Positions 1 through 64,000 of a stretch of 64,000 nt of DNA are shown piece by piece; the first letter of the stretch is position 1, and each line of letters opens with the position of its first letter. The translations under genes were made by a program, and so were the position numbers. This DNA comes from Chloroflexi bacterium AL-N1 (GTDB lineage Bacteria; Chloroflexota; Chloroflexia; Chloroflexales; Roseiflexaceae): the NCBI GenBank assembly GCA_013122435.1, contig WYDT01000001.1:310001-374000 (forward strand), written 5' to 3'. The notes under the pieces are model-generated. The model saw nothing but the letters and a program-made list of their open reading frames with translations, was not told the DNA's origin and ran no database searches.

Positions 1-132
1 ATTGTCATTGAGTTCAGGAGCGGCGCCAAAATAGATATGGTCAACCGTACCCACTTCTGTGTTGCTCTTATCGATAACCTTCATTCCTTTTTGGATAGTG
101 GCAAAAGGATGTTGTTCATTGTTGTCAATCAT
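1..132 (-). CDS. PRC-barrel/DUF2171-like protein, N-terminal fragment
   Basis: Reading the minus strand from an ATG at 132 gives 44 codons that run open off the left edge of the window. The start is preceded by a good ribosome binding site (AAGGAG, about 6 bases upstream). The residues QKGMKVIDKSNTEVGTVDHI resemble the start of PRC-barrel/DUF2171 domains, small beta-barrels in stress-related and ribosome-maturation proteins, in which a GM-V--D---VGTVD pattern is typical. Only the first strands are visible, so family assignment is tentative and a precise function cannot be given. The gene is divergent from the YihY-type gene, with about 220 bases between them in which I see no further feature. 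Confidence 0.6.
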   Translation of the reverse strand, partial: MIDNNEQHPFATIQKGMKVIDKSNTEVGTVDHIYFGAAPELNDN

Positions 133-352
133 AATCAGGCTCCTTGTAATCAATATATTCTTCCAATTGAACTACTAAACGTATTTGCAAAATCAAGGCC
201 AAATGTGAGCGCGTTTTCCAACTATTTCAAAAGACTATGTATTTGTGAATTGCTCTGAAATTCATCAAGCAAATCGGCATACAAATTGCATAATGTGTAG
301 CGTCACGCAGATAGAATTGTTCCATAAAATCGTTCAGTGCCAGAGGTGTATG

Positions 353-1432
353 ATGCAAAAAGTGCTACAACTGTTCAAAGAGACGTTTTCTGAGTGGAGC
401 GAAGATAAAGCCCCCCGATTAGCGGCAGCGCTCTCGTATTACACCATCTTCTCCCTGTCCCCATTACTTATTGTAGTTTTAGGTATTGCCAGCATTTTGT
501 ACAGTGGTGCAGAGGAAGAATTACTCACACAGATACAGAATATGGTTGGTGAAGATGGTGCAGCGGCAATTGAAGCAATGTTGGGTGGACAGAACAGCCA
601 ATCGTCGGGAATTATTGCAACTATCGTTGGTGTAGCCACGTTGTTATTTGGCGCATCGGGTGTGTTTGGACAATTACAGGATTCACTCAACACTATCTGG
701 AATGTTCAACCTAAGCCCGACCAGGGCATTATGGCAATTGTGAAGAAACGCTTCTTCTCGCTCACCATGGTGCTGGGAACTGGCTTCTTGTTGTTGGTGT
801 CGTTGATTGCCAGCACGGCGCTCAATATAGCAATCAATTATCTGAGTGATTTTTTACCCGATATTCCGTTCTTGTTGCAAGCCATCAACGGGAGTGTTGC
901 ACTACTCATTGTCATTGGTACCTTTGGGCTGATCTATAAGATTGTTCCCGATGTTGAGATTGCATGGAAAGATGTATGGGTTGGGGCAGCGGTGACAGGT
1001 CTGCTTTTTCTGTTTGGTCAATGGCTTCTACAACAGTACATTACATATGGTGCGCCTGCTTCAAAATATGGAGCAGTCGGATCGCTCATTATCATACTTA
1101 TTTGGTTGTACTACTCAGCTCAGATCTTCTTCTTTGGTGCAGAATTCACACAGGTATATGCGAGACTCTATGGCTCACGTATTCAGCCAAGCAGTCATGC
1201 GATGCGTTTTTCCAGAGCGATGGATGAAACGCAAGAGCAGCAGAAAGCCTCAAATGATGCTGATACAGACAAACCTGTACCTCAGCGTGCTCCCCAAACA
1301 GTAAGAACATCAGATGATCCTACCCCAGGCACACCGCAACCTCGTGGCCCAGTAGTCACAATGGTTATTGGTTTTGTGGGCGGTTTATTTATAGGTCTCT
1401 GGGGTAGCACAAAAAGTAAAGAACCGAAATAG
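353..1432 (+). CDS. YihY/BrkB family inner-membrane protein
   Basis: This is a polytopic membrane protein of the YihY/virulence factor BrkB family (UPF0761). Its biochemical role is not settled. The signature RLAAALSYYTIFSLSPLLI lies near residues 20-40, followed by about six hydrophobic segments to residue 270. A hydrophilic, Q/P/T-rich tail of about 70 residues follows, and the protein ends with one more hydrophobic stretch (VVTMVIGFVGGLFIGLWG). The longer open frame from 245 is unlikely to be used, because AGAGG at 342-346 fits the tandem ATGs at 350/353 and the family normally begins here. The gene is followed after 16 bases by the phosphodiesterase gene, so the two are probably co-transcribed. 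The C-terminal extra membrane segment is not part of the core family. Confidence 0.9.
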   Translation: MQKVLQLFKETFSEWSEDKAPRLAAALSYYTIFSLSPLLIVVLGIASILYSGAEEELLTQIQNMVGEDGAAAIEAMLGGQNSQSSGIIATIVGVATLLFGASGVFGQLQDSLNTIWNVQPKPDQGIMAIVKKRFFSLTMVLGTGFLLLVSLIASTALNIAINYLSDFLPDIPFLLQAINGSVALLIVIGTFGLIYKIVPDVEIAWKDVWVGAAVTGLLFLFGQWLLQQYITYGAPASKYGAVGSLIIILIWLYYSAQIFFFGAEFTQVYARLYGSRIQPSSHAMRFSRAMDETQEQQKASNDADTDKPVPQRAPQTVRTSDDPTPGTPQPRGPVVTMVIGFVGGLFIGLWGSTKSKEPK

Positions 1433-1448
1433 AATAAGGAGTCACATT

Positions 1449-2987
1449 GTGAAAAAAGTTCTACTGCTAGTCATAGATGCACTAAACTCACGTGTGGTAC
1501 TGCCAGCTATAGATGAGGGACGATTACCACATTTTCAAGCATTCTCAGAGGTTGGTATACTCAATCCCGGCTGTACCACGATCTTCCCTTCAATTACGCC
1601 TGTTGCAACGTCATCTATTATCACGGGTTGTTATCCACAGGAACATGGGATAGCAGCAGATTATTGGTATAACGCCGAGACCAACGATGTCGCCTCTTTT
1701 GGGGCAGATTTTCAAGTGGTCTGGAAACATGGCATGGGCGTTTTCTTTGACGACTTTCTGATTAAACTCAATCATCAGCGTTTGCAGGCACCCACACTTT
1801 TCCAACAGGTCGAGCAAACCGGACTAACAGCAGCGTGTTTAAACTATCTTATTTATCGTGGCAATGTCCTGCATCGCGTTGATACACCTCGTTTGCTGAC
1901 GTTGATACCCGATGTGCCATTGGCAGAACATGTCTACGGACCATCCCTCCTGCGGTTAGGTGATTTTGTGGAGCCAGATGTAGCCGATATCGATCTGTCG
2001 CTCAAGACGCGGGGGCCTTTCAGCCGCTATGGTTTTGAAGATAAATATACTGCAAAGGATTTGTTACGTCTTGCTAGTGAGCGACTATTACCAGATTTTA
2101 CTGTGGCCTATTTCCCTGATAATGATTTTGACAGTCATGCAGTAGGCCCACAACAGGCAGTGGCGACACTGGAGCAAGTTGATGGTTATCTAGGTGAACT
2201 TATTGAGATCTATGGCGGTCTTGATGTGATGCTACAAGAATTTTGTGTCATCATCACCGGCGATCATGCACAGTCGGATATGCTGGCAGATCGTGAAGAG
2301 GCGGGTATTAATCTTGAAAAACTGCTGAGTGAATTTAATGTTGCCGATGCCGGAACACCACTATCTGATGGCGAAGAGTTAGTCATTTGTCCCAACTTAC
2401 GAGGGGCTCAGATTTATTTTCGCCAACCTACCCGTGGTCCGGTTGAGAAAGTGGTCGCGCAGTTGCTCTCAGAACCACGTATCGACCAGGTAATGTGGTC
2501 CGCAGAGACCATGGGTGAGCGCAAGCCCGGCTACTATGTGGCCACACGAAGCCGTGGGGCGGTGCGTTTCTGGCCTGATGGTGATGGGATCTATGCAGTA
2601 GCCGATCAGTATGGAACCAAATGGAGTTGGGATGGTAGTCTCACCGCTGTCGACGGACAGATTGAAAACAAGTCGCTGTTGACCTTTCCAACGTACCCAA
2701 ATGCTTTCGAACGTATTGCTGGTGGGCTAAATGTATCCGAAGGTGGACATTTGTGGGTAACGGCCCTGCCTGGTTATGAGTTTCGACTGTCTGGCATGAA
2801 AGTACATGCAGGGGGATCACATGGCACACTGCACGAACTAGATTCAACCGTGCCCCTGATTGCGGCGGGTTTGCCAGCGGACCTACGTCTTCCCCATCAC
2901 ATGCGTTCTGTCGATGTGGCACCTCTCTGTGCTTCAGTTTTGGGTATACAGGATGGCTCTTCCATAGGAAAGAGTCACATTATCTAA
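1449..2987 (+). CDS. Alkaline-phosphatase-superfamily phosphodiesterase/nucleotide pyrophosphatase
   Basis: The protein has 512 residues and belongs to the type I phosphodiesterase/nucleotide pyrophosphatase group, which hydrolyses phosphodiester or pyrophosphate bonds using two metal ions. Visible metal and nucleophile motifs are LLLVIDALNS (Asp10), TIFPSITPVATS (residues 44-55, nucleophile Ser/Thr), TGDHAQSDM near residue 275 and HAGGSHGTLHE near 450. There is no signal peptide, so it should act in the cytoplasm. The start is GTG with AAGGAG ten bases upstream. It lies between a membrane protein and an SDR gene on the same strand with very short gaps, suggesting one transcript. The substrate cannot be read from the sequence. 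Confidence 0.9.
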   Translation: MKKVLLLVIDALNSRVVLPAIDEGRLPHFQAFSEVGILNPGCTTIFPSITPVATSSIITGCYPQEHGIAADYWYNAETNDVASFGADFQVVWKHGMGVFFDDFLIKLNHQRLQAPTLFQQVEQTGLTAACLNYLIYRGNVLHRVDTPRLLTLIPDVPLAEHVYGPSLLRLGDFVEPDVADIDLSLKTRGPFSRYGFEDKYTAKDLLRLASERLLPDFTVAYFPDNDFDSHAVGPQQAVATLEQVDGYLGELIEIYGGLDVMLQEFCVIITGDHAQSDMLADREEAGINLEKLLSEFNVADAGTPLSDGEELVICPNLRGAQIYFRQPTRGPVEKVVAQLLSEPRIDQVMWSAETMGERKPGYYVATRSRGAVRFWPDGDGIYAVADQYGTKWSWDGSLTAVDGQIENKSLLTFPTYPNAFERIAGGLNVSEGGHLWVTALPGYEFRLSGMKVHAGGSHGTLHELDSTVPLIAAGLPADLRLPHHMRSVDVAPLCASVLGIQDGSSIGKSHII

Positions 2988-3009
2988 ATTCATGAAGGAG
3001 TTTGTTCGC

Positions 3010-3792
3010 ATGCAACTTGCTAATAAAGTTGCCCTTATTACTGGTGCCGGGTCTGGCATCGGTGCTGCAACAGCACTGCTCTTTGCGCGCGAAGGTGCCA
3101 AAGTAGCGGCGCTGGGGCGTTCAGAAGAAAACACACAACAGATCGTTTCACGTATTCGCGAACAGGGTGGTGAGGCCATACCCCTCATTGCTGACATTTC
3201 GCAACCTGGTCAGATGCAACAAGCTATCGATCAACTTATAGCACAGTGGTCGCGACTCGATATTGTGTTTGCTAATGCTGGTATCAATGGGGTCTGGGCA
3301 TCGTTGGAAGAACTCACTATAGAGGAGTGGAATAAAACGGTCACGATCAATTTGACCGGAACGTTTCTTACCATCAAGTATGCGGTGCCCTTTCTCAAAA
3401 AGCAGGGTGGTTCAATTATCGTTACGGCATCGGTCAATGGTACACGCATTTTCAGTAATACCGGCGCTACCGCATACGCTTCAACAAAAGCGGCACAAGT
3501 GGCGTTTACCAAGATGATTGCACTTGAGTTAGCAGATGCACGAGTCCGTGCGAACGTTATTTGTCCTGGTGCGATCGAAACCGACATTGATGAAAGCACC
3601 GAGCAACGGAACCTCGATCAGGTGCGTGAGCCGGTTGATTTTCCAGAGGGTCGTATTCCATTGAGCGATGGACAGCCAGGCTCATCTGAACAGGTTGCCC
3701 AGCTTGTGCTGTTTCTGGCTTCAGACAATGCAAGCCATATTACTGGAACCGAAGTTTGGATTGATGGGGCAGAGTCACTGTTGCAAGGCTGA
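3010..3792 (+). CDS. SDR family NAD(P)-dependent oxidoreductase
   Basis: This is a classical short-chain dehydrogenase/reductase of 260 residues. The Rossmann glycine motif TGAGSGIG is at residues 11-18, the NAG motif is present (FANAGING), and the catalytic Ser/Tyr/Lys are seen as TASVNG followed by AYASTKAA. The C-terminus (TGTEVWIDGAESL) is typical of the FabG-like branch. I chose ATG 3010 rather than 2992 because GAAGGAG at 2994-3000 lies at the right distance and the residues before it do not belong to the fold. It starts 22 bases after the phosphodiesterase gene. The substrate is unknown. Confidence 0.93.
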   Translation: MQLANKVALITGAGSGIGAATALLFAREGAKVAALGRSEENTQQIVSRIREQGGEAIPLIADISQPGQMQQAIDQLIAQWSRLDIVFANAGINGVWASLEELTIEEWNKTVTINLTGTFLTIKYAVPFLKKQGGSIIVTASVNGTRIFSNTGATAYASTKAAQVAFTKMIALELADARVRANVICPGAIETDIDESTEQRNLDQVREPVDFPEGRIPLSDGQPGSSEQVAQLVLFLASDNASHITGTEVWIDGAESLLQG

Positions 3793-3850
3793 ATAATTGA
3801 ATAGAATAAGTACAAAAATATGATTATAGGAACGCAGATAGAGTGTCGCG

Positions 3851-4888
3851 ATGTTTGATCCTGGTACTTGGTCGCTCCCAATGAGTATTGGAGCTTTTTG
3901 TATTGCGGCACTGGTTATTGGGTACATTGGCGCGAAGATGGCTGGTCTGGCAGATCGATTGGCTGACAGCACTGGTATGGGGGAAGCATTGATGGGCGCT
4001 CTCTTTTTGGGAGCCAGTACCTCATTGCCAGGTATTATCACATCGGTAGTGACAGCTGCCAATGGCTATCCACAGTTGTCGGTCAGCAATGCGTTGGGTG
4101 GTATTGCAGCCCAGACGGCCTTCCTCGCTATCGCCGATATTGCTTATCGTAAAGCAAATCTGGAACATGCGGCGGCATCAGTCGAGAATATGATGCAGGG
4201 CACCCTGCTCATTGCACTGCTCGCCATACCTCTGTTGGCCATGGCGAGTCCAGAGATCGCTATCTGGGGTATTCATCCGATTTCGCTGTTGATGATTGTG
4301 GCATATATGTATGGGTTACATATGATTCGGAAAACGAAAGATAGGCCAATGTGGGAGCCACGACAGACATCTGAAACGATGACCGATGAAGCAGAAGAAG
4401 TTCACGTAGAGCGAAATGAACTTATTAGCATGTGGCTTCGTTTCGCTCTTTTCGGTGCTATTGTTGGTTTTGCTGGCTGGATTGTCGGACGTTCTGGTGA
4501 GGTAATGGCAAACAGTACTGGTCTTTCTGAGACCGTCATCGGGAGCCTGTTCACCGCTATTTCTACTTCACTCCCCGAACTGGTTATGTCGATTGCGGCG
4601 GTACGGAGAGGGGCATTAACTCTGGCAGTCAGTGGCATCATTGGAGGAAATGCCTTTGATACACTTTTTGTGGCAGCTGCCGATGTCGCCTATCGTGATG
4701 GTTCCATTTATCATGCCATCACAGAACAACAAATTTTCCTGGTGACACTTGGCATTCTCATGACAAGTATCCTCATTCTAGGATTGCTTCGTCGTGAAAA
4801 AAGCGGTATTGGAAATATTGGCTTTGAGAGTTTCTCTATTCTCGTTTTGTACGGTGGGGCACTCGGGTTATTGTTTTTCAGTGGGTAA
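3851..4888 (+). CDS. Sodium:calcium antiporter (CaCA superfamily), atypical first alpha repeat
   Basis: This integral membrane protein has 345 residues and the inverted two-half layout of the Ca2+:cation antiporter superfamily. The halves are recognisable by matching stretches: LGASTSLPGIITSV with LAIADIAYR in the first, and TAISTSLPELVMSI with VAAADVAYR in the second. In characterised exchangers each alpha repeat carries an ion-binding Glu in a TS-PE motif. Here the second repeat keeps PE but the first has PG. A charged cytoplasmic loop (about residues 165-195) separates the halves. It may therefore be a divergent or altered-stoichiometry exchanger. No convincing Shine-Dalgarno sequence is seen before the ATG. 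A bidirectional hairpin terminator follows. Confidence 0.9.
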   Translation: MFDPGTWSLPMSIGAFCIAALVIGYIGAKMAGLADRLADSTGMGEALMGALFLGASTSLPGIITSVVTAANGYPQLSVSNALGGIAAQTAFLAIADIAYRKANLEHAAASVENMMQGTLLIALLAIPLLAMASPEIAIWGIHPISLLMIVAYMYGLHMIRKTKDRPMWEPRQTSETMTDEAEEVHVERNELISMWLRFALFGAIVGFAGWIVGRSGEVMANSTGLSETVIGSLFTAISTSLPELVMSIAAVRRGALTLAVSGIIGGNAFDTLFVAAADVAYRDGSIYHAITEQQIFLVTLGILMTSILILGLLRREKSGIGNIGFESFSILVLYGGALGLLFFSG

Positions 4889-4900
4889 TAGTTTTTACAC

Positions 4901-4941
4901 AAAAACAGATAGGTAAGCAACATTGCTACCCATCTGTTTCT
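4901..4941. terminator. Bidirectional Rho-independent terminator
   Basis: AAACAGAT (4903-4910) pairs perfectly with ATCTGTTT (4932-4939), and inner GGTA/TACC and GC/GC pairs continue the stem. On the minus strand the stem is followed by a T-run (TTTTTGTGT). It sits between the convergent antiporter and FAD-reductase genes and probably stops both transcripts. Confidence 0.75.
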
Positions 4942-4953
4942 TAATGCTATAAT

Positions 4954-6189
4954 TTAGCGATAGGTCTGGACGCGTTTCCACGACACTGGCTCTTGCCCAT
5001 CCCAGAGCAGCTTCGACGACACAGCTTCTTTCTTCTGTATCCATTCAGGGATTAGTTCACGCTCTTCTGGTCGATCCATCACAAGCGCTGCGACAAGCTG
5101 TTCATCGTATATCCACCAGATACTGAAACTCCGTTTTGACATATCTCCGCGATACATCACCTGACTGGCATTTGTCGTGTCTCCCCAGAATTCCCAGGAT
5201 AGATCAAACGCATCAGAGAAGAAATAGGGTACTTTGACAAATGGTTCGCGCTTGCCCATCATAATGTGTGCAGCATGTTGTCCTTGTTCGACGGCATTGT
5301 CCCAGTGCTCCACGCGTCGATAGGTATCAAACAATACATCATGATATTTTGCAATATCGCCAGCCGCATACACATCTGGTATATTCGTTTCTAAATACTC
5401 GTTGACAATAATACCATCATCGAGTTTCAGTTTAGTATCTCTGAATAGATCGACAGTTGGCGTAACTCCCACACCAGCCACCACCATATCAACTGGCAGA
5501 TGTTCATCTTCATTGAGTATCACACCGTATATCCGACCATTGCCCATAAGTCCTGTGACCTTAGACTGTGGCTTAAAGGAGACACCACGTTCTTCATAGT
5601 AGCGCTGGTAGAATTGTGATAGCTCCGGTGTGAAAAGCTGATTCATCACTCGATCTTCGGGAAAAATAACAATTGGTTCGATGTCCTGTTGTGTAAGTGC
5701 TGCGGCTACTTCCATACCAATATAGCCTGCGCCAATCACTGCTGCATATTGGCTTTTCTTGGCATTCTTGCGAATCTGATAAGCATCATCAATACTACGC
5801 AAGTAAAATATACCGGGTAAATGTGCTTCAGGAAGATCAAGAGTTTGCACACCTGATCCGGTTGCAATGAGGAGTTTTCCAAAACCAAATTCTTTGTTAT
5901 CACTCGTATAGAGTATGCGACTGTGAAAATCAATACGCTCAACTTTTGTGTTAAGATGGAGATCTATCTTATGCTGGTCGTAGAATGAAGCTTCGTTGAT
6001 CGGAATACTGTCCATATCGCTCTCACCAGTGAGAAAATCTTTTGACAGTGAGGGGCGTTCGTATGGTGGCATCGAATCGGCAGAAATAATAGCTAGTTCA
6101 TGGGGTTGTACACCCTGACCGACAAACTCTTTTGCGGCGTATCCTGCTACAACACCTCCTCCAAGAATAACATATGTGTATGTGTTCAT
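4954..6189 (-). CDS. NAD(P)/FAD-dependent oxidoreductase, ferredoxin-reductase type
   Basis: The 411-residue flavoprotein resembles rubredoxin/ferredoxin reductases and monodehydroascorbate reductases. The N-terminal FAD-binding motif is YVILGGGVVAGYAAKEF (residues 6-22), the PPYERPSLSKDFL segment is characteristic of this branch, the second nucleotide-binding motif is AAVIGAGYIGMEVAAAL (about 150-166), and the FAD-phosphate motif VYAAGDIA is near residue 275. The C-terminal reductase domain contains FDLSWEFWGDT. It should transfer electrons between NAD(P)H and a small redox partner in the cytoplasm. The start ATG has GAGG five bases upstream. No redox partner gene is adjacent, although a ferredoxin gene lies at 25.3 kb. 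Confidence 0.92.
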   Translation of the reverse strand: MNTYTYVILGGGVVAGYAAKEFVGQGVQPHELAIISADSMPPYERPSLSKDFLTGESDMDSIPINEASFYDQHKIDLHLNTKVERIDFHSRILYTSDNKEFGFGKLLIATGSGVQTLDLPEAHLPGIFYLRSIDDAYQIRKNAKKSQYAAVIGAGYIGMEVAAALTQQDIEPIVIFPEDRVMNQLFTPELSQFYQRYYEERGVSFKPQSKVTGLMGNGRIYGVILNEDEHLPVDMVVAGVGVTPTVDLFRDTKLKLDDGIIVNEYLETNIPDVYAAGDIAKYHDVLFDTYRRVEHWDNAVEQGQHAAHIMMGKREPFVKVPYFFSDAFDLSWEFWGDTTNASQVMYRGDMSKRSFSIWWIYDEQLVAALVMDRPEERELIPEWIQKKEAVSSKLLWDGQEPVSWKRVQTYR

Positions 6190-6349
6190 AACAACCTCGC
6201 ACTTTCTTGATTATGCTGATAATGCCATATTCTTATGTATGCAAACGGCATACCACATGCTTTGTGTCTCTGTTACATCTTTGTTGATCGTATTTGGCAT
6301 ATGACTTGCATACTATATTCTATTGGTAACATAAGGAAGGAAGCACAAC

Positions 6350-7279
6350 GTGGAAAAAGTGGTTGCATCTCAGCAGGGCAAGATCCGTGTTGTTCTCAAC
6401 CCTGCGGCAGGAACAAGCACATCTGATGAGGTACGAGCTGTTGTAGAGCAGGCGTTTGGTTCTGCTAATCGACCTTACGACATATATGAAACGAAGCCTG
6501 ACGACGATCTCGGAAGCTATCTTGATCAAGCGAAAAGTGAAGGAGATGGTCTTGTGATTGCTGCAGGCGGCGATGGAACGGTATCGCTTGTAGCCAGTCA
6601 ACTCGTTGGAAGTGGTGTACCTATTGGTATTCTTCCAACGGGAAGTGCCAATGTCCTGGCTCTTGAGTTAGGTCTTCCACAAGACCTGCAAGAGGCTATG
6701 GACATAATCGCAGGGGAACATCAAGTGCACGATTTGGATCTGATGCATTTCGGTGGACGGCATTATATTCTTCAGATTGGTATTGGTATTGACTCTCTGA
6801 TGGTACGTGATACATCACGTAAGGCAAAACGTGTTCTTGGTCGGTTGGCCTATATGGTTACCCTCTTCACTAAATTTATTGGATACCGTTCACGTCGCTT
6901 TACCATTCTTGCCGATGGGCAACGTTTACGCCCACGCGCATGGCAGATTGTGGTTGCGAATGCTGGAACCTTGGGAGCACCTCCGTTCCGTTGGGGTCCC
7001 GATATCAGTCTGAATGATGGTGCTGTCGATATCTGCATCTTTAATGTACGAACACCCTTTAGCTATGTCCGTCAGATCGCACGGGTTCTGTTGGGGCAAC
7101 ATAAAAATGATACACACATCACTTATGTTCGAGTTCAGGAACGCGTAACTATAGCAGCCGATCATTCGCTTCCTATCCAGGCAGATGGTGAAATTGTCCA
7201 TGAATCACCTTTGCAAATCGATGTCGTCCCTCGAGGTGCAAAAGTAATTGTGCCATTGACAAACGACTCACAAGATTGA
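6350..7279 (+). CDS. Diacylglycerol kinase-like lipid kinase (YegS/BmrU family)
   Basis: The 309-residue protein has the diacylglycerol/sphingosine-kinase catalytic fold. Visible motifs are VVLNPAAGTST at residues 15-25, the nucleotide-binding VIAAGGDGTVSLVAS near 65-80, and GILPTGSANVLALELGLP near 90-108. The C-terminal beta-sandwich domain contains the QADGE motif near residue 280. It phosphorylates a lipid hydroxyl, most likely diacylglycerol, at the inner face of the membrane. The start is GTG with AAGGAAGG about 8 bases upstream. Only 24 bases separate it from the PAP2 phosphatase gene, so a kinase and a lipid-phosphate phosphatase acting in opposite directions are probably co-expressed. 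Confidence 0.93.
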   Translation: MEKVVASQQGKIRVVLNPAAGTSTSDEVRAVVEQAFGSANRPYDIYETKPDDDLGSYLDQAKSEGDGLVIAAGGDGTVSLVASQLVGSGVPIGILPTGSANVLALELGLPQDLQEAMDIIAGEHQVHDLDLMHFGGRHYILQIGIGIDSLMVRDTSRKAKRVLGRLAYMVTLFTKFIGYRSRRFTILADGQRLRPRAWQIVVANAGTLGAPPFRWGPDISLNDGAVDICIFNVRTPFSYVRQIARVLLGQHKNDTHITYVRVQERVTIAADHSLPIQADGEIVHESPLQIDVVPRGAKVIVPLTNDSQD

Positions 7280-7303
7280 ATTGCATACTTCTAGGAGAAT
7301 AGC

Positions 7304-8257
7304 GTGAGCAATAAAGAGCAACAGAACGGATCCAAACCTTCGCAAAAATCTCTGAGCAATGCACTCCAACAGGCATTGGAGCAGGTGCAGACCCCGGAAC
7401 AAGCCGACGAGATTATCGCAGATTTGGAAGAGCAGGTGCAAGATAAAACTGATCGTGCTGTAGCAGAGGAGCGTGAGACAACTGATAAAGTGACAGCCAC
7501 TGAAGCTACACAGGAAGTAACTATACACCATCCGCAGAAGCCACAGTCTGCTCTACTGGCAGCGGCAGAGCAGGTAGTACGTGCCGAAGGGGAGGATGCT
7601 GAGGCACTTTCAGAGGAAATACAGGATGTTGTACGCGCAGATGAACAAGAGACAACAGACTCACACTCATACAAAGAACGTCGTCTGTTACAAGAGTCTC
7701 TTCTTCGTCGTCTAGGGCCACTGAGTGCTGCCGATACTGCGCTCTTTCTCATGATCAATAATGACACACCACGTACTCAAACGACTGATACCATTGTGCG
7801 TGGTATCTCAGACCTGATGAACCGTGGTGATGGTTGGGTATTATTACTACTCTTCGCGGCAATGCGCGACCACAAGCAGGGACGGAATGCCTTCCTTGAT
7901 GTGTTACCAGCTCTCTGGTTGACCACAGCGACCGTTGAATATCCGGTCAAATCGATCTTTCGTCGTCGACGACCTTTTATCTCGACTGTGCGTGCCGTTG
8001 TGGTTGGTCGAAAACCAGCAGGATATTCGTTTCCTTCGGGGCACAGTGCGGCTGCTTTTGCAGGGGCCTGGCTTATGAGTCGCCATTATCCACGCTGGGC
8101 AGCCGCCTTTTACACACTGGCAATAGTCGTAGGGTTTTCGCGTGTGTACTTAGGAGCCCATTATCCTGGTGATGTAGCAACAGGCGCAGTGAGTGGGACT
8201 GTGCTGGCAATGGCCTACCGACGCTTGGTCCGTACACTTATCAAGGCACTCGATTAA
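7304..8257 (+). CDS. PAP2 family lipid phosphatase with acidic N-terminal extension
   Basis: This membrane phosphatase of 317 residues has the three PAP2 motifs: KSIFRRRRPF (about 207-216), YSFPSGHSAAAF (about 241-252) and SRVYLGAHYPGDV (about 280-292). Substrates are probably phosphatidate or undecaprenyl pyrophosphate-like lipids. The first 125 residues are soluble and very rich in Glu, Gln, Ala and Thr, with heptad-like spacing that suggests a coiled coil. This part is absent from usual PAP2 proteins of about 200 residues. The start is GTG with AGGAG about 7 bases before it. It follows the lipid kinase gene closely and probably shares its transcript. Confidence 0.92.
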   Translation: MSNKEQQNGSKPSQKSLSNALQQALEQVQTPEQADEIIADLEEQVQDKTDRAVAEERETTDKVTATEATQEVTIHHPQKPQSALLAAAEQVVRAEGEDAEALSEEIQDVVRADEQETTDSHSYKERRLLQESLLRRLGPLSAADTALFLMINNDTPRTQTTDTIVRGISDLMNRGDGWVLLLLFAAMRDHKQGRNAFLDVLPALWLTTATVEYPVKSIFRRRRPFISTVRAVVVGRKPAGYSFPSGHSAAAFAGAWLMSRHYPRWAAAFYTLAIVVGFSRVYLGAHYPGDVATGAVSGTVLAMAYRRLVRTLIKALD

Positions 8258-8372
8258 ATCAATATTTCTCGCTAAAATGTTCAGCACTTTTGGGTGAATT
8301 TGGCACGGTTTGTGTATAAATATATTACATAGATAAAGTTAGCAATTTCCATAAAAGAAAAAGGAGCAACAC

Positions 8373-8657
8373 ATGGGTACGCTTTTAGGTTTTATCATCT
8401 GGTTATTGATTGGTGCACTTATTGGTTGGTTGGCAAGCATTGTCATGAAGACAGACGCGCAACAGGGTCCTTTGCTAAACATCATAGTTGGTATTGTTGG
8501 CGCACTCATTGGTGGTTTTGTTTTTCAATTCCTTGGTATTGGCGGAAGCAACATTAACTCTGACAGCTTTAGTTTGTGGTCTCTCTTTGTTTCATTTGTC
8601 GGAGCACTTATTCTGTTAGCCATTGTTAATCTTGTTCGACGTGGTAGTGTGCGCTAA
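8373..8657 (+). CDS. GlsB/YeaQ/YmgE family stress-response membrane protein
   Basis: This is a 94-residue, very hydrophobic protein with three predicted membrane segments. The glycine-rich pattern GWLASIVMKTDAQQGPLLNI followed by IVGIVGALIGGFVF is diagnostic of the transglycosylase-associated/GlsB family, usually induced by envelope or general stress. Exact function is unknown in the family. AAAGGAG lies seven bases upstream of the ATG. The gene has about 115 bases of its own upstream region and is closed by a strong hairpin terminator, so it is probably a single-gene transcript. Confidence 0.92.
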   Translation: MGTLLGFIIWLLIGALIGWLASIVMKTDAQQGPLLNIIVGIVGALIGGFVFQFLGIGGSNINSDSFSLWSLFVSFVGALILLAIVNLVRRGSVR

Positions 8658-8740
8658 ACAACTTTAGATAACGATACGAGAAACATATAAAACCGCCCAG
8701 AAAAATATAAGTCTTAATGGATGAAAATAAAGCAATTCCT

Positions 8741-8777
8741 GACACTTGAGTGACAAAAATGTCCTCAAGTGTCTTTT
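8741..8777 (+). terminator. Rho-independent terminator of the GlsB-like gene
   Basis: GACACTTGAG (8741-8750) pairs perfectly with CTCAAGTGTC (8764-8773), an inner GAC/GTC pair extends the stem, and TTTT follows. The hairpin also argues against translation starting at the GTG at 8769, which lies inside the stem. Confidence 0.85.
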
Positions 8778-8813
8778 ATGCATAAAACACAGATAGAAGA
8801 AAGAACACAAGCC

Positions 8814-9614
8814 ATGATTCTAAATGCTACGAGTGATATTTTGTTTGATGTAAGTGCCCCAACTCCAATGATTCTCATGCTTCGACCACGAAGTGGTGCT
8901 GGTCAATGGATTGCACGCGAAGCCTATGTGTTAGAGCCACGTGTCCCCATTACCGAATACACGGACCAATTTGGAAATCTGTGTCAGCGTCTTATTGCAC
9001 CACAGGGCCGTTTTCGCATCCATACCAGCGCAGATGTAGCAGTCTCAGAGACGGTCGATGTTGACTATGGTGCCCCTTTTACGCCAATTTCCGACCTTCC
9101 AGAAAACGTACTGTCACTACTCTTGCCAAGCCGCTACTGCGAGTCCGATCAAATGGCCGATCTTGCCCAAACCATTGTTGCAGATGTTAAGCCGGGATAT
9201 GATCAAGTCGAAGCCATTAGAAACTGGATTCATCAGTATGTGACCTATCAGTATCAAACGAGTGATGCATCAACATCAGCCGTCAATACGGCACATACGC
9301 GAACAGGTGTCTGCCGTGATTTTGCCCATCTGGGCATTGCGCTTTGTCGCAGCTTGAGCATTCCGGCGCGTATGGTCGTTGGCTATCTCTACAAACTTGA
9401 TCCGATGGATCTACATGCGTGGTTTGAGGCATTTATAGGTGGCCGCTGGTATACGTTTGATGCAACACAGGCAACGCCACGTGGAGGTCGCATCGCCATT
9501 GGCTATGGCCGCGATGCAGCAGATGTGGCATTGACCACACAATTTGGCCCTGCCACACTCACCTCACTGGAAGTTAGTGTAGACAGGGCTAAAGAAAGTG
9601 ATTTTCACCACTAA
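8814..9614 (+). CDS. Transglutaminase-like family protein
   Basis: The 266-residue protein combines an N-terminal beta-domain, as in bacterial transglutaminase-like proteins, with the transglutaminase/protease-like core. The catalytic Cys is in TRTGVCRDFAHLGIALCR, and the His and Asp are in LHAWFEAFIGGRWYTFDAT. This order (Cys-His-Asp) is that of the papain-like fold. The family is usually annotated as a putative cysteine protease of unknown substrate. There is no signal peptide. I chose the ATG at 8814, since the earlier GTG lies in a terminator stem and the domain begins with ILNATSDILFDVSAPTP. It converges on the receiver gene after 11 bases. Confidence 0.9.
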   Translation: MILNATSDILFDVSAPTPMILMLRPRSGAGQWIAREAYVLEPRVPITEYTDQFGNLCQRLIAPQGRFRIHTSADVAVSETVDVDYGAPFTPISDLPENVLSLLLPSRYCESDQMADLAQTIVADVKPGYDQVEAIRNWIHQYVTYQYQTSDASTSAVNTAHTRTGVCRDFAHLGIALCRSLSIPARMVVGYLYKLDPMDLHAWFEAFIGGRWYTFDATQATPRGGRIAIGYGRDAADVALTTQFGPATLTSLEVSVDRAKESDFHH

Positions 9615-9625
9615 AGTTTGCTCGA

Positions 9626-10006
9626 TTAATCAGGATAACATTTCTGAATGACATCAACCAACTCTTCAACAGTATAAGGTTTCTCTACCAACTCAATACC
9701 CTTTGCGGAAAGTGAGGGGCTTATTTGTTGCATGTTTTGGGTCGATGCAGCACACACAATGAGAGGAATGGTGCGGGTCTGGGGATCAAGGTAGAGCATA
9801 TCCATCAAGGTAAGATGGGCTGCTTCACCTTCTAAGCTGACATCACAAATAATAATATCTGGCTCGATATCTTTAATCTGCTCATAGGCCCCCTGATGTT
9901 GTGTCAATGGTTTCAGGTGATAATCTTCTTTGCCTAAGAGCCGCATAATGAGATCAAGAAACTCGGGTGACTCGTCTACGATAGCTATACGTAGTTTCTT
10001 TTTCAT
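9626..10006 (-). CDS. Stand-alone response regulator receiver (copy 1)
   Basis: This is a single receiver domain of 126 residues with no output domain. The phosphoacceptor is the Asp of IIICDVS (about residue 55), the acidic pair is DE in AIVDESPEF, and the conserved Lys is in VEKPYT. The conserved Thr/Ser after beta-4 is Ala in this copy (LIVCAAST). It is about half identical to the neighbouring receiver at 10178-10561, including the unusual shared stretch DMLYLDP, so the two come from a local duplication. It probably acts by protein-protein contact or in a phosphorelay with the nearby kinases. Confidence 0.92.
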   Translation of the reverse strand: MKKKLRIAIVDESPEFLDLIMRLLGKEDYHLKPLTQHQGAYEQIKDIEPDIIICDVSLEGEAAHLTLMDMLYLDPQTRTIPLIVCAASTQNMQQISPSLSAKGIELVEKPYTVEELVDVIQKCYPD

Positions 10007-10177
10007 AGTTTGTACCTATATCCTACACACGTTCATAAACAACTCTGATATATTGCTACTATGCAAAATATATGCCGAGTCTGTCATTTACTTGGATGCG
10101 ATATATAAGTATCAACTTAGAGAAGATAGAAAGCAAAAGACAAACAGGTTTTAGAAACAAAGACAATGCTATTATTT

Positions 10178-10561
10178 TTACATGTTCTCTTCAATATCAC
10201 GCAGCATAGCTGTGAGTGCCTCAATCGTAAAGGGTTTCTCTAGCCAACGAATACCCTTGGCAGCAAGAGACGGCGCAATGTCTTTCACCTGATACGTTGC
10301 AGCAGAACACAAAATAAGCGGAATTGGACGTGTTTCGGGGTCAAGATACAGCATGTCGATAAGAGTCCACCCATACGGCATGTTCTCAAAAATGAGATCG
10401 CAAACTACAATATCTGGACGGCTCTCTTTGATCTGTTCAAACGCGCCTTGATGCTTTGGAATAGTTGTAACATCATAGCCTTCTGCGGTCAGAAAATCAA
10501 CCATGAGATCTAAGAACTCGGGATAATCATTGACTACAGTGATGTGTTTTTTTCGAGCCAT
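10178..10561 (-). CDS. Stand-alone response regulator receiver (copy 2)
   Basis: This second single-domain receiver of 127 residues is paralogous to the one just downstream. The phosphoacceptor Asp lies in IVVCDLIF, the Lys in LEKPFT, and here the switch residue is Ser (LILCSAAT). The first acidic residue of the usual pair is Asn in TVVNDYPEF. It is separated from the first copy by about 170 bases and from rpoN by about 70, all on the minus strand. Probable role: phosphotransfer or regulation by binding, in the signalling cluster with rpoN and the NtrC-type protein. Confidence 0.92.
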   Translation of the reverse strand: MARKKHITVVNDYPEFLDLMVDFLTAEGYDVTTIPKHQGAFEQIKESRPDIVVCDLIFENMPYGWTLIDMLYLDPETRPIPLILCSAATYQVKDIAPSLAAKGIRWLEKPFTIEALTAMLRDIEENM

Positions 10562-10628
10562 GCAGTTCTCTCAGTTATAGTAATAAAAAGAATAATATGA
10601 GCCTATTCAAAACATATGAGTCTGTATT

Positions 10629-11984
10629 TTACCGCATTCGTGCACGTTGATGCGATGGTGGAATATGCATCTGTTCACGATACTTGGCAACTGTCCGTCG
10701 TGCAATCGAGTAGCCCTGTTCGGTCAACAGCGCGACCAGATCGGCATCGCTCAATGGCTTATCCTCATGTTCGATTAACTCACGCATAACATCTTGCACA
10801 CCACGTGCTGCGACAAAGAATTCGCTTACTGGCAACAAGGTATGGTCGGGTAGCAAGGCAGTTTTGTCGGCAGTTGCCCGGCTTACTGTAGATTCGTGCA
10901 GACCCAGTTCAGCGGCTATCTCCGTACGAGTCATCGGTACCAGGTGGCGAACACCATGACGGAGAAATGCTTCTTGTCGCTCAACGATGACTTCTGTCAC
11001 ACGATACAATGTTGTCTCGCGTTGACGTAGATTAGCAAGAAATGTCCGGGCCCGTGCCACGTATTCCTGCACATGTTCCCGCTCCTCATCATCGAGCGAA
11101 GCGGCTTGTTTTGCTAGTTCCAGATAGGTTGGGTTGAGCTGTAACCGTCGCCGAGGTGAGCGGGCAATCTCTACAATAAATGTCCCATCCTGATCACGAA
11201 TCTCGACATCTGGTCGGCGATAGCGAATGTGTTCTGTAGCACTGTTGGCACCAAAACCGATCTGGGCTGGATACGGCCATAAATGTTTTTGAATAAAATC
11301 ACGTGCAGCTTTGACCTCATCTACTTTGATACCAAGCTGACGCGCTATCTCGGGATAACGGTGTTCACCAAGATCGTCGAAAAATTGTTCAATCAGGACC
11401 TGTACATAGGGATTCGCGATACTTTGTTGTTCTAGTATAGTTAACTGAGTCAAGAGGCATTCTCGTATATCACGTGTGGCAATGCCGGGTGGCCCAATTT
11501 CACGTAGCTTCTGGAGCACATTCGTAACACGATCCAGTGATACGTTGAGTGTTGCTGCAATATCTTCTGGAGTATCGCCCAAAAAACCTTGATCATCAAG
11601 ATTTCCCACCAGGGTGAGAGCGATATCGTGTTCGCTTTCCGGCAGTGAGATAGAGAGATCGGCCAGTAGCCCTTCTGACAGACTACGCGGAGCAGCGACA
11701 AAAAGGAAGGCATCGGTTTCTTCATCGCCCTGATAACTATTTTGCTCCCAGTTTGCCTCATCTTCACGCAGGTCACGTAGCAACTGTTCAACAATGTGTG
11801 GATCAATGTCGCCCTCATCAGGACCCTCTGAATTCTCAATCTCTTCGAGCGCAGGATTCTCCACAAGTTCCTGCTGAACTAGTTCATGGAGCGATATACT
11901 GGGCAACGAAAGCAGATTGACCAGATTGAGCAATGCGGGCGTAACACGGGTTTCCATACCGGGACCAAACGACATATCAAACAT
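10629..11984 (-). CDS. rpoN: RNA polymerase sigma-54 factor
   Basis: The 451-residue protein is sigma-54. Region I at the N-terminus (about residues 1-48) is the activator-interacting part, an acidic region follows, and then the core-binding domain. Near the C-terminus are the helix-turn-helix (EIAAELGLHESTVSRAT) and the RpoN box, ARRTVAKYREQMHIPP, which binds the -24 promoter element. The start at 11984 is set by AAGGAG seven bases upstream. The ATG overlaps the stop of the upstream NtrC-type gene by eight bases (ATGTTTGA), which points to translational coupling. An activator gene directly coupled to rpoN is an unusual arrangement and suggests both are needed together. Confidence 0.97.
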   Translation of the reverse strand: MFDMSFGPGMETRVTPALLNLVNLLSLPSISLHELVQQELVENPALEEIENSEGPDEGDIDPHIVEQLLRDLREDEANWEQNSYQGDEETDAFLFVAAPRSLSEGLLADLSISLPESEHDIALTLVGNLDDQGFLGDTPEDIAATLNVSLDRVTNVLQKLREIGPPGIATRDIRECLLTQLTILEQQSIANPYVQVLIEQFFDDLGEHRYPEIARQLGIKVDEVKAARDFIQKHLWPYPAQIGFGANSATEHIRYRRPDVEIRDQDGTFIVEIARSPRRRLQLNPTYLELAKQAASLDDEEREHVQEYVARARTFLANLRQRETTLYRVTEVIVERQEAFLRHGVRHLVPMTRTEIAAELGLHESTVSRATADKTALLPDHTLLPVSEFFVAARGVQDVMRELIEHEDKPLSDADLVALLTEQGYSIARRTVAKYREQMHIPPSHQRARMR

Positions 11985-13377
11985 GGTCAGCTCCTTGATC
12001 AAGCTCAGTTTCTGGAATAGCCAGTAGCCGTGCTGCGGCACTCCGATCACCATTCATTTGCTGAATAGCCAGTTTGATGAGTTGCATTCGTACTCTGGAC
12101 AACATTGTGTCCAGTCCGGCTCCTTGATTCATGAGTTCTGCCAGAGCAGTCGTTAAGATATCTCTTTGGCGGGTTGTGTTTTCCGAGATACTCGGCATCA
12201 GGAGATGGGATGGTTCAATCAACTGTCCTTGTGCCAGAACCACCGCACGTTCAATCGTATTCTCTAGTTGACGGACATTCCCCGGCCAATGAAATGCTAC
12301 TAAGATCGTCATAGCTTCTTTCGTTATCTGGGGTACTGGCGACTGATTTTTCTTGGCATAGCGAGAAAGAAAGTGTTGAATAAGAATTGGAATGTCGTCT
12401 TGACGTTCATGAAGTGGCGGCAAATGAATATTGATAACATTCAGCCGATAGAACAAATCCTCACGAAAGTTGCCCTCTGCCACTTCGTGTTGCAGATCGC
12501 GGTTGGTCGCGGCAATAATCCGCACATTGGCTTTAACGGTTACGTTGCCGCCGACGCGCTCAAAACTACGCTCTTGCAGAACGCGTAGGAGCTTTTTCTG
12601 GGTGGCCGAACTCATTTCGCCTACTTCATCAAGGAAAATAGTGCCTTTGACTGCCTGCTCAAATCGGCCTTTGCGTTGGGCAACAGCACCGGTGAATGCC
12701 CCTTTCTCGTGTCCAAACAACTCACTTTCAAGCAACGTCTCTGGAAGTGCGGCACAATTAACGGCGATAAAAGGACCCTCACGACGGGTAGACGCGCGAT
12801 GTAAGGCTTCCGCAACACGTTCTTTGCCAGTACCAGATTCGCCGGTTACCAGTATAGTTGCTTCACTTCTGGCAACTCGCCCGATCAGTTTATAAATCTC
12901 CTGCATGGCCACACTATGCCCAATCAGAACATCGCGTGGGTCTTGTTCCACCGTTGTGGATGATGCAGATGCTGTCTGCAAACGACGATGGTATTCGATG
13001 GCTTGTTCAACCACTGCTACAACGGTTTGTGGCTCAAATGGTTTTGCAATATAGTCGTAGGCACCGTTTTGCATTGCTTCAATGGTAATCGTAGATGACT
13101 CCTGTGCAGTTACGATAATAATAGGAAAGACGCACCCACGTTCCTGCAACTGTTGTAATACCGCTATGCCATCTGGCTCAGGCATGCGTACATCTAAGAT
13201 AGCTACATCTGGTGAAAGCTTTTCAAGCACCTCTAACGCTTCTTTCCCAGAACTGGCTGTGTGAACATGCGCACCGTGTGGTTCCAGAAAATCCTGAAAG
13301 AGTTCTAGAATACCTGGTTCATCATCAGCGATAAAAATAGTGCTTCCATCTAGAAGGTTTGATGTTCCTATCTGCAT
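11977..13377 (-). CDS. NtrC-type sigma-54 activator with truncated Fis domain
   Basis: The 466-residue protein has a receiver domain (TIFIADDEPGI; phosphoacceptor in VAILDVRMPEPDG, about residue 57), then an AAA+ sigma-54 interaction domain with Walker A GESGTGKE, the sigma-54 contacting loop GAFTGA, Walker B TIFLDEVGEM and the arginine-finger region. The C-terminal Fis-like region starts normally (LIKLAIQQMNGDRSAAARLL) but stops after AIPETELDQGADHV, so the recognition helix expected at this point is missing. It may activate sigma-54 promoters without specific DNA binding, or rely on a partner. Its stop overlaps the rpoN start. A family member of this type usually has 440-480 residues, so the loss is only the last part of the helix-turn-helix. 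Confidence 0.94.
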   Translation of the reverse strand: MQIGTSNLLDGSTIFIADDEPGILELFQDFLEPHGAHVHTASSGKEALEVLEKLSPDVAILDVRMPEPDGIAVLQQLQERGCVFPIIIVTAQESSTITIEAMQNGAYDYIAKPFEPQTVVAVVEQAIEYHRRLQTASASSTTVEQDPRDVLIGHSVAMQEIYKLIGRVARSEATILVTGESGTGKERVAEALHRASTRREGPFIAVNCAALPETLLESELFGHEKGAFTGAVAQRKGRFEQAVKGTIFLDEVGEMSSATQKKLLRVLQERSFERVGGNVTVKANVRIIAATNRDLQHEVAEGNFREDLFYRLNVINIHLPPLHERQDDIPILIQHFLSRYAKKNQSPVPQITKEAMTILVAFHWPGNVRQLENTIERAVVLAQGQLIEPSHLLMPSISENTTRQRDILTTALAELMNQGAGLDTMLSRVRMQLIKLAIQQMNGDRSAAARLLAIPETELDQGADHV

Positions 13378-13633
13378 GTCATATCCAAATCTACGGTCTC
13401 AATGGTCACTAACATACAAGATTGTCGTGACTCTATTCTATGTCTCCATACGTGACTCAATATCCGCGATTATGTGGAAAAATCGATTCTTTATTATCGC
13501 AGGATTTGTGCCTGTTCGCAACCGTTTTATGTGCCATTTCGTACATCTAATGATGATATGTAATTATGATATACTAAAAAGTGACTGTATTGCTCAATTC
13601 TGTATGTCATTTTCCGTGTGTTGAAATAGAGAA

Positions 13634-15730
13634 ATGATGTTTATGCCGAAACCTGACACGCCTTTTGAACCCAATCTTTTGTATCATTTTGAACTATTGA
13701 GCCATATGAGCCATGAGGCGATGCTCATGTTTACGCTTGATGGACAGCTTCTGGCAGCTAATCGTGCGAGTTATGCGCTTACAGGTCTTGGTGAAGGTAT
13801 ACCCTTAAATGAATACGCACAACACTTTACGCAGCAATTATGCGATATGGATGGAACTCCCATTCCACCGGATCAATATCCACACTATCGAGTAGCACGT
13901 GGCGAAACACTTAATGCTGTCGAATTTGGCTATAACATCAAGGGAAACATGCACAATCTGCGTTGTAATGGCCGTTTGATTGGTGATGATACACAACAAT
14001 CTCAAGCAATACTACTGGTGTTTCAAAATGTGACCATAGACCGCAAACTCCAGGAGCATACCATGCAGCAGCGTGAACAAATACAGCTGCTTACACTTGC
14101 TGCTGCACATCAGACAGCACAGCTCGATACCCTGCTTGCCAGTATTCCTGATGGAATCGCGCTGGTCGATAGTGAAAATCATCAGTTGCATATCAACGAA
14201 GTCGGTCAGCATATTCTGGGCCAGGCACCTGTGGAGCGACTTGAAGAAAATGTTGCCCACTATAATGTACGTGAACTTGATGGTACCCCTATGGCATCAG
14301 AAGATTTGCCTCTGTCACGGGCGCTGCGGGGTGAGCAAGTTATTGATCTGGAGCATCTGATCGAACGTGCCGGGAATGACATTGTACGAGTAAGTGCGAG
14401 TGCCAGCCCGATTTATAATCAACAGGGGAAAATTACGGGAGCAGTAGCCATTTTCCGTGATGTCACTGAGCGACGGCAACGGGAAGAGGTTTATCTTCGG
14501 CAACTTCATGAACTCGAAGAGCTACGCAAACTAGCACGTGCTACTGGTCTGGTTCGTGAAGAAAAAGCACTTTATAAAACGATTGTGACCCGATTGGCAC
14601 GGCTTTTGCAAACAGAACAGTGTGTTATGCTGACACTTAACCAACAAAGTGAGGTGTTTGAAGCACGCAAGCCAGCATATGGGATTGAGAGTGATAAGTT
14701 ATCACGCTACGATGTCACCGCTCGTGTCATTGATCAACTTTTCCTGCATAGTGAAAGTGATTATGTTTGTATTATTGATCGACATGATATCGAGATAGAT
14801 GTTGTATCTCAGGCATTATTACAAGCATTAGATGTAGTAAATATTATGCTTGTACGTATCGAGCATCGTAGTGAAGTAATTGGATGTGTGATGGTGTGCA
14901 ATAGCATAGACAATCATTATTTTGATATAAGTGACATACAGTTGTTGCAAACGGTGGCGCCTCAGATTGCGCTGTCCATTGTCAACAGTCGTCTTTATAC
15001 CCAAATGCAACAATCTAAACAAGCGACAGAAGCACAAGCGTGGCGATTAACGCGTGTCAATGCAGAACTCGATGCGTTCACATATTCGGTATCCCATGAT
15101 CTACGGGCACCGCTACGGGCCATTACCGGCTTTTCTCAATTGCTCGAACGTAGTCTGCCTGAAACATCTGAACGGACACAGCATCAGTTAAATCGTATCC
15201 GAGCAAACGTCGATAAGATGAGCAATCTTATCGATGCACTACTGACATTTTCCCGGACTGGCCGTCAGGTACCCGATCAAAGTAGAGTAGACCTGGTGGA
15301 AGTAATACAGGGGTCATTGCGAATGTACGAACTACAGATTGATTTATGCCAGGCGATTATTCAGGTTGATAACTTGCCGGTGATTGTGGGTGATAATCGA
15401 CTGCTGGAGATTGTATTTGCTAATCTTATTGACAACGCCATCAAATATCGCCGCCTCGACACACAGCTTCGTATATCCATCAGTGGAATGCAAAATGAAC
15501 ATGTTGCGACGATCGCCATACAAGACAATGGGATCGGTTTTGATCCGCGTTATCAAGATAAAATATTTCAGGTGTTTCAACGCTTGCACACCGACAACGA
15601 ATATGAAGGTACCGGCATTGGGCTGTCGTTAGTCCGCAAAATTGTAGAAGCGCATCGTGGGCGTATCTGGGCGGAAGGTCAACCAGACGCTGGTGCAACA
15701 TTTTATATTGAACTGCCAATCTATAAATAG
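13634..15730 (+). CDS. PAS-PAS-GAF sensor histidine kinase
   Basis: The 698-residue soluble kinase has two N-terminal PAS domains (about residues 15-130 and 160-285), a GAF domain (about 300-460), then HisKA with the H-box FTYSVSHDLRAPLRAI (about 490-505) and an HATPase_c domain with N-box NLIDNAIKYR and G-boxes DNGIGFDP and GTGIGLSLVRKIVE. No membrane segment is visible, so the stimulus is probably cytoplasmic (redox, light or small molecule). The H-box type is that of phytochrome-like and cyanobacterial kinases that pair with Rcp1-type receivers, and such a receiver is encoded 34 bases downstream. It is divergent from the NtrC-type gene. Confidence 0.94.
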   Translation: MMFMPKPDTPFEPNLLYHFELLSHMSHEAMLMFTLDGQLLAANRASYALTGLGEGIPLNEYAQHFTQQLCDMDGTPIPPDQYPHYRVARGETLNAVEFGYNIKGNMHNLRCNGRLIGDDTQQSQAILLVFQNVTIDRKLQEHTMQQREQIQLLTLAAAHQTAQLDTLLASIPDGIALVDSENHQLHINEVGQHILGQAPVERLEENVAHYNVRELDGTPMASEDLPLSRALRGEQVIDLEHLIERAGNDIVRVSASASPIYNQQGKITGAVAIFRDVTERRQREEVYLRQLHELEELRKLARATGLVREEKALYKTIVTRLARLLQTEQCVMLTLNQQSEVFEARKPAYGIESDKLSRYDVTARVIDQLFLHSESDYVCIIDRHDIEIDVVSQALLQALDVVNIMLVRIEHRSEVIGCVMVCNSIDNHYFDISDIQLLQTVAPQIALSIVNSRLYTQMQQSKQATEAQAWRLTRVNAELDAFTYSVSHDLRAPLRAITGFSQLLERSLPETSERTQHQLNRIRANVDKMSNLIDALLTFSRTGRQVPDQSRVDLVEVIQGSLRMYELQIDLCQAIIQVDNLPVIVGDNRLLEIVFANLIDNAIKYRRLDTQLRISISGMQNEHVATIAIQDNGIGFDPRYQDKIFQVFQRLHTDNEYEGTGIGLSLVRKIVEAHRGRIWAEGQPDAGATFYIELPIYK

Positions 15731-15764
15731 GTTGTAAGGGAAGAACTAGTAGCAGGGTGAAATT

Positions 15765-16217
15765 ATGACATCAACCACATCAACACCACTTAACATAGTT
15801 TTAGTAGAGGATAATCCTGATGATGAAGAATTGATGCTGGAAGCTTTAAAAGAATATCGTTTACGAAATCCCATTACTGTACTTCGTGATGGACAAGAAG
15901 CTGTTGATTATTTCTTTCGTCAGGGTGACTATACAGACCGTCCAGCAAAACAACCGGATCTCATTTTACTCGATATCAAATTACCAAAAGTTGATGGGCT
16001 AGATGTGCTCGCAAAAATCAAGAGCGACGATGAGTTGAAACGGGTTCCAGTAGTCGTACTCACTTCTTCACAAGAAGATCGTGACATTGCTAAAGGTTAT
16101 GAGCTTGGTGCGAACAGTTATATTGTCAAACCAATTGACTTCGAACAACTTCTTGAAACGGTCCGCACCATCGGTGGCTATTGGCTGATTGTAAATGAGC
16201 CAGCACCACGCAAATGA
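15765..16217 (+). CDS. Rcp1-like response regulator receiver
   Basis: The 150-residue single receiver has the features of the Rcp1 group, the partners of phytochrome-type kinases: LVEDNPDDEELM at the start, the insertion YFFRQGDYTDRPAKQPDLIL before the phosphoacceptor strand, phosphoacceptor Asp in LLDIKLPKVDGL, switch Thr in VLTSSQEDRD, and Lys in IVKPIDFEQ. No output domain is present. It is encoded between two kinases and overlaps the next gene by four bases (ATGA), so it is most likely the phosphate acceptor of the upstream PAS-GAF kinase. Confidence 0.95.
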   Translation: MTSTTSTPLNIVLVEDNPDDEELMLEALKEYRLRNPITVLRDGQEAVDYFFRQGDYTDRPAKQPDLILLDIKLPKVDGLDVLAKIKSDDELKRVPVVVLTSSQEDRDIAKGYELGANSYIVKPIDFEQLLETVRTIGGYWLIVNEPAPRK

Positions 16218-17821
16218 GTAATACTATTCACATTCTATTGGTCGATGACAATCTTGACGATGTTGAATTGACCATCGCATTTTGTGCCACTGCCGCACCA
16301 CATCTGAAATTTACGGTGGTTGAAACGGGAGCCGCAGTTCGTGCACAATTGCATAACGGTCAATCACAACATTTTGATGCGTTAGTTTTTGACTATGCGC
16401 TCCCTGATACGACAGGTTTTGCTTTATTGCAGGATGTTATTAAAACCAAATACCTTGCACCAGTCATTATGGTCACCGGACGTGATGATGTCGAAACAGC
16501 TGTCAAGGCAATGAAACAGGGCGCGACCGACTATCTGGTCAAATCGAGTAATTATTGGCAGTATATACCGCGTGTCATTGAGTCAGCCATCGAGCGTTAT
16601 CATCTTGCCGAAGAGAATCAACGATTACAGCGTGAACTAACCCAACGTGCAGCAGAACTGGAAGCGGCGGTTGCCCGTGCAGAGACAGAGCAACGACGCC
16701 TTCAGGCCGTGCTTGATCAATTGCCAGAAGGTGTTCTCATCGCTGACGGCGCACATGGGGAAGTTGTGGCTGCCAATAACGTCGCAGAGCAGATCTTTGG
16801 CTCTGCCTTGATTGCCGATACAAACATAACTCGAGAACAAGATTATCGACTGGAACAGCTTGATGAGACACCGATTGCCCCTAAAGAAACGGCCATATTC
16901 CATGCATTACAAACTGGCAAGACTATTTTAGGAAATCAGATTGTAGTTGTTAAACCAGATGGCCAACGTATTACTATTTTGATGAATACAGCTCCTTTGT
17001 TCGATAAAGATGGTAGTGTTACCGGTGCAGTGTCTGTTTTTCAAGATATTACGGAATTAAAACGACTTGAGGCACTCAAGGATGAAATCCTTTCTATCGC
17101 TTCCCACGAACTAAAAAATCCGCTCACTGTTGTCATGGGGTATGCTTCTCTCTTGAGACAATTACCAGAGATTACCCAGAATAATCGGGCACAGCGTGCG
17201 GTCCAGACGATCTATCAACAAAGCCAGCGCATGTTGCAGCTGATTAATCGATTGCTTGATCTCTCACGACTCGATCTTGACCGCATGACCTTGCAAATGA
17301 CTTCATTTGATATTGTTCCATTGATACAGACATGTATTGAAGAACAGCAGATGATGGCATCTAATCATATTATCCGCACAGAATTCTCTCACATAACGCT
17401 GCCAGTCATGGCAGATCACATGCGGATTGAGCAGGTGTTGGTGAATTTACTAAGCAATGCTATTAAGTATAGTCCACATGGTGGTGAGATCGATGTATCT
17501 CTCAGACTTTCCGATCAGATAACGCTTATAGATGGCATTTGTGGCTCGGAACTTCCCCAACAAGGGTCATTTGTGTGTATACAAGTGCGCGACGCGGGTA
17601 TTGGCATTGCTCCCGCAGACCTACAACAGCTTTTTCGGCGTTTTTACCGTGCAGATGATGCAGCACAGATAGTTTCAGGGCAAGGGTTAGGGCTGTATAT
17701 CAGTTCTGAGATCATGCGTCTCCACGGTGGAGTACTCTGTGTTGAAAGTACCCCTAATCAGGGTAGTACCTTTTATATGGTACTTCCTTTGACTCTGACT
17801 GAACAGAATGAGCCTGTATAG
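16214..17821 (+). CDS. REC-PAS-histidine kinase hybrid
   Basis: The 535-residue protein has an N-terminal receiver (LLVDDNLDDVEL; phosphoacceptor in ALVFDYALPD; Lys in YLVKSSNYW), a coiled linker (about residues 135-160), one PAS domain (about 165-285), HisKA with H-box ILSIASHELKNPLTVV, and HATPase_c with NLLSNAIKYS, DAGIGI and GQGLGLYIS motifs. An N-terminal receiver fused to a kinase implies control of the kinase by an upstream phosphodonor. It begins inside the stop codon of the Rcp1-like gene, and the three genes form one operon of a probable phosphorelay: kinase, receiver, receiver-kinase. Confidence 0.95.
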   Translation: MSNTIHILLVDDNLDDVELTIAFCATAAPHLKFTVVETGAAVRAQLHNGQSQHFDALVFDYALPDTTGFALLQDVIKTKYLAPVIMVTGRDDVETAVKAMKQGATDYLVKSSNYWQYIPRVIESAIERYHLAEENQRLQRELTQRAAELEAAVARAETEQRRLQAVLDQLPEGVLIADGAHGEVVAANNVAEQIFGSALIADTNITREQDYRLEQLDETPIAPKETAIFHALQTGKTILGNQIVVVKPDGQRITILMNTAPLFDKDGSVTGAVSVFQDITELKRLEALKDEILSIASHELKNPLTVVMGYASLLRQLPEITQNNRAQRAVQTIYQQSQRMLQLINRLLDLSRLDLDRMTLQMTSFDIVPLIQTCIEEQQMMASNHIIRTEFSHITLPVMADHMRIEQVLVNLLSNAIKYSPHGGEIDVSLRLSDQITLIDGICGSELPQQGSFVCIQVRDAGIGIAPADLQQLFRRFYRADDAAQIVSGQGLGLYISSEIMRLHGGVLCVESTPNQGSTFYMVLPLTLTEQNEPV

Positions 17822-18094
17822 TCTTGCGAGAGTTTCTCAGACAGTTATAAGTAATCCTCTCAATTGACCGATTCATTGTATGTTGCCAGATTATGATTAA
17901 ACCTGGATGTAACCTGATCCTCTTCCGTCGAGTCATCCACAGCTGCTTCTATTACAGCAAGCAAGACGCCCCCCAAAATGCATTATGTGCAGCGATTGTG
18001 CACCAAGAAACAGAGAGAGCAAGAAAATGCTTTCCAGTTCTAGAGAACATTTTCACAACTACGTAAATGCGAGATGTTGTATTATGGATCTCTA

Positions 18095-18578
18095 TTAATC
18101 CAAATTAATTGTGATTGATTTAAACATTACTACAGAGTATTCAACATACTTGATGTACGAAACATCATCAACCAGATTTTCTTCTTCAAATCCAACTTCA
18201 ACCTCAAATATATATGCTCTAGTGACTTCCATATGAGCATTGGCCTCTTCACCCAGGTGTACAAAAGGTTTCATCCTCATGAACGATAGTGCGATCTGCA
18301 CCAACAATCAGGAGCGAATCCAGACCAAGCAACGCAGGATCGTTGCGCTTAAAGGGATAGTCTGTCTCAACGATACCTGGAAAATATCCACAGGTAATGA
18401 CAGACTGACCAATGTATTCTGCAGGATTATCGATAACCTCGCTGACTTCTATCAAGTTTTGCTCTTCCTGCGCCGTGGACTCTTCTTCATCTGCTTCTGG
18501 TTAGGGAGTCGTTGTCTCATCAAGGGTACCTGTTGCTGCTTTCGACTGAGTCGTTTTTGTGTCATCCCTCACCACGAC
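18095..18578 (-). pseudogene. Broken small exported-protein-like gene
   Basis: On the minus strand a coherent reading can be followed across two lesions. A linker-like stretch (KTTQSKAATGTLDETTTP) is interrupted by TAA at 18501-18503, continues as PEADEEESTAQEEQNLIEV, then a folded part (EYIGQSVITCGYFPGIVETD) runs to a frameshift near 18250-18256 (CTPG then EEANAHMEVTRAYIFEVEV), ending at 18095. The 5' end with any signal peptide is missing and is replaced by GC-rich transposase-like sequence. The acidic, Thr-rich linker resembles that of lipoproteins elsewhere in this window. I do not recognise the folded domain. The gene appears truncated by insertion and then decayed. Confidence 0.6.
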
Positions 18579-18599
18579 CTATGCCTGTGATACGACCAC

Positions 18600-19198
18600 G
18601 GCACGGCAGGAACTGACCACCACGGGTCTAGTGTGAGGGGGGCGCCGGCGCACGACGAAGTCGTCAACAGCAGCAGCTGGTGCGTGCGTCCACCCTGCTC
18701 CAGTGCATCCGTGCCACGGCGCCCCCTGATCTAGGACACATCTCTGCCTATTGGCACAGATGTGTAGGCGGGGGGACGCAGCCAGCAGTAGGAGGCCCTT
18801 ATGGGGAACAACCCATTGGGTCCGGGCTCTCTTGCCGGATCGTGTGGCCACCGCAGTGGTTGCCTGGCTCAGACCGCATCCGCCGGGACCGCTTTGCGGC
18901 CTAGCCGATGTTGCCGCGTTGCCAGGCACGTCGTGCCTGTGGTACTATCTGTGATTGCTACACTTATAGCTCAGCCTGCAACAACGTACAACCATGTTAC
19001 CGAATGGTTCGTGAACGAGATGGTGCATGCTTGCAGGACGGGATGAATCGGGTGGGCCAGACCGATTGTGTGGCATTGGAGCGGTTTGCGCGGGGGCTTC
19101 TTGCGGACTGGGCCGTCGTCCAGGCGGGGTTGACCCACCTGTGGAGTAATGGTGCCACTGCAGGATATGTGCATCGGTTGAAACGGCTCAAGCGGTAA
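18600..19198 (+). mobile_element. ISL3-family transposase remnant
   Basis: This GC-rich stretch encodes pieces of an ISL3-type transposase in changing frames. The best preserved part, near 19010-19198, reads ERFARGLLADWAVVQAGL then LTHLWSNGATAGYVHRLKRL, matching the family C-terminus, usually WSNGQ-EGQVNRLK--KR. Upstream pieces in other frames are LLPDRVATAVVAWLRPHP (18751 frame) and ASTLLQCIRATAPPDLG (18680 frame), which fit the catalytic-domain region in the right order. At least two frameshifts are needed to join them. No clear terminal inverted repeats or target duplication were found. The element is dead and older than its neighbours' reading frames. Confidence 0.78.
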
Positions 19199-19475
19199 AG
19201 ACTGCTCAGAGTATGGCAACATGACGGAGTTATGGTCAGTTGACCGATGGAGAAGCCTGATCAACTCTTCGAATCACTAATTATACCTTGTAAGCTCAGA
19301 TGACATCGATTTGCTGAGAATGCGGAGAGGCTCTTGGCACGGGCGTTCGACTGAACACCCTGCGAGACTACAACTTGCTGCTTATACTTGTAAGCAAACT
19401 TCCAGAAGATTGAATTACAAATGGGCCTGCCTGTACCTGCTCTGTTCCATATATTGATTTGCAGAAAGCAGAAAA

Positions 19476-20177
19476 ATGTCTTCAGAGCCTATACCCAATT
19501 ATTGGCTTTCTTGCCCAGATATCGAGTTTACGTTGGATATCACTGATGATTGTGAGGCATTTTATCATCGATGGCTTGTAAATGGAGATGGGGCTTGGTT
19601 TCCCGATACTCTTCCACTACCCAAGTGGGTTTTCTGTTCATGGTTAGCAGATTATAAGCAACTTCTCCTGCACGGCTCTGGTGACCCAAACATCACGGAA
19701 TTTCAGCCACGTACACCGCAGGATCGCTCTCCTGACTCGTTCAGTAAACAAACGGCTGTCTTTGCGGCAAGTGATGGTATATGGCCGATATTTTATGCTG
19801 TGCTTAATAGAATGGAGGTTCAATGTACCATGCTCAACGGTGCTCTTCAATTTGCCACCGGCCCCAATCAATGGTCTACCATGAGGTACTTTTTTTCGCT
19901 AACAGAAAGTGCATTACATCAGTATCCATGGCGTGAGGGCATACTCTATGTACTGCCTCGGGAAGATTTTATGCGGCAACCACCATACAAACTTGGTCTC
20001 CACATGGTGTATGAGCCACACTGGGCGTGCCTCACCTCAGTTCGACCGCTTGCCAAAATCCGTGTTGCTCCCACCGACTTCCCCTGGCGCGATCAGATAC
20101 GTGGTCATAATGATGAGTACATACGGGATCGCGCCGCAGCCGACCCCTATGGATTCCCCTGGCTCGATGATACGTAA
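19476..20177 (+). CDS. Hypothetical protein, 233 residues, no recognised family
   Basis: I do not recognise this gene. The predicted protein is soluble, rich in Trp (11), Pro and Tyr, and has no signal peptide or membrane segment. It begins MSSEPIPNYWLSCPDIEF and ends in a hydrophilic tail (EYIRDRAAADPYGFPWLDDT). Codon use looks like that of the neighbouring genes and the frame is uninterrupted, so it is probably a real gene even though its ribosome binding site is weak. It lies between the transposase remnant and the convergent MuiA-like gene, with nine bases to the latter, and so may be an accessory gene. Confidence 0.6.
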   Translation: MSSEPIPNYWLSCPDIEFTLDITDDCEAFYHRWLVNGDGAWFPDTLPLPKWVFCSWLADYKQLLLHGSGDPNITEFQPRTPQDRSPDSFSKQTAVFAASDGIWPIFYAVLNRMEVQCTMLNGALQFATGPNQWSTMRYFFSLTESALHQYPWREGILYVLPREDFMRQPPYKLGLHMVYEPHWACLTSVRPLAKIRVAPTDFPWRDQIRGHNDEYIRDRAAADPYGFPWLDDT

Positions 20178-20186
20178 ATGGCTGTA

Positions 20187-21806
20187 TTATTGCCAGAGTC
20201 CCAGAATGTCGCGATCACGTGGATGTTCGATCTGAAAGGTAAATGTCAACTCTTTTTGCCGTTGTGGTGCAATGGTCATATTCCATTTCAGGATGTTCAA
20301 ATCACTTTGTTCTGCTGGCTTGGGTGAAATCTCTTGCAATTTTACCTTGATTGACTCATGACGGCCAACTGGCAGTTGATCGAATACCGTGACCTGGGCT
20401 GGTCTCGGTTGGAGATTAACCAGGGTGATCTTGTAGGTAAAAAGTATCCGGCGTGTATTGCCAATCAGCGTCTTATCAACGGTACGCTTCATCAACTCTC
20501 GTTTCACCTTCAGTCGGTCATCGATACCAAGCTGGACCTCAAACTCTTCATTTGGTGAAGTTGTTTCCAGCACGGTTTTGCCAACAAAATCATCCTCATG
20601 AAACACAGATGCAGATCCAGGTAGCAACACAAACTCAGAAGTATTAGTGATGGTTGCCCTTAGATAAGCCTCTTCGGCCATTTTAGGGGCCGAAATATAG
20701 TCAAGGTTTGACTCAAAATCAAGGGTCGTAACATTTGTGCGATGCGGCGAACCATCCGAAGGTATCGCAACAGGCCGAGCGATACGATATGTGACCGATG
20801 CACCAGCTTGCTCGATTTCAGCCTCAATAGGCGCAGCGGTTGGTGCCACCGGTGTCGGTAGGCCTTGCTCATCTGCCATTGCGTCGCTGGACATCGCTGC
20901 ACCTGCGCTAAGTAGCATTCCTCGCTCCACCTCCTGCATTTCAGGGGCTGCCTGGCGACGTTTCATCTGTGCCGTAGGCTGCGGCCTTGGTGGTCTGGGA
21001 ATATCCAGATACCACGGCTGTAACTCGGGGATAGTTGTGGTAACCGCCGGTCGTGCAGTCGAGAGCGCCAATTGAACTGCGGGCCAATCTTCACCAGATT
21101 GCTGCCGTACCAACGCCAGATACGAAACCGCCACACGATTTTCGATGAGTCGAATGTCATAGATAGGCTCCCACGCTGCACCTGCAATGAGATAGCTTAC
21201 CTCTAACTCAAGTTCCGTGCCTGCGGTGGCCTCAACCATCACCTGAATATCACGTCGAGCCGGTGAGTCTTTCCGCTGAATTTGGTTGAGACGTGCACGT
21301 ACAGCTTCAATCTCTCGTGTTAATTCACGTCGCTGTTGGGCAATCATGCGACGGGCCGCATGGACCGCGTCAAGTTCTTGTGCGAGGTAGGTCGACAATC
21401 CTGCGATACTATCAAGCGATGCGGTGTTGCGCGCTAGTCCTCTGGCCAGTTGGGTACTACCAGCATCACGTAGCGTAGTGAGAAAGTCAAGACGGGCAGC
21501 CTGAGTGTCATCATCATCAACGAGTGCCTTGTCTTGGTCTTGTAATGTTTCGATTTGCTCACGCAACTCGGCCAGTGCCTCTTCGGGTGGTTGAGTTACA
21601 AATTGAATGTCAGTGTCAACACCGAGTATTTTGACATTGGTACCCTTGCCACTTGCGCGTACTGAGTCCTCTTCAATCGTCATCGGCAGCTGTGTAAGTG
21701 TAAGTGTATGTTCGCCCGGTGTCAGCTGTATCGATCCTCGTCTGATTATCCGCGCACGATCTACGTAGACGGTCACTGCAACTATGGGTGCTTGTAATGT
21801 TGTCAT
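20187..21806 (-). CDS. Mucoidy inhibitor MuiA-like protein (DUF4139/DUF4140)
   Basis: The 539-residue protein has the N-terminal DUF4140 part (VTVYVDRARIIRRGSIQL near residues 10-27, LTLTQLPMTIEEDSVRASG), a coiled coil (about 85-185, rich in Glu, Gln and Arg), and the C-terminal DUF4139 beta-rich domain beginning near LELEVSYLIAGAAWEPIYDI. This is the layout of MuiA family proteins, whose mechanism is unknown. A disordered insertion of about 90 residues (PPRPQPTAQMKRRQAAPE and beyond) interrupts the second domain. No signal peptide is seen. It lies downstream of secA on the same strand with a hairpin between them. Confidence 0.9.
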   Translation of the reverse strand: MTTLQAPIVAVTVYVDRARIIRRGSIQLTPGEHTLTLTQLPMTIEEDSVRASGKGTNVKILGVDTDIQFVTQPPEEALAELREQIETLQDQDKALVDDDDTQAARLDFLTTLRDAGSTQLARGLARNTASLDSIAGLSTYLAQELDAVHAARRMIAQQRRELTREIEAVRARLNQIQRKDSPARRDIQVMVEATAGTELELEVSYLIAGAAWEPIYDIRLIENRVAVSYLALVRQQSGEDWPAVQLALSTARPAVTTTIPELQPWYLDIPRPPRPQPTAQMKRRQAAPEMQEVERGMLLSAGAAMSSDAMADEQGLPTPVAPTAAPIEAEIEQAGASVTYRIARPVAIPSDGSPHRTNVTTLDFESNLDYISAPKMAEEAYLRATITNTSEFVLLPGSASVFHEDDFVGKTVLETTSPNEEFEVQLGIDDRLKVKRELMKRTVDKTLIGNTRRILFTYKITLVNLQPRPAQVTVFDQLPVGRHESIKVKLQEISPKPAEQSDLNILKWNMTIAPQRQKELTFTFQIEHPRDRDILGLWQ

Positions 21807-21822
21807 AGCAAAATTGCCGCCA

Positions 21823-21854
21823 GAAGCCGAGCTTCCTACGAAACTCGGCTTCTT
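21823..21854 (-). terminator. Hairpin between secA and the MuiA-like gene
   Basis: AGAAGCCGAG (21823-21832) and CTCGGCTTCT (21845-21854) form a perfect 10-base-pair stem with a 12-base loop. A T-run does not follow directly on the minus strand (GGCGGCAATTTTGC), so it may be a weak terminator or attenuator after secA rather than a full stop. Confidence 0.45.
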
Positions 21855-21896
21855 AACTATACGAATAGCCCAGTATCATACCGCGTATACTGTATA

Positions 21897-24800
21897 TTAT
21901 TGTTTTTTTGCAGTGCCTTTTCCACGGGGGGCTGCTGCTTTTGTCTTGGTTCGCCCGTTGCCTTCTGAGGTTGCGGTAGTCGCTGCCGATGGCGCTGCAC
22001 GTCCGCGTTGGGCACTCGCCTTTGGCTTTGTCGTTGCGTGGCTACTGGTCGCAAGTTGTGCTGAAACGGTAGCCGGTTGCGTACCGTTGGCTGCTTGCAA
22101 GCGTAATACTTCAGCCAACTCATCCTCACGTCCAAGGTGACAATCTTTGAACTTTTTCCCACTCCCACATGGACAAAGATCGTTGCGGCCTATCTTGATT
22201 TTTCTTCGTACTGTACGTGATGCTTTCGTCTGTTCTTCAGACATTCCCGCCTTCTGTGCCGTATTCAGGCGTTGTTGTTGTTCTGCCTCAACCTGGGCCA
22301 GATGCTGTTCGTATTGGAATGAGACAGGGATAATCTGATACACGATATCGCGCTGAATATTACCCTTTAGTTCAGCAAACATTGTGTAGGCATGGCGTTG
22401 ATATTCCATAAAAGGATCTTTTTGTGCAATGGCCTGCATGCCCACTTCTTGTCGTAACGCCTCCATCCCTGTCAGATAGTCGATCCACTGTCGGTCAATG
22501 GAACCAAGCATCATGCGTCGCTCGACATAACGCATGTTCTCTTCACCGATGATCTGTTCGCGTATTTGATAATCTTTTTCAATCTGCTCAACAATCAGGC
22601 TTTCAATCGCTTCATCATTCATATCATCCAGTGATTCAGGCGTGATGTCTTCAGGGAATATTGGATCTATCGTTCGCACGGCGCGCAGAAGGGCTTCCAC
22701 ATCCCATTCTTCTTCATCTTCGTCCCCCTCAGGCAAGTGTTGATCGATTTGGCTCTCAATTTCCTGTTTGATCATATCGATGATTTGTTCGCGCATATCT
22801 TTCCCGGCGAGAATTGCACGACGGTCACCATAGATAATAATACGTTGTTTATTCATCACATCGTCAAATTGAACGGTGTGTTTACGAATGTCAAAGTTGT
22901 AACCCTCAACCCGTGATTGTGCACCTTCAATCGATCGATTGATCAGTTTCGCTTCAATCGGCATATCATCTTCAACACCAATGCGCTCCATAATGTTCTT
23001 GACGCGATCCATGGGTCCGAAGCGACGCATCAGTTCATCTTCGAGCGAAAGGTAAAAACGTGATGATCCGTGGTCTCCCTGTCGTCCGGCACGACCACGA
23101 AGCTGGTTGTCAATACGACGTGACTCGTGTCGTTCTGTACCGACGATATGCAGACCACCGAGTTGGGTGACTTTATCGTGTTCTACATCAGTGACTTTTT
23201 TGGCTTCGATTTGGGCTGCATGTTTTTGCTCGGGAGTCGCATCTTCGATTTTAATGCCTTGTTTTAAGAGGATGTCCTCAATCAGCAAATCAGGATTACC
23301 ACCAAGCAAGATGTCGGTTCCACGGCCAGCCATATTGGTTGCAATCGTTACTGAACCAATTCGACCAGCCTGTGCAACGATAAAGGCCTCACGTTCGTGC
23401 TGTTTCGCGTTCAGCACTTCGTGCTGAATTTTCTTGCGTTTTAAGTACTCGCTAAGACGTTCGGATGTTTCAACCGAGGTGGTACCAACTAGTACGGGAC
23501 GGCCAATTTCCTGCATGGTGCGAATCTCATTCACCACGGCGTTGAATTTCGCATCTTCAGTGCGAAAGATTTGGTCGTCAAGATCTTTCCGCATGAGTGG
23601 ACGATTAGTTGGAATAACAACAACATCAAGGTTATAAATCTTCCCAAATTCCTCGCGCTCAGTTGCAGCCGTACCAGTCATACCAGCAAGTTTGTTGTAC
23701 ATACGGAAGTAATTCTGGAACGTAATCGTCGCGAGGGTCACATTTTCTCGTTTGACCTCAACCCCCTCTTTGGCCTCAACAGCCTGGTGTAACCCATCGC
23801 TCCAGCGTCGACCGGGCATCTTGCGTCCCGTGTGCTCATCGACGATCACTACTTGATTATTCTCAATCACATATTCCTGATCGCGGTGATAAATAAATTC
23901 AGCCCGCATGGCATTATCAAGGAAGTGCGTAAGCGTATAGTATTTAGGATCGTATAAACTTTCCTCTTCAGGGATGCCCAGAAATTTTTCAACCTTAGCA
24001 ATACCCTCGTCTGTTAGCTGAACGCTCCTGGTCCGCAGATCGATCATAAAATCGCCATCAGGCTCAATATCTTCTTTTTTGGCTTCATCGGGAGTAACGG
24101 AGCTTTGCTGTAAATTGGGGACAAACCGCACAAACTTCTTATAATCTGCACTGCTTTCCTGAGCTGGTCCAGAAATAATAAGTGGTGTACGTGCTTCGTC
24201 AATTAGGATGTTATCAACCTCGTCAACGATGGCATAATTCAACTCACGCTGTGCGAGTTGGGCCTCATCAAACACCATGTTGTCGCGAAGATAGTCGAAC
24301 CCAAATTCGTTATTGGTTCCATATGTGATATCAGCTCTATAGGCCTCACTGCGTTTACACGGTCGCCAGTGGACGAGTCGCTGATCCTCAGGGTTGGCTT
24401 GAGGGTCAACATAATCGGGATCAAACAGGGCTGAATATTCGTGGGCGATAAACCCGATGGAAAGGCCAAGCTTATGAAAGATGGGACCCATCCAGCCGGC
24501 ACCAACTTTCGCCAGGTAATCGTTGACAGTGATAAGTTGACATCCCTTACCCTCAAGTGCATTCAGGTAGAGGGGTAATGTCGCGACAAGGGTTTTACCT
24601 TCACCTGTTTTCATCTCAGCGATTTTGCCTTGATGCAGGACAATGCCACCGATTAACTGTACATCGTAATGGCGCTGCCCTAATGTCCGACGCGCGGTTT
24701 CACGTACTGTGGCAAAGGCTTCTGGAAGCAAGTCGTCTAACGTTTCACCGTCATTTAGCCGTTGTCTGAATTCAGTTGTCTTGGCGCTAAGTTCCTCGTC

Positions 24801-24914
24801 AGAGAGTGCCTGAAATGCCGGCTCTAGCCCATTTATCTCTTCGACAAGGGGGGTAATTTGCTTAATGACACGTGCATTACCGTCACCAACAACTTTTTTT
24901 AACCAGTTGAGCAT
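21897..24914 (-). CDS. secA: Preprotein translocase ATPase SecA with extra basic tail
   Basis: SecA drives Sec-dependent export at the SecYEG channel. The 1005-residue protein has Walker A MKTGEGKTLVATL (near residue 100), Walker B VDEVDNILIDEARTPLIISG, the pre-protein cross-linking domain, the second helicase domain (GRGTDILLGG, RRIDNQLRGRAGRQGDHGSS), the scaffold and wing domains, and the zinc-binding SEC-C motif RNDLCPCGSGKKFKDCHLG. SEC-C normally ends the protein. Here about 85 further residues follow, rich in Ala, Thr, Lys and Arg (for example RTKTKAAAPRGKGTAKKQ). An acidic insertion (LPEGDEDEEEWDVEALLRAV) lies in the helical scaffold region. GGAGA precedes the ATG. Confidence 0.97.
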   Translation of the reverse strand: MLNWLKKVVGDGNARVIKQITPLVEEINGLEPAFQALSDEELSAKTTEFRQRLNDGETLDDLLPEAFATVRETARRTLGQRHYDVQLIGGIVLHQGKIAEMKTGEGKTLVATLPLYLNALEGKGCQLITVNDYLAKVGAGWMGPIFHKLGLSIGFIAHEYSALFDPDYVDPQANPEDQRLVHWRPCKRSEAYRADITYGTNNEFGFDYLRDNMVFDEAQLAQRELNYAIVDEVDNILIDEARTPLIISGPAQESSADYKKFVRFVPNLQQSSVTPDEAKKEDIEPDGDFMIDLRTRSVQLTDEGIAKVEKFLGIPEEESLYDPKYYTLTHFLDNAMRAEFIYHRDQEYVIENNQVVIVDEHTGRKMPGRRWSDGLHQAVEAKEGVEVKRENVTLATITFQNYFRMYNKLAGMTGTAATEREEFGKIYNLDVVVIPTNRPLMRKDLDDQIFRTEDAKFNAVVNEIRTMQEIGRPVLVGTTSVETSERLSEYLKRKKIQHEVLNAKQHEREAFIVAQAGRIGSVTIATNMAGRGTDILLGGNPDLLIEDILLKQGIKIEDATPEQKHAAQIEAKKVTDVEHDKVTQLGGLHIVGTERHESRRIDNQLRGRAGRQGDHGSSRFYLSLEDELMRRFGPMDRVKNIMERIGVEDDMPIEAKLINRSIEGAQSRVEGYNFDIRKHTVQFDDVMNKQRIIIYGDRRAILAGKDMREQIIDMIKQEIESQIDQHLPEGDEDEEEWDVEALLRAVRTIDPIFPEDITPESLDDMNDEAIESLIVEQIEKDYQIREQIIGEENMRYVERRMMLGSIDRQWIDYLTGMEALRQEVGMQAIAQKDPFMEYQRHAYTMFAELKGNIQRDIVYQIIPVSFQYEQHLAQVEAEQQQRLNTAQKAGMSEEQTKASRTVRRKIKIGRNDLCPCGSGKKFKDCHLGREDELAEVLRLQAANGTQPATVSAQLATSSHATTKPKASAQRGRAAPSAATTATSEGNGRTKTKAAAPRGKGTAKKQ

Positions 24915-25298
24915 CTGCTCGTTCTCCGTAATTTAGTTTGATATTATCAATAACCAGCATAGTTCTTGTTTAGTGGCAAGTAACTGGTTGCTACGATCCA
25001 TGCGTAGATGTTCCTCGACAACCAGGTACAAGGACGACTATGATTCAATTATAAGTGAGAATTAGTAGGTACATTATCTAAGACGCCCTATAACAACCAC
25101 AATTATACCTTCCCACTGTGCTCATCGCAAGGGGGGAACAGGAGAATATGCTATTAATCAGGACGATATGTGGATAGCAATAGAAGGGTTCTGCTTATAA
25201 CAGTCAGTAAAATAGGGGATCATAGATATGTGGTTTTGGATATGAATAAGGACAGACAATAGCGCCTGCCCTTACATACAACCTGACGATAGCTACAC
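24915..25298. other. Intergenic region upstream of secA
   Basis: These 384 bases separate the secA start from the end of the ferredoxin gene, both on the minus strand. The region should hold the secA promoter, but I could not pick a convincing -35/-10 pair. No open frame with coding character, repeat or RNA gene was found. Confidence 0.5.
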
Positions 25299-25535
25299 TT
25301 AGCCATCAAAGAAAGCTTTGTTCTTCTCGGTAAAATCTGCCCACTGCTCAGGAACAGCGTCGTCGGCAAAAATAGCTTCAACGGGGCATTCTGGCTCGCA
25401 GGCACCACAGTCGATGCATTCATCAGGGTGGATGTAGAATTGATCGTCACCTTCATAAATACAATCTACCGGACAGACTGCCACACATGCTGAGTCTTTT
25501 GTTCCAATACATGGTTCAGCGATAACGTATGTCAT
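25299..25535 (-). CDS. Ferredoxin with two cysteine clusters (3Fe-4S/4Fe-4S or 2x4Fe-4S type)
   Basis: This is a 78-residue ferredoxin. The first cluster region is [18 protein letters not shown], with the spacing of seven-iron ferredoxins (Cys8, Cys16, Cys20, then a proline), and the second is [17 protein letters not shown], a canonical CxxCxxCxxxCP 4Fe-4S motif. The acidic C-terminus ([13 protein letters not shown]) resembles the FdxA group. It carries electrons in the cytoplasm, and possible partners in the window are the FAD reductase and flavin-dependent enzymes. The ATG at 25535 is preceded by AAAGGAG, which rejects the longer open frame. The next upstream gene on the same strand encodes a Crp/Fnr regulator. 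Confidence 0.94.
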
Positions 25536-25599
25536 ATCTCTACACTCCTTTTGTCCAATTAAGGTTTGAGAGTAGTGTATCATCAGGCCATGGGGTTGT

Positions 25600-25756
25600 C
25601 TGCTACTTTTGTCCCACATGAAGAAAAATAGTAGTTTGTTAACTTCTCACTATTGCCAGGAAGCTCTTGCGATTTAGCCCTGTGCCCCGTCTGTATGGGT
25701 TCGAATTGCCTGCTACTTTTGTCCCACATGAAGAAAAATAGTAGTTTGTTAACTTC
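25600..25756. repeat. Direct repeat pair of 47 bases, 110 bases apart
   Basis: The bases at 25600-25646 are repeated exactly at 25710-25756 (both start CTGCTACTTTTGTCCCACAT and end GTTAACTTC). The second copy includes the stop codon region of the Crp/Fnr gene. Beyond the exact match, similarity continues on the coding side: the first copy can be read as [11 protein letters not shown] against the real C-terminus DREGLLTIVGS. The 3' end of the regulator gene plus its downstream flank was therefore tandemly duplicated, and one copy then diverged. Each copy also contains CTACTTTT facing AAAAATAGTAG, which could form a hairpin. Confidence 0.85.
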
Positions 25757-26453
25757 CTACTATTGTCAACAACCCTTCGCGGTCTAGTACAATCACACGT
25801 CCGCGCTGTAGTTGAACTAACCCCTCCTGAGCAAACTGACGTAATGCACGGCCTGCGATTTCGCGCACAGTGCCGGTGCGTTCAGCCAGTTCTTGATGGG
25901 TGAGTTCAGCCGGGCCTTCTTCGGCCTCATACAAAAGTTGTCGGGCTAGTCGTTCACGTACAGAACGAAATGCCAGATCTTCCACGAGTACCATCAGTTC
26001 ACGTAGTTGTTCCGCCATTTCGCGTAATAACGCACGTGCCAGATCGGGATGCTGACTGATTAGTTGAAAAAGACCTTTCTGAGGGAGTAGTAACGTATAC
26101 ACTACACTCATTGCTCGTGCGTTGGTGGGGTTGGGATGATCATCAAAAAGGGGGACAACATTAAACATTTCGCCACTTTTGACCAGTGCCAGAACCTGTT
26201 CACGCCCATCTGGTGCTGTACAGGAGAGGCGCACACGTCCACGCTGGACAAAGAAAAGACCGGGTGTTTGTTCGCCTTCCAGCACAATATGATCACCAGC
26301 GCGATAGGTACAACGTTGCATCTGACGTGCGGTATCAGCAAGTGTTTGTTCATCAAGCGGCGTAAAAAACGGTATACTTGCAAGTTCACGCGATGTTATC
26401 ACAGCTATATTCTCAATAAGGCAGCTAATTTGTAATCCACAGGGATCACACAC
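25749..26453 (-). CDS. Crp/Fnr family transcriptional regulator
   Basis: The 234-residue protein has a cyclic-nucleotide-binding beta-roll (FFTPLDEQTLADTARQMQRC to about residue 130), a long dimer helix and a winged helix-turn-helix (ELTHQELAERTGTVREIAGR). The start is the GTG at 26453 if the N-terminal MCDPCGLQISC belongs to the protein. This has the CxxCx5C spacing of the Fnr iron-sulfur cysteines, although a Tyr stands where the fourth Fnr Cys should be (SVVYTLLL). Residues that contact cAMP (the RPE-----SA of Crp) are not recognisable. No clear ribosome binding site is visible and a later start is possible. It precedes the ferredoxin gene. Confidence 0.92.
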   Translation of the reverse strand: MCDPCGLQISCLIENIAVITSRELASIPFFTPLDEQTLADTARQMQRCTYRAGDHIVLEGEQTPGLFFVQRGRVRLSCTAPDGREQVLALVKSGEMFNVVPLFDDHPNPTNARAMSVVYTLLLPQKGLFQLISQHPDLARALLREMAEQLRELMVLVEDLAFRSVRERLARQLLYEAEEGPAELTHQELAERTGTVREIAGRALRQFAQEGLVQLQRGRVIVLDREGLLTIVGS

Positions 26454-26571
26454 TGCACTTATGCTCTATTAACACATAAACTTAGATAACTCTTAGTATA
26501 CCATGTCGATAGGGGTCCTTGTGCTAGGTATAATAACAGACATCGGTCGCTTTATCGCGGAGTATCCATAT

Positions 26572-28221
26572 ATGTTCTATCGAATTCTCTTAACCGGGCT
26601 TGTTGCAGGTATTTTGTGTGGTTGTAGCCAACCAAATGCTGCCCTGTCGCCGACTGCTCTGTCATCACCGACTGAAGTAGCTACGGCTGAAGCAGCAACA
26701 GTTGTACCAATTACCCCAGCAGCAGAATTACCAACTGAGGTTGCTCCAACTGCTCTTCCCCCTACGCCCACGCCGCCCACAACGACGCCAACACCAAATC
26801 TGCTTGAACGTGGTTTGGCGTTGCGTGAGGGACCATTTGACGTGAAAGCTCAGACGGCTGCACTTCTGCCAGCATTTCGTAGTGATCTGGATCGTGCTGA
26901 CGAGTGGAATCAATACACAATCAGTGCTGAGATTGACCCGATATCACGCACGGTGACGGGAAAACAACAATTGACATACACCAACCGCGATACTGTAGCT
27001 CTCGAGCAATTGTACTTTCATCTCTACCCAAACCATCCGGCTTTTGCGGGACGTCTGGAAGTCAGTAACGTGACGATTGATGGACAAGCTGTTTCGGTTG
27101 GATACGAAGGTGTGGAATATGTGTTGCAGGTCGATCTTCCCGCATTGTTGCCGTCGGGTGAGTCAGTAGTAGTCATGCTCGATTTCACTACACAGGCGCC
27201 TGAGAATGCGAGTACTACGGCTTACGGTGCATTTAACAGTGAAAGTGGCGTGTTTTCACTGGCATCGAGCTATCCCATAGCAGCGATTGTGCGTGATGGG
27301 GTCTGGGATATTCAGCCGCTCGATTCCAAAGGTGATTTTGTGAACAGTGAAACGGCACTCTATGATGTGACATTAACGGCGCCAGTCGATTGGATCGTCA
27401 TTACAACAGGTGTCACGGTTGAGACACAACGCGATAATCAACGTCAGGCAGCACGGTTTGTGAGTGGGCCACAGCGGGATTTTATGATCAGCCTGACGCA
27501 ATTCCCCAGTGTGAGTGCTGAAGTCGATGGCACACGTGTGACGTCGTACTATCGGCCTGGCGGTGAAGCAGCCGGACAGGAAGTGCTGGATGTGGGTGTG
27601 GAGTCGTTACGCATTTTTAATCAGCGCTATGGTCAGTATCCGCTGGTCGAGCTTGATGTCGTTGAGTTCGCTGCAACAACCTTTCTAGGCGTCGAGTATC
27701 CCGGACTTATTTTGATTGAACGGACATTGTATGATCAGTCGCCGTCTCTCGAAACAACGGTGGTGCACGAGGTTGCTCATCAATGGTGGTACAGTTTGAT
27801 TGGCAACGATGTACAGACTGCGGCGTGGATTGACGAAGGGCTAGCCAGTTTCTCACAGATAGTGTATCAGGAAGAGTTTTATGGACCAGAAGGGGCAGAA
27901 AACGAGTTACAACGCTTCCGCACGCGCTATGATCAAACGCGTGATGCGGGAGGAGATGCGCCGCTTGATCAGCCAAATGCTGCATTCCAACAGAACTATG
28001 TACCGCTGGTCTATGGCAAATCCGTTTTATTTTTCCAGGCATTACGTGAGCAGATTGGCGAGGAGGCTTTGGGGGTTTTTCTGCAGGGTCTTTATGAACA
28101 ACGATACAATGTGCTTACAGGAGATGATGTGCTTGTCACCGCTGAAATGGCATGTACCTGCGAGCTAGATGCATTGTATACCGATTGGGTTACGACGGCG
28201 AATCTGGTTGAGATACCATAA
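26572..28221 (+). CDS. M1 family metallopeptidase, predicted lipoprotein
   Basis: This is an exported zinc aminopeptidase-like protein of 549 residues. The signal sequence MFYRILLTGLVAGILCGC ends in a lipobox-like Cys18, followed by a disordered Ala/Thr/Pro linker (PPTPTPPTTTPTPN) to about residue 75. The M1 domains follow, with the zinc site TVVHEVAHQWWYSLIG and the third ligand Glu in WIDEGLASFSQ. The usual exopeptidase GxMEN motif appears changed (FLGVEYPGLILI), so the specificity may differ from true aminopeptidases. I chose the ATG at 26572 because the lipoprotein signal starts there and GGAG lies upstream. It is convergent with the PAS-STAS gene. Confidence 0.9.
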   Translation: MFYRILLTGLVAGILCGCSQPNAALSPTALSSPTEVATAEAATVVPITPAAELPTEVAPTALPPTPTPPTTTPTPNLLERGLALREGPFDVKAQTAALLPAFRSDLDRADEWNQYTISAEIDPISRTVTGKQQLTYTNRDTVALEQLYFHLYPNHPAFAGRLEVSNVTIDGQAVSVGYEGVEYVLQVDLPALLPSGESVVVMLDFTTQAPENASTTAYGAFNSESGVFSLASSYPIAAIVRDGVWDIQPLDSKGDFVNSETALYDVTLTAPVDWIVITTGVTVETQRDNQRQAARFVSGPQRDFMISLTQFPSVSAEVDGTRVTSYYRPGGEAAGQEVLDVGVESLRIFNQRYGQYPLVELDVVEFAATTFLGVEYPGLILIERTLYDQSPSLETTVVHEVAHQWWYSLIGNDVQTAAWIDEGLASFSQIVYQEEFYGPEGAENELQRFRTRYDQTRDAGGDAPLDQPNAAFQQNYVPLVYGKSVLFFQALREQIGEEALGVFLQGLYEQRYNVLTGDDVLVTAEMACTCELDALYTDWVTTANLVEIP

Positions 28222-28263
28222 AACAATCATACGATAGTATGAATTTCCCCATCTTATCCAGTA

Positions 28264-29199
28264 TTATGACGAGAGCGATTGGACAGAAGGGGATACTTTT
28301 TGATATGCAAAGGCAATTCCTGCCTGTAACGTACTGCGTGTAATAACACTACCAAGATCCACACCTAAGCCAACAAGCATCTGCGCGACTTCAGGTCGAA
28401 TACCGGTCAAAATGACTTGTGAGCCCAATAATTGTACTGCTTGTGCAGACTGAACCAGCGCATTGGCCACCTGGGTATCTACTATTAGAACCCCTGTAAT
28501 GTCAATAATGGCCACAGTTGCCTCATTCACGGCAATGCCTGATAAGAGAGATTCCATAATTTGCTGGGCCCGTCGTGAGTCGATAGTACCAATGAGAGGC
28601 ATGACCACAACCTGTTCATTGATTGTGAGTAAAGGTGTCGATAATTCCATAAGTGCTGCTGACTGTTGCTCAATCAGAGCTTCGCGCTGTTGTTGTTCAG
28701 CCAGTTCCTGTTGTTTGCGTTCCGTAATGTCAAACCCAGTCACAACTATCTGTTTGATATGACCAGCGGTATCATGGACAGGTGTGTATAGTGCAGTGGT
28801 CCAGACATCGCCGTTAGGAAAGGTTAAACAATCCTCAAATTCGAGAGTACTATTCGCCTGAATACAGGCAAGTGCACGTTTATTCATGGTCGCTGCAACT
28901 TCAGGAGCAACGATATCTTTGGGTTCTTTCCCAATCCACTGTTCGGCAGGGATGCCTGATATCTGAGCACATAGAGGATTGACATCTACATATTGGATGG
29001 TTGTTTTGTCTACAACATTAGCGACCGCAATCACATAGGGCGCCTGATTGTAGATAGCTTCTAACAATAGATCTGAAGAGTGGGAGGCCGTTTCCTCAGT
29101 ATTTGACAGAGACAAATGTTGTTCTAATTCGGCCACTCGTTGACGTAAGAAGAGAATTTCCTCTTGTAATAATGCAGGTTTATCATTGTTGGAAATCAT
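28264..29199 (-). CDS. PAS-STAS domain protein (RsbR-like)
   Basis: The 311-residue protein begins with a short coiled coil, has a PAS domain (about residues 50-160, with GIPAEQWIGKEP and the PAC stretch ITERKQQELAEQQQREALIE), a second helical linker, and a STAS domain (about 185-300) with VVMPLIGTIDSRRAQQIMES and IDITGVLIVDTQVANALVQS. This is the architecture of RsbR-type stressosome sensors, in which STAS Thr/Ser residues are phosphorylated. No RsbS or RsbT partner gene is nearby. GGAG lies about 11 bases before the ATG. The signal sensed by the PAS domain is unknown. Confidence 0.9.
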   Translation of the reverse strand: MISNNDKPALLQEEILFLRQRVAELEQHLSLSNTEETASHSSDLLLEAIYNQAPYVIAVANVVDKTTIQYVDVNPLCAQISGIPAEQWIGKEPKDIVAPEVAATMNKRALACIQANSTLEFEDCLTFPNGDVWTTALYTPVHDTAGHIKQIVVTGFDITERKQQELAEQQQREALIEQQSAALMELSTPLLTINEQVVVMPLIGTIDSRRAQQIMESLLSGIAVNEATVAIIDITGVLIVDTQVANALVQSAQAVQLLGSQVILTGIRPEVAQMLVGLGVDLGSVITRSTLQAGIAFAYQKVSPSVQSLSS

Positions 29200-29504
29200 C
29201 TGCAGATTTGCTCCTTTGATCCATTTTTACAAGGGTAGTATCAGAAAGAAAGATGGTATGTCATTGATTTTTCATAGAGGCAAATGTGGTTGTCTACCAT
29301 CACTGTCTAGTATATATCTTCTGGACAAAGGCGTTGGTAGTTTCTTCATCTTATTGATATACAATATGGTATCAAATGAGTTGATAGAGGTTTATTGAAA
29401 ACATCTCCTTTTTTTGAATGGATTGAATGGTAAAAGAAATTGTTATTTGTAATTAAAGTTCGTGCTAGTATGCAGGGTAGTAACAACCCGGAAAGGATGT
29501 TGCA
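29200..29504. other. Divergent intergenic region
   Basis: About 305 bases separate the PAS-STAS gene from the aldehyde dehydrogenase gene. The region is AT-rich near the right side and must contain two divergent promoters. I see no unambiguous promoter, operator, repeat or small gene. Confidence 0.45.
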
Positions 29505-30905
29505 ATGACGCAGATCAAAATAGATATCACCGAACATCCCTTTATGCTTGCGGGAAAACCGCGTATGGGGGAATCGGCAGCGGTGACATGTCCCTATGAT
29601 GGTATACCAATTGAAGTGGTGCATCAGGCTAGTTCAGATGAAGTGACCCGAAGAATGACAGGCCATCAGCGTACTGCGGTATTGCATGAGATTATCACTG
29701 GCATTCAAGATGAAGCTGAGGTATTTGCACAACTCATCGCGTTGGAAGCCGGTAAGCCCATTAAACAGGCCCGTGCTGAGGTTGAACGCGCGATCATTAC
29801 GTTTACTGTTGCGGCAGAAGAAGCGACCCGTTTTCGTGATGAGATGCTCCATCTTGATGGTGTACCGGGTGGTGCTGGACGTCAGAGGTTTATACGGTGC
29901 TTCCCCATCGGACCCATTGCGGTAATCACCCCTTTAACTTTCCGCTTAATCTGGTAGCTCACAAGCTGGCCCCGGCGATTGCAGCGGGATGTTCCATCGT
30001 ACTCAAACCGGCGTCACAAACGCCCATCACCTCGCTCAAACTGGGTTCTATTATCGTTGATGCTGGCTGGCCTTCGGAAGGATTGAGAGTGTTGTCACTT
30101 GCTGTTAGAGGATGCTGCACCACTCGTGGAGGACGCGCGTTTCAAACTACTGACGTTTATCGGCTCATCTGCTGTTGGTTGGGCCATGAAACAACGCGCT
30201 GGACACAAACTGGTGACGTTGGAACTTGGTGGCAATGCGGGTGTCATCGTTCACTCAGACGCTGATCTGGCTGATGCTGCTGAACGGTGTGTTGCTGGTG
30301 GTTTTGCCTATGCCGGACAGAGTTGTATCAGTGTGCAGCGTATTTTTGTGCAAGAACAGGTCTACGATGCGTTTATGAAATTGTTTACCCCACAAGTTGA
30401 GGCACTGAATGTGGCACATCCCCTTGATGAAGCTGCCGATCTTTCATCGTTGATACGTGAGAGCGATGGACAGCGGATGCGCGAGTGGCTGGAGGAAGCG
30501 TGTACAGCGGGTGCTCAGATTTTGGTTGGTGGTGTGGTCGACCAGAGGGTGGTCGAGCCGACGATTGTGGTAAACGCCGGCCCTGAACTTCGTATTAACT
30601 GTCAAGAGATGTTTGCTCCAGTCGTGATGGTAGAGACCTATACTGACTTTAACGATGCGCTTCGCATGGTAAACAACAGCGATTATGGTTTACAGGTCGG
30701 TCTTTTTACGCGTGATGTGCAACTCATTTTCTACGCATATGAGACATTGGATGTGGGTGGTGTGATGGTGAATGAGGTGCCAACCTGGCGTAGCGACCCA
30801 ATGCCATACGGTGGTGTAAAACAGTCTGGTTTTGGTCGTGAGGGGCTCAAGTATGCCATCGAAGATATGACTGCGCCAAAGGTGCTGGTGCTCAAGCTCT
30901 CGTGA
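29505..30905 (+). pseudogene. Aldehyde dehydrogenase gene with two compensating frameshifts
   Basis: Read as one gene this is an aldehyde dehydrogenase family protein of about 466 residues (NAD(P)-dependent oxidation of aldehydes to acids). The first frame gives the N-terminal part to CFPIGPIAVITP, where one base appears lost in ACCCCTTTAAC near 29930 and a stop follows at 29957. The next frame gives FNFPLNLVAHKLAPAIAAGC to about residue 195. One extra base near 30097-30101 then restores the first frame. The catalytic Glu (VTLELGGNAGV) and Cys (GGFAYAGQSCISVQR) are intact. The total length stays a multiple of three. It is either a recently inactivated gene or carries two sequencing errors. 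Confidence 0.9.
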
Positions 30906-30942
30906 GCAAATCGCTTTTGTGGGTGTCGCTTACTAATCCAGT

Positions 30943-31962
30943 TTATTCATGCACCCATGCCCGCCATTCATCCGCCAGTTCGTCAAGCGATTTGCCAGTG
31001 ATACCCTGATAATCTGCTGATCCATGCGCTCTACCCCGTCCACTGATATACAGGGCATCTACTGTTTCAGTGCCATAATCTTCTATTAAAAAATCTACAA
31101 AAGAAGCCCATAACTCATAGGCATTATTGGCTCCGTAGTTTTCAGCCGTAACAAGCTGTAGCGGAACACCGGATGCGTTCAATGTACGAGCGTGCGACTT
31201 CCAATCCGTTGATCCTTGCATTTCCAGCCAGTGTGCACTCACTACCCAGGTTGCGACTCCCTCGTGCAGAATGGTGTCGGCCCGGCGCTGGACATCGATA
31301 CCGTAGCGCTCCTGTTCAAGCTGGTGGCCAAGCTCGTGGGCTGCCACGACAATGGCGCGGTTGAGGTCTTCGCCAGTACGATAAAAGACCTGTGCATGCC
31401 GATCTTCGGTGTAGGCCAGTCCCCGTACGTCTTCCATTGGCGATGCTGAGGGGTGATAGAACCCAATCGACACGCGCTGTCGGAGTGTGGTACCGAAAGC
31501 TATTTCTGCGTCGCGGAGCGCCTGTTCGATCAAGGGTGCCGCAGCGGCAATCTCTTCCTTGCTGAAGGTGTGAGCACCGATATAGAGATCAAGCCGTTTG
31601 GTTTTAGCGACCCGTGTACCGGGTATCCATGGACCATCGCCAATCAAGTATGCTGGTTCAGGTGCAATGTTGATGGGTTGTGCACGGTTGGCTGGAACGC
31701 TTATTTCGGTATTTGACAGCGCACGTAGCGTACTCCGCCGGATAATTGGCTGAGGTGGCAGATCAATGGGTGCACCATCAGGGCCAACGGTTGGTGTAAA
31801 GCGTTCTGTTGGTGATTGCTCCACTAAAGGTTGTTGTGCGAGTGTTGTGGCATAGACGGTTGGTACGACCAGGATGTGGAGCAGAACGTAGACCGAAAGT
31901 AAAAAAGTGCACACGATAAGATGCCGCAGCCAAGCGGCCATGCGATAACTAATGCAAACCAT
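30943..31962 (-). CDS. Exported gluzincin metalloprotease (peptidase MA-like)
   Basis: The 339-residue protein has an N-terminal signal or anchor (HLIVCTFLLSVYVLLHILVV) and a C-terminal metalloprotease domain. The zinc motif is VAAHELGHQLEQERYG (HExxH) and a downstream third ligand is in TILHEGVATWVVSAHWLEM, as in gluzincins of the peptidase MA superfamily. A TP-rich linker follows the signal. Substrates are unknown, and the location should be outside the membrane. GGAA lies before the ATG. It converges on the aldehyde dehydrogenase gene, 37 bases apart. Confidence 0.85.
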   Translation of the reverse strand: MVCISYRMAAWLRHLIVCTFLLSVYVLLHILVVPTVYATTLAQQPLVEQSPTERFTPTVGPDGAPIDLPPQPIIRRSTLRALSNTEISVPANRAQPINIAPEPAYLIGDGPWIPGTRVAKTKRLDLYIGAHTFSKEEIAAAAPLIEQALRDAEIAFGTTLRQRVSIGFYHPSASPMEDVRGLAYTEDRHAQVFYRTGEDLNRAIVVAAHELGHQLEQERYGIDVQRRADTILHEGVATWVVSAHWLEMQGSTDWKSHARTLNASGVPLQLVTAENYGANNAYELWASFVDFLIEDYGTETVDALYISGRGRAHGSADYQGITGKSLDELADEWRAWVHE

Positions 31963-32096
31963 AGCATTCCTAACCAGAGTGTATATATGGTCTCTGGACG
32001 AGCAGCGTTCATGGCTACTCTATATGTCAAATATTTAGACACTGTAAATTTGTGTAGGTCTTTTTACCACAGAGTGCAAAGGCTGTCAAACCAGTC

Positions 32097-32126
32097 TTGA
32101 CGACGACTTGTAGCATATGTTACAAT
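32097..32126 (+). promoter_or_regulatory. Sigma-70-type promoter of the ArsR-SdpI operon
   Basis: TTGACG (32097-32102) and TACAAT (32121-32126) are separated by 18 bases, about 35 bases before the ArsR gene. The match to consensus is good and the position is right for an autoregulated ArsR operon. Confidence 0.65.
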
Positions 32127-32162
32127 CCGCAAAGAAATATTTAGAAGATTGGCTAAGTCTCT

Positions 32163-32477
32163 ATGGAGCTTACGCGCACATTGCAGGCGCTTACTGATCC
32201 AACCCGGCGAGCTATTCTTGAAATGCTGAATGAAGGCGACATGACGGCTGGTGATATAGCGGCTCATTTCAACATCTCCGCACCTAGTGTTTCACACCAT
32301 CTCAATGTGTTGAAAAATGCTGATCTGGTGCAGTCGCAGCGCCGTGGACAGACCATTATATACACGCTTAATGCAACAGTCGTTCAAGAGTTTTTGCAGG
32401 AGTTATTGCAATTCTTCCGTGTGGGAGAGGGTGAGCGTCCGTTTCTAAGATCGAAGAAGGATGAGGGTCATGCGTAG
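32163..32477 (+). CDS. ArsR family repressor (SdpR-like)
   Basis: This is a 104-residue winged helix-turn-helix protein. RTLQALTDPTRRAILEML and the recognition region FNISAPSVSHHLNVLKNADL are typical of the ArsR family. No Cys pair (CVC) of metal-sensing ArsR proteins is present, so it probably does not sense a metal. Its gene overlaps the SdpI-like gene by 17 bases. The same arrangement is known for SdpR-SdpI of Bacillus, where SdpI both gives immunity and sequesters the repressor at the membrane. It has a good promoter directly upstream. Confidence 0.92.
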   Translation: MELTRTLQALTDPTRRAILEMLNEGDMTAGDIAAHFNISAPSVSHHLNVLKNADLVQSQRRGQTIIYTLNATVVQEFLQELLQFFRVGEGERPFLRSKKDEGHA

Positions 32478-33114
32478 CCGCTGGTTTGCCCCTGTGTGTA
32501 TCCTGGTTATGGTTATCTTTAGTGTAGCTATCTACCACCGCTTACCTAAGCAGCTACCGGCTCACTGGAGTGCTTCAGGTGCTGTAATCATGGGCGATCG
32601 CCTCTCGGGTGTGGTGTCCCTGCCAGTTGTGACAACTCTGGTATGGCTCCTCTTAAGCGTTCTGCCACGGTTTGATCCACGTCGCAATTCATATGACAGT
32701 TTTATTGGAACCTATCGTCTTATGACCAATGCTACCATCTTGTTTTTGGCCGGTCTTTATATCGCTACTCTTGGCGCTGCCCTTGGCTGGTCGATATCGG
32801 TACCGCAGATTGCACTGGTTGGATCAGGATTATTATTGGTAGTGGTTGGCAATGAGATGGGACGGGTGCACATGTCTTCCTTTGTTGGTGTTCGCACGCG
32901 TTGGACCATGTCTGATCCTGAGGTATGGCGTCGGACCAATCGTGTTGGTGCGCGGCTTATGTTTGTGACTGGTTTGCTCATTGTCCTCGTTGGCCTGTTC
33001 AGCCCGGTTGATATAGCTTTGCCAATTATGCTGGCGATGATTGTGAGTACCACGCTGTTTCTCTTATGGTATTCGTATCACCTTTCACGTCAACACATCA
33101 AAGTTAAGTCGTGA
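32461..33114 (+). CDS. SdpI/DUF1648 family membrane protein
   Basis: The 217-residue membrane protein has about six hydrophobic segments. The DUF1648 signature near the N-terminus is LPKQLPAHWSASGAVIMG, and the SdpI signature is FVGVRTRWTMSDPEVWRRTN (about residues 140-160). In Bacillus, SdpI gives immunity to the peptide toxin SDP and transmits its presence to SdpR. The gene starts within the ArsR gene and is followed 44 bases later by an ABC transporter ATPase gene, so the four genes to 34.9 kb may form one self-protection operon. Confidence 0.92.
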   Translation: MRVMRSRWFAPVCILVMVIFSVAIYHRLPKQLPAHWSASGAVIMGDRLSGVVSLPVVTTLVWLLLSVLPRFDPRRNSYDSFIGTYRLMTNATILFLAGLYIATLGAALGWSISVPQIALVGSGLLLVVVGNEMGRVHMSSFVGVRTRWTMSDPEVWRRTNRVGARLMFVTGLLIVLVGLFSPVDIALPIMLAMIVSTTLFLLWYSYHLSRQHIKVKS

Positions 33115-33158
33115 CAGGGCTTTGATGCACAGATTGTGTTGAGAAAGGGAATTATGAA

Positions 33159-34076
33159 ATGTATGCAATTGAAACACAAGATCTCACCCGGAAATTTGGT
33201 GAGCGTACTGTTGTTGACGGTTTGACTCTCACTATTCCTAAAGGGACAGTGTTTGGTTTTCTCGGTCCCAATGGTGCTGGTAAAACCACCACTGTACGTA
33301 TGCTGGCAGCTCTGATTGCCCCAACGCAGGGTATGGCATATGTTGCTGGCAAACGGCTCGGCAACGATGACACTGCAATTCGCAAGCTGGTTGGTATTCT
33401 CACAGAGACGCCGGGACTCTACGACAGTCTGAGTGCGTGGCAGAATCTGGTGTTTTTTGCCCGTCTCTACGATGTTGACAAGCAGCTTGCCGAGTCGCAA
33501 GCTGAGCGTTATCTACGGATGCTCGACCTGTGGGAACGACGTGACGAGACCGTTAGTCGTTTCTCCAAGGGGATGCGTCAAAAGCTGGCCATTGCGCGCG
33601 CATTGATGCATGAACCAGAGATTATCTTTTTAGATGAGCCATCTGCCGGCTTAGATCCGGAGGCTGCACGAACGGTGCGTGACTTTATTAAAGATTTACG
33701 TGCTGAGGGCCGCACGATTTTTCTTACCACGCACAATTTGCCTGAGGCCGATGAGTTGTGCGATCTGATAGGCGTGTTTCGTGGCCAGTTACTCCAACTT
33801 GATACACCAAACAAGCTGCGTACATTATCTTCTGGTTCTGGCACGTCTATTCGATTGCGTGGTGATGCCCGACGCTGGGTCGAGACCGCACAGGCATTGC
33901 CATGTGTGCAGAGTGTTGAAGCGCAGAATGGGACATTATCTGTGATACTTCAGAATCCAGAACATGATAACCCTGTGCTGATTCGCACATTAGTCGACTC
34001 GGGCGCTGATATTTGCTATGTTGAGCCGTTAGCACATTCGCTGGAAAATGTATATCTCGAATTAATGCAAGATTAA
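33159..34076 (+). CDS. ABC transporter ATP-binding protein
   Basis: The 305-residue ATPase has Walker A GPNGAGKTTTVRML (about 36-49), a signature loop FSKGMRQKLAIARAL, Walker B IIFLDEPSAGLDPEA and the H-loop FLTTHNLPEADELC. The C-terminal part of about 85 residues resembles that of NatA/DrrA-type drug or ion exporters. It pairs with the ABC-2 permease encoded nine bases downstream. AAAGGG lies nine bases upstream of the ATG. Exported substrate unknown. The ArsR-SdpI context suggests a peptide, drug or sodium. Confidence 0.94.
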   Translation: MYAIETQDLTRKFGERTVVDGLTLTIPKGTVFGFLGPNGAGKTTTVRMLAALIAPTQGMAYVAGKRLGNDDTAIRKLVGILTETPGLYDSLSAWQNLVFFARLYDVDKQLAESQAERYLRMLDLWERRDETVSRFSKGMRQKLAIARALMHEPEIIFLDEPSAGLDPEAARTVRDFIKDLRAEGRTIFLTTHNLPEADELCDLIGVFRGQLLQLDTPNKLRTLSSGSGTSIRLRGDARRWVETAQALPCVQSVEAQNGTLSVILQNPEHDNPVLIRTLVDSGADICYVEPLAHSLENVYLELMQD

Positions 34077-34085
34077 GAGTTGGTG

Positions 34086-34889
34086 ATGAATCATATTGTT
34101 GTGTTGCTTCAAAAAGAAGGGCTTGAACTTCGCAAAAATCGTTCTTTATTACTTAGTCTATTGCTTCCACCGCTGTTGATTACGACAATCGCATTGTCTG
34201 CAATTTATGGCGTTGGTCAGTCACCTGATGATGATATCACTGAACTTGGTGCTGTTCTTGCCGATCCATCACTGGAAGGTATGAATGCAGCAGAGTTGGG
34301 GCAGGCTATTCTTGGGAAACAGTTTGGCATTCTCTTTTTGATTATGCCGCTCTTTATCCCAACAGTTATTGCCGCTTATAGCATTGTGGGTGAGAAGACC
34401 CGGCGGACCTTAGAACCGCTCCTTGCTGCACCGATTCATACCTGGGAGTTGCTTACAGCAAAAGCACTAGCATCACTGATACCATCTATCGCTGTGACAT
34501 GGGCGTGTGCTGGTATCTATAGTGGAGCAATTGCGCTTATAGCTGTCACAACTCGTGTCTTTATTGCAATTGTCAGCCCTGCCTGGATATTGGTGATGTT
34601 GTTGTGCGCGCCTTTGTTATGCCTGATCGCTATTGCCGCATCTGTGGCAATCTCGTCGCGGGTTTCCGATCCTCGAACAGCGCAACAGATTTCTGGTGTG
34701 GTCGTTGTCCCTATTCTCATCATTTTTTTTCACCCAGATGTCAGGTGTACTGGTCTTAAGTCCCGCAGTGACTATCGGCAGTGCTGTTGTGCTTGTGCTT
34801 ATCGCGGTTGTCGCGATCTGGGGCGCGGCACGTCTCTTTCAGCGCGAGACGATTCTGACACGCTGGAGTTAGGATGCATGGTGGCTTAG
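34086..34889 (+). CDS. ABC-2 type permease, frameshifted at a T8 tract
   Basis: The protein is a NatB-like ABC-2 permease with about six membrane segments (SLLLSLLLPPLLITTIALSA near the start). It reads normally to GVVVVPILIIFF, where a run of eight T (near 34726-34733) shifts the frame, and the last 50 or so residues then become hydrophilic nonsense ending at 34889. With seven T the frame continues as TQMSGVLVLSPAVTIGSAVV to RLFQRETILTRWS and a stop at 34872, giving a normal final membrane segment. This may be a mutation, slippage site or sequencing error. ATG 34086 has AAGAG upstream. Confidence 0.85.
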   Translation: MNHIVVLLQKEGLELRKNRSLLLSLLLPPLLITTIALSAIYGVGQSPDDDITELGAVLADPSLEGMNAAELGQAILGKQFGILFLIMPLFIPTVIAAYSIVGEKTRRTLEPLLAAPIHTWELLTAKALASLIPSIAVTWACAGIYSGAIALIAVTTRVFIAIVSPAWILVMLLCAPLLCLIAIAASVAISSRVSDPRTAQQISGVVVVPILIIFFHPDVRCTGLKSRSDYRQCCCACAYRGCRDLGRGTSLSARDDSDTLELGCMVA

Positions 34890-35782
34890 TCGATGACCAG
34901 CCTGCCTGCTTCTTCCTGCATGATGCCGACAAAATCCTCTACCGCAGGGGGAAGCTCACCACTGCGCGCAGAGCGGACCAATGCACTTTCGCGGAAGAGT
35001 GGTGAGAGATCGTTGACCTCCACCTCTACCAGTCGCCCGGTCGCCAGATCATCTGCAACGAGCGTACGGGTGAGAAAAGCTGCACCAACACCACGCAACA
35101 GCAATTTGCGAATAGTTTCGGTTGGGAGTTCCACAACAGGCTTGATCTGTGTGTCGATCTGGGCCAGTACCGGCGCCATCGATTGTCCCCAGCGTACCAG
35201 CATAAAAGGCTTGCCCGCGTGCTCGATATCACGGATTGATACCGCTTTTCGCTTCGAAAGCGGATGGCTGGGGCTCACAACCAGCATCAAGCGCTCACGG
35301 AGGCGCAGGATGGTTGTGAGTTCTGCGCTGAGGAAGGGCCATCCGATCAGTCCTACTTTTACCGTGCCATCCTGGACCATCTCGGTAATCTGGCTGCCAT
35401 GTCCTGTACGCACAAAGATTTCCACATAGGGATGTGTGGTGTGAAATCGATCCAGTGCGGGAACTAAAAAGCCACCTGCTAGTGATTGCAACACGCCCAC
35501 GGTCAACCGACCATGACTTCCCACCTGAGTTAGTCTGGCCGCTTCGACCCCCTCTGACAGCACATCGAGTGCCCGACGTGCATACGGCAGAAAACTTTCG
35601 CCAATCGCAGTGAGTTCGATATGCCTTCCACCACGCACAAAGAGGAGGCCACCTACGCTCTGCTCTAGTGTCTGGATACGAGCGCTGATGGTTGGTTGGG
35701 TAATATCGAGTGCCAATGCAGCACGACTAAAGTTCCCCTCACGTACGATGCGATCAAAGGCGCGAAGTTGTTCAATATCCAT
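34886..35782 (-). CDS. LysR family transcriptional regulator
   Basis: The 298-residue regulator has the N-terminal winged helix-turn-helix (MDIEQLRAFDRIVREGNFSR, ALALDITQPTISARIQTLE) and a periplasmic-binding-protein-like effector domain (GRLTVGVLQSLAGGFLVPAL onward). The start at 35782 fits the family, and AAGGA lies upstream. It is transcribed divergently from the MFS transporter gene 145 bases away, the usual arrangement for a LysR regulator and its target. The effector is unknown. Its stop overlaps the end of the convergent permease frame by four bases. Confidence 0.93.
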   Translation of the reverse strand: MDIEQLRAFDRIVREGNFSRAALALDITQPTISARIQTLEQSVGGLLFVRGGRHIELTAIGESFLPYARRALDVLSEGVEAARLTQVGSHGRLTVGVLQSLAGGFLVPALDRFHTTHPYVEIFVRTGHGSQITEMVQDGTVKVGLIGWPFLSAELTTILRLRERLMLVVSPSHPLSKRKAVSIRDIEHAGKPFMLVRWGQSMAPVLAQIDTQIKPVVELPTETIRKLLLRGVGAAFLTRTLVADDLATGRLVEVEVNDLSPLFRESALVRSARSGELPPAVEDFVGIMQEEAGRLVID

Positions 35783-35926
35783 CGATACGTTCCTTACATT
35801 CCATTCCATTATAGATATATTCGATAGTAAGTATAGTCATATATGCCTTGATGAATAGAGTCGCACGCTGTATCTTACATCAGTGCATATTATGGATATA
35901 GTTTATTGTTCAAAGAGTAAGACGAT

Positions 35927-37183
35927 ATGGAAACAACCCAAACACTTAGCCAGGCGGCAAAACGACGCGGTTTGGTGGTGTTATTAATTGATACATTCCT
36001 AATGATTGGCGGTTTCTTCATGCTGATACCGCTTCTCTCTATTTATTATGTTGACCAACTTGGCTGGGCGGCGGTCACTATCGGTATTGTGCTTGGTGTA
36101 CGCCAGTTCCTTCAGCAGGGCTTAACGGTTATTGGGGGTGCGCTAGCTGATCGTCTTGGCCCCAAAGGTTTGATCTGTCTGGGCTTGCTCATCCGTGCGG
36201 TGAGTTTTACTGCCATGGCCTGGGCTGGCTCCTTCCCATTGCTGATGGCAACCACCGTGTTTTCTTCCATTGGAGGTGCCCTGTTTGACTCACCACGACT
36301 CGCGGCAATTACGTCCCTTACCAGTGAGCAAAATCGGAGTCGGGTGTTCTCTATCGCTGGGACGGTCGGTGGTGTGGGTATGACCCTTGGTCCACTGATC
36401 GGAGCGGTGTTGATTAAGGTCGATTTTGCGTTTGTATGTCTTACCGCTGCGGCCTGTTTCTTCCTGGCATTTCTCATAACAGTGTTCTTTTTGCCGTCGA
36501 TTCGCCCTACGGCCAATCAACAACCGCAAGAACAACAAGGTATCACGTATGGTATTCGTGTTGCGCTGCATGATCGTCGTTTTGGCCTCTTCGTAATCTT
36601 GCTCATGGGCTTCTGGTTTATGTGGGTTCAACTCACCATTTCCCTGCCGCTCATGGCCCAAAACATTAGTGGTACCACCGACACAATTGGTTTGATGTAT
36701 GCACTAAACTCAGTAATGATGGTGCTCTTACAGTACCCGTTATTACGGCTGATTGAGCGTTGGTTTCAAACATCTGCCATAGTAACGTTTGGGATGTTTA
36801 TCACTGCGTTGAGTCTGGGTAGTGTCGTGTTCGTATCTGACGTGACGATGCTGCTCATTTGTGTGGCAATGTTTTCTCTCGGCGTCATGCTGGTGATGCC
36901 CAGTCAACAGACCATGGTCGCAAATTTTGCACCAGCGTCGATGGCCGGTTCGTATTTTGGGGTGAGTTTGTTGGCCATGGCTATCGGAGGTGGCTTAGGC
37001 AATTTCATGGGCGGTTTGCTCTATGATCTGAGTCTCCAGTCAGAAATGCCAGCACTCCCCTGGATTATTTTCTGTCTGACAGGGATAGTATCGGCAGGTG
37101 GCCTTGGTTGGATGTATCGTCATCAATTGCTAGGTGATAAAGTGTCTCAACAACCAGCTATCGCGACACGTAACCGCCGTTGA
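35927..37183 (+). CDS. MFS transporter, MdtH-like
   Basis: The 418-residue major facilitator protein has twelve predicted membrane segments. The N-terminal third strongly resembles E. coli MdtH (YYVDQLGWAAVTIGIVLGVR, RQFLQQGLTVIGGALADRLG with the MFS loop 2-3 motif GGALADRLGPK). Members of this branch are proton-driven drug exporters, though substrates vary. It lies alone, divergent from a LysR regulator that probably controls it, and is followed about 100 bases later by an anchored protein gene. Confidence 0.9.
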   Translation: METTQTLSQAAKRRGLVVLLIDTFLMIGGFFMLIPLLSIYYVDQLGWAAVTIGIVLGVRQFLQQGLTVIGGALADRLGPKGLICLGLLIRAVSFTAMAWAGSFPLLMATTVFSSIGGALFDSPRLAAITSLTSEQNRSRVFSIAGTVGGVGMTLGPLIGAVLIKVDFAFVCLTAAACFFLAFLITVFFLPSIRPTANQQPQEQQGITYGIRVALHDRRFGLFVILLMGFWFMWVQLTISLPLMAQNISGTTDTIGLMYALNSVMMVLLQYPLLRLIERWFQTSAIVTFGMFITALSLGSVVFVSDVTMLLICVAMFSLGVMLVMPSQQTMVANFAPASMAGSYFGVSLLAMAIGGGLGNFMGGLLYDLSLQSEMPALPWIIFCLTGIVSAGGLGWMYRHQLLGDKVSQQPAIATRNRR

Positions 37184-37282
37184 TTATTTGGCAACTATCT
37201 CGGAATGTAGTATGGTAGGGGAAGAAACAAGGGAAGTTTGCCAACTATACTTCCTCCAAACATTTGAGGTAGTGCTAGCAAG

Positions 37283-37873
37283 ATGAATGAACGTCACCAA
37301 GTCCCCTTCTGGCTCATCGGTGTGCTGATCGCACTCGTGCTGATTTTGATCGGCAATCGGATAGGCAGCCAACCAAATAATGTAGAACTCTCACGTGCGT
37401 TTGCGCCAGTCCCCACTGATCCGAATGCGCCAATCGCTCCATCGATTGAACCCCCACAGGTCAATTTGCCTGAACTCCCACCAGACATTCAGCAGGGCGT
37501 AGTCGGTCTGCGTGATCGGTTAGCTGGTGGTGAGTCGATACCAGCGTTAACTCCTGTGGCAAGTAGCAATCAATTACAAATCGATATCACGCAGGTTCGG
37601 CGTGAAGGCGATCAGATACATATTCGAGGGCGGGTCAGTAATATTGCCGATAGTTCCGTGAACATTCCTGCAACTGCGTTTTCATTCCGTGACAGTGCAG
37701 GAACGACCTATGGGTTAAATGGCAATGCTATTACCACATTGGAGCCAGACCAATCAACCGAAATCGATCTTTCAGTCCCACTTCCCCCTGATCTTGGATT
37801 GACATTAATTGTTGCGGTCCCACCAGATCCACCAATCCAACAGATACTGATCGTAGAAACAACCCTAGAATAA
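37283..37873 (+). CDS. Membrane-anchored protein with C-terminal beta domain
   Basis: The 196-residue protein has one N-terminal membrane anchor (FWLIGVLIALVLILIGNRIG) and a Pro-rich linker (residues about 30-85). The C-terminal beta-rich domain (about 95-196) has a pattern like DUF4352/FxLYD-type accessory domains (HIRGRVSNIADSSVNIPATA). It should face the outside of the cell. No catalytic motif is visible and no function can be given. The stop codon lies within the left arm of a strong hairpin. Confidence 0.7.
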   Translation: MNERHQVPFWLIGVLIALVLILIGNRIGSQPNNVELSRAFAPVPTDPNAPIAPSIEPPQVNLPELPPDIQQGVVGLRDRLAGGESIPALTPVASSNQLQIDITQVRREGDQIHIRGRVSNIADSSVNIPATAFSFRDSAGTTYGLNGNAITTLEPDQSTEIDLSVPLPPDLGLTLIVAVPPDPPIQQILIVETTLE

Positions 37874-37897
37874 AGGAAAAGAAAGTTTATTCTAGGG
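37863..37897. terminator. Hairpin terminator overlapping a stop codon
   Basis: CCCTAGAATAAA (37863-37874) pairs perfectly with TTTATTCTAGGG (37886-37897), a 12-base-pair stem with an 11-base loop. GATTTCTCC follows, so the T-run is weak, but the stem is long and the position right after the coding sequence fits termination. Confidence 0.65.
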
Positions 37898-37984
37898 ATT
37901 TCTCCTGTACCTCCACGAGTGATAAATACGTCTTGAACACGCCCCATCGGCATGCGACATTTAATTAGGGTACGAAGGGTTGGC

Positions 37985-38014
37985 TTGACAAAGCAACACC
38001 ATAAGTGCTACAAT
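37985..38014 (+). promoter_or_regulatory. Sigma-70-type promoter of rex
   Basis: TTGACA (37985-37990) and TACAAT (38009-38014) are separated by 18 bases and lie about 65 bases before the rex start codon. This is the best promoter match in the plus-strand intergenic regions. Confidence 0.75.
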
Positions 38015-38035
38015 TCACAAATAGTATTTTGTAAA
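38014..38035. promoter_or_regulatory. Probable Rex operator (autoregulation)
   Basis: TTCACAAA (38014-38021) and TTTGTAAA (38028-38035) form an inverted repeat with one mismatch around TAGTAT. It resembles the TTGTGA/TCACAA half-sites known for Rex operators and overlaps the transcription start expected from the promoter just upstream, a position fit for NADH-sensitive self-repression. Confidence 0.55.
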
Positions 38036-38076
38036 ATTGTGCTTTCTTATACTGAAAAGTAGCCACGGAGGTAAAC

Positions 38077-38730
38077 GTGGACCGTATAGAGGCACCCCCT
38101 AATGTTGTCATTAGCCGGCTCCCTTTGTATGCACGTAGTTTGCGCTATCTTCTCTCAGAGGGGATCGTATCTGTATCGTCACAGGAGCTTGGCGAGCGTA
38201 TCAACGTAACTGCTGCACAAATTCGCAAAGATCTCTCTTATTTTGGAGAGTTTGGTAAGCAGGGTATCGGGTACGATGTCGAGAAACTACTCAATCACAT
38301 TGAGCGCATTCTTGGTTTGAATCAAGAATGGCCCGTCGCATTGGTTGGCGTTGGCCAGTTAGGTCTCGCTATTGCACGGTATGAGGGTTTTCGTAAACAG
38401 GGTATTCATCTGGCAGCCCTATTCGATAGTAGTGGTGAAAAGATTGGTACCGAAATTGAGGGTCTAAAAGTTCTTCCGATTGAGCACATTGATCGGGTTG
38501 TGCGTGAACAAAACGTTAAACTTGCCATTATTTCCGTCCCTGCGGCTCGGGCACAGGAAGTTACCGATCTGATGATTGCTGCTGGTGTGCGCGCCTTTCT
38601 CAATTATGCTCCTATTATTTTACAACGTCCAGATAATGTATGGATACGGGATATCGATCCAGTAGCCTCCCTGCACAGTTTAACGTACTATCTTGCCCGT
38701 GAAGAAACACTTCGTTCAGAAGCAGAGTAA
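38077..38730 (+). CDS. rex: Redox-sensing transcriptional repressor Rex
   Basis: Rex binds DNA when the NADH/NAD+ ratio is low and controls fermentative and respiratory genes. The 217-residue protein has the N-terminal winged helix ([40 protein letters not shown]) and a Rossmann domain with [19 protein letters not shown]. The C-terminal helix that swaps in the dimer is present. The start is GTG with GGAGG six bases upstream. It has its own promoter, a likely operator, and a hairpin terminator downstream. Confidence 0.97.
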
Positions 38731-38760
38731 GATTGCATTATCAGAGTACTATCTCGAACG

Positions 38761-38791
38761 AGGGGTTGCATACCTGCAATCCCTTTTTCTT
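38761..38791 (+). terminator. Rho-independent terminator after rex
   Basis: AGGGGTTGCA (38761-38770) pairs with TGCAATCCCT (38775-38784), with one G-T pair and the loop TACC, followed by TTTTCTTG. It lies 30 bases after the rex stop codon. Confidence 0.85.
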
Positions 38792-38951
38792 GTGGTTTGT
38801 GTATGTTGTACTGCAAGCTGGTGTTCGGGTATCGGTAGAGAAATGGTTCCGTCGTACAATCTCCTGTACGGAAGTACAACGTTTTTGTAAATGCAAACCC
38901 GCTATAATGGAGGCATAGGTTTGTTTTTACATTCTGGAATAGGATATATGT

Positions 38952-39425
38952 ATGGCTATCGATGAAGCACGTTTTCGCCAGACGATGGGGTATTTCGCCA
39001 GTAGTGTCACGGTGGTAACTACACAATATAATCATCAACCCTACGGGATTACGGTCAGTTCTTTTGCCTCGCTCTCACTGCGCCCCCCTTTAGTTTTAAT
39101 CTGTATTGATACATCTCTGCGTACACACGATGCAATCATTTCAGCAGGCTGTTTCGCAGTCAATTTTCTAGAAAAACATCAGGAGCATCTCTCACGCCGT
39201 TTTGCATCACGTGATGATAATAAATTCGTCAATGTGTCATGGTTTGAAGGTCAGCTTGGCTTACCTCTTCTTGAGAACGTTCATGCAACTATTGAATGCA
39301 AATTACACAATACCTTGCCTGGTGGCGATCATTCGATTTTTGTCGGCGAAGTCGCTTTTACCGAAGTCTATGAAGGGTCACCATTGTTGTATTATCGCCG
39401 TGGCTACCATGAACTCAAATCGTAA
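38952..39425 (+). CDS. Flavin reductase family protein
   Basis: The 157-residue protein has the flavin-binding split-barrel of the flavin reductase/HpaC family: FRQTMGYFASSVTVVTTQYN, YGITVSSFASLSLRPPLVLI, CFAVNFLEKHQEHLSRRFAS and the C-terminal GDHSIFVGEVAFTEV with LLYYRRGYHEL. It reduces FMN or FAD with NAD(P)H, normally to feed a flavin-dependent oxygenase. A TATAAT at 38903-38908 could be its -10 element, though no good -35 is visible. Nearest flavoenzyme in the window is the monooxygenase at 40-41 kb, which binds its own FAD, so a link is uncertain. Confidence 0.93.
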   Translation: MAIDEARFRQTMGYFASSVTVVTTQYNHQPYGITVSSFASLSLRPPLVLICIDTSLRTHDAIISAGCFAVNFLEKHQEHLSRRFASRDDNKFVNVSWFEGQLGLPLLENVHATIECKLHNTLPGGDHSIFVGEVAFTEVYEGSPLLYYRRGYHELKS

Positions 39426-39541
39426 TGCATAGGTAGAGTTGGTGGTATACTATGCACCACCTCAAACGACATAGATCTGTTATCTAAGGTGGTTAACACT
39501 GTATACAATCGTGTAACGATAGTTTGTGTGTGAAGGCAAGT

Positions 39542-39880
39542 ATGAATTTTCTACGTAAATTATTTGGTAGTGATCAACCGGCCAACGATGGTGCTGTACA
39601 CTTCTATGTCCGCTGCAATCGCTGTGGTGCTCCGGTTCATGTGCGCGTAGATTTACGCAATGAATTAGTTCATGAGTATGATAGCGATGACCAGACAATC
39701 GGCTACCAATTAACCAAAGAAATCATGGACTCGCGTTGTTTCCAGTTGATGCGAGCCGAAATAACCTATGACCGCCAGCGCCGCGAAACCAATCGAACGA
39801 TCGATGGTGGGACATTTATCACTAAGGATGAATATAATCAACTTATTGCTGCCGGCGCACACGAACGTAAAATTTCCTGA
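39542..39880 (+). CDS. Small zinc-ribbon-like protein
   Basis: The 112-residue soluble protein begins MNFLRKLFGSDQPANDGA and has a CxxC pair in YVRCNRCGAPVHVRVDLRNE. A second Cys lies in EIMDSRCFQLMRAEITYD, with no matching partner, so metal binding may be partial. It ends in ITKDEYNQLIAAGAHERKIS. I do not know a characterised family. Similar short proteins may be conserved in this lineage. The ATG at 39542 is preferred over the upstream GTG because of the start of the folded part. It is convergent with the monooxygenase gene. Confidence 0.7.
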   Translation: MNFLRKLFGSDQPANDGAVHFYVRCNRCGAPVHVRVDLRNELVHEYDSDDQTIGYQLTKEIMDSRCFQLMRAEITYDRQRRETNRTIDGGTFITKDEYNQLIAAGAHERKIS

Positions 39881-39961
39881 AACTGTTACACGCAAGACAT
39901 TCACTCAAGCAATATGATTTCGTATCTTTTGTCTTGGCACACACCACTAGGCAGCATGTAT

Positions 39962-41197
39962 CTATGCAGAACGTAGTTTGACTGGCCAAACACCAAAGGC
40001 TATCAAATGTGCAATAAGCTTTTGGACGATAGGAAATTTTATAAAAAATGGCAGTTTGATCTGACGTTGAGAATCCAGTGCTTGTGTGATAATCCGCTTC
40101 TGAACAAAAGACTGAAATGATTGTATAACTCGTGTGGGGATCTCACGTCGACACTGTACTGCTGCGAGATGGCGTGGGGAAATGACCTTCGTTTTGAGTC
40201 GCCTTATCAGCACATTTGCGGTGACCACAGCATCCTGAATAGCGTAGTTGATGCCAACACCTCCGACCGGCGACATGGTATGTGCCGCGTCACCAATCAA
40301 CAGTAAACCAGGTTTGTACCACCTTCGCACACGACCAGCCTCTACGGAAAGCAGAGAAACCGATTTCCATTCACGCACAGAATGCAATCGATCCGTAAAT
40401 TGTGGTAATAAACGAGCTACTGATTGTTGTAATGCTTGAATGCCTTTCTCACGGAGTTGTTGATAACTCCCCTTGGCAATAACATAGCCAATTTGCCAGT
40501 GCTCGAAGCGGTTGAGCATGATCGCCCCATTGCCATTAGCAAAACGCCCCATTGCCATATCGGGATCATCTGGTTGGCGAGGAATGTGAAACCATAACAC
40601 ATCCATCGGAGGGGCAGTAGCAATAAACTTGAATCCTGCCAGACGCCGTATGCGTGAGAAGCGCCCATCGGCCCCGACCGTAAGTAATGCCCGAAGTTCA
40701 TGTGTCTCGTTGTTATGACGATACCGTATTCCACGAATAACGCCATCTTCTTCAATAAGTTCCTCAACACGTGCTCCCATCATTATTTCGAAAGTGGGAT
40801 ACTGCTGTGCCTCAATGGACAAAAACGCAAGAAAGTCTGACTGAGGGAGCATTGTAATGTAGGGAAACCGTGTTCTTAAATGGCGGAAATCGATACTCAG
40901 TGTTACCTGATCGCTGAGTTGCAATCTCAGTGTACGTGCTTTTGTGTGGCGCAGACTCAGAACGATATCGGCCAAACTAAGGCTGTCTAGCAGTTCGAGA
41001 ATGGATGGATGGAGGGTATCGCCTCGGAAATCCCGCTCAAAATCATGGTGTGCTTCAAGAACCGTGACAGGAATATCTTGTCGTGCCAGTAACAATCCGA
41101 GCATCATTCCCGCAGGACCACTTCCCACAATACAGCAGGTTGTATGTTGAGGCGTATCATGAGTTTCATGGAGAGAACTTGATGTGTCAGTGATCAT
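39962..41197 (-). CDS. FAD-dependent monooxygenase (UbiH/PHBH type)
   Basis: The 411-residue group A flavin monooxygenase has the FAD motif CCIVGSGPAGMMLGLLLARQ (residues 21-40), the DG motif LLTVGADGRFSRIRRLAG and the GD motif LLIGDAAHTMSPVGGVGINY. It hydroxylates an aromatic or lipophilic substrate with NAD(P)H and oxygen. The last 60 residues are hydrophobic and basic and may touch the membrane. GGAGG is six bases before the ATG. A 20-base operator with the same half-sites as that of the TetR gene lies 38 bases upstream of the start, so it is probably controlled by the TetR protein encoded next to it. Confidence 0.93.
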   Translation of the reverse strand: MITDTSSSLHETHDTPQHTTCCIVGSGPAGMMLGLLLARQDIPVTVLEAHHDFERDFRGDTLHPSILELLDSLSLADIVLSLRHTKARTLRLQLSDQVTLSIDFRHLRTRFPYITMLPQSDFLAFLSIEAQQYPTFEIMMGARVEELIEEDGVIRGIRYRHNNETHELRALLTVGADGRFSRIRRLAGFKFIATAPPMDVLWFHIPRQPDDPDMAMGRFANGNGAIMLNRFEHWQIGYVIAKGSYQQLREKGIQALQQSVARLLPQFTDRLHSVREWKSVSLLSVEAGRVRRWYKPGLLLIGDAAHTMSPVGGVGINYAIQDAVVTANVLIRRLKTKVISPRHLAAVQCRREIPTRVIQSFQSFVQKRIITQALDSQRQIKLPFFIKFPIVQKLIAHLIAFGVWPVKLRSA

Positions 41198-41234
41198 AGT
41201 GAACCTCCGTCATTCTTTTAGCACAGTTATCTAG

Positions 41235-41254
41235 TTGATTGACTGAACAATCAA
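41235..41254. promoter_or_regulatory. TetR operator upstream of the monooxygenase gene
   Basis: TTGATTGACTGAACAATCAA differs from the perfect palindrome at the TetR promoter (41925-41944) only in its three central bases. The inverted half-sites TTGATTG/CAATCAA are exact. It lies between the TetR gene end and the monooxygenase start. Confidence 0.8.
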
Positions 41255-41285
41255 TTATGAATACCCAAATTGAATGCTCCTTTCT

Positions 41286-41912
41286 TTATTCCACGTTCGG
41301 GTGTTCCGTTCCTTGTAAAAAGATAGCGACAGTTGTAGCCACCATCTCTTCAGCACTAAGATTTTGGGCATCTGGCTGCGGAAAAACCTCACGCATAACT
41401 ATAAACGCCATTAAAGATCCAATGAACGTGCGTGCAGCGGCGTGGGGATTGATAGGGCGTAGTGTACCCATTTTTATCTGATGTGTTAGATACATGGTAA
41501 TAAAGCTAACCCCACGTGTAGGGCCAATTTTGTTAACAAGGTCTGCGATGGCTGGTTGACGTGCCGACTCTCCAAACATAACTTTCGCCGCTGATATGGC
41601 GGAACGGTGTTCTACAATCTGGAGAAAAGCTTGACCAAGTGCTGTAAGAACTTCGCGAGGTGGTTTTGACATCATCTCCTCGCTATGATTAAGTAGTTGA
41701 AGAATTGGTGCATGCTGTTCAAGCACCTGCCGAAGCAAGTCGGCTTTGTCCTTAAAGTAGTGATAGATTAAACCTGTAGAGCGGATACCTGCTTCTTGTG
41801 CGATATCTTTATTGGTAGCTTTTTCAAAGCCTTTCCTGGCGAATACCTCAAGTGCTCCATCAATAATCTGCTGACGACGCTGTTCATATGTCTGATCATC
41901 ACGAGATGGCAT
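41286..41912 (-). CDS. TetR family transcriptional regulator
   Basis: The 208-residue repressor has the N-terminal helix-turn-helix RRQQIIDGALEVFARKGFEK, ATNKDIAQEAGI and LIYHYFKDKADLL typical of TetR proteins. The C-terminal ligand domain is hydrophobic and unlike families I can name. AGAGGAA precedes the ATG. Its own promoter contains a perfect 24-base palindrome, and the downstream flavin monooxygenase gene has a nearly identical one, so it likely represses both and is released by a substrate of the monooxygenase. Confidence 0.93.
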   Translation of the reverse strand: MPSRDDQTYEQRRQQIIDGALEVFARKGFEKATNKDIAQEAGIRSTGLIYHYFKDKADLLRQVLEQHAPILQLLNHSEEMMSKPPREVLTALGQAFLQIVEHRSAISAAKVMFGESARQPAIADLVNKIGPTRGVSFITMYLTHQIKMGTLRPINPHAAARTFIGSLMAFIVMREVFPQPDAQNLSAEEMVATTVAIFLQGTEHPNVE

Positions 41913-41922
41913 TATTTCCTCT

Positions 41923-41946
41923 TATTGATTGACTAGTCAATCAATA
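41923..41946. promoter_or_regulatory. Perfect 24-base palindrome, TetR autoregulation site
   Basis: TATTGATTGACT is followed directly by its reverse complement AGTCAATCAATA (41923-41946). It sits right after the -10 element of the TetR promoter, over the expected start of transcription, 11 bases before the coding sequence. Confidence 0.9.
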
Positions 41947-41974
41947 TTGTATCATGGTAGCTATTCGCTGTCAA
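41946..41974 (-). promoter_or_regulatory. Sigma-70-type promoter of the TetR gene
   Basis: On the minus strand TTGACA (41974-41969) and TACAAT (41951-41946) are exactly 17 bases apart. The palindromic operator abuts the -10 element. The rest of the gap to 42228 shows nothing else that I can support. Confidence 0.85.
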
Positions 41975-42228
41975 TAACAAATGTTTCATATTTACTGTGT
42001 AACCAAATAGCTCTGATATTTATTGTACATGATAGGTAGTAGTATTGATCTGCATCGATATATTCAAAAGTGTTGTCCTCAAATTGACACCATTTTGCAT
42101 GTCTTCATTTCCTGCCAATGAAGTACACTCAGTGTTGCGTACCATTCCTCTTGGTACAACATCGTCAGACTGTTGTACCCCAATTCCTCAAAAAGTTTGT
42201 CCTATACAATTTTGCTAAGGATGTGTTC

Positions 42229-43221
42229 ATGAAACCTACTCCTACTACCTGGAAAGTTGTACGTCGCATTGTCTTCCGCAGCATTGGTGTTATTGTGGGA
42301 CTAACATTGCTCTGGTTTGGCGGACATGTGGTTGAATGGGTGACGGGCATACGTATTCTTCCATGGAACCCATATGCTTTTTGTGGAGACAGCGAATCTG
42401 GTCCGCTTCCAGATACTGTTCGAGTCGGCTTGTACGAAGAATTCCCCAATCCCTGGCGTTTAGAAAAACTCAACCAGATTGATTTTCCAGTTACGCTGGC
42501 AATCGCAGCCCGCTCACAAGAAGAATTTCTCCAACAAAGTATTGCCATCCGTCAACAGTATCCCCAGGTGCGTGAAGTGTACTACTGGCCACAACTTGCC
42601 TATGAAGAAGGCTACTATCTTGGGACATGGTCTGACGCGGCGGCCATTCAACGTGTGGCACAAGACATTGATGAGCTTCCTGTCCTCTGGGATCTAGAAA
42701 TGCCGCTCAACAAATCATATATCTCTGCTCAAAGCTGGCCACATAATCGCCAATTCCTTGATCAATGGTTTTCAGAACGCACCGAGAAAGTATATATCTG
42801 GCGAACGCATACGGGTATGGGGCTAAACCCCCTCTTTCTGCGTCTTCTCGCAATGCATTATGATCCGCTTGATTACCCGCAGGTCTCGTTACATCTCGAT
42901 CTGTATACCAGTGGTGCCGGTTTATCAGAACAGCAAATGAAAAATATTTTGCATTGTGGGGTAGACCGCTACCAGGAGCGTTTTATTCCCTCGCTTGGTG
43001 TCCTCAATGATGGTGAAGCTGCTGCTGATATTTTTGTTCCCCCGGAAACCCTACAACGAGATCTTCGCTTAGTGCGGGAAGCCGGTATTACAGAGGTTTG
43101 GTTTTTTGGAGTCAATGGGTTGAATGATGCCTATCTTTCAGCAATCAAAGACACCCTCCCCCTTGAGACCTTGCCAGCGCGGGCCGGGTATTCAACAGAA
43201 CAGACTATCTTAGCGAAATAA
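42229..43221 (+). CDS. Membrane-anchored protein of unknown function
   Basis: The 330-residue protein has one N-terminal membrane segment (SIGVIVGLTLLWFGGHVVEW), and the rest should lie outside. The exported part is rich in aromatic and acidic residues and shows alternating beta/alpha elements with VRVGLYEEFPNPW, EVYYWPQL, LPVLWDLEMPLNKS, VYIWRTHTGMG, HLDLYTSG and ITEVWFFGVNGL. Such conserved D/E/W residues at strand ends suggest a TIM-barrel glycosidase-like fold, but that is only inferred. The ATG at 42229 has AAGGA upstream. A hairpin terminator follows. Confidence 0.65.
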   Translation: MKPTPTTWKVVRRIVFRSIGVIVGLTLLWFGGHVVEWVTGIRILPWNPYAFCGDSESGPLPDTVRVGLYEEFPNPWRLEKLNQIDFPVTLAIAARSQEEFLQQSIAIRQQYPQVREVYYWPQLAYEEGYYLGTWSDAAAIQRVAQDIDELPVLWDLEMPLNKSYISAQSWPHNRQFLDQWFSERTEKVYIWRTHTGMGLNPLFLRLLAMHYDPLDYPQVSLHLDLYTSGAGLSEQQMKNILHCGVDRYQERFIPSLGVLNDGEAAADIFVPPETLQRDLRLVREAGITEVWFFGVNGLNDAYLSAIKDTLPLETLPARAGYSTEQTILAK

Positions 43222-43230
43222 ACATAACTA

Positions 43231-43269
43231 TACGTCACCTCTTTCGGTAGTGGAGTAGACGTAATTTTT
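43231..43269 (+). terminator. Rho-independent terminator
   Basis: TACGTC (43231-43236) pairs with GACGTA (43258-43263), with an inner CTC/GAG pair, followed by ATTTTTC. It lies just after the anchored-protein gene. Confidence 0.6.
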
Positions 43270-43405
43270 CTTGGTAACTTCTCGCATCGGTGGATTGTAT
43301 GTGCTAAATGTGTGCAAAGCTACGTTTATATTGCATGTAACCGCGTGAATGCAGTGACCACGATGTCTCAAACACCAAACACATCACAACATTAGGAGCG
43401 TAATC

Positions 43406-44518
43406 ATGATATCGTCGAAGAAAGCTCTGGTGCTCTCTGGAGGAGGTGCACGTGGTGCTTATCATATTGGCGTCATTGAAACCCTGGTTCAGCACGGCTG
43501 GATGGTTGATGGTACAGGCCCCGATATTATTGCTGGAACTTCGATTGGTGCTATTAACGCTGCGGCGCTTGCCTCGGGTCTGACTGTTGACCAACTCAAA
43601 CAACATTGGTTAGCGATGCATACAGAGGATGTGCACCGTCTCTCGCGAGATCTACCATCTGTGGCCCGCCCTTTGCTGCGTTTTCTCATGCACAACGTAC
43701 TCACCTCAGAAGCTCACAATGGCGTAAACGACATGCCTGATATGACCGAAGGAATGAGCACACAAAGTGTGTTTTCACGTTTAGGTGCTCTTTTTAAGGC
43801 CCGACCTTTCCGCAGTTTGTTAGACACGACTCCCTGGCGTTACACGCTGGAAAAATGGATGGATTTTGATCGTATCAATAGCAGTACAGCACCAGCACTA
43901 CTTCTGGCTGCTACAGATCTCCAGAGCGGAGCGTTACGCATGTTTTGCAACCGTGATCGTAAAGACCATGCCTCTGATATGATTACAATTGATCATCTTA
44001 TGGCTTCGTCGAGTATTCCTATTGTGTATCCATGGACAACAATTGAAGAGCATAAATACTGGGATGGTGCGGTCCTGGCCAATACGCCATTAGGTCCGGT
44101 TGTGGATGTGGCTGGTGATAGCGATGTGGATATTATTGTGGTGATGATGACGCCCTGGAATGAGGACCCTGCTGCGTTACGAGCCCAACTCCAACATCTC
44201 CCCGAGGATCTGGTACAGGCACTTTCGCTAACGCTCGATTGGTCACTTCTTGCATCATATCGGGCCGCTTTGAAAATGCTGCGTAGTTATAACCGATTAG
44301 CCGCAGCAGCTCAGGAGTTAGAGCGTGCAGCTGGAATGACAGGTGATGATAGTTTTCGGATGCTCAATGTTCCGCGACGTGTTGCTGAACCAATCGTCAT
44401 CTCTCCTCAGGCAATGATGCCGTTGGAGTGGATGATCGATTATGAGGAAGCAACCCATCATCATCTGTTTGAACTTGGCCGCGCAGATGCAGAACGTGCA
44501 CTCGCCCAACGCCAATAG
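43406..44518 (+). CDS. Patatin-like phospholipase
   Basis: The 370-residue protein has the patatin catalytic layout: the oxyanion loop LSGGGARGAYHIGVIE (residues 11-26), the nucleophile GTSIGAINAAALASG (Ser about 47) and the catalytic Asp in KYWDGAVLANTPLGP (about residue 215). It should hydrolyse acyl lipids by a Ser-Asp dyad. No signal peptide is seen, so it acts in the cytoplasm or at the inner membrane face. AGGAG lies before the ATG. It is the last native gene before the AT-rich island. Confidence 0.94.
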   Translation: MISSKKALVLSGGGARGAYHIGVIETLVQHGWMVDGTGPDIIAGTSIGAINAAALASGLTVDQLKQHWLAMHTEDVHRLSRDLPSVARPLLRFLMHNVLTSEAHNGVNDMPDMTEGMSTQSVFSRLGALFKARPFRSLLDTTPWRYTLEKWMDFDRINSSTAPALLLAATDLQSGALRMFCNRDRKDHASDMITIDHLMASSSIPIVYPWTTIEEHKYWDGAVLANTPLGPVVDVAGDSDVDIIVVMMTPWNEDPAALRAQLQHLPEDLVQALSLTLDWSLLASYRAALKMLRSYNRLAAAAQELERAAGMTGDDSFRMLNVPRRVAEPIVISPQAMMPLEWMIDYEEATHHHLFELGRADAERALAQRQ

Positions 44519-44541
44519 GGAAACATGTCGATATCGGTCAA

Positions 44542-44659
44542 GTATAAGAGCAGTAGCGGATTTCATGGCGATTAATTGTCCGCCACCACAAAAGTTTATT
44601 AAATGCACAGACTTTGATTTTACCACTTCACCCGCTATTGCTCTTATACAATGTTGGGC
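44542..44659. repeat. Long inverted repeat and GTTGGGC core, left end of island
   Basis: GTATAAGAGCAGTAGCGG (44542-44559) pairs with CCGCTATTGCTCTTATAC (44632-44649) with one G-T pair, enclosing 72 bases. GTTGGGC follows at 44653-44659. The layout (core site next to a long imperfect stem) is what one expects of an attC-type folded recombination site, though a matching core on the far side of the stem is not seen. Confidence 0.7.
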
Positions 44660-44694
44660 AATCGTGCTTTTTCTTTTCTGTCCGTGCGTTGGCT

Positions 44695-44762
44695 CAGACA
44701 CACTCTTTGACAAGCTTTGGCTGGTGCGTTGGCTTTGAGCGGCTTGGCAATGTGTGTGGCTG
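44695..44762. repeat. Imperfect hairpin with TGCGTTGGCTTTG loop, left flank
   Basis: The arm at 44695-44715 (CAGACACACTCTTTGACAAGC, 21 bases long, 17 of 21 paired) matches the arm at 44742-44762. The loop contains TGCGTTGGCTTTG (44725-44737), which is also in the loop of the right-flank hairpin. The mismatches are spaced as small internal loops. Confidence 0.75.
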
Positions 44763-44782
44763 TTGAGCGTTGGAGTCATTGG

Positions 44783-45042
44783 TTATCTTATTTCAATTAT
44801 TTCAACTTCACTGTTTGTGTCGCCTATTGTTACCCTGTCTCCAATTGTTCTACCTTTTATTGAAGCAGCTAAAGGCTTCATAATATTTACAATTTGCACT
44901 CCATCAATAATTTCAGCACCATTAGTAGGATAGTCCACCAATTTCACTTTCAATTCCTTTTCATTACTAAGGAATTGATTTTAACTGTGCTATTAAGTTC
45001 GAATCTATTGTCAAAGAGAGAATTTGGAATGAATTCTACTCA
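44783..45042 (-). pseudogene. C-terminal remnant of the helicase gene (GreA/GreB C-terminal-like)
   Basis: Beyond the TGA at 45040-45042 the same frame continues with coding character (VEFIPNSLFDNRFELNSTV), then one lost base near 44985 moves the reading to NEKELKVKLVDYPTNGAEII and on to IMKPLAASIKGRTIGDRVTI, ending in TNSEVEIIEIR with TAA at 44783-44785. The pattern PL--SIKG--IGD-V-I with a closing EIIEI matches the C-terminal domain of GreA/GreB, which occurs at the end of some large helicases of this class. So the original gene ended here, and a nonsense codon plus a frameshift cut it. Confidence 0.75.
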
Positions 45043-47889
45043 TTCTACTACTAGTTCTTGGTCTTTTTTCGAATGCCGTTTAATTATAGACCATTCAGAT
45101 TCGTAATAATTATTATCAACTGGTTTTCCGTTGGCAGTAAAACTTTGGAATACTAATCGACTGATGTCATTGTAGATATCTAAAGGCAAGACATTGTAAT
45201 CTATTCGGTCAAAATCATTGTAAATTACTTTGTAGCCTTGCAAGTGAAGTTGCTCCCGTGTCGAAATGTTTTCGGTCAAATGGGCTTTGAATTTTCTACG
45301 ACCATTCTCATTGAAGTAAATGCCAATGATTTTTTCAGTTTCAACAGCTTCGATATGCACCAACTCCCCATCTTTATTCAATCCATTCATATATTCTTTC
45401 CCAATTCTCCTTGAAAGAAGTATTGGAATATGGACTTTATTGACATGACCTGATTTATAGCATTGTAGAAGAAAACCTGTCTGGTAAATTTCTTGTATTG
45501 GAATTACATAATCAGCTTCCAATGGCTCTTTATCTGTCAGAATATATGTCCCTGATTTAAATAGTTTGAAGTATCGAAGTATTTTATCTGTTCTTGGTCT
45601 TGAATCAATCGGCTCAAATTGTTCTTCGGGAGTTTCTTCATCATATGTGTCAATGACCAAATCTGAACTTTGCGCATCTGATGAATCATCCGTTCTTACT
45701 TCTTTTTCCTGTTGAATATTAGATTCCTGATAGCCATAATCTGTAATAGGTTCTATCTCTTTTTCTTCAAATACAGGAATCATGTTCCAAAGTGGTTCTA
45801 ATGCTTTCTCTCTGTTGGTGTAATACTCATAACCACGAACTCTGAAGAACTGCCAACCGCATCTTTCAAGTACTTTTTGGCGCATTATGTCATTTTGATG
45901 CTGTTCGGGACCATGCCATTTATCACCATCACATTCTATGGCTATTTTAGTTCCGTCAGGTAATAGAGCAACCATATCAATCTTGTATCGACCTTTCGCC
46001 ACTTCGTATTGAGGAATAATGCTAAGTTGCTTCCGTACAATATCATTGTAAACGTCAACTTCAAACCAACTGTCGAAAGGCTCAGGTTGTGTTCCCATTC
46101 GCCTTTTTATTGGCGTGTTGAAAATCGGTTGATACGAGTTGTAATTTTTGAAATGGTCTAATAGTTTGTAACGTAAATCATTTGTATTACTCAAATCATC
46201 CAACTGAACCGAATGGAATAGAAAAATCTGCTCTTTGGCTCGACTTACAGCAACATTGAAGCGTCTTTCGTCTTCTGGCTTCACAAGTGCTGACCTATTG
46301 TGATTGTGAGCTGTTACCAAGCTTAAAAAGATAATATCCCTTTCATCACCCTGGAAGGATGAAGAGTTCCCACAAACAATTTTACGCTTATGAAATTCCT
46401 TTTCTCCAATTCTTTTCAGGAGTAGGTTTTCAATCACACTTGCTTGTTGATTTCCTTGAAGGGTTATCACTCCGAATGTCTTCCCATTATAGTTTTCGTC
46501 TTCGACTAACTTCCCAATTGTTTCAGCAATATGATTCGCCTCTGGCTCATTTATAATTCTTGCGCCTCTGCCTTCTGTGTAGCCATTGGGACAAAACTCT
46601 GCCACCAATGGTTCAAGACGATTTTCTGAATATTGTTTAAGTGGATAAAGCCCTTTTCCATCAGGGGCATAAAAATGACGATTTGAGAATTCAATTATTT
46701 CAGGCATACATCTGAAATGTTCTCTAAGGACGGTAACTCCATCACAGAAAAATTTAGCATGGTCGAAAAAGCTGAACTCTGTTCCGTAATAATCTGAAAA
46801 CGGGATTCCATTTAGATGACGCTTAATGTGAGGTGTCATTGTATTTGCATCAACACCAACATATTCAGGTGAAGTCTGCTTGTCATCTCCAACGATTATA
46901 ATATTCTTTGTAATATAGAGTAGGAATATCGCATCAGGACCAAGTTGACTGGCCTCATCAATAATTACATAATCGTACATTTCTTGTTCAGGCTGTATCG
47001 TTTCGGCAACCTTGTATAACGGCATAATCCAACAAGGGACAGAATCTTTGCAATGTTCCATTTCTTGTTGAGCAATCTTTCGAAACTTCATTGCCCTTTT
47101 GCCTTTTCCCGTCTTACCAATTTTCTTTACTGCCATTACCCAAGCATCTAAATGCCGTCTTAAAGAGCGGTTTTGTTGAAGACCTTCAACAACTTTATAC
47201 CATGCTTTCTTTGAAGCGAGCTTTGCAGTCAGTTTCCTTTCCTTCCGTTCTAATTCACTAAGGTTTTGAATAAGTTGATTTTCATAGTTCACATCCATCA
47301 GTTTTTCAAGATGATGTTGTGCATTTTTGAAATAAATTGCCTGTTTTAATTTTTGTACATCTTCGACTGAAAAGGAATTGTCCTCTATCAAATCTACTGT
47401 GGATGGGATATTAGAATAAAGATTTAAACGTAAATTTTTGAAATTCAGAAAATTCTCTTTTCCATAGGCTAACTTTTCAATTCTGTTCAGTAATTCTTCA
47501 TAAGTGTGGAAGTCAAGGTTGTTGTATGCTTCAATTATGTTTTCCTTAATTGGGTGGTAGCCTTTTGGAACATACTTATTCAGATATGCGGTAGATTGAT
47601 TAATTAGCTCATCAAACTCCGAAATGCTCTCGTTTAATTTGCTATACTCGGCTTTGAGAATAGATATCTTTAGGTCTTCTTTATCAAAGAGTTTTATTTG
47701 CAAACTACTAATGGATTCAATAGCCGATTTTAATGCGTTTGCTTCATCAATTAACTTTGATAGTCGCAGAACCTCATTTTGGATTTGCTGGAAAAATGAA
47801 AACTTCTTGAATAACAAGTTTCCTTTGGGCACTTCCTTTTCCCCAAATTTCTGATAGCTCAATAAAGTCTTGTCGAAAAGAGATATCAT
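45040..47889 (-). CDS. SF1 helicase C-terminal half with Vsr/DUF559-like nuclease
   Basis: This 949-residue open frame is the second part of one broken gene. It opens with coiled-coil, then has the helicase motifs II (YVIIDEASQLGP), III (IIIVGDDKQTSPEYVG), IV (VLREHFRCMPEIIEFSN), V (FGVITLQGNQQASVIE) and VI (RRFNVAVSRAKEQIFLF) of UPF1-like superfamily 1 helicases. A Vsr/DUF559-type endonuclease domain follows (KIAIECDGDKWHG, ERCGWQFFRVRGYEYY, about residues 655-720). The last 230 residues are of unknown fold. Its first codons overlap the preceding frame; the shift point is near 47837, where AAAA for AAA would explain the break (WGK joined to EVPKGNLLF). Confidence 0.88.
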   Translation of the reverse strand: MISLFDKTLLSYQKFGEKEVPKGNLLFKKFSFFQQIQNEVLRLSKLIDEANALKSAIESISSLQIKLFDKEDLKISILKAEYSKLNESISEFDELINQSTAYLNKYVPKGYHPIKENIIEAYNNLDFHTYEELLNRIEKLAYGKENFLNFKNLRLNLYSNIPSTVDLIEDNSFSVEDVQKLKQAIYFKNAQHHLEKLMDVNYENQLIQNLSELERKERKLTAKLASKKAWYKVVEGLQQNRSLRRHLDAWVMAVKKIGKTGKGKRAMKFRKIAQQEMEHCKDSVPCWIMPLYKVAETIQPEQEMYDYVIIDEASQLGPDAIFLLYITKNIIIVGDDKQTSPEYVGVDANTMTPHIKRHLNGIPFSDYYGTEFSFFDHAKFFCDGVTVLREHFRCMPEIIEFSNRHFYAPDGKGLYPLKQYSENRLEPLVAEFCPNGYTEGRGARIINEPEANHIAETIGKLVEDENYNGKTFGVITLQGNQQASVIENLLLKRIGEKEFHKRKIVCGNSSSFQGDERDIIFLSLVTAHNHNRSALVKPEDERRFNVAVSRAKEQIFLFHSVQLDDLSNTNDLRYKLLDHFKNYNSYQPIFNTPIKRRMGTQPEPFDSWFEVDVYNDIVRKQLSIIPQYEVAKGRYKIDMVALLPDGTKIAIECDGDKWHGPEQHQNDIMRQKVLERCGWQFFRVRGYEYYTNREKALEPLWNMIPVFEEKEIEPITDYGYQESNIQQEKEVRTDDSSDAQSSDLVIDTYDEETPEEQFEPIDSRPRTDKILRYFKLFKSGTYILTDKEPLEADYVIPIQEIYQTGFLLQCYKSGHVNKVHIPILLSRRIGKEYMNGLNKDGELVHIEAVETEKIIGIYFNENGRRKFKAHLTENISTREQLHLQGYKVIYNDFDRIDYNVLPLDIYNDISRLVFQSFTANGKPVDNNYYESEWSIIKRHSKKDQELVVE

Positions 47890-50203
47890 TCAATACAGTT
47901 TCATACTCTTCAATGGTATCGCAAGGACTTCCATTGACACGAACCGCTTCAATAAAATAAAGACGTTCTTTTATTTCTCTTGGTAGAAATGGCTTTTTAA
48001 TTGAAAAAGTAAATCCTGATAACAGATTACCTTCATTTAAGTATGCAAGAAGTACTTGAGCATCATTTTTAAGTTGCTTTAAACTTTTGCCTTGAGGATA
48101 AGAGACTTCAATATCCTTATCAATCTTTCGTAAATCATGCTTTTCAAACTTTTCGAGTACCGCTTTAGAATGATTCAAAACTTGCAACCATTCCTGATTC
48201 CTGCCTTTTAAAAAGGATTCTATGACAGCAGAAGTGAAGTCAATCTGGATTTTATCTACTTCGTTGTAAAAGTTTTGAAGGTTATTTAGCTGTTGAAATA
48301 GTTGCTCAAAACCTGAACATGAAATTTTTAGGTTAGCATCTTTTGGAAAAGAGCCATTGGTAAGCTTGGCAGTAAGATTTGAATATTCCTTTAACTGGTC
48401 AGCAGTAAGTAATTTATTGGGGTCAGGGATTTCAAAATCAAATTCATCAGTTTCAATATGCTTGTAATTTTCATGCAGTTGAATGAATTCCGTTAGACGA
48501 GAAAGCAACTCATTATTTTCAAAATTGCTGAAATCGTCTTCGTACCATTCGAATAATGGCGTATCTCTTTCAAGATTCTCAGCAATTTCAGTTAGAGTTC
48601 CTTTGTATTTCTCGTTAACCTCCTGTTTTCTTGTCGCTTTTTCCTTAATCTTGACAAGACTGTTTGAGGTTTCAGCGATTGATTCTCTCGTTTTTTTTAA
48701 ATCATTTTCAAACTCATCAATTTGTGATTGATACTGAGTTAGATTGGCTCTTGACAATTCATCATTTATGGCATTAACACTTGATTGTAAGTCTTGGATG
48801 GAAGATGAATCCCCACTCAAAAGGTTTACTGCCAAATCCTGAAATTCAGGTGGAAGCTTATCTTTTAGAACTTCCAATGCTCTTTTTGTATAGGCGGTAA
48901 TTAAAACCTTTTTACCGTTTGCGAGCAAGTGACAAATTAAATTGGCAATAGTGTGTGACTTTCCTGTACCTGGAGGGCCTTGAACGAGAACCTTATTATT
49001 TCTTTTGGCTTTTTCAACTATCTCTAATTGTTCGTCATTGTATTCCTTCGGGAAAAATATTGGCTCAATCTGTGAGCCATTAAATGAGTTATCTGATAGA
49101 GAATTATCATCTTCAATATTTGGGTGGATGCCTATAAGGTCATTTATTGTGGGAATTTCAAGGCTATCTTCACCATTTTCAATATTCTCTAATATCTTCT
49201 CATATAGAGCGGTAAAGCTTCGAGTATTTCTTTTTCTAAGTAAGAGAGCTGGGGAAAAAGTGATATTTGGTTTTAAAGGTGTTCTATTTGGCTTTTCAAT
49301 TAAATGGTTATAGCTACCATCAGGAGAAACCCTTTCTGCAAACATTTGTAGGGCATCTTCTGTGTTGCTAAAAATTGTTTCAATATTTTTCTCTTTAATG
49401 TAGTTCTCTACCGCCTTTTCGGCATCTATGATGTTTTGCGAGTCAAACTGGTCAAATAAGTCAAGGATGGAATCAGTTTCAATTTGAGGCGCAGATTCTA
49501 AGTTTGGTGAAACGAAAATTTGTGAGTCCTTTTGAGAGTACTCGAAGTTAATATCGACTCTTTGGGTTAAAATATGTCTGAAAATCTTAGGTCTTTCATC
49601 ATTCTCCTTGAAGTTCAAGAGTCCGACACCAACAACCAACTCGTACTCTTCTCCAAATTGCTGGGTTTTGTTGAATATTCGGAAAAGTTGCTTATAAACA
49701 GCATTTAGTTTTTCATACTTCTCATGTTCAATTCTGTACGCTTCAATTTTCTCGTTATATTCTATCAGGTCATCAATCCATTTTTTGTCAATGTATTGCT
49801 GTAATTCTTTTTCAAGTTCTGGGAAATCTTCAATTGAAAGAGTTTCTCCATTGATTTCAAGTGTTTCCTTTAACTTGGGTTCATCTTCTTCATTTAATAA
49901 TGTTGGCTTGTCAATCCATTTTTCCAAGTTTTCTGTAAGCTTGGCAAATTCTGGTTTCGCTGGCTCTTTAGGCTTTCTTACTTTTAACCAATAGTCGTTG
50001 TCTTCATTGAAGTCGGTTCTGATAATGTTTTCAAAAAGCTCATTATCGGGAATGTCGTTCAGCCAAAATTTCTCGGGATATTGTGTTTCTTGAGCGTCAA
50101 TGTCGCGGACAGGGTTACTTCTAAGTTTCGAGAACTCTTTGAGGTAATTAAATATTTGTAAGTATTTGTCCTTTTTCATTTCACTCAATTCTTCCTTTGC
50201 CAA
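47774..50203 (-). CDS. SF1 helicase N-terminal half, frameshifted
   Basis: This 809-residue open frame is the first part of the large helicase gene. The N-terminal 380 residues are acidic and contain no motif I can name. The nucleotide-binding motif I is KVLVQGPPGTGKSHTIANLI (about 414-433), with motif Ia in KKVLITAYTKRALEVL. A long coiled coil follows (about 480-570), splitting the helicase domain as in UPF1-like/DUF4011-group proteins. After WGK near the end the frame is wrong (GSAQRKLVIQEVFIFP). The start may be TTG at 50203 or the ATG at 50179. Low-GC codon use differs strongly from all other genes in the window. Confidence 0.88.
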   Translation of the reverse strand: MAKEELSEMKKDKYLQIFNYLKEFSKLRSNPVRDIDAQETQYPEKFWLNDIPDNELFENIIRTDFNEDNDYWLKVRKPKEPAKPEFAKLTENLEKWIDKPTLLNEEDEPKLKETLEINGETLSIEDFPELEKELQQYIDKKWIDDLIEYNEKIEAYRIEHEKYEKLNAVYKQLFRIFNKTQQFGEEYELVVGVGLLNFKENDERPKIFRHILTQRVDINFEYSQKDSQIFVSPNLESAPQIETDSILDLFDQFDSQNIIDAEKAVENYIKEKNIETIFSNTEDALQMFAERVSPDGSYNHLIEKPNRTPLKPNITFSPALLLRKRNTRSFTALYEKILENIENGEDSLEIPTINDLIGIHPNIEDDNSLSDNSFNGSQIEPIFFPKEYNDEQLEIVEKAKRNNKVLVQGPPGTGKSHTIANLICHLLANGKKVLITAYTKRALEVLKDKLPPEFQDLAVNLLSGDSSSIQDLQSSVNAINDELSRANLTQYQSQIDEFENDLKKTRESIAETSNSLVKIKEKATRKQEVNEKYKGTLTEIAENLERDTPLFEWYEDDFSNFENNELLSRLTEFIQLHENYKHIETDEFDFEIPDPNKLLTADQLKEYSNLTAKLTNGSFPKDANLKISCSGFEQLFQQLNNLQNFYNEVDKIQIDFTSAVIESFLKGRNQEWLQVLNHSKAVLEKFEKHDLRKIDKDIEVSYPQGKSLKQLKNDAQVLLAYLNEGNLLSGFTFSIKKPFLPREIKERLYFIEAVRVNGSPCDTIEEYETVLNDISFRQDFIELSEIWGKGSAQRKLVIQEVFIFPANPK

Positions 50204-50234
50204 TTTATCAATTTCCTGTCAAGCGTTGGCAAAA

Positions 50235-50297
50235 ATTCAGGCTCTTTTGGTTTTTTGCGTTGGCTTTGTGTGTCGGCAAAACCAAATGTGCCTGAAT
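50235..50297. repeat. Imperfect hairpin with TGCGTTGGCTTTG loop, right flank
   Basis: ATTCAGGC (50235-50242) and TTGGTTTT (50247-50254) pair with AAAACCAA (50278-50285) and GCCTGAAT (50290-50297), leaving a symmetric 4/4 internal loop. The loop contains TGCGTTGGCTTTG (50256-50268), identical to the left-flank hairpin. GCCCAAC follows at 50321-50327. Confidence 0.85.
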
Positions 50298-50427
50298 GTG
50301 CGGTCGGCTTTCTGCATGTTGCCCAACATCGGTGTAAAGCCAGACTGAACTGATTGGTACGCATACAAAGTCAAACAGTGGCCGACTCACTATCTGAGTC
50401 GGCCACTGTTTTGTTGAACCAAATATG

Positions 50428-52398
50428 TTATCGGGTGATCAGAGGCAGATAAACAGTTGTCGATGCAGAACCTGTTGCGGTGCGTAGGTTTGTTTCGATT
50501 GACCAGCGCGTGATCGGTTGGCTAGAGTCTTGTTGCCAAGTAAAGGTATGCATGCCAGCCGACAGGGGAACACGCAGTGTTGTGCTGCTGCTGGCAAGAG
50601 AAACGTTACTAGTTGTTGGCATACCATTATCGATCACCACCTGACCAAGCCCTTCCTCAATTTCGAGAATAACATCATAAATACCACTAATGGGTGCTTC
50701 AACCTGTACAATCGGATTAATACCATTACTGTGTGTGACACCTTCCCACTTATTTGGTATTTCTTCAATAGCCTGTACATCTACTTGATAATACATCTCC
50801 TCGCTGTTGCTACCAGGTGTCACGATTCGCAGTCGGTTGTTGCCTGTAGACAGCTTCGAGGTTGCCCAAAAGACCTCACCACCATATATCGTTGTGGCAC
50901 TGTACACGCGTGTATCACCGTTAAACAATTCGATCTGTAATGCGTCCGTATATGTGCCAGTTGCTACAACACGAATATTAACAGGTTGTCCGCTGGAAAC
51001 TTGTAGTGGTATCCATTCTTCACGGAAGGTATTTCCACTACCGCCGAGGGTACCACCACTTTGACTAAATGTTAGTTTATCATTTAATTGTTCAGTGGGC
51101 GTAATAGTGACACTCCATGTAGTTTTTGTTTCAGCAGGATCTTGTATCACTACCAGTGAGCGTGTGCCTTCTGTAACATAGGCCGTAAAATCTGCACTCA
51201 CCGTGTCGGTGATGGTCTTTTGGAGGTATTGATTATCAAGACGCAATTGATAGCGACCAGGGTTTGCTTCCAGCTTAAATTGATAAAGCCCAGAAGTCGG
51301 AAAATTGAGTTTGATCGATGAACGGCCATCAGTTGAGTGAGAGGGTTGACCATAGCTGGTACCTTTCCAGGTCAACGGTGCATCAGGAATAACACTGGTG
51401 GTAATACTATAGGCAAGTGGTGCGCTGTTAGCATCGTTAGCTATAATCCGTAACGCATTGGTACCGGTCACGAGTTGTGTACTTCCCCATGCAATCTCAC
51501 CACCAAAAATGGCATCGCTTGTGTACACTTTTTCACCGTTGTTGTAGAGATCAAGCGTCAGTTTATCAGTAGCTGTTCCTGTTGCTGCGACTCGAATATT
51601 TACAAGTTGATCTTCAGTAATTTGAAGTGGTATCCACTCTTCCTTGAATGTGGTGGTGCCGCCAAGAACCGCCTTGGTGGTTTCTTGATTGGGTAAGGTA
51701 TCTGTACTGCCAACTTCTTCTAAAGCCATACTCCATTTCGTTTCACTCTCATCTGGGTTCTGAATAACACGAAATGTGTGAGCACCAGCACTGAGGTAAT
51801 AGACACTGTCGGCAGGGTCAGGGGTCTTCCCGGTGGCTACTGTTTTCAAAATATAATTGTCGTCAACCTTAAGCTGGAAGCTGCCACTCGTTGCTCCCAG
51901 CGTAAAACGATAACGACCTGCCGTTGGCACTGTGAGTTGAATCACGGATGCAGTTCCGATACCATGTGAGGTACCACTCCAGGTGGAGACATTATCAGCA
52001 ATTGTAGGAGCAACCCCACGCGCATACACGACAATATCGTAATTGAGTGTTTGACCGCTTGTGTTTTCAAGGGTGAGTTTCCCACCACTAGGAATGTTTG
52101 TGTATCCCCACGTGGTTTCTCCACTTCTTACATTCCAGGCTGCGACGTCACTGTTATCCTTGATGATACGCATCTTCAAGGTGTTGCCAGTCGTGCCGCC
52201 ACTTACCTTCAGACGTAGATTGGCTGGGCCAGGACTGTACATTGGTGTGCTAAATGTGTTTCCATTTGCCAAAGCTCCAGCACTGCGAAAGAGTTCTTCG
52301 CCAGAATCGGCAGCTTCAATTGAGGTGTTCGTTCCAACGAATGAGAGGGTGAGTAACACAATTAACAGGATCGATACGTAGGTTGGACGGGGTTTCAT
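50428..52398 (-). CDS. Large secreted beta-repeat protein ending in VYLPLITR
   Basis: The 656-residue exported protein has a signal peptide (YVSILLIVLLTLSFVGTNTS) and three copies of a unit of about 205 residues. Each unit has a first part like EEWIPLQITEDQLVNIRVAA and a second like GRYRFTLGATSGSFQLKVDD with a following W-S-E/T segment, resembling PPC/carbohydrate-binding-type beta sandwiches. It ends with STTVYLPLITR, a tail seen on many exported proteins of Chloroflexota, probably a sorting or processing signal. Function is unknown, and surface binding or adhesion is a fair guess. A single gene with its own upstream region. Confidence 0.8.
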   Translation of the reverse strand: MKPRPTYVSILLIVLLTLSFVGTNTSIEAADSGEELFRSAGALANGNTFSTPMYSPGPANLRLKVSGGTTGNTLKMRIIKDNSDVAAWNVRSGETTWGYTNIPSGGKLTLENTSGQTLNYDIVVYARGVAPTIADNVSTWSGTSHGIGTASVIQLTVPTAGRYRFTLGATSGSFQLKVDDNYILKTVATGKTPDPADSVYYLSAGAHTFRVIQNPDESETKWSMALEEVGSTDTLPNQETTKAVLGGTTTFKEEWIPLQITEDQLVNIRVAATGTATDKLTLDLYNNGEKVYTSDAIFGGEIAWGSTQLVTGTNALRIIANDANSAPLAYSITTSVIPDAPLTWKGTSYGQPSHSTDGRSSIKLNFPTSGLYQFKLEANPGRYQLRLDNQYLQKTITDTVSADFTAYVTEGTRSLVVIQDPAETKTTWSVTITPTEQLNDKLTFSQSGGTLGGSGNTFREEWIPLQVSSGQPVNIRVVATGTYTDALQIELFNGDTRVYSATTIYGGEVFWATSKLSTGNNRLRIVTPGSNSEEMYYQVDVQAIEEIPNKWEGVTHSNGINPIVQVEAPISGIYDVILEIEEGLGQVVIDNGMPTTSNVSLASSSTTLRVPLSAGMHTFTWQQDSSQPITRWSIETNLRTATGSASTTVYLPLITR

Positions 52399-52712
52399 GA
52401 TTGCTCCTTCAGCGTAAATAATGATGGTTCGGAATTGTATGTGAGATCAGGTGCAGATTTGTGTGGCTGTCGTGGACAACTTACTCTAAGGCAATAATTA
52501 GCATAGACGAGGGTGCAGTAACGCTCAATAGGAACATAGTCCCTTGCAAAATCCAACCTTAGTTCGTGATGATATAAGCCGTGTGTATTGGGCATGACAA
52601 GTTGCTGCGAACGGTAGTATTGTATGAAACTTGTCGATGGTTACGAATCGTATATAATGAAGGAAATACTCAGGTGTGAAATTAAAGAATCGTTTATTAG
52701 AAGAGGAGTTGT
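52399..52712 (+). promoter_or_regulatory. Intergenic region with promoter for the PLDc_N gene
   Basis: The 314-base divergent gap holds a likely promoter for the rightward gene: TTGTCG (52631-52636), 16 bases, TATAAT (52653-52658). The rest of the gap, including the promoter of the secreted protein gene, shows nothing that I can support. An open frame of 66 codons on the minus strand has no coding character. Confidence 0.6.
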
Positions 52713-52949
52713 ATGGAATCGTTAGAAATTAACTGGCCACTTTTATTCACACAGTTGCTTAACTTTGGTTTACTCTTTGGATGGATTCTTCTTACGGTTC
52801 TGGCACTGTTCCATATGCGAAAGAATCCGTTGTCAGATAAAATAGCAACGGCTCTCTGGGCAGCGATTATTGTGTTGGTGCCACTTTTGGGAGCAGTTGC
52901 GTTCTTTATTGTGCGCCCGAACCGGGAGCTGGTTCACTCTCAGAAATAG
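52713..52949 (+). CDS. PLDc_N domain small membrane protein
   Basis: The 78-residue protein has two membrane helices (LLFTQLLNFGLLFGWILLTV and ATALWAAIIVLVPLLGAVAF) linked by MRKNPLSDKIA, and ends FFIVRPNRELVHSQK. This matches the N-terminal PLDc_N region of cardiolipin synthases found here as a stand-alone protein of unknown role. AGAGGAG is located six bases before the ATG. The last 44 bases overlap the convergent protease gene, so both genes share coding sequence at their ends. Confidence 0.85.
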   Translation: MESLEINWPLLFTQLLNFGLLFGWILLTVLALFHMRKNPLSDKIATALWAAIIVLVPLLGAVAFFIVRPNRELVHSQK

Positions 52950-54336
52950 GACTAAGGGTATCAAGGGCAGCCTGTATCTGGGGATCTTCGCTGGGGGTGT
53001 AACGCCACCACTCAGTATCTACCTCGATATCAGGCTGTACACCACGCCCTTCAATGAGTTCACCATTAGGCAGTTGGTAAGCCAGCTCTGCCAACCACAA
53101 GCGGGAACCATCAACGAGTTCATGTGACAGCAGATTCTCTGTATTGCCAGCACTTGCAGTCCCTACAGTACGTGCACGATCCAGTACCTGGAGCCCAGCG
53201 GCAAACATTTCGGCAGCACTCACCGTCTCGCTACCGGTTAACACCACCATAGGCACATTAGCAAATTGTGGCATGAGTGTTCCGCTGGGTACAGTCAATT
53301 CAGAGCTACGATTACGCCCAGCAGTGTTGCCAATGCTTCCACCATCAACAAACAAGCCTATTGTTGCGAGCATCAAGTCCACACGACCACCACCATTGCC
53401 ACGTACATCGATAATCAGTCCTTCTAGTGTCTGATCTTCGGTTAGTGTTTCTAATTGCTCACGTACCCTTTGATCGAGTGCATCAACAAAAAAGGTATCG
53501 ATAGTCAGCAGGCCAATTTGTGTGCCAGGTAGTAATTGTGCCTTAACGGACGAAAATGCTTCGCTTTCGATGATACGACGGACGACTGGTACCTCACGGA
53601 TTGCTCCATCAGGCGAAAGAATGCTGAGATTGACGTAGGTACCAGGAATGCCGCGAACCTCACTCAGAGGACCTCCTGGACCAAATGCTGTTGGATCGTT
53701 AAAATCAATACCCTCAACCTGAACAATGATGTCACGTATTTGCAGGCCAGCTTCCTCTGCAGGGCCTCCATTCGCCAGTTGGGTGATTAAGCCTCCCTCA
53801 CTGACCGCACGAACACTTGCGCCAATGCCACCATAGCTCAATTCACCGTTAAAACGCGCCTGTTCATCAGCAACTTCGCGTGGTGACACAAAGCGTGTGT
53901 GTTCATCACCAAGTCGATCAATCAGTTCATACATTAATGTGTAAAATTCTTCCGTGGTCGCTGCTGCCGCTACACGGGGAGCAAATTCTTCTCGCACCGC
54001 ATTCCAATCAAGGCCACGATAATCGGAATAGACGTAGCGATCACGTATGAGTTCCCACACTTGTGTAAAGACTTCACTTTGTTGCTCTACCGACAGAGGT
54101 GTAGTAGTAGCGGTAGGAGTCACAGGAACAAAGGTTGGTGTTGGTTCAGGCGTTGCTGTCGGGAGTGGTGTTGCACTCGGTTCAAGCGTTGGTGGAAGAG
54201 TTGCAGTAGCGGCTGGTAAAGACGTTGGTGTTGGTTGTTGTGCAATACGTAATGGTATCTGATTACCAAAAGGTACACATGCTACCAAAATCATTGCCAT
54301 AAACCATGTGAGGAAAATGTTGCGAAGTGCTTGCAC
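52906..54336 (-). CDS. S41 family peptidase lipoprotein
   Basis: The 476-residue exported protease begins with a lipoprotein signal (NIFLTWFMAMILVAC, Cys20) and a Thr/Pro linker (LPTATPEPTPTFVPVTPT). A PDZ domain (GGIGASVRAVSEGGLITQLA onward) and the S41 domain (GLIIDVRGNGGGRVDLML; nucleophile Ser in VLTGSETVSAAEMF) follow. The Lys that serves as general base 25 residues later in CtpA proteins is Asn here (TASAGNTEN), as in tricorn-like members. The start is GTG. Likely role: degrading or processing envelope proteins. Confidence 0.92.
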   Translation of the reverse strand: MQALRNIFLTWFMAMILVACVPFGNQIPLRIAQQPTPTSLPAATATLPPTLEPSATPLPTATPEPTPTFVPVTPTATTTPLSVEQQSEVFTQVWELIRDRYVYSDYRGLDWNAVREEFAPRVAAAATTEEFYTLMYELIDRLGDEHTRFVSPREVADEQARFNGELSYGGIGASVRAVSEGGLITQLANGGPAEEAGLQIRDIIVQVEGIDFNDPTAFGPGGPLSEVRGIPGTYVNLSILSPDGAIREVPVVRRIIESEAFSSVKAQLLPGTQIGLLTIDTFFVDALDQRVREQLETLTEDQTLEGLIIDVRGNGGGRVDLMLATIGLFVDGGSIGNTAGRNRSSELTVPSGTLMPQFANVPMVVLTGSETVSAAEMFAAGLQVLDRARTVGTASAGNTENLLSHELVDGSRLWLAELAYQLPNGELIEGRGVQPDIEVDTEWWRYTPSEDPQIQAALDTLSPISESEPAPGSGAQ

Positions 54337-54376
54337 GACTCAAATAATCCTATTCTATGTTGATATAAGGGTTATC

Positions 54377-55192
54377 TTACAACCCAAGCTGCTGGGCAAG
54401 TTTTTCAAAATCGTTGAGTGGAAATGGTGCGCCGACATACACAAGCGCACGTGTAAATCCAAGTTGTTGCCATTGTTCCAACAGTGCTTTGGAATCGCTG
54501 ATGAAATCTGGCCACATTGGATGAACAGACAAATCAAACCCCTCACGGCTACGACCACGTTCAGCGAGCCCTGCATCAAGTGCTTCAAATAATTGTGAGA
54601 AGCGTTGACGATCACGCCAGTGCAGATTGAGCCCATCAGCATAACGCCCTGCCAACCGTACCATCCGTGGGCCACTGGCGCCCACAATCAGGTGTGGTGG
54701 TGGCGCTTGTCGAGGTGACGAAATGGCTTCTGTGAGTTGATAATGCTGGCCCTCAAATGTGACAGGTTCACCAGACCACAGTGCAGGAATGATTTGTAAT
54801 GCCTCGGAAACGCACTCTACCCGCTCACGTGGAGACCCCTGATCAATACCAAATTGTGCTTGCTCATATGCCAACCCGCCGGCACCAAGCCCCAATTCAC
54901 AACGCCCACCAGATATTTCGTGGAGCGTTGCAGCGACCTTGGCCAATCGCCCAGGGTGCCGATTAGTAATGTTTGCGACCAGGGTGCCAAGTGTGAGGTG
55001 CGTTGTAGCTTCAGCGAGGGCAGCCAGGGTTGTCCAGCCCTCTAGAACCGGTTCATAAGGATCGTTCCATGAGACATAGTGATCCCACACCCAGACTGAG
55101 TCAAACCCTAACACATCAAGTTGTTGTGCGGCTTCACGAAGCTGTGTATAGTTTGAACCAAAGGTTCCAAGACAAAACCCAACTGTAGTCAT
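54377..55192 (-). CDS. LLM class F420-dependent oxidoreductase-like protein
   Basis: The 271-residue luciferase-like TIM-barrel protein has GFCLGTFGSNYTQLREAAQQ at the start, then LGFDSVWVWDHYVSWNDPYE, LGTLVANITNRHPGRLAKVA, SGGRCELGLGAGGLAYEQAQ and APPPHLIVGASGPRMVRLAG. These are features of the F420-dependent LLM subfamily used in redox of secondary substrates. I chose the ATG at 55192, since the residues before it (MQYGMIICILFIPFF) do not belong to the fold, although the ribosome binding site is weak. The genes for F420 synthesis are not in the window. Confidence 0.88.
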   Translation of the reverse strand: MTTVGFCLGTFGSNYTQLREAAQQLDVLGFDSVWVWDHYVSWNDPYEPVLEGWTTLAALAEATTHLTLGTLVANITNRHPGRLAKVAATLHEISGGRCELGLGAGGLAYEQAQFGIDQGSPRERVECVSEALQIIPALWSGEPVTFEGQHYQLTEAISSPRQAPPPHLIVGASGPRMVRLAGRYADGLNLHWRDRQRFSQLFEALDAGLAERGRSREGFDLSVHPMWPDFISDSKALLEQWQQLGFTRALVYVGAPFPLNDFEKLAQQLGL

Positions 55193-55302
55193 TAGTTTTG
55201 TGATCAGTAGAAAAAATGGTATGAATAATATGCATATAATCATACCATATTGCACTGCATTATGCTGATGAGGATGATAAGTGTGCTCTCAGGGAATTGT
55301 AT

Positions 55303-55364
55303 TCTGATATGCTACATTTGATGTACCCGCTTATCTGATATGCTACATTTGATGTACCCGCTTA
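55303..55364. repeat. Two perfect tandem copies of a 31-base unit
   Basis: The unit beginning TCTGATATGCTACATTTGAT and ending CCCGCTTA occupies 55303-55333 and again 55334-55364 with no difference. It lies in the divergent gap between the LLM oxidoreductase and the peptidoglycan-binding protein gene. Two copies only, so it is a recent local duplication rather than an array. Confidence 0.95.
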
Positions 55365-55498
55365 AAAGTTATCAAATTGTTTACAGGGTAAAGTATTGCT
55401 TTTACAGTTTTGTGACACGGAGTGGATAGGAAAAATGCTACACTCCATATAACATATTAGCATATCTAAATGTCAAATATATAGGAAAGGAGGCTTAT

Positions 55499-56698
55499 AT
55501 GAAATACATCATTAACCGATTGAGAAATATTTACTACCCTCCAACAATACGACGGCGGATGGTGGGAGGAGTTGGTGTTATGATTCTCTGTATGACACCA
55601 TCGTTTGTAGCGGCACAAAACGTTCAACCACCTGATCAAGACGCTCCTTCAGTGGTGATTGAAACGGGTTCTACTGACTCTCATTTGTTAAACCAAGCCA
55701 GAAGCCCATACGAGACATCTTCAGTTCTGACGTTAACTCAGGGTGTACCACAGGAAGTTATCGAATTTGTTCAGGCTCTTGTGGGAAATAACCGTAATCC
55801 ACAAACTCAAAATACTTCATCAGATACCACGACAGCAGCACAAGTGCGTACTATTCCATCTGATCGTAACTGGCCAGTTGTACGTTATGGAGACAGCAGC
55901 GAGAATGTGGTAACCCTGCAGGCTATGTTACGGCAGCGGGGTTACGATGTTGCGTACAATGGGGTGTTTGATGCTCAAACGTACGCTGCTGTAAGGCAAT
56001 TCCAGACTGATAGTAGGTTGGAAGATGATGGTATTGTAGGACACAATACATGGGAAGCATTAGTCTCCACTATTCGTTCAGGCGATAATAATCTTGTTGT
56101 GGAAGCATTGCAACGCCAATTGGTTAACAGATATGGATATGAGATTGGTGTGGATGGTAAATTTGGTTCTAGCGAGACACAGCCAACCGTAATTGATTTC
56201 CAACGATCCCATGGTTTATCCCCTGATGGTGTTGTTGGCCCGGATACCTGGGCGGTTTTGTTATCTGGTACAGGCGGAGGGAGTCAAAATAACGGGACTT
56301 TGAGCCACGCAGAAGCCATGGAAAGACTTAATGAAGCTGGCATTCCTGTAGTTGCATCTGGTGGATACGTTGGCACTGATCGAACCAGACGTAATGGAAC
56401 ATCATTAGAACAGGTACGAGAAGCATCTATTGATGGCATTATTAGGTTTCAACAGGAGTGTAATTGCGATATTACAATCACAGGTGGAACTGAGACCTGG
56501 ATTCATGCTGGTGGAACACCTAGCCATCACAGTGGCCATAAAATCGATATTAGCGTAAGTGCCGAAGTAGACAACTATATCGAGACAAACTACACATACA
56601 TTGGAGATCGTGGAAATGATCCAATGTATCGTGATCCAGATGGCAACATCTTTGTACGGGAAGATAGTCCACTCCACTGGGATATTCTTTTCAATTGA
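55499..56698 (+). CDS. Secreted peptidoglycan-binding protein with M15-like C-terminal domain
   Basis: The 399-residue exported protein has a signal peptide (GVGVMILCMTPSFVAAQ), a disordered linker, and two PG_binding_1 domains (YGDSSENVVTLQAMLRQRGY, QFQTDSRLEDDGIVGHNTWE; then RQLVNRYGYEIGVDGKFGSS, FQRSHGLSPDGVVGPDTWAV). The C-terminal domain (about 265-399) carries GTPSHHSGHKIDISVS and a final PLHWDILF, matching the His/Asp/His zinc site of M15-type peptidases. A role in cell-wall turnover is likely. AAGGAGG lies seven bases before the ATG. Confidence 0.88.
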   Translation: MKYIINRLRNIYYPPTIRRRMVGGVGVMILCMTPSFVAAQNVQPPDQDAPSVVIETGSTDSHLLNQARSPYETSSVLTLTQGVPQEVIEFVQALVGNNRNPQTQNTSSDTTTAAQVRTIPSDRNWPVVRYGDSSENVVTLQAMLRQRGYDVAYNGVFDAQTYAAVRQFQTDSRLEDDGIVGHNTWEALVSTIRSGDNNLVVEALQRQLVNRYGYEIGVDGKFGSSETQPTVIDFQRSHGLSPDGVVGPDTWAVLLSGTGGGSQNNGTLSHAEAMERLNEAGIPVVASGGYVGTDRTRRNGTSLEQVREASIDGIIRFQQECNCDITITGGTETWIHAGGTPSHHSGHKIDISVSAEVDNYIETNYTYIGDRGNDPMYRDPDGNIFVREDSPLHWDILFN

Positions 56699-56798
56699 TA
56701 GTGTCCATTAATATACAAGCATTAGGAGATTTGGTACTTTAACACCAGGTGATAACTGCATTGTGAGCATGTACAACGAATGATCTCTGGCGCGCTAG

Positions 56799-56843
56799 AA
56801 AACTGTCTGCATGAATCCGACAGGACTCATCAGGCAGTTTTTG
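56799..56843 (+). terminator. Rho-independent terminator
   Basis: AAAACTG (56799-56805), CTG and ATGA on the left arm pair with TCAT, CAG and CAGTTTT (56835-56841) on the right with single unpaired bases, ending in five T. It closes the peptidoglycan-binding gene. The remaining 228 bases before the next gene show no further feature that I can support. Confidence 0.75.
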
Positions 56844-57071
56844 TATGGATAGCACAGTTTTGATAAATCTACAAAATGGGGCAATCTACCTTATCTTACC
56901 ACGTTTTTCTGTATATCTTCATCCAACGCTAGAATGTAACTAAAAGGCCGCATCTGATCTTGTATCTTGTATGACATGCAATTCAGAAAACACATGTATA
57001 ATGATCCATATATGTTCCCCATTGATATTGAAAGACGTACAAGTTTTACTTTGATCAGGAGCAGAGAAATT

Positions 57072-58412
57072 ATGCAAGTAAATCCCGGTATTTTTAAGGC
57101 CTACGATATTCGTGGAATCTATCCAACCGATCTCAATGAAGATATTGCGTACGCTATTGGACGCGCGTTTGTGACATTTCTCAAGGTTGACGAGGTGATT
57201 GTTGGCCGTGATATGCGTGTTTCTGGTCCTTCCATCTTTGATTCAGTCACACGTGGGCTGATGGACCAGGGCGCTAATGTCGTGAACATCGGTATGGTCA
57301 GCACCGATCAGTATTATTTTGCGTGTACCGAATTAAAACTTCCTGGTATGATGGTTACTGCTTCACATAACCCAAAAGAATATACTGGTTTTAAGATGGT
57401 TCGTCAGATGCCCTATCTGCTGAGTGGCAACGAAGGTATTCAGGACTTGCGACGGATTGTGGAGACCGAAGATTTTGCCCCGACAACACGCAAGGGCAGC
57501 ATGCGTGAGAAGGATCTCTCCGAGCAGTTTATCAAGGCCGTGCTTGAACTGATCGATGTCACCTCTCTGAAACCACTCAAGGTGATCGCTGATACGGGCA
57601 ACGGTATGGTCGGCCCCATCCTCAAGCGAGTTTACGATCACTTGCCAGTGCATTTAACGGGCCTCTATCTCGACCCTGATGGCACCCTACCAAACCACGG
57701 CCTTGATCCGCTTCAACCAGAAAATCGTGCAGAACTGGAGCAACGTGTCGTGTCCGATGGCGCTGATGTGGGCTTTGCATTCGATGGAGATGGCGACCGC
57801 TTTTTTGTGATCGATGATCGCGGTGAGTTTGTCGCGGGCGATTATATGACGGCCTTGATGGGGCGCTACTTACTCGAGAAAAAGCCCGGTAGCAAAATCG
57901 TCTATGATGTGCGTGCTTCGTGGGCTGTCCCTGAGCTAATCAGCGAAGTCGGTGGAATTCCGCTAATGGAACGTGTTGGCCATGCCTTTATCAAAACTCG
58001 TATGGCTGCCGAGAGCGCACTCTTTGCTGGTGAGGTCACTGGTCACTATTACTTCCAGGACTTTAATTATGCTGATTCTGGTGTGATTCCCTCATTGATT
58101 ATTCTCGAAATGCTTTCAAAGAAGGGCGTAAAGATGTCAGATCTGCTCAAACCGCTGGAAGCAAAATATTTTATCTCAGGTGAAATAAACTCACGGGTAG
58201 CAGATGCTCCAGCCAAAATGAAAGAATTAGAGACACGTTTCAGCGATGGGAAAGTCGAGCACATGGATGGTGTTTCGGTAACGTACCCAACCTGGCATTT
58301 CAATGTACGCGCCTCGAACACCGAACCATTGGTGCGCCTGAATCTTGAGGCATTGACACGGAGAGAAATGGAACAACGTCGGGACGAAGTGTTACATATT
58401 ATCCGCTCCTAA
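57072..58412 (+). CDS. Phosphomannomutase/phosphoglucomutase (ManB/AlgC type)
   Basis: The 446-residue enzyme interconverts hexose 1- and 6-phosphates for cell-surface sugar synthesis. The start motif FKAYDIRGIYPTDLNEDIA, the catalytic phosphoserine loop MVTASHNPKEYTGFKM, the metal loop AFDGDGDRFFV, the sugar-binding loop GEVTGHYYFQD and the phosphate-binding loop VRASNTEPLVRLN are all present in order. The ATG at 57072 is preferred because of AGGAG upstream and the family N-terminus. The next gene, a DUF624 protein, follows after 39 bases on the same strand. Confidence 0.95.
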   Translation: MQVNPGIFKAYDIRGIYPTDLNEDIAYAIGRAFVTFLKVDEVIVGRDMRVSGPSIFDSVTRGLMDQGANVVNIGMVSTDQYYFACTELKLPGMMVTASHNPKEYTGFKMVRQMPYLLSGNEGIQDLRRIVETEDFAPTTRKGSMREKDLSEQFIKAVLELIDVTSLKPLKVIADTGNGMVGPILKRVYDHLPVHLTGLYLDPDGTLPNHGLDPLQPENRAELEQRVVSDGADVGFAFDGDGDRFFVIDDRGEFVAGDYMTALMGRYLLEKKPGSKIVYDVRASWAVPELISEVGGIPLMERVGHAFIKTRMAAESALFAGEVTGHYYFQDFNYADSGVIPSLIILEMLSKKGVKMSDLLKPLEAKYFISGEINSRVADAPAKMKELETRFSDGKVEHMDGVSVTYPTWHFNVRASNTEPLVRLNLEALTRREMEQRRDEVLHIIRS

Positions 58413-58451
58413 ATCGTAGTGTGTTTGCCCTCGGTGATGAAAGAGGCTGTT

Positions 58452-59222
58452 ATGTTCAAAGTACTCTGGCTTGCAATCAAAGACCTTTTTGATGAACTAT
58501 TTGTATTGATGGGTGTCAACATTGTGTGGATTTTGATCAATCTGCCCCTCTTTGGTCTGACATTTATCTTTGCAAATCCGGATACACTGTTTCTGGCATC
58601 GATTACACTCTTACTATCAATCCTGACGTTAGGTCCAACGAATGCAGGGTTATACATCGTTGCAGAACGCGTCACCGAGGGGCGAAAAATAGGTGTTGGC
58701 ACCTTTTTTGAAGGCTTGCGGTCGCATGTGCGATTGAGTTGGCAGGTCTATGGTACCTGGATGTTTGGCTTGCTACTCATCCTGGTCAACCTCCAATTCT
58801 ATGCGGGCATGGGCAATGTACTCGGGGCATTCTTACTGGTACTCTTTCTCTATATTCTGTTGATCTGGTTTGGCATCCTGATTTATATTGGCCCATTAAT
58901 GATTATCCAGGTCGACAAACGCCTCCGCATGATCGCTCGCAATGCCCTGCTCATGACTCTGGGGAGACCATTATTTACCATTGGTACGCTTATTGTAATG
59001 GGATTGATCAGTGTTGTGTCGTTCATTGTAGGGATTCTGGTGCTCCTGGTCACCTTCTCATTTTTTGCGCTGTGGGGCTTCCATGCCACCAACAAACTCA
59101 TTAAGGATGCGGAAGACCGTCGTGCTAAGATGGAAGAGAAGACCCAGCAAAAAGCGACTGCTGCGGGTAATCCGTACAGTACCGAAAAAGGACGTGGCGG
59201 GCAGATTCGCCCCCGCGATTGA
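58452..59222 (+). CDS. DUF624 (YesL-like) membrane protein
   Basis: The 256-residue protein has five to six membrane helices and the DUF624 features: NIVWILINLPLFGLTFIF at the start, LGPTNAGLYIVAERVTEGRK in the middle, and a glycine-rich last helix pair. In other bacteria such genes often stand beside carbohydrate uptake or use genes, which agrees with the phosphomannomutase gene upstream. The C-terminal 40 residues are basic and hydrophilic (DAEDRRAKMEEKTQQKATAA). The ATG at 58452 is set by AGAGG six bases before it. Confidence 0.85.
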   Translation: MFKVLWLAIKDLFDELFVLMGVNIVWILINLPLFGLTFIFANPDTLFLASITLLLSILTLGPTNAGLYIVAERVTEGRKIGVGTFFEGLRSHVRLSWQVYGTWMFGLLLILVNLQFYAGMGNVLGAFLLVLFLYILLIWFGILIYIGPLMIIQVDKRLRMIARNALLMTLGRPLFTIGTLIVMGLISVVSFIVGILVLLVTFSFFALWGFHATNKLIKDAEDRRAKMEEKTQQKATAAGNPYSTEKGRGGQIRPRD

Positions 59223-59291
59223 CAACGGTCCACCATGTATTACGTTATGCGTCGAAGGGGTTTCATCTGTCATTGTGAGGGAGGGTCACAC

Positions 59292-60581
59292 ATGACTGAC
59301 CACAGCTATCTTGATGTACGTCGTACGCTCTGTACTGCTATAGGAACAGCTTTGCTTACGTTGGCCATCGTGTATACATTCGCGCTCTACATTGCTCCTG
59401 TTCAGGCCCAAAGTGGCACCATTGAACTCGCTATCGACAAAAGGCTGCAGGGAAGTGATGTCGTACAGGTCGGCCAGGAACTCTTGTTCACCATTCGTAT
59501 CGCCAACAACTCGAACAATATCACCGTTACCGAGCTGCCTCTGATCGACGAATACGACTCGAACATTATCAGTTTTGTGCGTGCTGATCCCGTGCCTTCG
59601 ACAACCAGTGAGGGTATCTTGACATGGAATGATTTGACCAGCACCTTTGGTGAATTGCCACCGGGTGAAATCATCACTGTTACAACCGTCTTTCGTGCTA
59701 TCCGTGCCGAAGTAGCCACCATCAACCGTGCGCGCATTGAAGCGGCCCAGGGTTCTGGCGGCGAAAGCGGTGGTGGTGAGGATGGTGCAAGTAGTGGTGA
59801 GGCCGAAGGTGGACGAGTCATCGTCACCAAGGCACTCGCGCAAGATTCGCCCGCTGTGAATGGCCAAACAATCACCTTCACCATCTCGATCCGTAATGAT
59901 GGTGCTGCTGATATCGTAAGTTTGCCGCTTGAAGATACGCCCAACACCGAATTCTTGCAGTTTATTGAAGCCGATCCGCCTCCCTCATCTGTTGAGTCTG
60001 GCGGTACCGTATTGCGTTGGGATGATGTTTTGCCGGATCTGGGTTTGTCTCGCTTGCGCCCAGATGAAGTCATAACCGTTACGACCGTCTTTACAGCGCT
60101 CAAATCGTTTGAGGGAACAGGTATCAACAACTCGAATGCGGTTGAGGTTCAGGATGAGTTTGGCAATCAAGTTGAAGCGCCCCGTCAGGACGAAGTGCCC
60201 ATTCGTATTGTTCCAGGACCCGATGAAGTCACACCAACGGCCACACCGGAGCCAGCACAACCACGTGATGACGATGACGACGATGATGGTGGTAGTGCTG
60301 AGTCAACTGTGACACCCATACCAAATGTGCCTACCATCGTTGTAACGCCCACCACCGATCTGGTGACTCCAACCGAGGAGTTGACTGGCACGACAGATCT
60401 GCCTGTTGTTGAGGAATTAACACCTACTGCTGTGATGACGCCAGTGGATGCTGATATACCTGCGGCGCTGCCAGAAACGGGGAGGGACAGTGCCATTAGT
60501 GGTTGGTTATTGATTGGGGTGGCGCTGGCCAGCGCAGGAATGCTGGTGGTACTCTATCGACGCAGCCAAATGCCGCGATAG
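59292..60581 (+). CDS. LPETG-anchored surface protein with DUF11-type repeats
   Basis: The 429-residue protein has a signal peptide (AIGTALLTLAIVYTFALYIA, cut near VQAQS) and two beta-sandwich repeats like DUF11 domains (VQVGQELLFTIRIANNSNNI and AVNGQTITFTISIRNDGAAD, each followed by an ITVTTVFRA/T motif). A Glu/Gly-rich linker, a Thr/Pro/acidic stalk with a run of Asp, then LPETG, a membrane segment (GWLLIGVALASAGMLVVLY) and a positive tail (RRSQMPR) form a typical sortase signal. It should be linked to the cell wall. GGAGGG is upstream of the ATG. No sortase gene is in the window. Confidence 0.88.
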   Translation: MTDHSYLDVRRTLCTAIGTALLTLAIVYTFALYIAPVQAQSGTIELAIDKRLQGSDVVQVGQELLFTIRIANNSNNITVTELPLIDEYDSNIISFVRADPVPSTTSEGILTWNDLTSTFGELPPGEIITVTTVFRAIRAEVATINRARIEAAQGSGGESGGGEDGASSGEAEGGRVIVTKALAQDSPAVNGQTITFTISIRNDGAADIVSLPLEDTPNTEFLQFIEADPPPSSVESGGTVLRWDDVLPDLGLSRLRPDEVITVTTVFTALKSFEGTGINNSNAVEVQDEFGNQVEAPRQDEVPIRIVPGPDEVTPTATPEPAQPRDDDDDDDGGSAESTVTPIPNVPTIVVTPTTDLVTPTEELTGTTDLPVVEELTPTAVMTPVDADIPAALPETGRDSAISGWLLIGVALASAGMLVVLYRRSQMPR

Positions 60582-60588
60582 AACCGCC

Positions 60589-61845
60589 CTAGATAACAAA
60601 ACGTGCAAACACCTGATTGCCTAGCATCCATCCACGTTTGGTAAGCCGCACGCCCAGTTCATCACGCTCGACGAGACCTTTGAACCAAAGCTCGTCGAGC
60701 AGATCTCCATACACATCGTTGAGTTCCACACCACAACGATCCCTGAAGTGGGCATGGCTCACTCCGACGTTTAAGCGCAGTCCCATGAACATCGTCTCAG
60801 CATACAGATCGTGTTCTGTGAGGGGAATTGTCTCGTGTGTGGGCAACGTATTCTGACGGATCTGAGCGATATATTCATCAATACCGAGGATATCGTAGTA
60901 CCGATTTGGAAAGACGTGTCCATGAGCCCCTGCCCCACAGGCCAGATAGTCGGTATTAAACCAATATGCCATATTGTGATGCGATGCCTGTCCGGGCAGG
61001 ACGGGATGTTCGTTCGATGGTGCACCCTGATCACGTGCCCAATTACTTATTTCATAATGTACATATCCGGCCTCATCAAAGTGCTGCATCGCCAACTCAT
61101 ACATTTCACCGGCAGTATCATCGTCAGGGACGGTCACATGGCCATTGAGTATCTGTGCGTAGAGGGGGGTCTCTTCCTCCAGAATGAGCGAGTAGAGTGA
61201 AAAATGATCGGCCCCCCATGTGACGATGTCACGTAGTGTCTCGTCCCACTGCTCAACTGTTTGGTCAGGCAACCCAAAAATAAAATCAAGATTAATGCGT
61301 TCAAAACCGGCTATGCGTGTGTCCTCGTAGCTTGTACGTGCCTCAGCAGCTGTGTGCGTACGCCCAAGCACACGTAGTGTTGGATCGTGCAGACTTTGTA
61401 CACCCATACTGATCCGATTGATGCCAAGGTCGCGCAACGAACGTAGATAATCACGTCCGAGCACTATACCGGGATTGGCTTCAATTGTCACCTCTGCCTG
61501 ATCCAGTGGAATAAGGTGGTTTGCCGTAGTCAATACCTTTTCCATGAGTTCAAGTGGGAGCATCGTTGGTGTGCCACCCCCCAGAAAGACGGTTGGCAAC
61601 AAATCCGAACGTAGCACAGGCGGCGCCAGAGGAGTGGGTACACGGAGGGCGGTTTGCCGCGATTGCTGTGCTTGATCCCCAGGTATCAGGACCGATTGTC
61701 GACGCAGATCAAGCTCTGTACACAGTGCATCGACATACGTGTCCATACGATCTTCCATATTGGCGTAAGTATTGAAATCGCAATACGAACAGCGTCGATG
61801 ACAGAACGGGATATGAATGTAAAGATGACGAACACAAGCTGTCAT
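60589..61845 (-). CDS. hemW: Radical SAM heme chaperone HemW (HemN-like)
   Basis: The 418-residue protein has the radical SAM cluster motif HIPFCHRRCSYCDFNTYAN (Cx3Cx2C) near residue 11, the GGGTPTML motif, the VTIEANPG stretch and the C-terminal HemN_C region (GLRLNVGVS, LVERDELGVRLTKRGWML). The start HLYIHIPFC without the longer HemN N-terminus is that of HemW, which transfers heme to proteins, not of coproporphyrinogen dehydrogenase. Its start overlaps the stop of the CDF transporter gene by four bases, so they are translated together. Confidence 0.93.
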   Translation of the reverse strand: MTACVRHLYIHIPFCHRRCSYCDFNTYANMEDRMDTYVDALCTELDLRRQSVLIPGDQAQQSRQTALRVPTPLAPPVLRSDLLPTVFLGGGTPTMLPLELMEKVLTTANHLIPLDQAEVTIEANPGIVLGRDYLRSLRDLGINRISMGVQSLHDPTLRVLGRTHTAAEARTSYEDTRIAGFERINLDFIFGLPDQTVEQWDETLRDIVTWGADHFSLYSLILEEETPLYAQILNGHVTVPDDDTAGEMYELAMQHFDEAGYVHYEISNWARDQGAPSNEHPVLPGQASHHNMAYWFNTDYLACGAGAHGHVFPNRYYDILGIDEYIAQIRQNTLPTHETIPLTEHDLYAETMFMGLRLNVGVSHAHFRDRCGVELNDVYGDLLDELWFKGLVERDELGVRLTKRGWMLGNQVFARFVI

Positions 61846-63269
61846 AGTTTTGTTTTCTCAGCAACTTTTTCAATAATTACTTCAGCGATTGGCTCAGGAT
61901 CGATCTGTACACGCAAAAGCCCCGGCACTAGACGGCGTAGCTCGGCTTCAAGACCTGCCATCCGTGTATGAACCTCACGTAATGGCATGGTGGGTGGGAA
62001 GGCGTGTTGAACCGTCACAATGATACCCTCATCAGTCAGTAATGTGTCAAACTGTGTAATCGCTTCAGCGCACGAGAGTTGGGGGACAATGCCCTTTAGG
62101 TCATCCATTAATGGCCCATAGTGAACTGCCGGGCGTACCTGATCCCGCCGCGGTTCCAGGTGCACAAAAACGATGGTATTGTCCTCCAACTCGGTTTGGA
62201 TGGCTTGTTCCAAATCTTCGGACCATTTATGGGCCTCATCCAGAAGCATATGCATGGGTAATTCAAGATCGACATCGACACGCACACGCTCTGTAAGTTG
62301 ATAGATATCTAAATTATGTACATTCAAGCCCAGTCTTTGAGCTGCGGCATAGACGGCTGTTGTGTACGGTTCAGTAGGGGTACGTCCTGGCTCCACGTGC
62401 ACAATCACATATGCGCCATCTAACTCTGCACAAACTACTGACTCTATCGACTCTGTGAGTGCGTGGGCCTCTTCGAGTGAGCAGCCGCGTGGTGTCGCAA
62501 TCGTCACCTCAACGTATGGTTGAGCACCCACAAAACGAGTCCGCATCTGCACGCTACCAGAGATGACATTGGGTACATTGCTCACCTTCTGCACGAGCTG
62601 TCGATGGAGATCGGCAGGGACATCATCCATCAATGCACGAATAGCCTGGCTGCCCAGGCGCCATGCAACTGTAAGTGCAATGATAGCAACAATGGTTGCT
62701 GCGAAGGCATCAAGACGTGCCAGAACCCACACAGGAACCAGCGCAAGCGGCTGGAGCATAATGAGAAGCACCAGGCTAATAAGCACAACCGTAACGCTCA
62801 GCATGTCGTTTGCAAAATTCGCAGCGTCTGCCGCCAGCGCTGGGCTCTTTTCCTGCTCAGCCACACGTTTGAGGACCCGCGAACGATACCAATCGACCAC
62901 AAGTGAGATGGACAGGATACTGAGAGACCAAACACCAACATCTGGTATTTCAGTTGGGCCAAAGATACGTTGATATGCTTCTGAGAGCACCCACACTGCG
63001 GTGATGATCATTAATACCATCTGCGCTAATGCACCAAGGTGCTCGGCCCGTGCATACCCATAATGATGGTTTTCGTCGGGGGGGAGATCGGCAATACGGA
63101 CGACCAGATATGTGATACCTGAAGCAGCAAGATCAAGCACAGATTGTACAGCTTCGGCCAGAATCGCTAAACTGCCTGTGATAACAGCGAAAATCAATTT
63201 TAATGTAGCAAGAACAATCGTTGAGCCAACTGAAATAAGGGCTGCTCTTTGTTTTACTGCCATGCTCAT
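61842..63269 (-). CDS. Cation diffusion facilitator transporter with altered metal site
   Basis: The 475-residue CDF protein has six membrane helices (about 1-210) and a long cytoplasmic part with three tandem ferredoxin-like domains (about 215-290, 300-375, 385-465), where ordinary CDF proteins have one. The metal-site residues are changed: in TM2 the usual D/H-xxx-D is Q-xxx-D (AEAVQSVLDLAAS) and in TM5 H-xxx-D is N-xxx-D (ADAANFANDMLSV). The substrate may thus not be zinc. The start at 63269 fits the family, and the longer frame is read through the upstream rodA-like gene. It overlaps both neighbours by four bases. Confidence 0.92.
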   Translation of the reverse strand: MSMAVKQRAALISVGSTIVLATLKLIFAVITGSLAILAEAVQSVLDLAASGITYLVVRIADLPPDENHHYGYARAEHLGALAQMVLMIITAVWVLSEAYQRIFGPTEIPDVGVWSLSILSISLVVDWYRSRVLKRVAEQEKSPALAADAANFANDMLSVTVVLISLVLLIMLQPLALVPVWVLARLDAFAATIVAIIALTVAWRLGSQAIRALMDDVPADLHRQLVQKVSNVPNVISGSVQMRTRFVGAQPYVEVTIATPRGCSLEEAHALTESIESVVCAELDGAYVIVHVEPGRTPTEPYTTAVYAAAQRLGLNVHNLDIYQLTERVRVDVDLELPMHMLLDEAHKWSEDLEQAIQTELEDNTIVFVHLEPRRDQVRPAVHYGPLMDDLKGIVPQLSCAEAITQFDTLLTDEGIIVTVQHAFPPTMPLREVHTRMAGLEAELRRLVPGLLRVQIDPEPIAEVIIEKVAEKTKL

Positions 63270-64000
63270 CCAAATGCAATTTTTCGTCGCCGTAGGGCCA
63301 CACTTTCTAATAAACCGATGGCCGCAAGGGTTGTCAACGTAAAGCTTCCACCATAGGATATGAAAGGCAAGGGAATACCAGTTATTGGCATAATACTCAT
63401 ATTCATGCCAATATGAACGAGGACATGACAAAAGATAAAGGCGGTGACACCAACAGCGATCATCCGTCCAAACAGGTCACGTGCTGATTGGGCAATATAA
63501 AGAGCACGCCACATCAGGATGCACTGGAAGAGGATGAGTACAGAGGCGCCAATAAAGCCAAGTTCCTCGCTTGTGGCTGCAAAAATGTAGTCGGTGTAAA
63601 TACCCTGGATGTATCTACCCTGCGAAATCTCTCCCTGATTCCATCCCAACCCCATCACTCCGCCTAACTGGACCGCTTCCAATGCTTTGGTAATATCCCA
63701 GGCTTCATTTTGCAGGGTTGGATCAATACCAATGGGATCAAGAAAGACAAGTAATCGCGATTGTTGTTCCTGATCGAGCACATTGGTCCAACCATACACC
63801 GCAACAGGTAATGCTACCGACATGAGCAGAGCAATCTGCCACCAGCGGAGTCCGGCTGTCCAGGCCATTGTCGCCCAGATCGTGACAAAGACCATTGCAG
63901 TTCCAAAATCAGGCTGGAGGAATACAAAGACAATTGGAATACCGGCGAGGATAAGCCCCCCGAGTTGTATTTTCCACGCACCGCCATTATGTTCAAAGTG
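63266..64000 (-). CDS. rodA: RodA/FtsW (SEDS) peptidoglycan polymerase, cut by window edge
   Basis: The minus-strand frame is open to the right edge and so represents the C-terminal part (244 codons) of a SEDS glycosyltransferase for cell-wall synthesis. Visible SEDS motifs are FVFLQPDFGTAMVFVTIW, the loop MGLGWNQGEISQGRYIQG, TDYIFAATSEELGFIGASVL, and the last loop ITGIPLPFISYGGSFTLT. The ending IGLLESVALRRRKIAFG is typical of RodA. RodA rather than FtsW is favoured by the GQPDFGT-type sequence and by the neighbourhood, but the call is not firm. It shares a four-base overlap with the CDF gene. Confidence 0.9.
   Translation of the reverse strand, partial: HFEHNGGAWKIQLGGLILAGIPIVFVFLQPDFGTAMVFVTIWATMAWTAGLRWWQIALLMSVALPVAVYGWTNVLDQEQQSRLLVFLDPIGIDPTLQNEAWDITKALEAVQLGGVMGLGWNQGEISQGRYIQGIYTDYIFAATSEELGFIGASVLILFQCILMWRALYIAQSARDLFGRMIAVGVTAFIFCHVLVHIGMNMSIMPITGIPLPFISYGGSFTLTTLAAIGLLESVALRRRKIAFG

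Follow-up and report, generated by a model that had tools for sequence, protein, structure and literature searches.

Hhe, an anti-phage protein with a DUF4011-helicase-Vsr architecture (NF042953 / PDLC02194), combines an SF1 helicase and a Vsr-like nuclease in a single large protein. The CnuH protein of type III-B CoCoNuTs likewise joins a Vsr-like nuclease to a UPF1-like helicase (PMC11090510). In another anti-phage protein, ProA (NF058533), the region from helicase to nuclease aligns with the gene that we describe here. The closest named relative is PDC-S37, a PADLOC candidate: helicase, insertion and nuclease all align, and an intact copy of our gene (L025) scores 227 bits over positions 254-1366 of 1550. 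PDC-S37 is a candidate family only, and our literature search found no paper naming it.

Other SF1 motors reach RNA polymerase (RNAP). HelD, an NTPase that recycles RNAP, carries a Gre-like element that enters the polymerase (PMC7749165). PcrA/UvrD helicases are reported to contact RNAP through a C-terminal Tudor domain (PMC7585439, PMC5397179). In Gre and Rnk proteins it is the globular domain that binds RNAP (PMC4598747; PMC7749165).

The gene described here resembles each of these systems in part. Like Hhe it encodes a single large protein, but it lacks DUF4011 and has two extra domains, a GreA/GreB C-terminal-like domain (Gre-C) and a gyrase-CTD-like domain. Unlike the CoCoNuTs, which have a CnuB/McrB GTPase as partner, the gene stands alone; in the scanned neighbourhood of the closest copies, Pfam gave no match to such a partner. 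It shares the SF1 motor and a Gre-like part with HelD, but HelD is UvrD-like, has its Gre-like part at the N-terminus with a long coiled-coil, and no nuclease domain has been described for it. PcrA and UvrD belong to another SF1 family, have no nuclease and are housekeeping proteins.

The two main ORFs of the window copy scored 124 and 50.5 bits against Hhe (cut-off 2000 bits), and 167.6 and 73 bits against ProA (cut-off 1500 bits). The match to the PDC-S37 model does not extend to the Gre-C tail of the subfamily, and the Gre-C fusion occurs in none of the defence models tested; our literature search found no paper on a Gre-helicase-nuclease defence protein. A preliminary description of this DNA stated that this combination of domains could not be linked to a named system. 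This holds for the Gre-C fusion, but not for the core, which is nearest to PDC-S37.

Results

A transferred gene in three pieces

The window, the whole stretch of 64,000 nucleotides that we analysed, covers positions 310001-374000 of contig C2 in an 8.16-Mb host genome (G000). The host appears to be Chloroflexota-like, judging from its own proteins and relatives. The gene lies on the minus strand at 44783-50203 and is broken into three pieces. Its two main ORFs overlap, and each is half of one protein (Table 1). Alignment to four intact copies reveals three lesions in the window copy: a 1-bp frame change near 47840, a second one near 44976, and an in-frame stop near 45040. The Gre-like tail (~45010-44783) is split where a stop codon falls in frame and where the frame changes. 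Despite these lesions, dN/dS of the window copy against intact copies is only 0.12-0.16. The window copy has either decayed recently or is partly misassembled.

We searched for homologues in one scan of GTDB genomes. Near-identical proteins occur in other phyla, in Aureibaculum marinum (L025, 92% amino acid identity) and a Saprospiraceae MAG (L026, 91%), with further near-copies in Muricauda sp. (L028, 90%) and Cyclobacterium jeungdonense (L027, 85%). In all four the gene is a single ORF of 1,798-1,818 codons that ends in the Gre-like domain. The copy of an Akkermansiaceae MAG (L029, 76%) is without the Gre tail, L030 retains only part of the Gre domain, and a Desulfobacteraceae MAG holds a broken copy (L033). 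The gene has moved between phyla. Given the intact near-copies and the low dN/dS, we therefore regard it as a real, transferred and selected gene; taken whole, the intact genes are under purifying selection.

The intact ORFs confirm the earlier reading of one gene of about 1,800 codons. Its coordinates were also correct, though the foreign ends reach further, to about 44535-50326. That the gene is far more AT-rich than its surroundings is equally true: G+C is 0.344-0.382 along the gene stretch versus 0.418-0.527 (mostly 43-53%) elsewhere in the window. We rejected contamination, as the unit sits inside a 551-kb contig with flanks of higher G+C on both sides.

Table 1. Features of the unit, in window coordinates
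Feature	Position	Strand	Evidence or remark
Whole foreign cassette-like unit, single gene	44535..50326	-	DNA identity limits and hairpin
GTTGGGC, 5' cassette core site	50321..50327	-	same in L025 and L027
ORF with N-terminal region and Walker A	47774-50203	-	809 aa
N-terminal region, ~375 aa, conserved family-wide	49050..50179	-	40-sequence alignment
Helicase motif I, GPPGTGKS (Walker A)	48956..48979	-	sequence; AAA_11 1.3e-13
Long insertion separating motif I from motif II	47000..48700	-	sequence; includes first frame change near 47840
ORF with helicase motifs II-VI and nuclease	45040-47889	-	949 aa
Helicase motifs II-VI region	46234..46959	-	AAA_12 1.3e-21
Motif II, DEASQ	46959		
Motif III, GDDKQ	46890		
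Motif V region, FQGDERD	46356		
Motif VI, VAVSRAK	46254		
PD-(D/E)xK nuclease, PF18741 (MTES_1575)/DUF559	45778..46065	-	PF18741 3.3e-26, DUF559 6.5e-5
Domain resembling the gyrase/topo IV C-terminal beta-pinwheel (weak support)	45140..45600	-	PDB profile 1wp5
GreA/GreB C-terminal-like tail, interrupted	44783..45010	-	intact equivalents in L025-L028
attC-like hairpin at cassette 3' end (model R1)	44523..44669	-	153 bits, itself a training sequence

A conserved helicase-nuclease core

Domain, tree and structure work used the intact copies instead of the window copy. The preliminary description had recognised UPF1-like SF1 helicase motifs and a Vsr/DUF559-type nuclease, and the Pfam matches bear out both (Table 1). 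Against the PDB, the best relatives of an intact copy are yeast UPF1/NAM7 (2.3e-13), SEN1 and SMUBP-2, and because these are the best solved relatives the label UPF1-like is right. Most residues of helicase motifs II, III, V and VI are invariant in the family alignments, and so are the core residues of the nuclease motifs (WFEVDV, ID.V and ECDGD.WHG) across seven relatives. Judging by its sequence, the insertion between motifs I and II is probably helical or coiled-coil.

The N-terminal region gives a good AlphaFold2 model (mean pLDDT 83). It had no PDB match at E<=0.001 and no significant Pfam match; DUF4011 was absent from the N-terminal 400 aa of L025 (Pfam, E<=5).

Gyrase-CTD-like domain and Gre-C tail

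Between the nuclease and the Gre tail sits a domain that the preliminary description lacked. Its sole PDB profile match is topoisomerase IV (1wp5, E=0.015), and a relative, L034, matches PF03989 with E=0.0048. The structural model of this middle domain and the Gre tail is poor (mean pLDDT 42.9). Foldseek on this low-confidence model returns some gyrase/ParC CTDs at E>1, non-significant matches that are at most consistent with the assignment.

The GreA/GreB C-terminal-like tail, also part of the preliminary description, is found again in the intact proteins. In L025 it matches PF01272 with E=1.3e-5 (25.5 bits, just below the cut-off of 26.9), and related tails are well over the cut-off (L018 5.6e-11, L049 4.2e-14, L066 1.1e-11). 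Compared to solved structures, a profile of eight Gre tails matches Rnk, GreA, a GreA/GreB entry, Gfh1 and GreB, and nothing besides these at E<=0.1. By sequence similarity, the tail would share with Gre factors the C-terminal globular (FKBP-like) domain that binds RNAP. Unlike in Gre factors, the Gre domain of the subfamily is divergent and without the coiled-coil that acts inside RNAP: where Gre factors have their acidic-tipped N-terminal coiled-coil, the tail is preceded by a linker, the nuclease or the gyrase-CTD-like domain. Because of this divergence and the missing coiled-coil, docking on RNAP is putative. We give it a somewhat better than even chance.

The unit has ends like those of an integron cassette

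The DNA that is 94% identical to L025 runs from 44542 to 50328; for L027 the limits of identity are 44649 and 50329. The 5' end of the unit lies inside GTTGGGC (50327-50321). The 3' end comes after a hairpin, in ...TTGACCG at 44541-44535. We infer the exact cut point, G|TT, from the hairpin family and a second unit in the host genome.

The core sites of attC sites have the consensus RYYYAAC and GTTRRRY. The hairpin is preceded by GCCCAAC, of which the 5' GTTGGGC is the exact inverse complement, and it resembles attC in these core sites as well as in a folding, covarying structure. Compensatory changes occur at 7 of its 16 pairs (11 sequences), and when the single strand was shuffled 200 times, no shuffled version folded equally well. 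An Rfam scan of the unit gave sub-threshold matches only.

The hairpin recurs in Flavobacteriales, as part of a query that had matches in 46 of 296 genomes. With a covariance model, we found it clustered in Bacteroidota genomes (Aureibaculum, Cyclobacterium, Muricauda; L174, L175, L176, L177, L178). The clusters flank small cassettes. Two hairpin sites, for example, flank genes for mobile mystery proteins A/B (mob_myst A/B; HTH and Fic), and others border RelE/HigA-type genes, a methyltransferase with an HTH gene, or a possible endonuclease. Such clusters may belong to a Bacteroidota cassette system that has been little described and has no recognised IntI. A plasmid search with the hairpin had no match.

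Among 201 Chloroflexota genomes, the hairpin occurs in the host genome only, twice. The second copy, at about 112580-113850 of contig C4 (L173:5081-6350, minus strand), belongs to an AT-rich foreign cassette with matching ACACAAC/GTTGTGT ends. This cassette (C4:112580) carries a gene of 359 aa, for which there was no NCBIfam match.

The host genome has a true IntI (TIGR02249, 483.6 bits, cut-off 265) on contig C22, not adjacent to the cassette; none of five other host genomes searched has an IntI over the cut-off. We rejected a local array near the IntI, since the hairpin model has no match in the 20 kb at the start of C22. So the cassette, if mobilised by an integron, went in at a distance from the platform. 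There are published descriptions both of a distant IntI inserting off target and of attC clusters without an integrase (PMC8618304). A transposon was rejected as well: the unit contains no transposase, there is no clear target duplication, and ends of the G|TT type suit cassettes better. In the set searched for an empty site, the genus is represented by the host genome only. We take the unit to be an integron-type cassette, with a presumptive mobilising recombinase.

The gap from the insertion to the following gene contains, at 50373-50411, a perfect 17-bp inverted repeat, AAACAGTGGCCGACTCA. It is probably the terminator of the following gene.

The core is constant and the tail is exchanged

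In 72 sampled relatives the helicase-nuclease core is constant and the C-terminal tail varies. The tail is Gre-C in eight, 'ALWxxGG' in 12, winged-helix-like (wHTH-like) in 12 (a label from a sequence pattern without a significant Pfam match), DUF3320-like in seven (a weak Pfam match), gyrase-CTD-like in five, Lsr2 DNA-binding in two and UvrD-Tudor-like in one (L022, a weak match with E=0.004). Another 10 have other tails and 15 have none (<60 aa).

The 'ALWxxGG' tail comprises about the last 75 aa, with the pattern 'ALWxxGGxEL...FxYxxxGS..T..RPAWFT'. It is common on Bacillota relatives (L039, L040, L044, L048, L056, L074, L080, L090 and others) and had no Pfam match when L048 was scanned. The Lsr2 DNA-binding tails (PF23359, 9e-15 and 2e-16) end two Streptosporangiaceae relatives (L089:6352-11172, L103:6049-10887). 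Such a tail would be the AT-rich-DNA reader of a xenogeneic silencer, fused to a nuclease.

On the core tree, the Gre label requires at least five changes on well-supported branches, some of which may be losses. A replacement is seen in two phage-borne sister relatives, L018 with a Gre-C tail and L106 with a wHTH-like tail (support 100/98). Their cores are 93.1% identical over 1,466 aa, while their tails are unrelated (22%). At the DNA level the gene is 91% identical and the flanks 75-78%, and the 91% stretch ends near the end of the nuclease region. In this pair the gene was exchanged and its tail replaced.

A constant engine with swapped tails suggests a machine that can be re-targeted. Alternatively, the Gre-like tail could be incidental: it would be inert and serve structure or dimerisation, while the N-terminal region would do the targeting. 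The N-terminal region is indeed conserved and the tails vary or are missing. But in the core tree Gre-C turns up on three or more separate branches, intact genes are under purifying selection as a whole, and we consider an incidental tail the least likely of the alternatives.

Tail exchange is also what one expects of bait. If the Gre-C tail of the defence effector were an integrated decoy, looking like a host transcription factor under attack from phage proteins that bind RNAP, the enzyme would fire when the tail is bound or displaced. RNAP is a common phage target, and the other tails include further look-alikes of host machinery (gyrase-CTD-like, Lsr2 DNA-binding and UvrD-Tudor-like). Direct DNA binding, however, explains the wHTH-like and Lsr2 tails equally well. 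A decoy seems improbable to us.

Phages, plasmids and neighbouring genes

A viral scan with the single window protein as query found no relatives; viral relatives were found once an alignment served as query. Relatives of the gene occur on temperate phages and plasmids. In the temperate phage L018 the gene (7156-11946) lies between a DNA methyltransferase (phrog_27806) and the minor-head, portal and terminase genes, and L105 and L106 share this layout (DNA and neighbours scanned). On plasmid pZRK30-2, a gene for a PC4/YdbC-type ssDNA-binding protein (L024:6374-6601) lies 15 bp upstream of the relative; it could be another transcription-linked partner.

Near the relatives, GmrSD, McrBC and D12 methyltransferases recur, together with several PADLOC families. 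Among 150 proximal neighbours 117 PADLOC models were matched, versus 48 among 148 distal genes of the same loci, a rough enrichment that counts models and not genes. The immediate neighbours of the closest intact copies are mostly ordinary (aldehyde dehydrogenase, M50 peptidase), with one GmrSD. The gene is thus not regularly set in defence islands. The preliminary description called large helicase and Vsr/DUF559 nuclease proteins common in anti-phage islands, which agrees with the relatives near GmrSD, McrBC and methyltransferases but mostly not with the closest copies.

A lone mobile gene would explain this context better than a housekeeping gene would. Another alternative is an enzyme for transcription conflicts or transcription-coupled repair, which, like HelD or UvrD, would dock on stalled RNAP and clear nucleic acid without any role in defence. 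A motor with a Gre-like or Tudor-like tail does parallel HelD and PcrA/UvrD (PMC7749165). However, the gene is patchy across phyla, it is carried by phages and cassettes, its nuclease is fused, and its nearest families are defence candidates. Such a repair enzyme is even less probable than a decoy.

A selfish gene would have the same mechanism, but would shield its cassette or prophage from competing plasmids and phages, and the host would gain little. It would suit the same position in the related temperate phages L018, L105 and L106, and a cassette type shared with genes of the toxin-antitoxin type. These data do not separate it from host defence, and we find it as improbable as a decoy. A role in either defence or exclusion between elements is, overall, quite likely. 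What stands of the proposed single-protein defence gene is a foreign, mobile single gene with PDC-S37, Hhe and ProA as nearest models and carriage on phages, plasmids and cassettes.

Discussion

Our preferred explanation, to which we give even chances, is that the gene is a recently decayed single-protein effector acting on nucleic acids, most probably against phages. It would have arrived from Bacteroidota as an integron-type cassette, and its tail would aim the engine, here at RNAP. We infer the antiviral role, RNAP docking, the substrate and the targeting by the tail.

In the intact protein, an ATP-driven UPF1-like SF1 motor would feed the fused PD-(D/E)xK nuclease, and the C-terminal module would select where this engine works. 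In this subfamily the module would consist of the gyrase-CTD-like domain followed by Gre-C. Gre-C would dock the engine on RNAP at the binding place of the Gre and Rnk globular domain, the secondary-channel rim. The docked engine could then attack transcribed foreign DNA, R-loops or nascent RNA. The RNAP binding of the Gre/Rnk globular domain and the precedents of HelD and PcrA/UvrD lead us to propose that transcription guides the Gre form of the helicase-nuclease.

A broader reading, which we hold only tentatively, is that a common chassis has been retargeted in evolution by tail exchange and spread by phages and integron-type cassettes. Gre-C would direct it to the polymerase, Lsr2 to AT-rich DNA and the gyrase-CTD-like tail to wrapped or supercoiled DNA; wHTH-like, UvrD-Tudor-like and other tails would retarget it further. 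The Gre-C form would then be a nuclease that recognises invaders via the host polymerase.

The integron-cassette-like unit and the swapping of C-terminal modules on a constant core are new in this analysis. A helicase-nuclease aimed by its tail is an unusual design principle. The unit would show integron-type cassettes moving a large nuclease gene between phyla; toxin-antitoxin-type and methyltransferase genes are found in cassettes of this type too. Through the swapped tails, nature provides matched proteins, among them the pair with 93% identity whose ends are Gre-C and wHTH-like. If the enzyme does defend its host by docking on RNAP, then a nuclease that is blind to sequence would find foreign DNA by following transcription.
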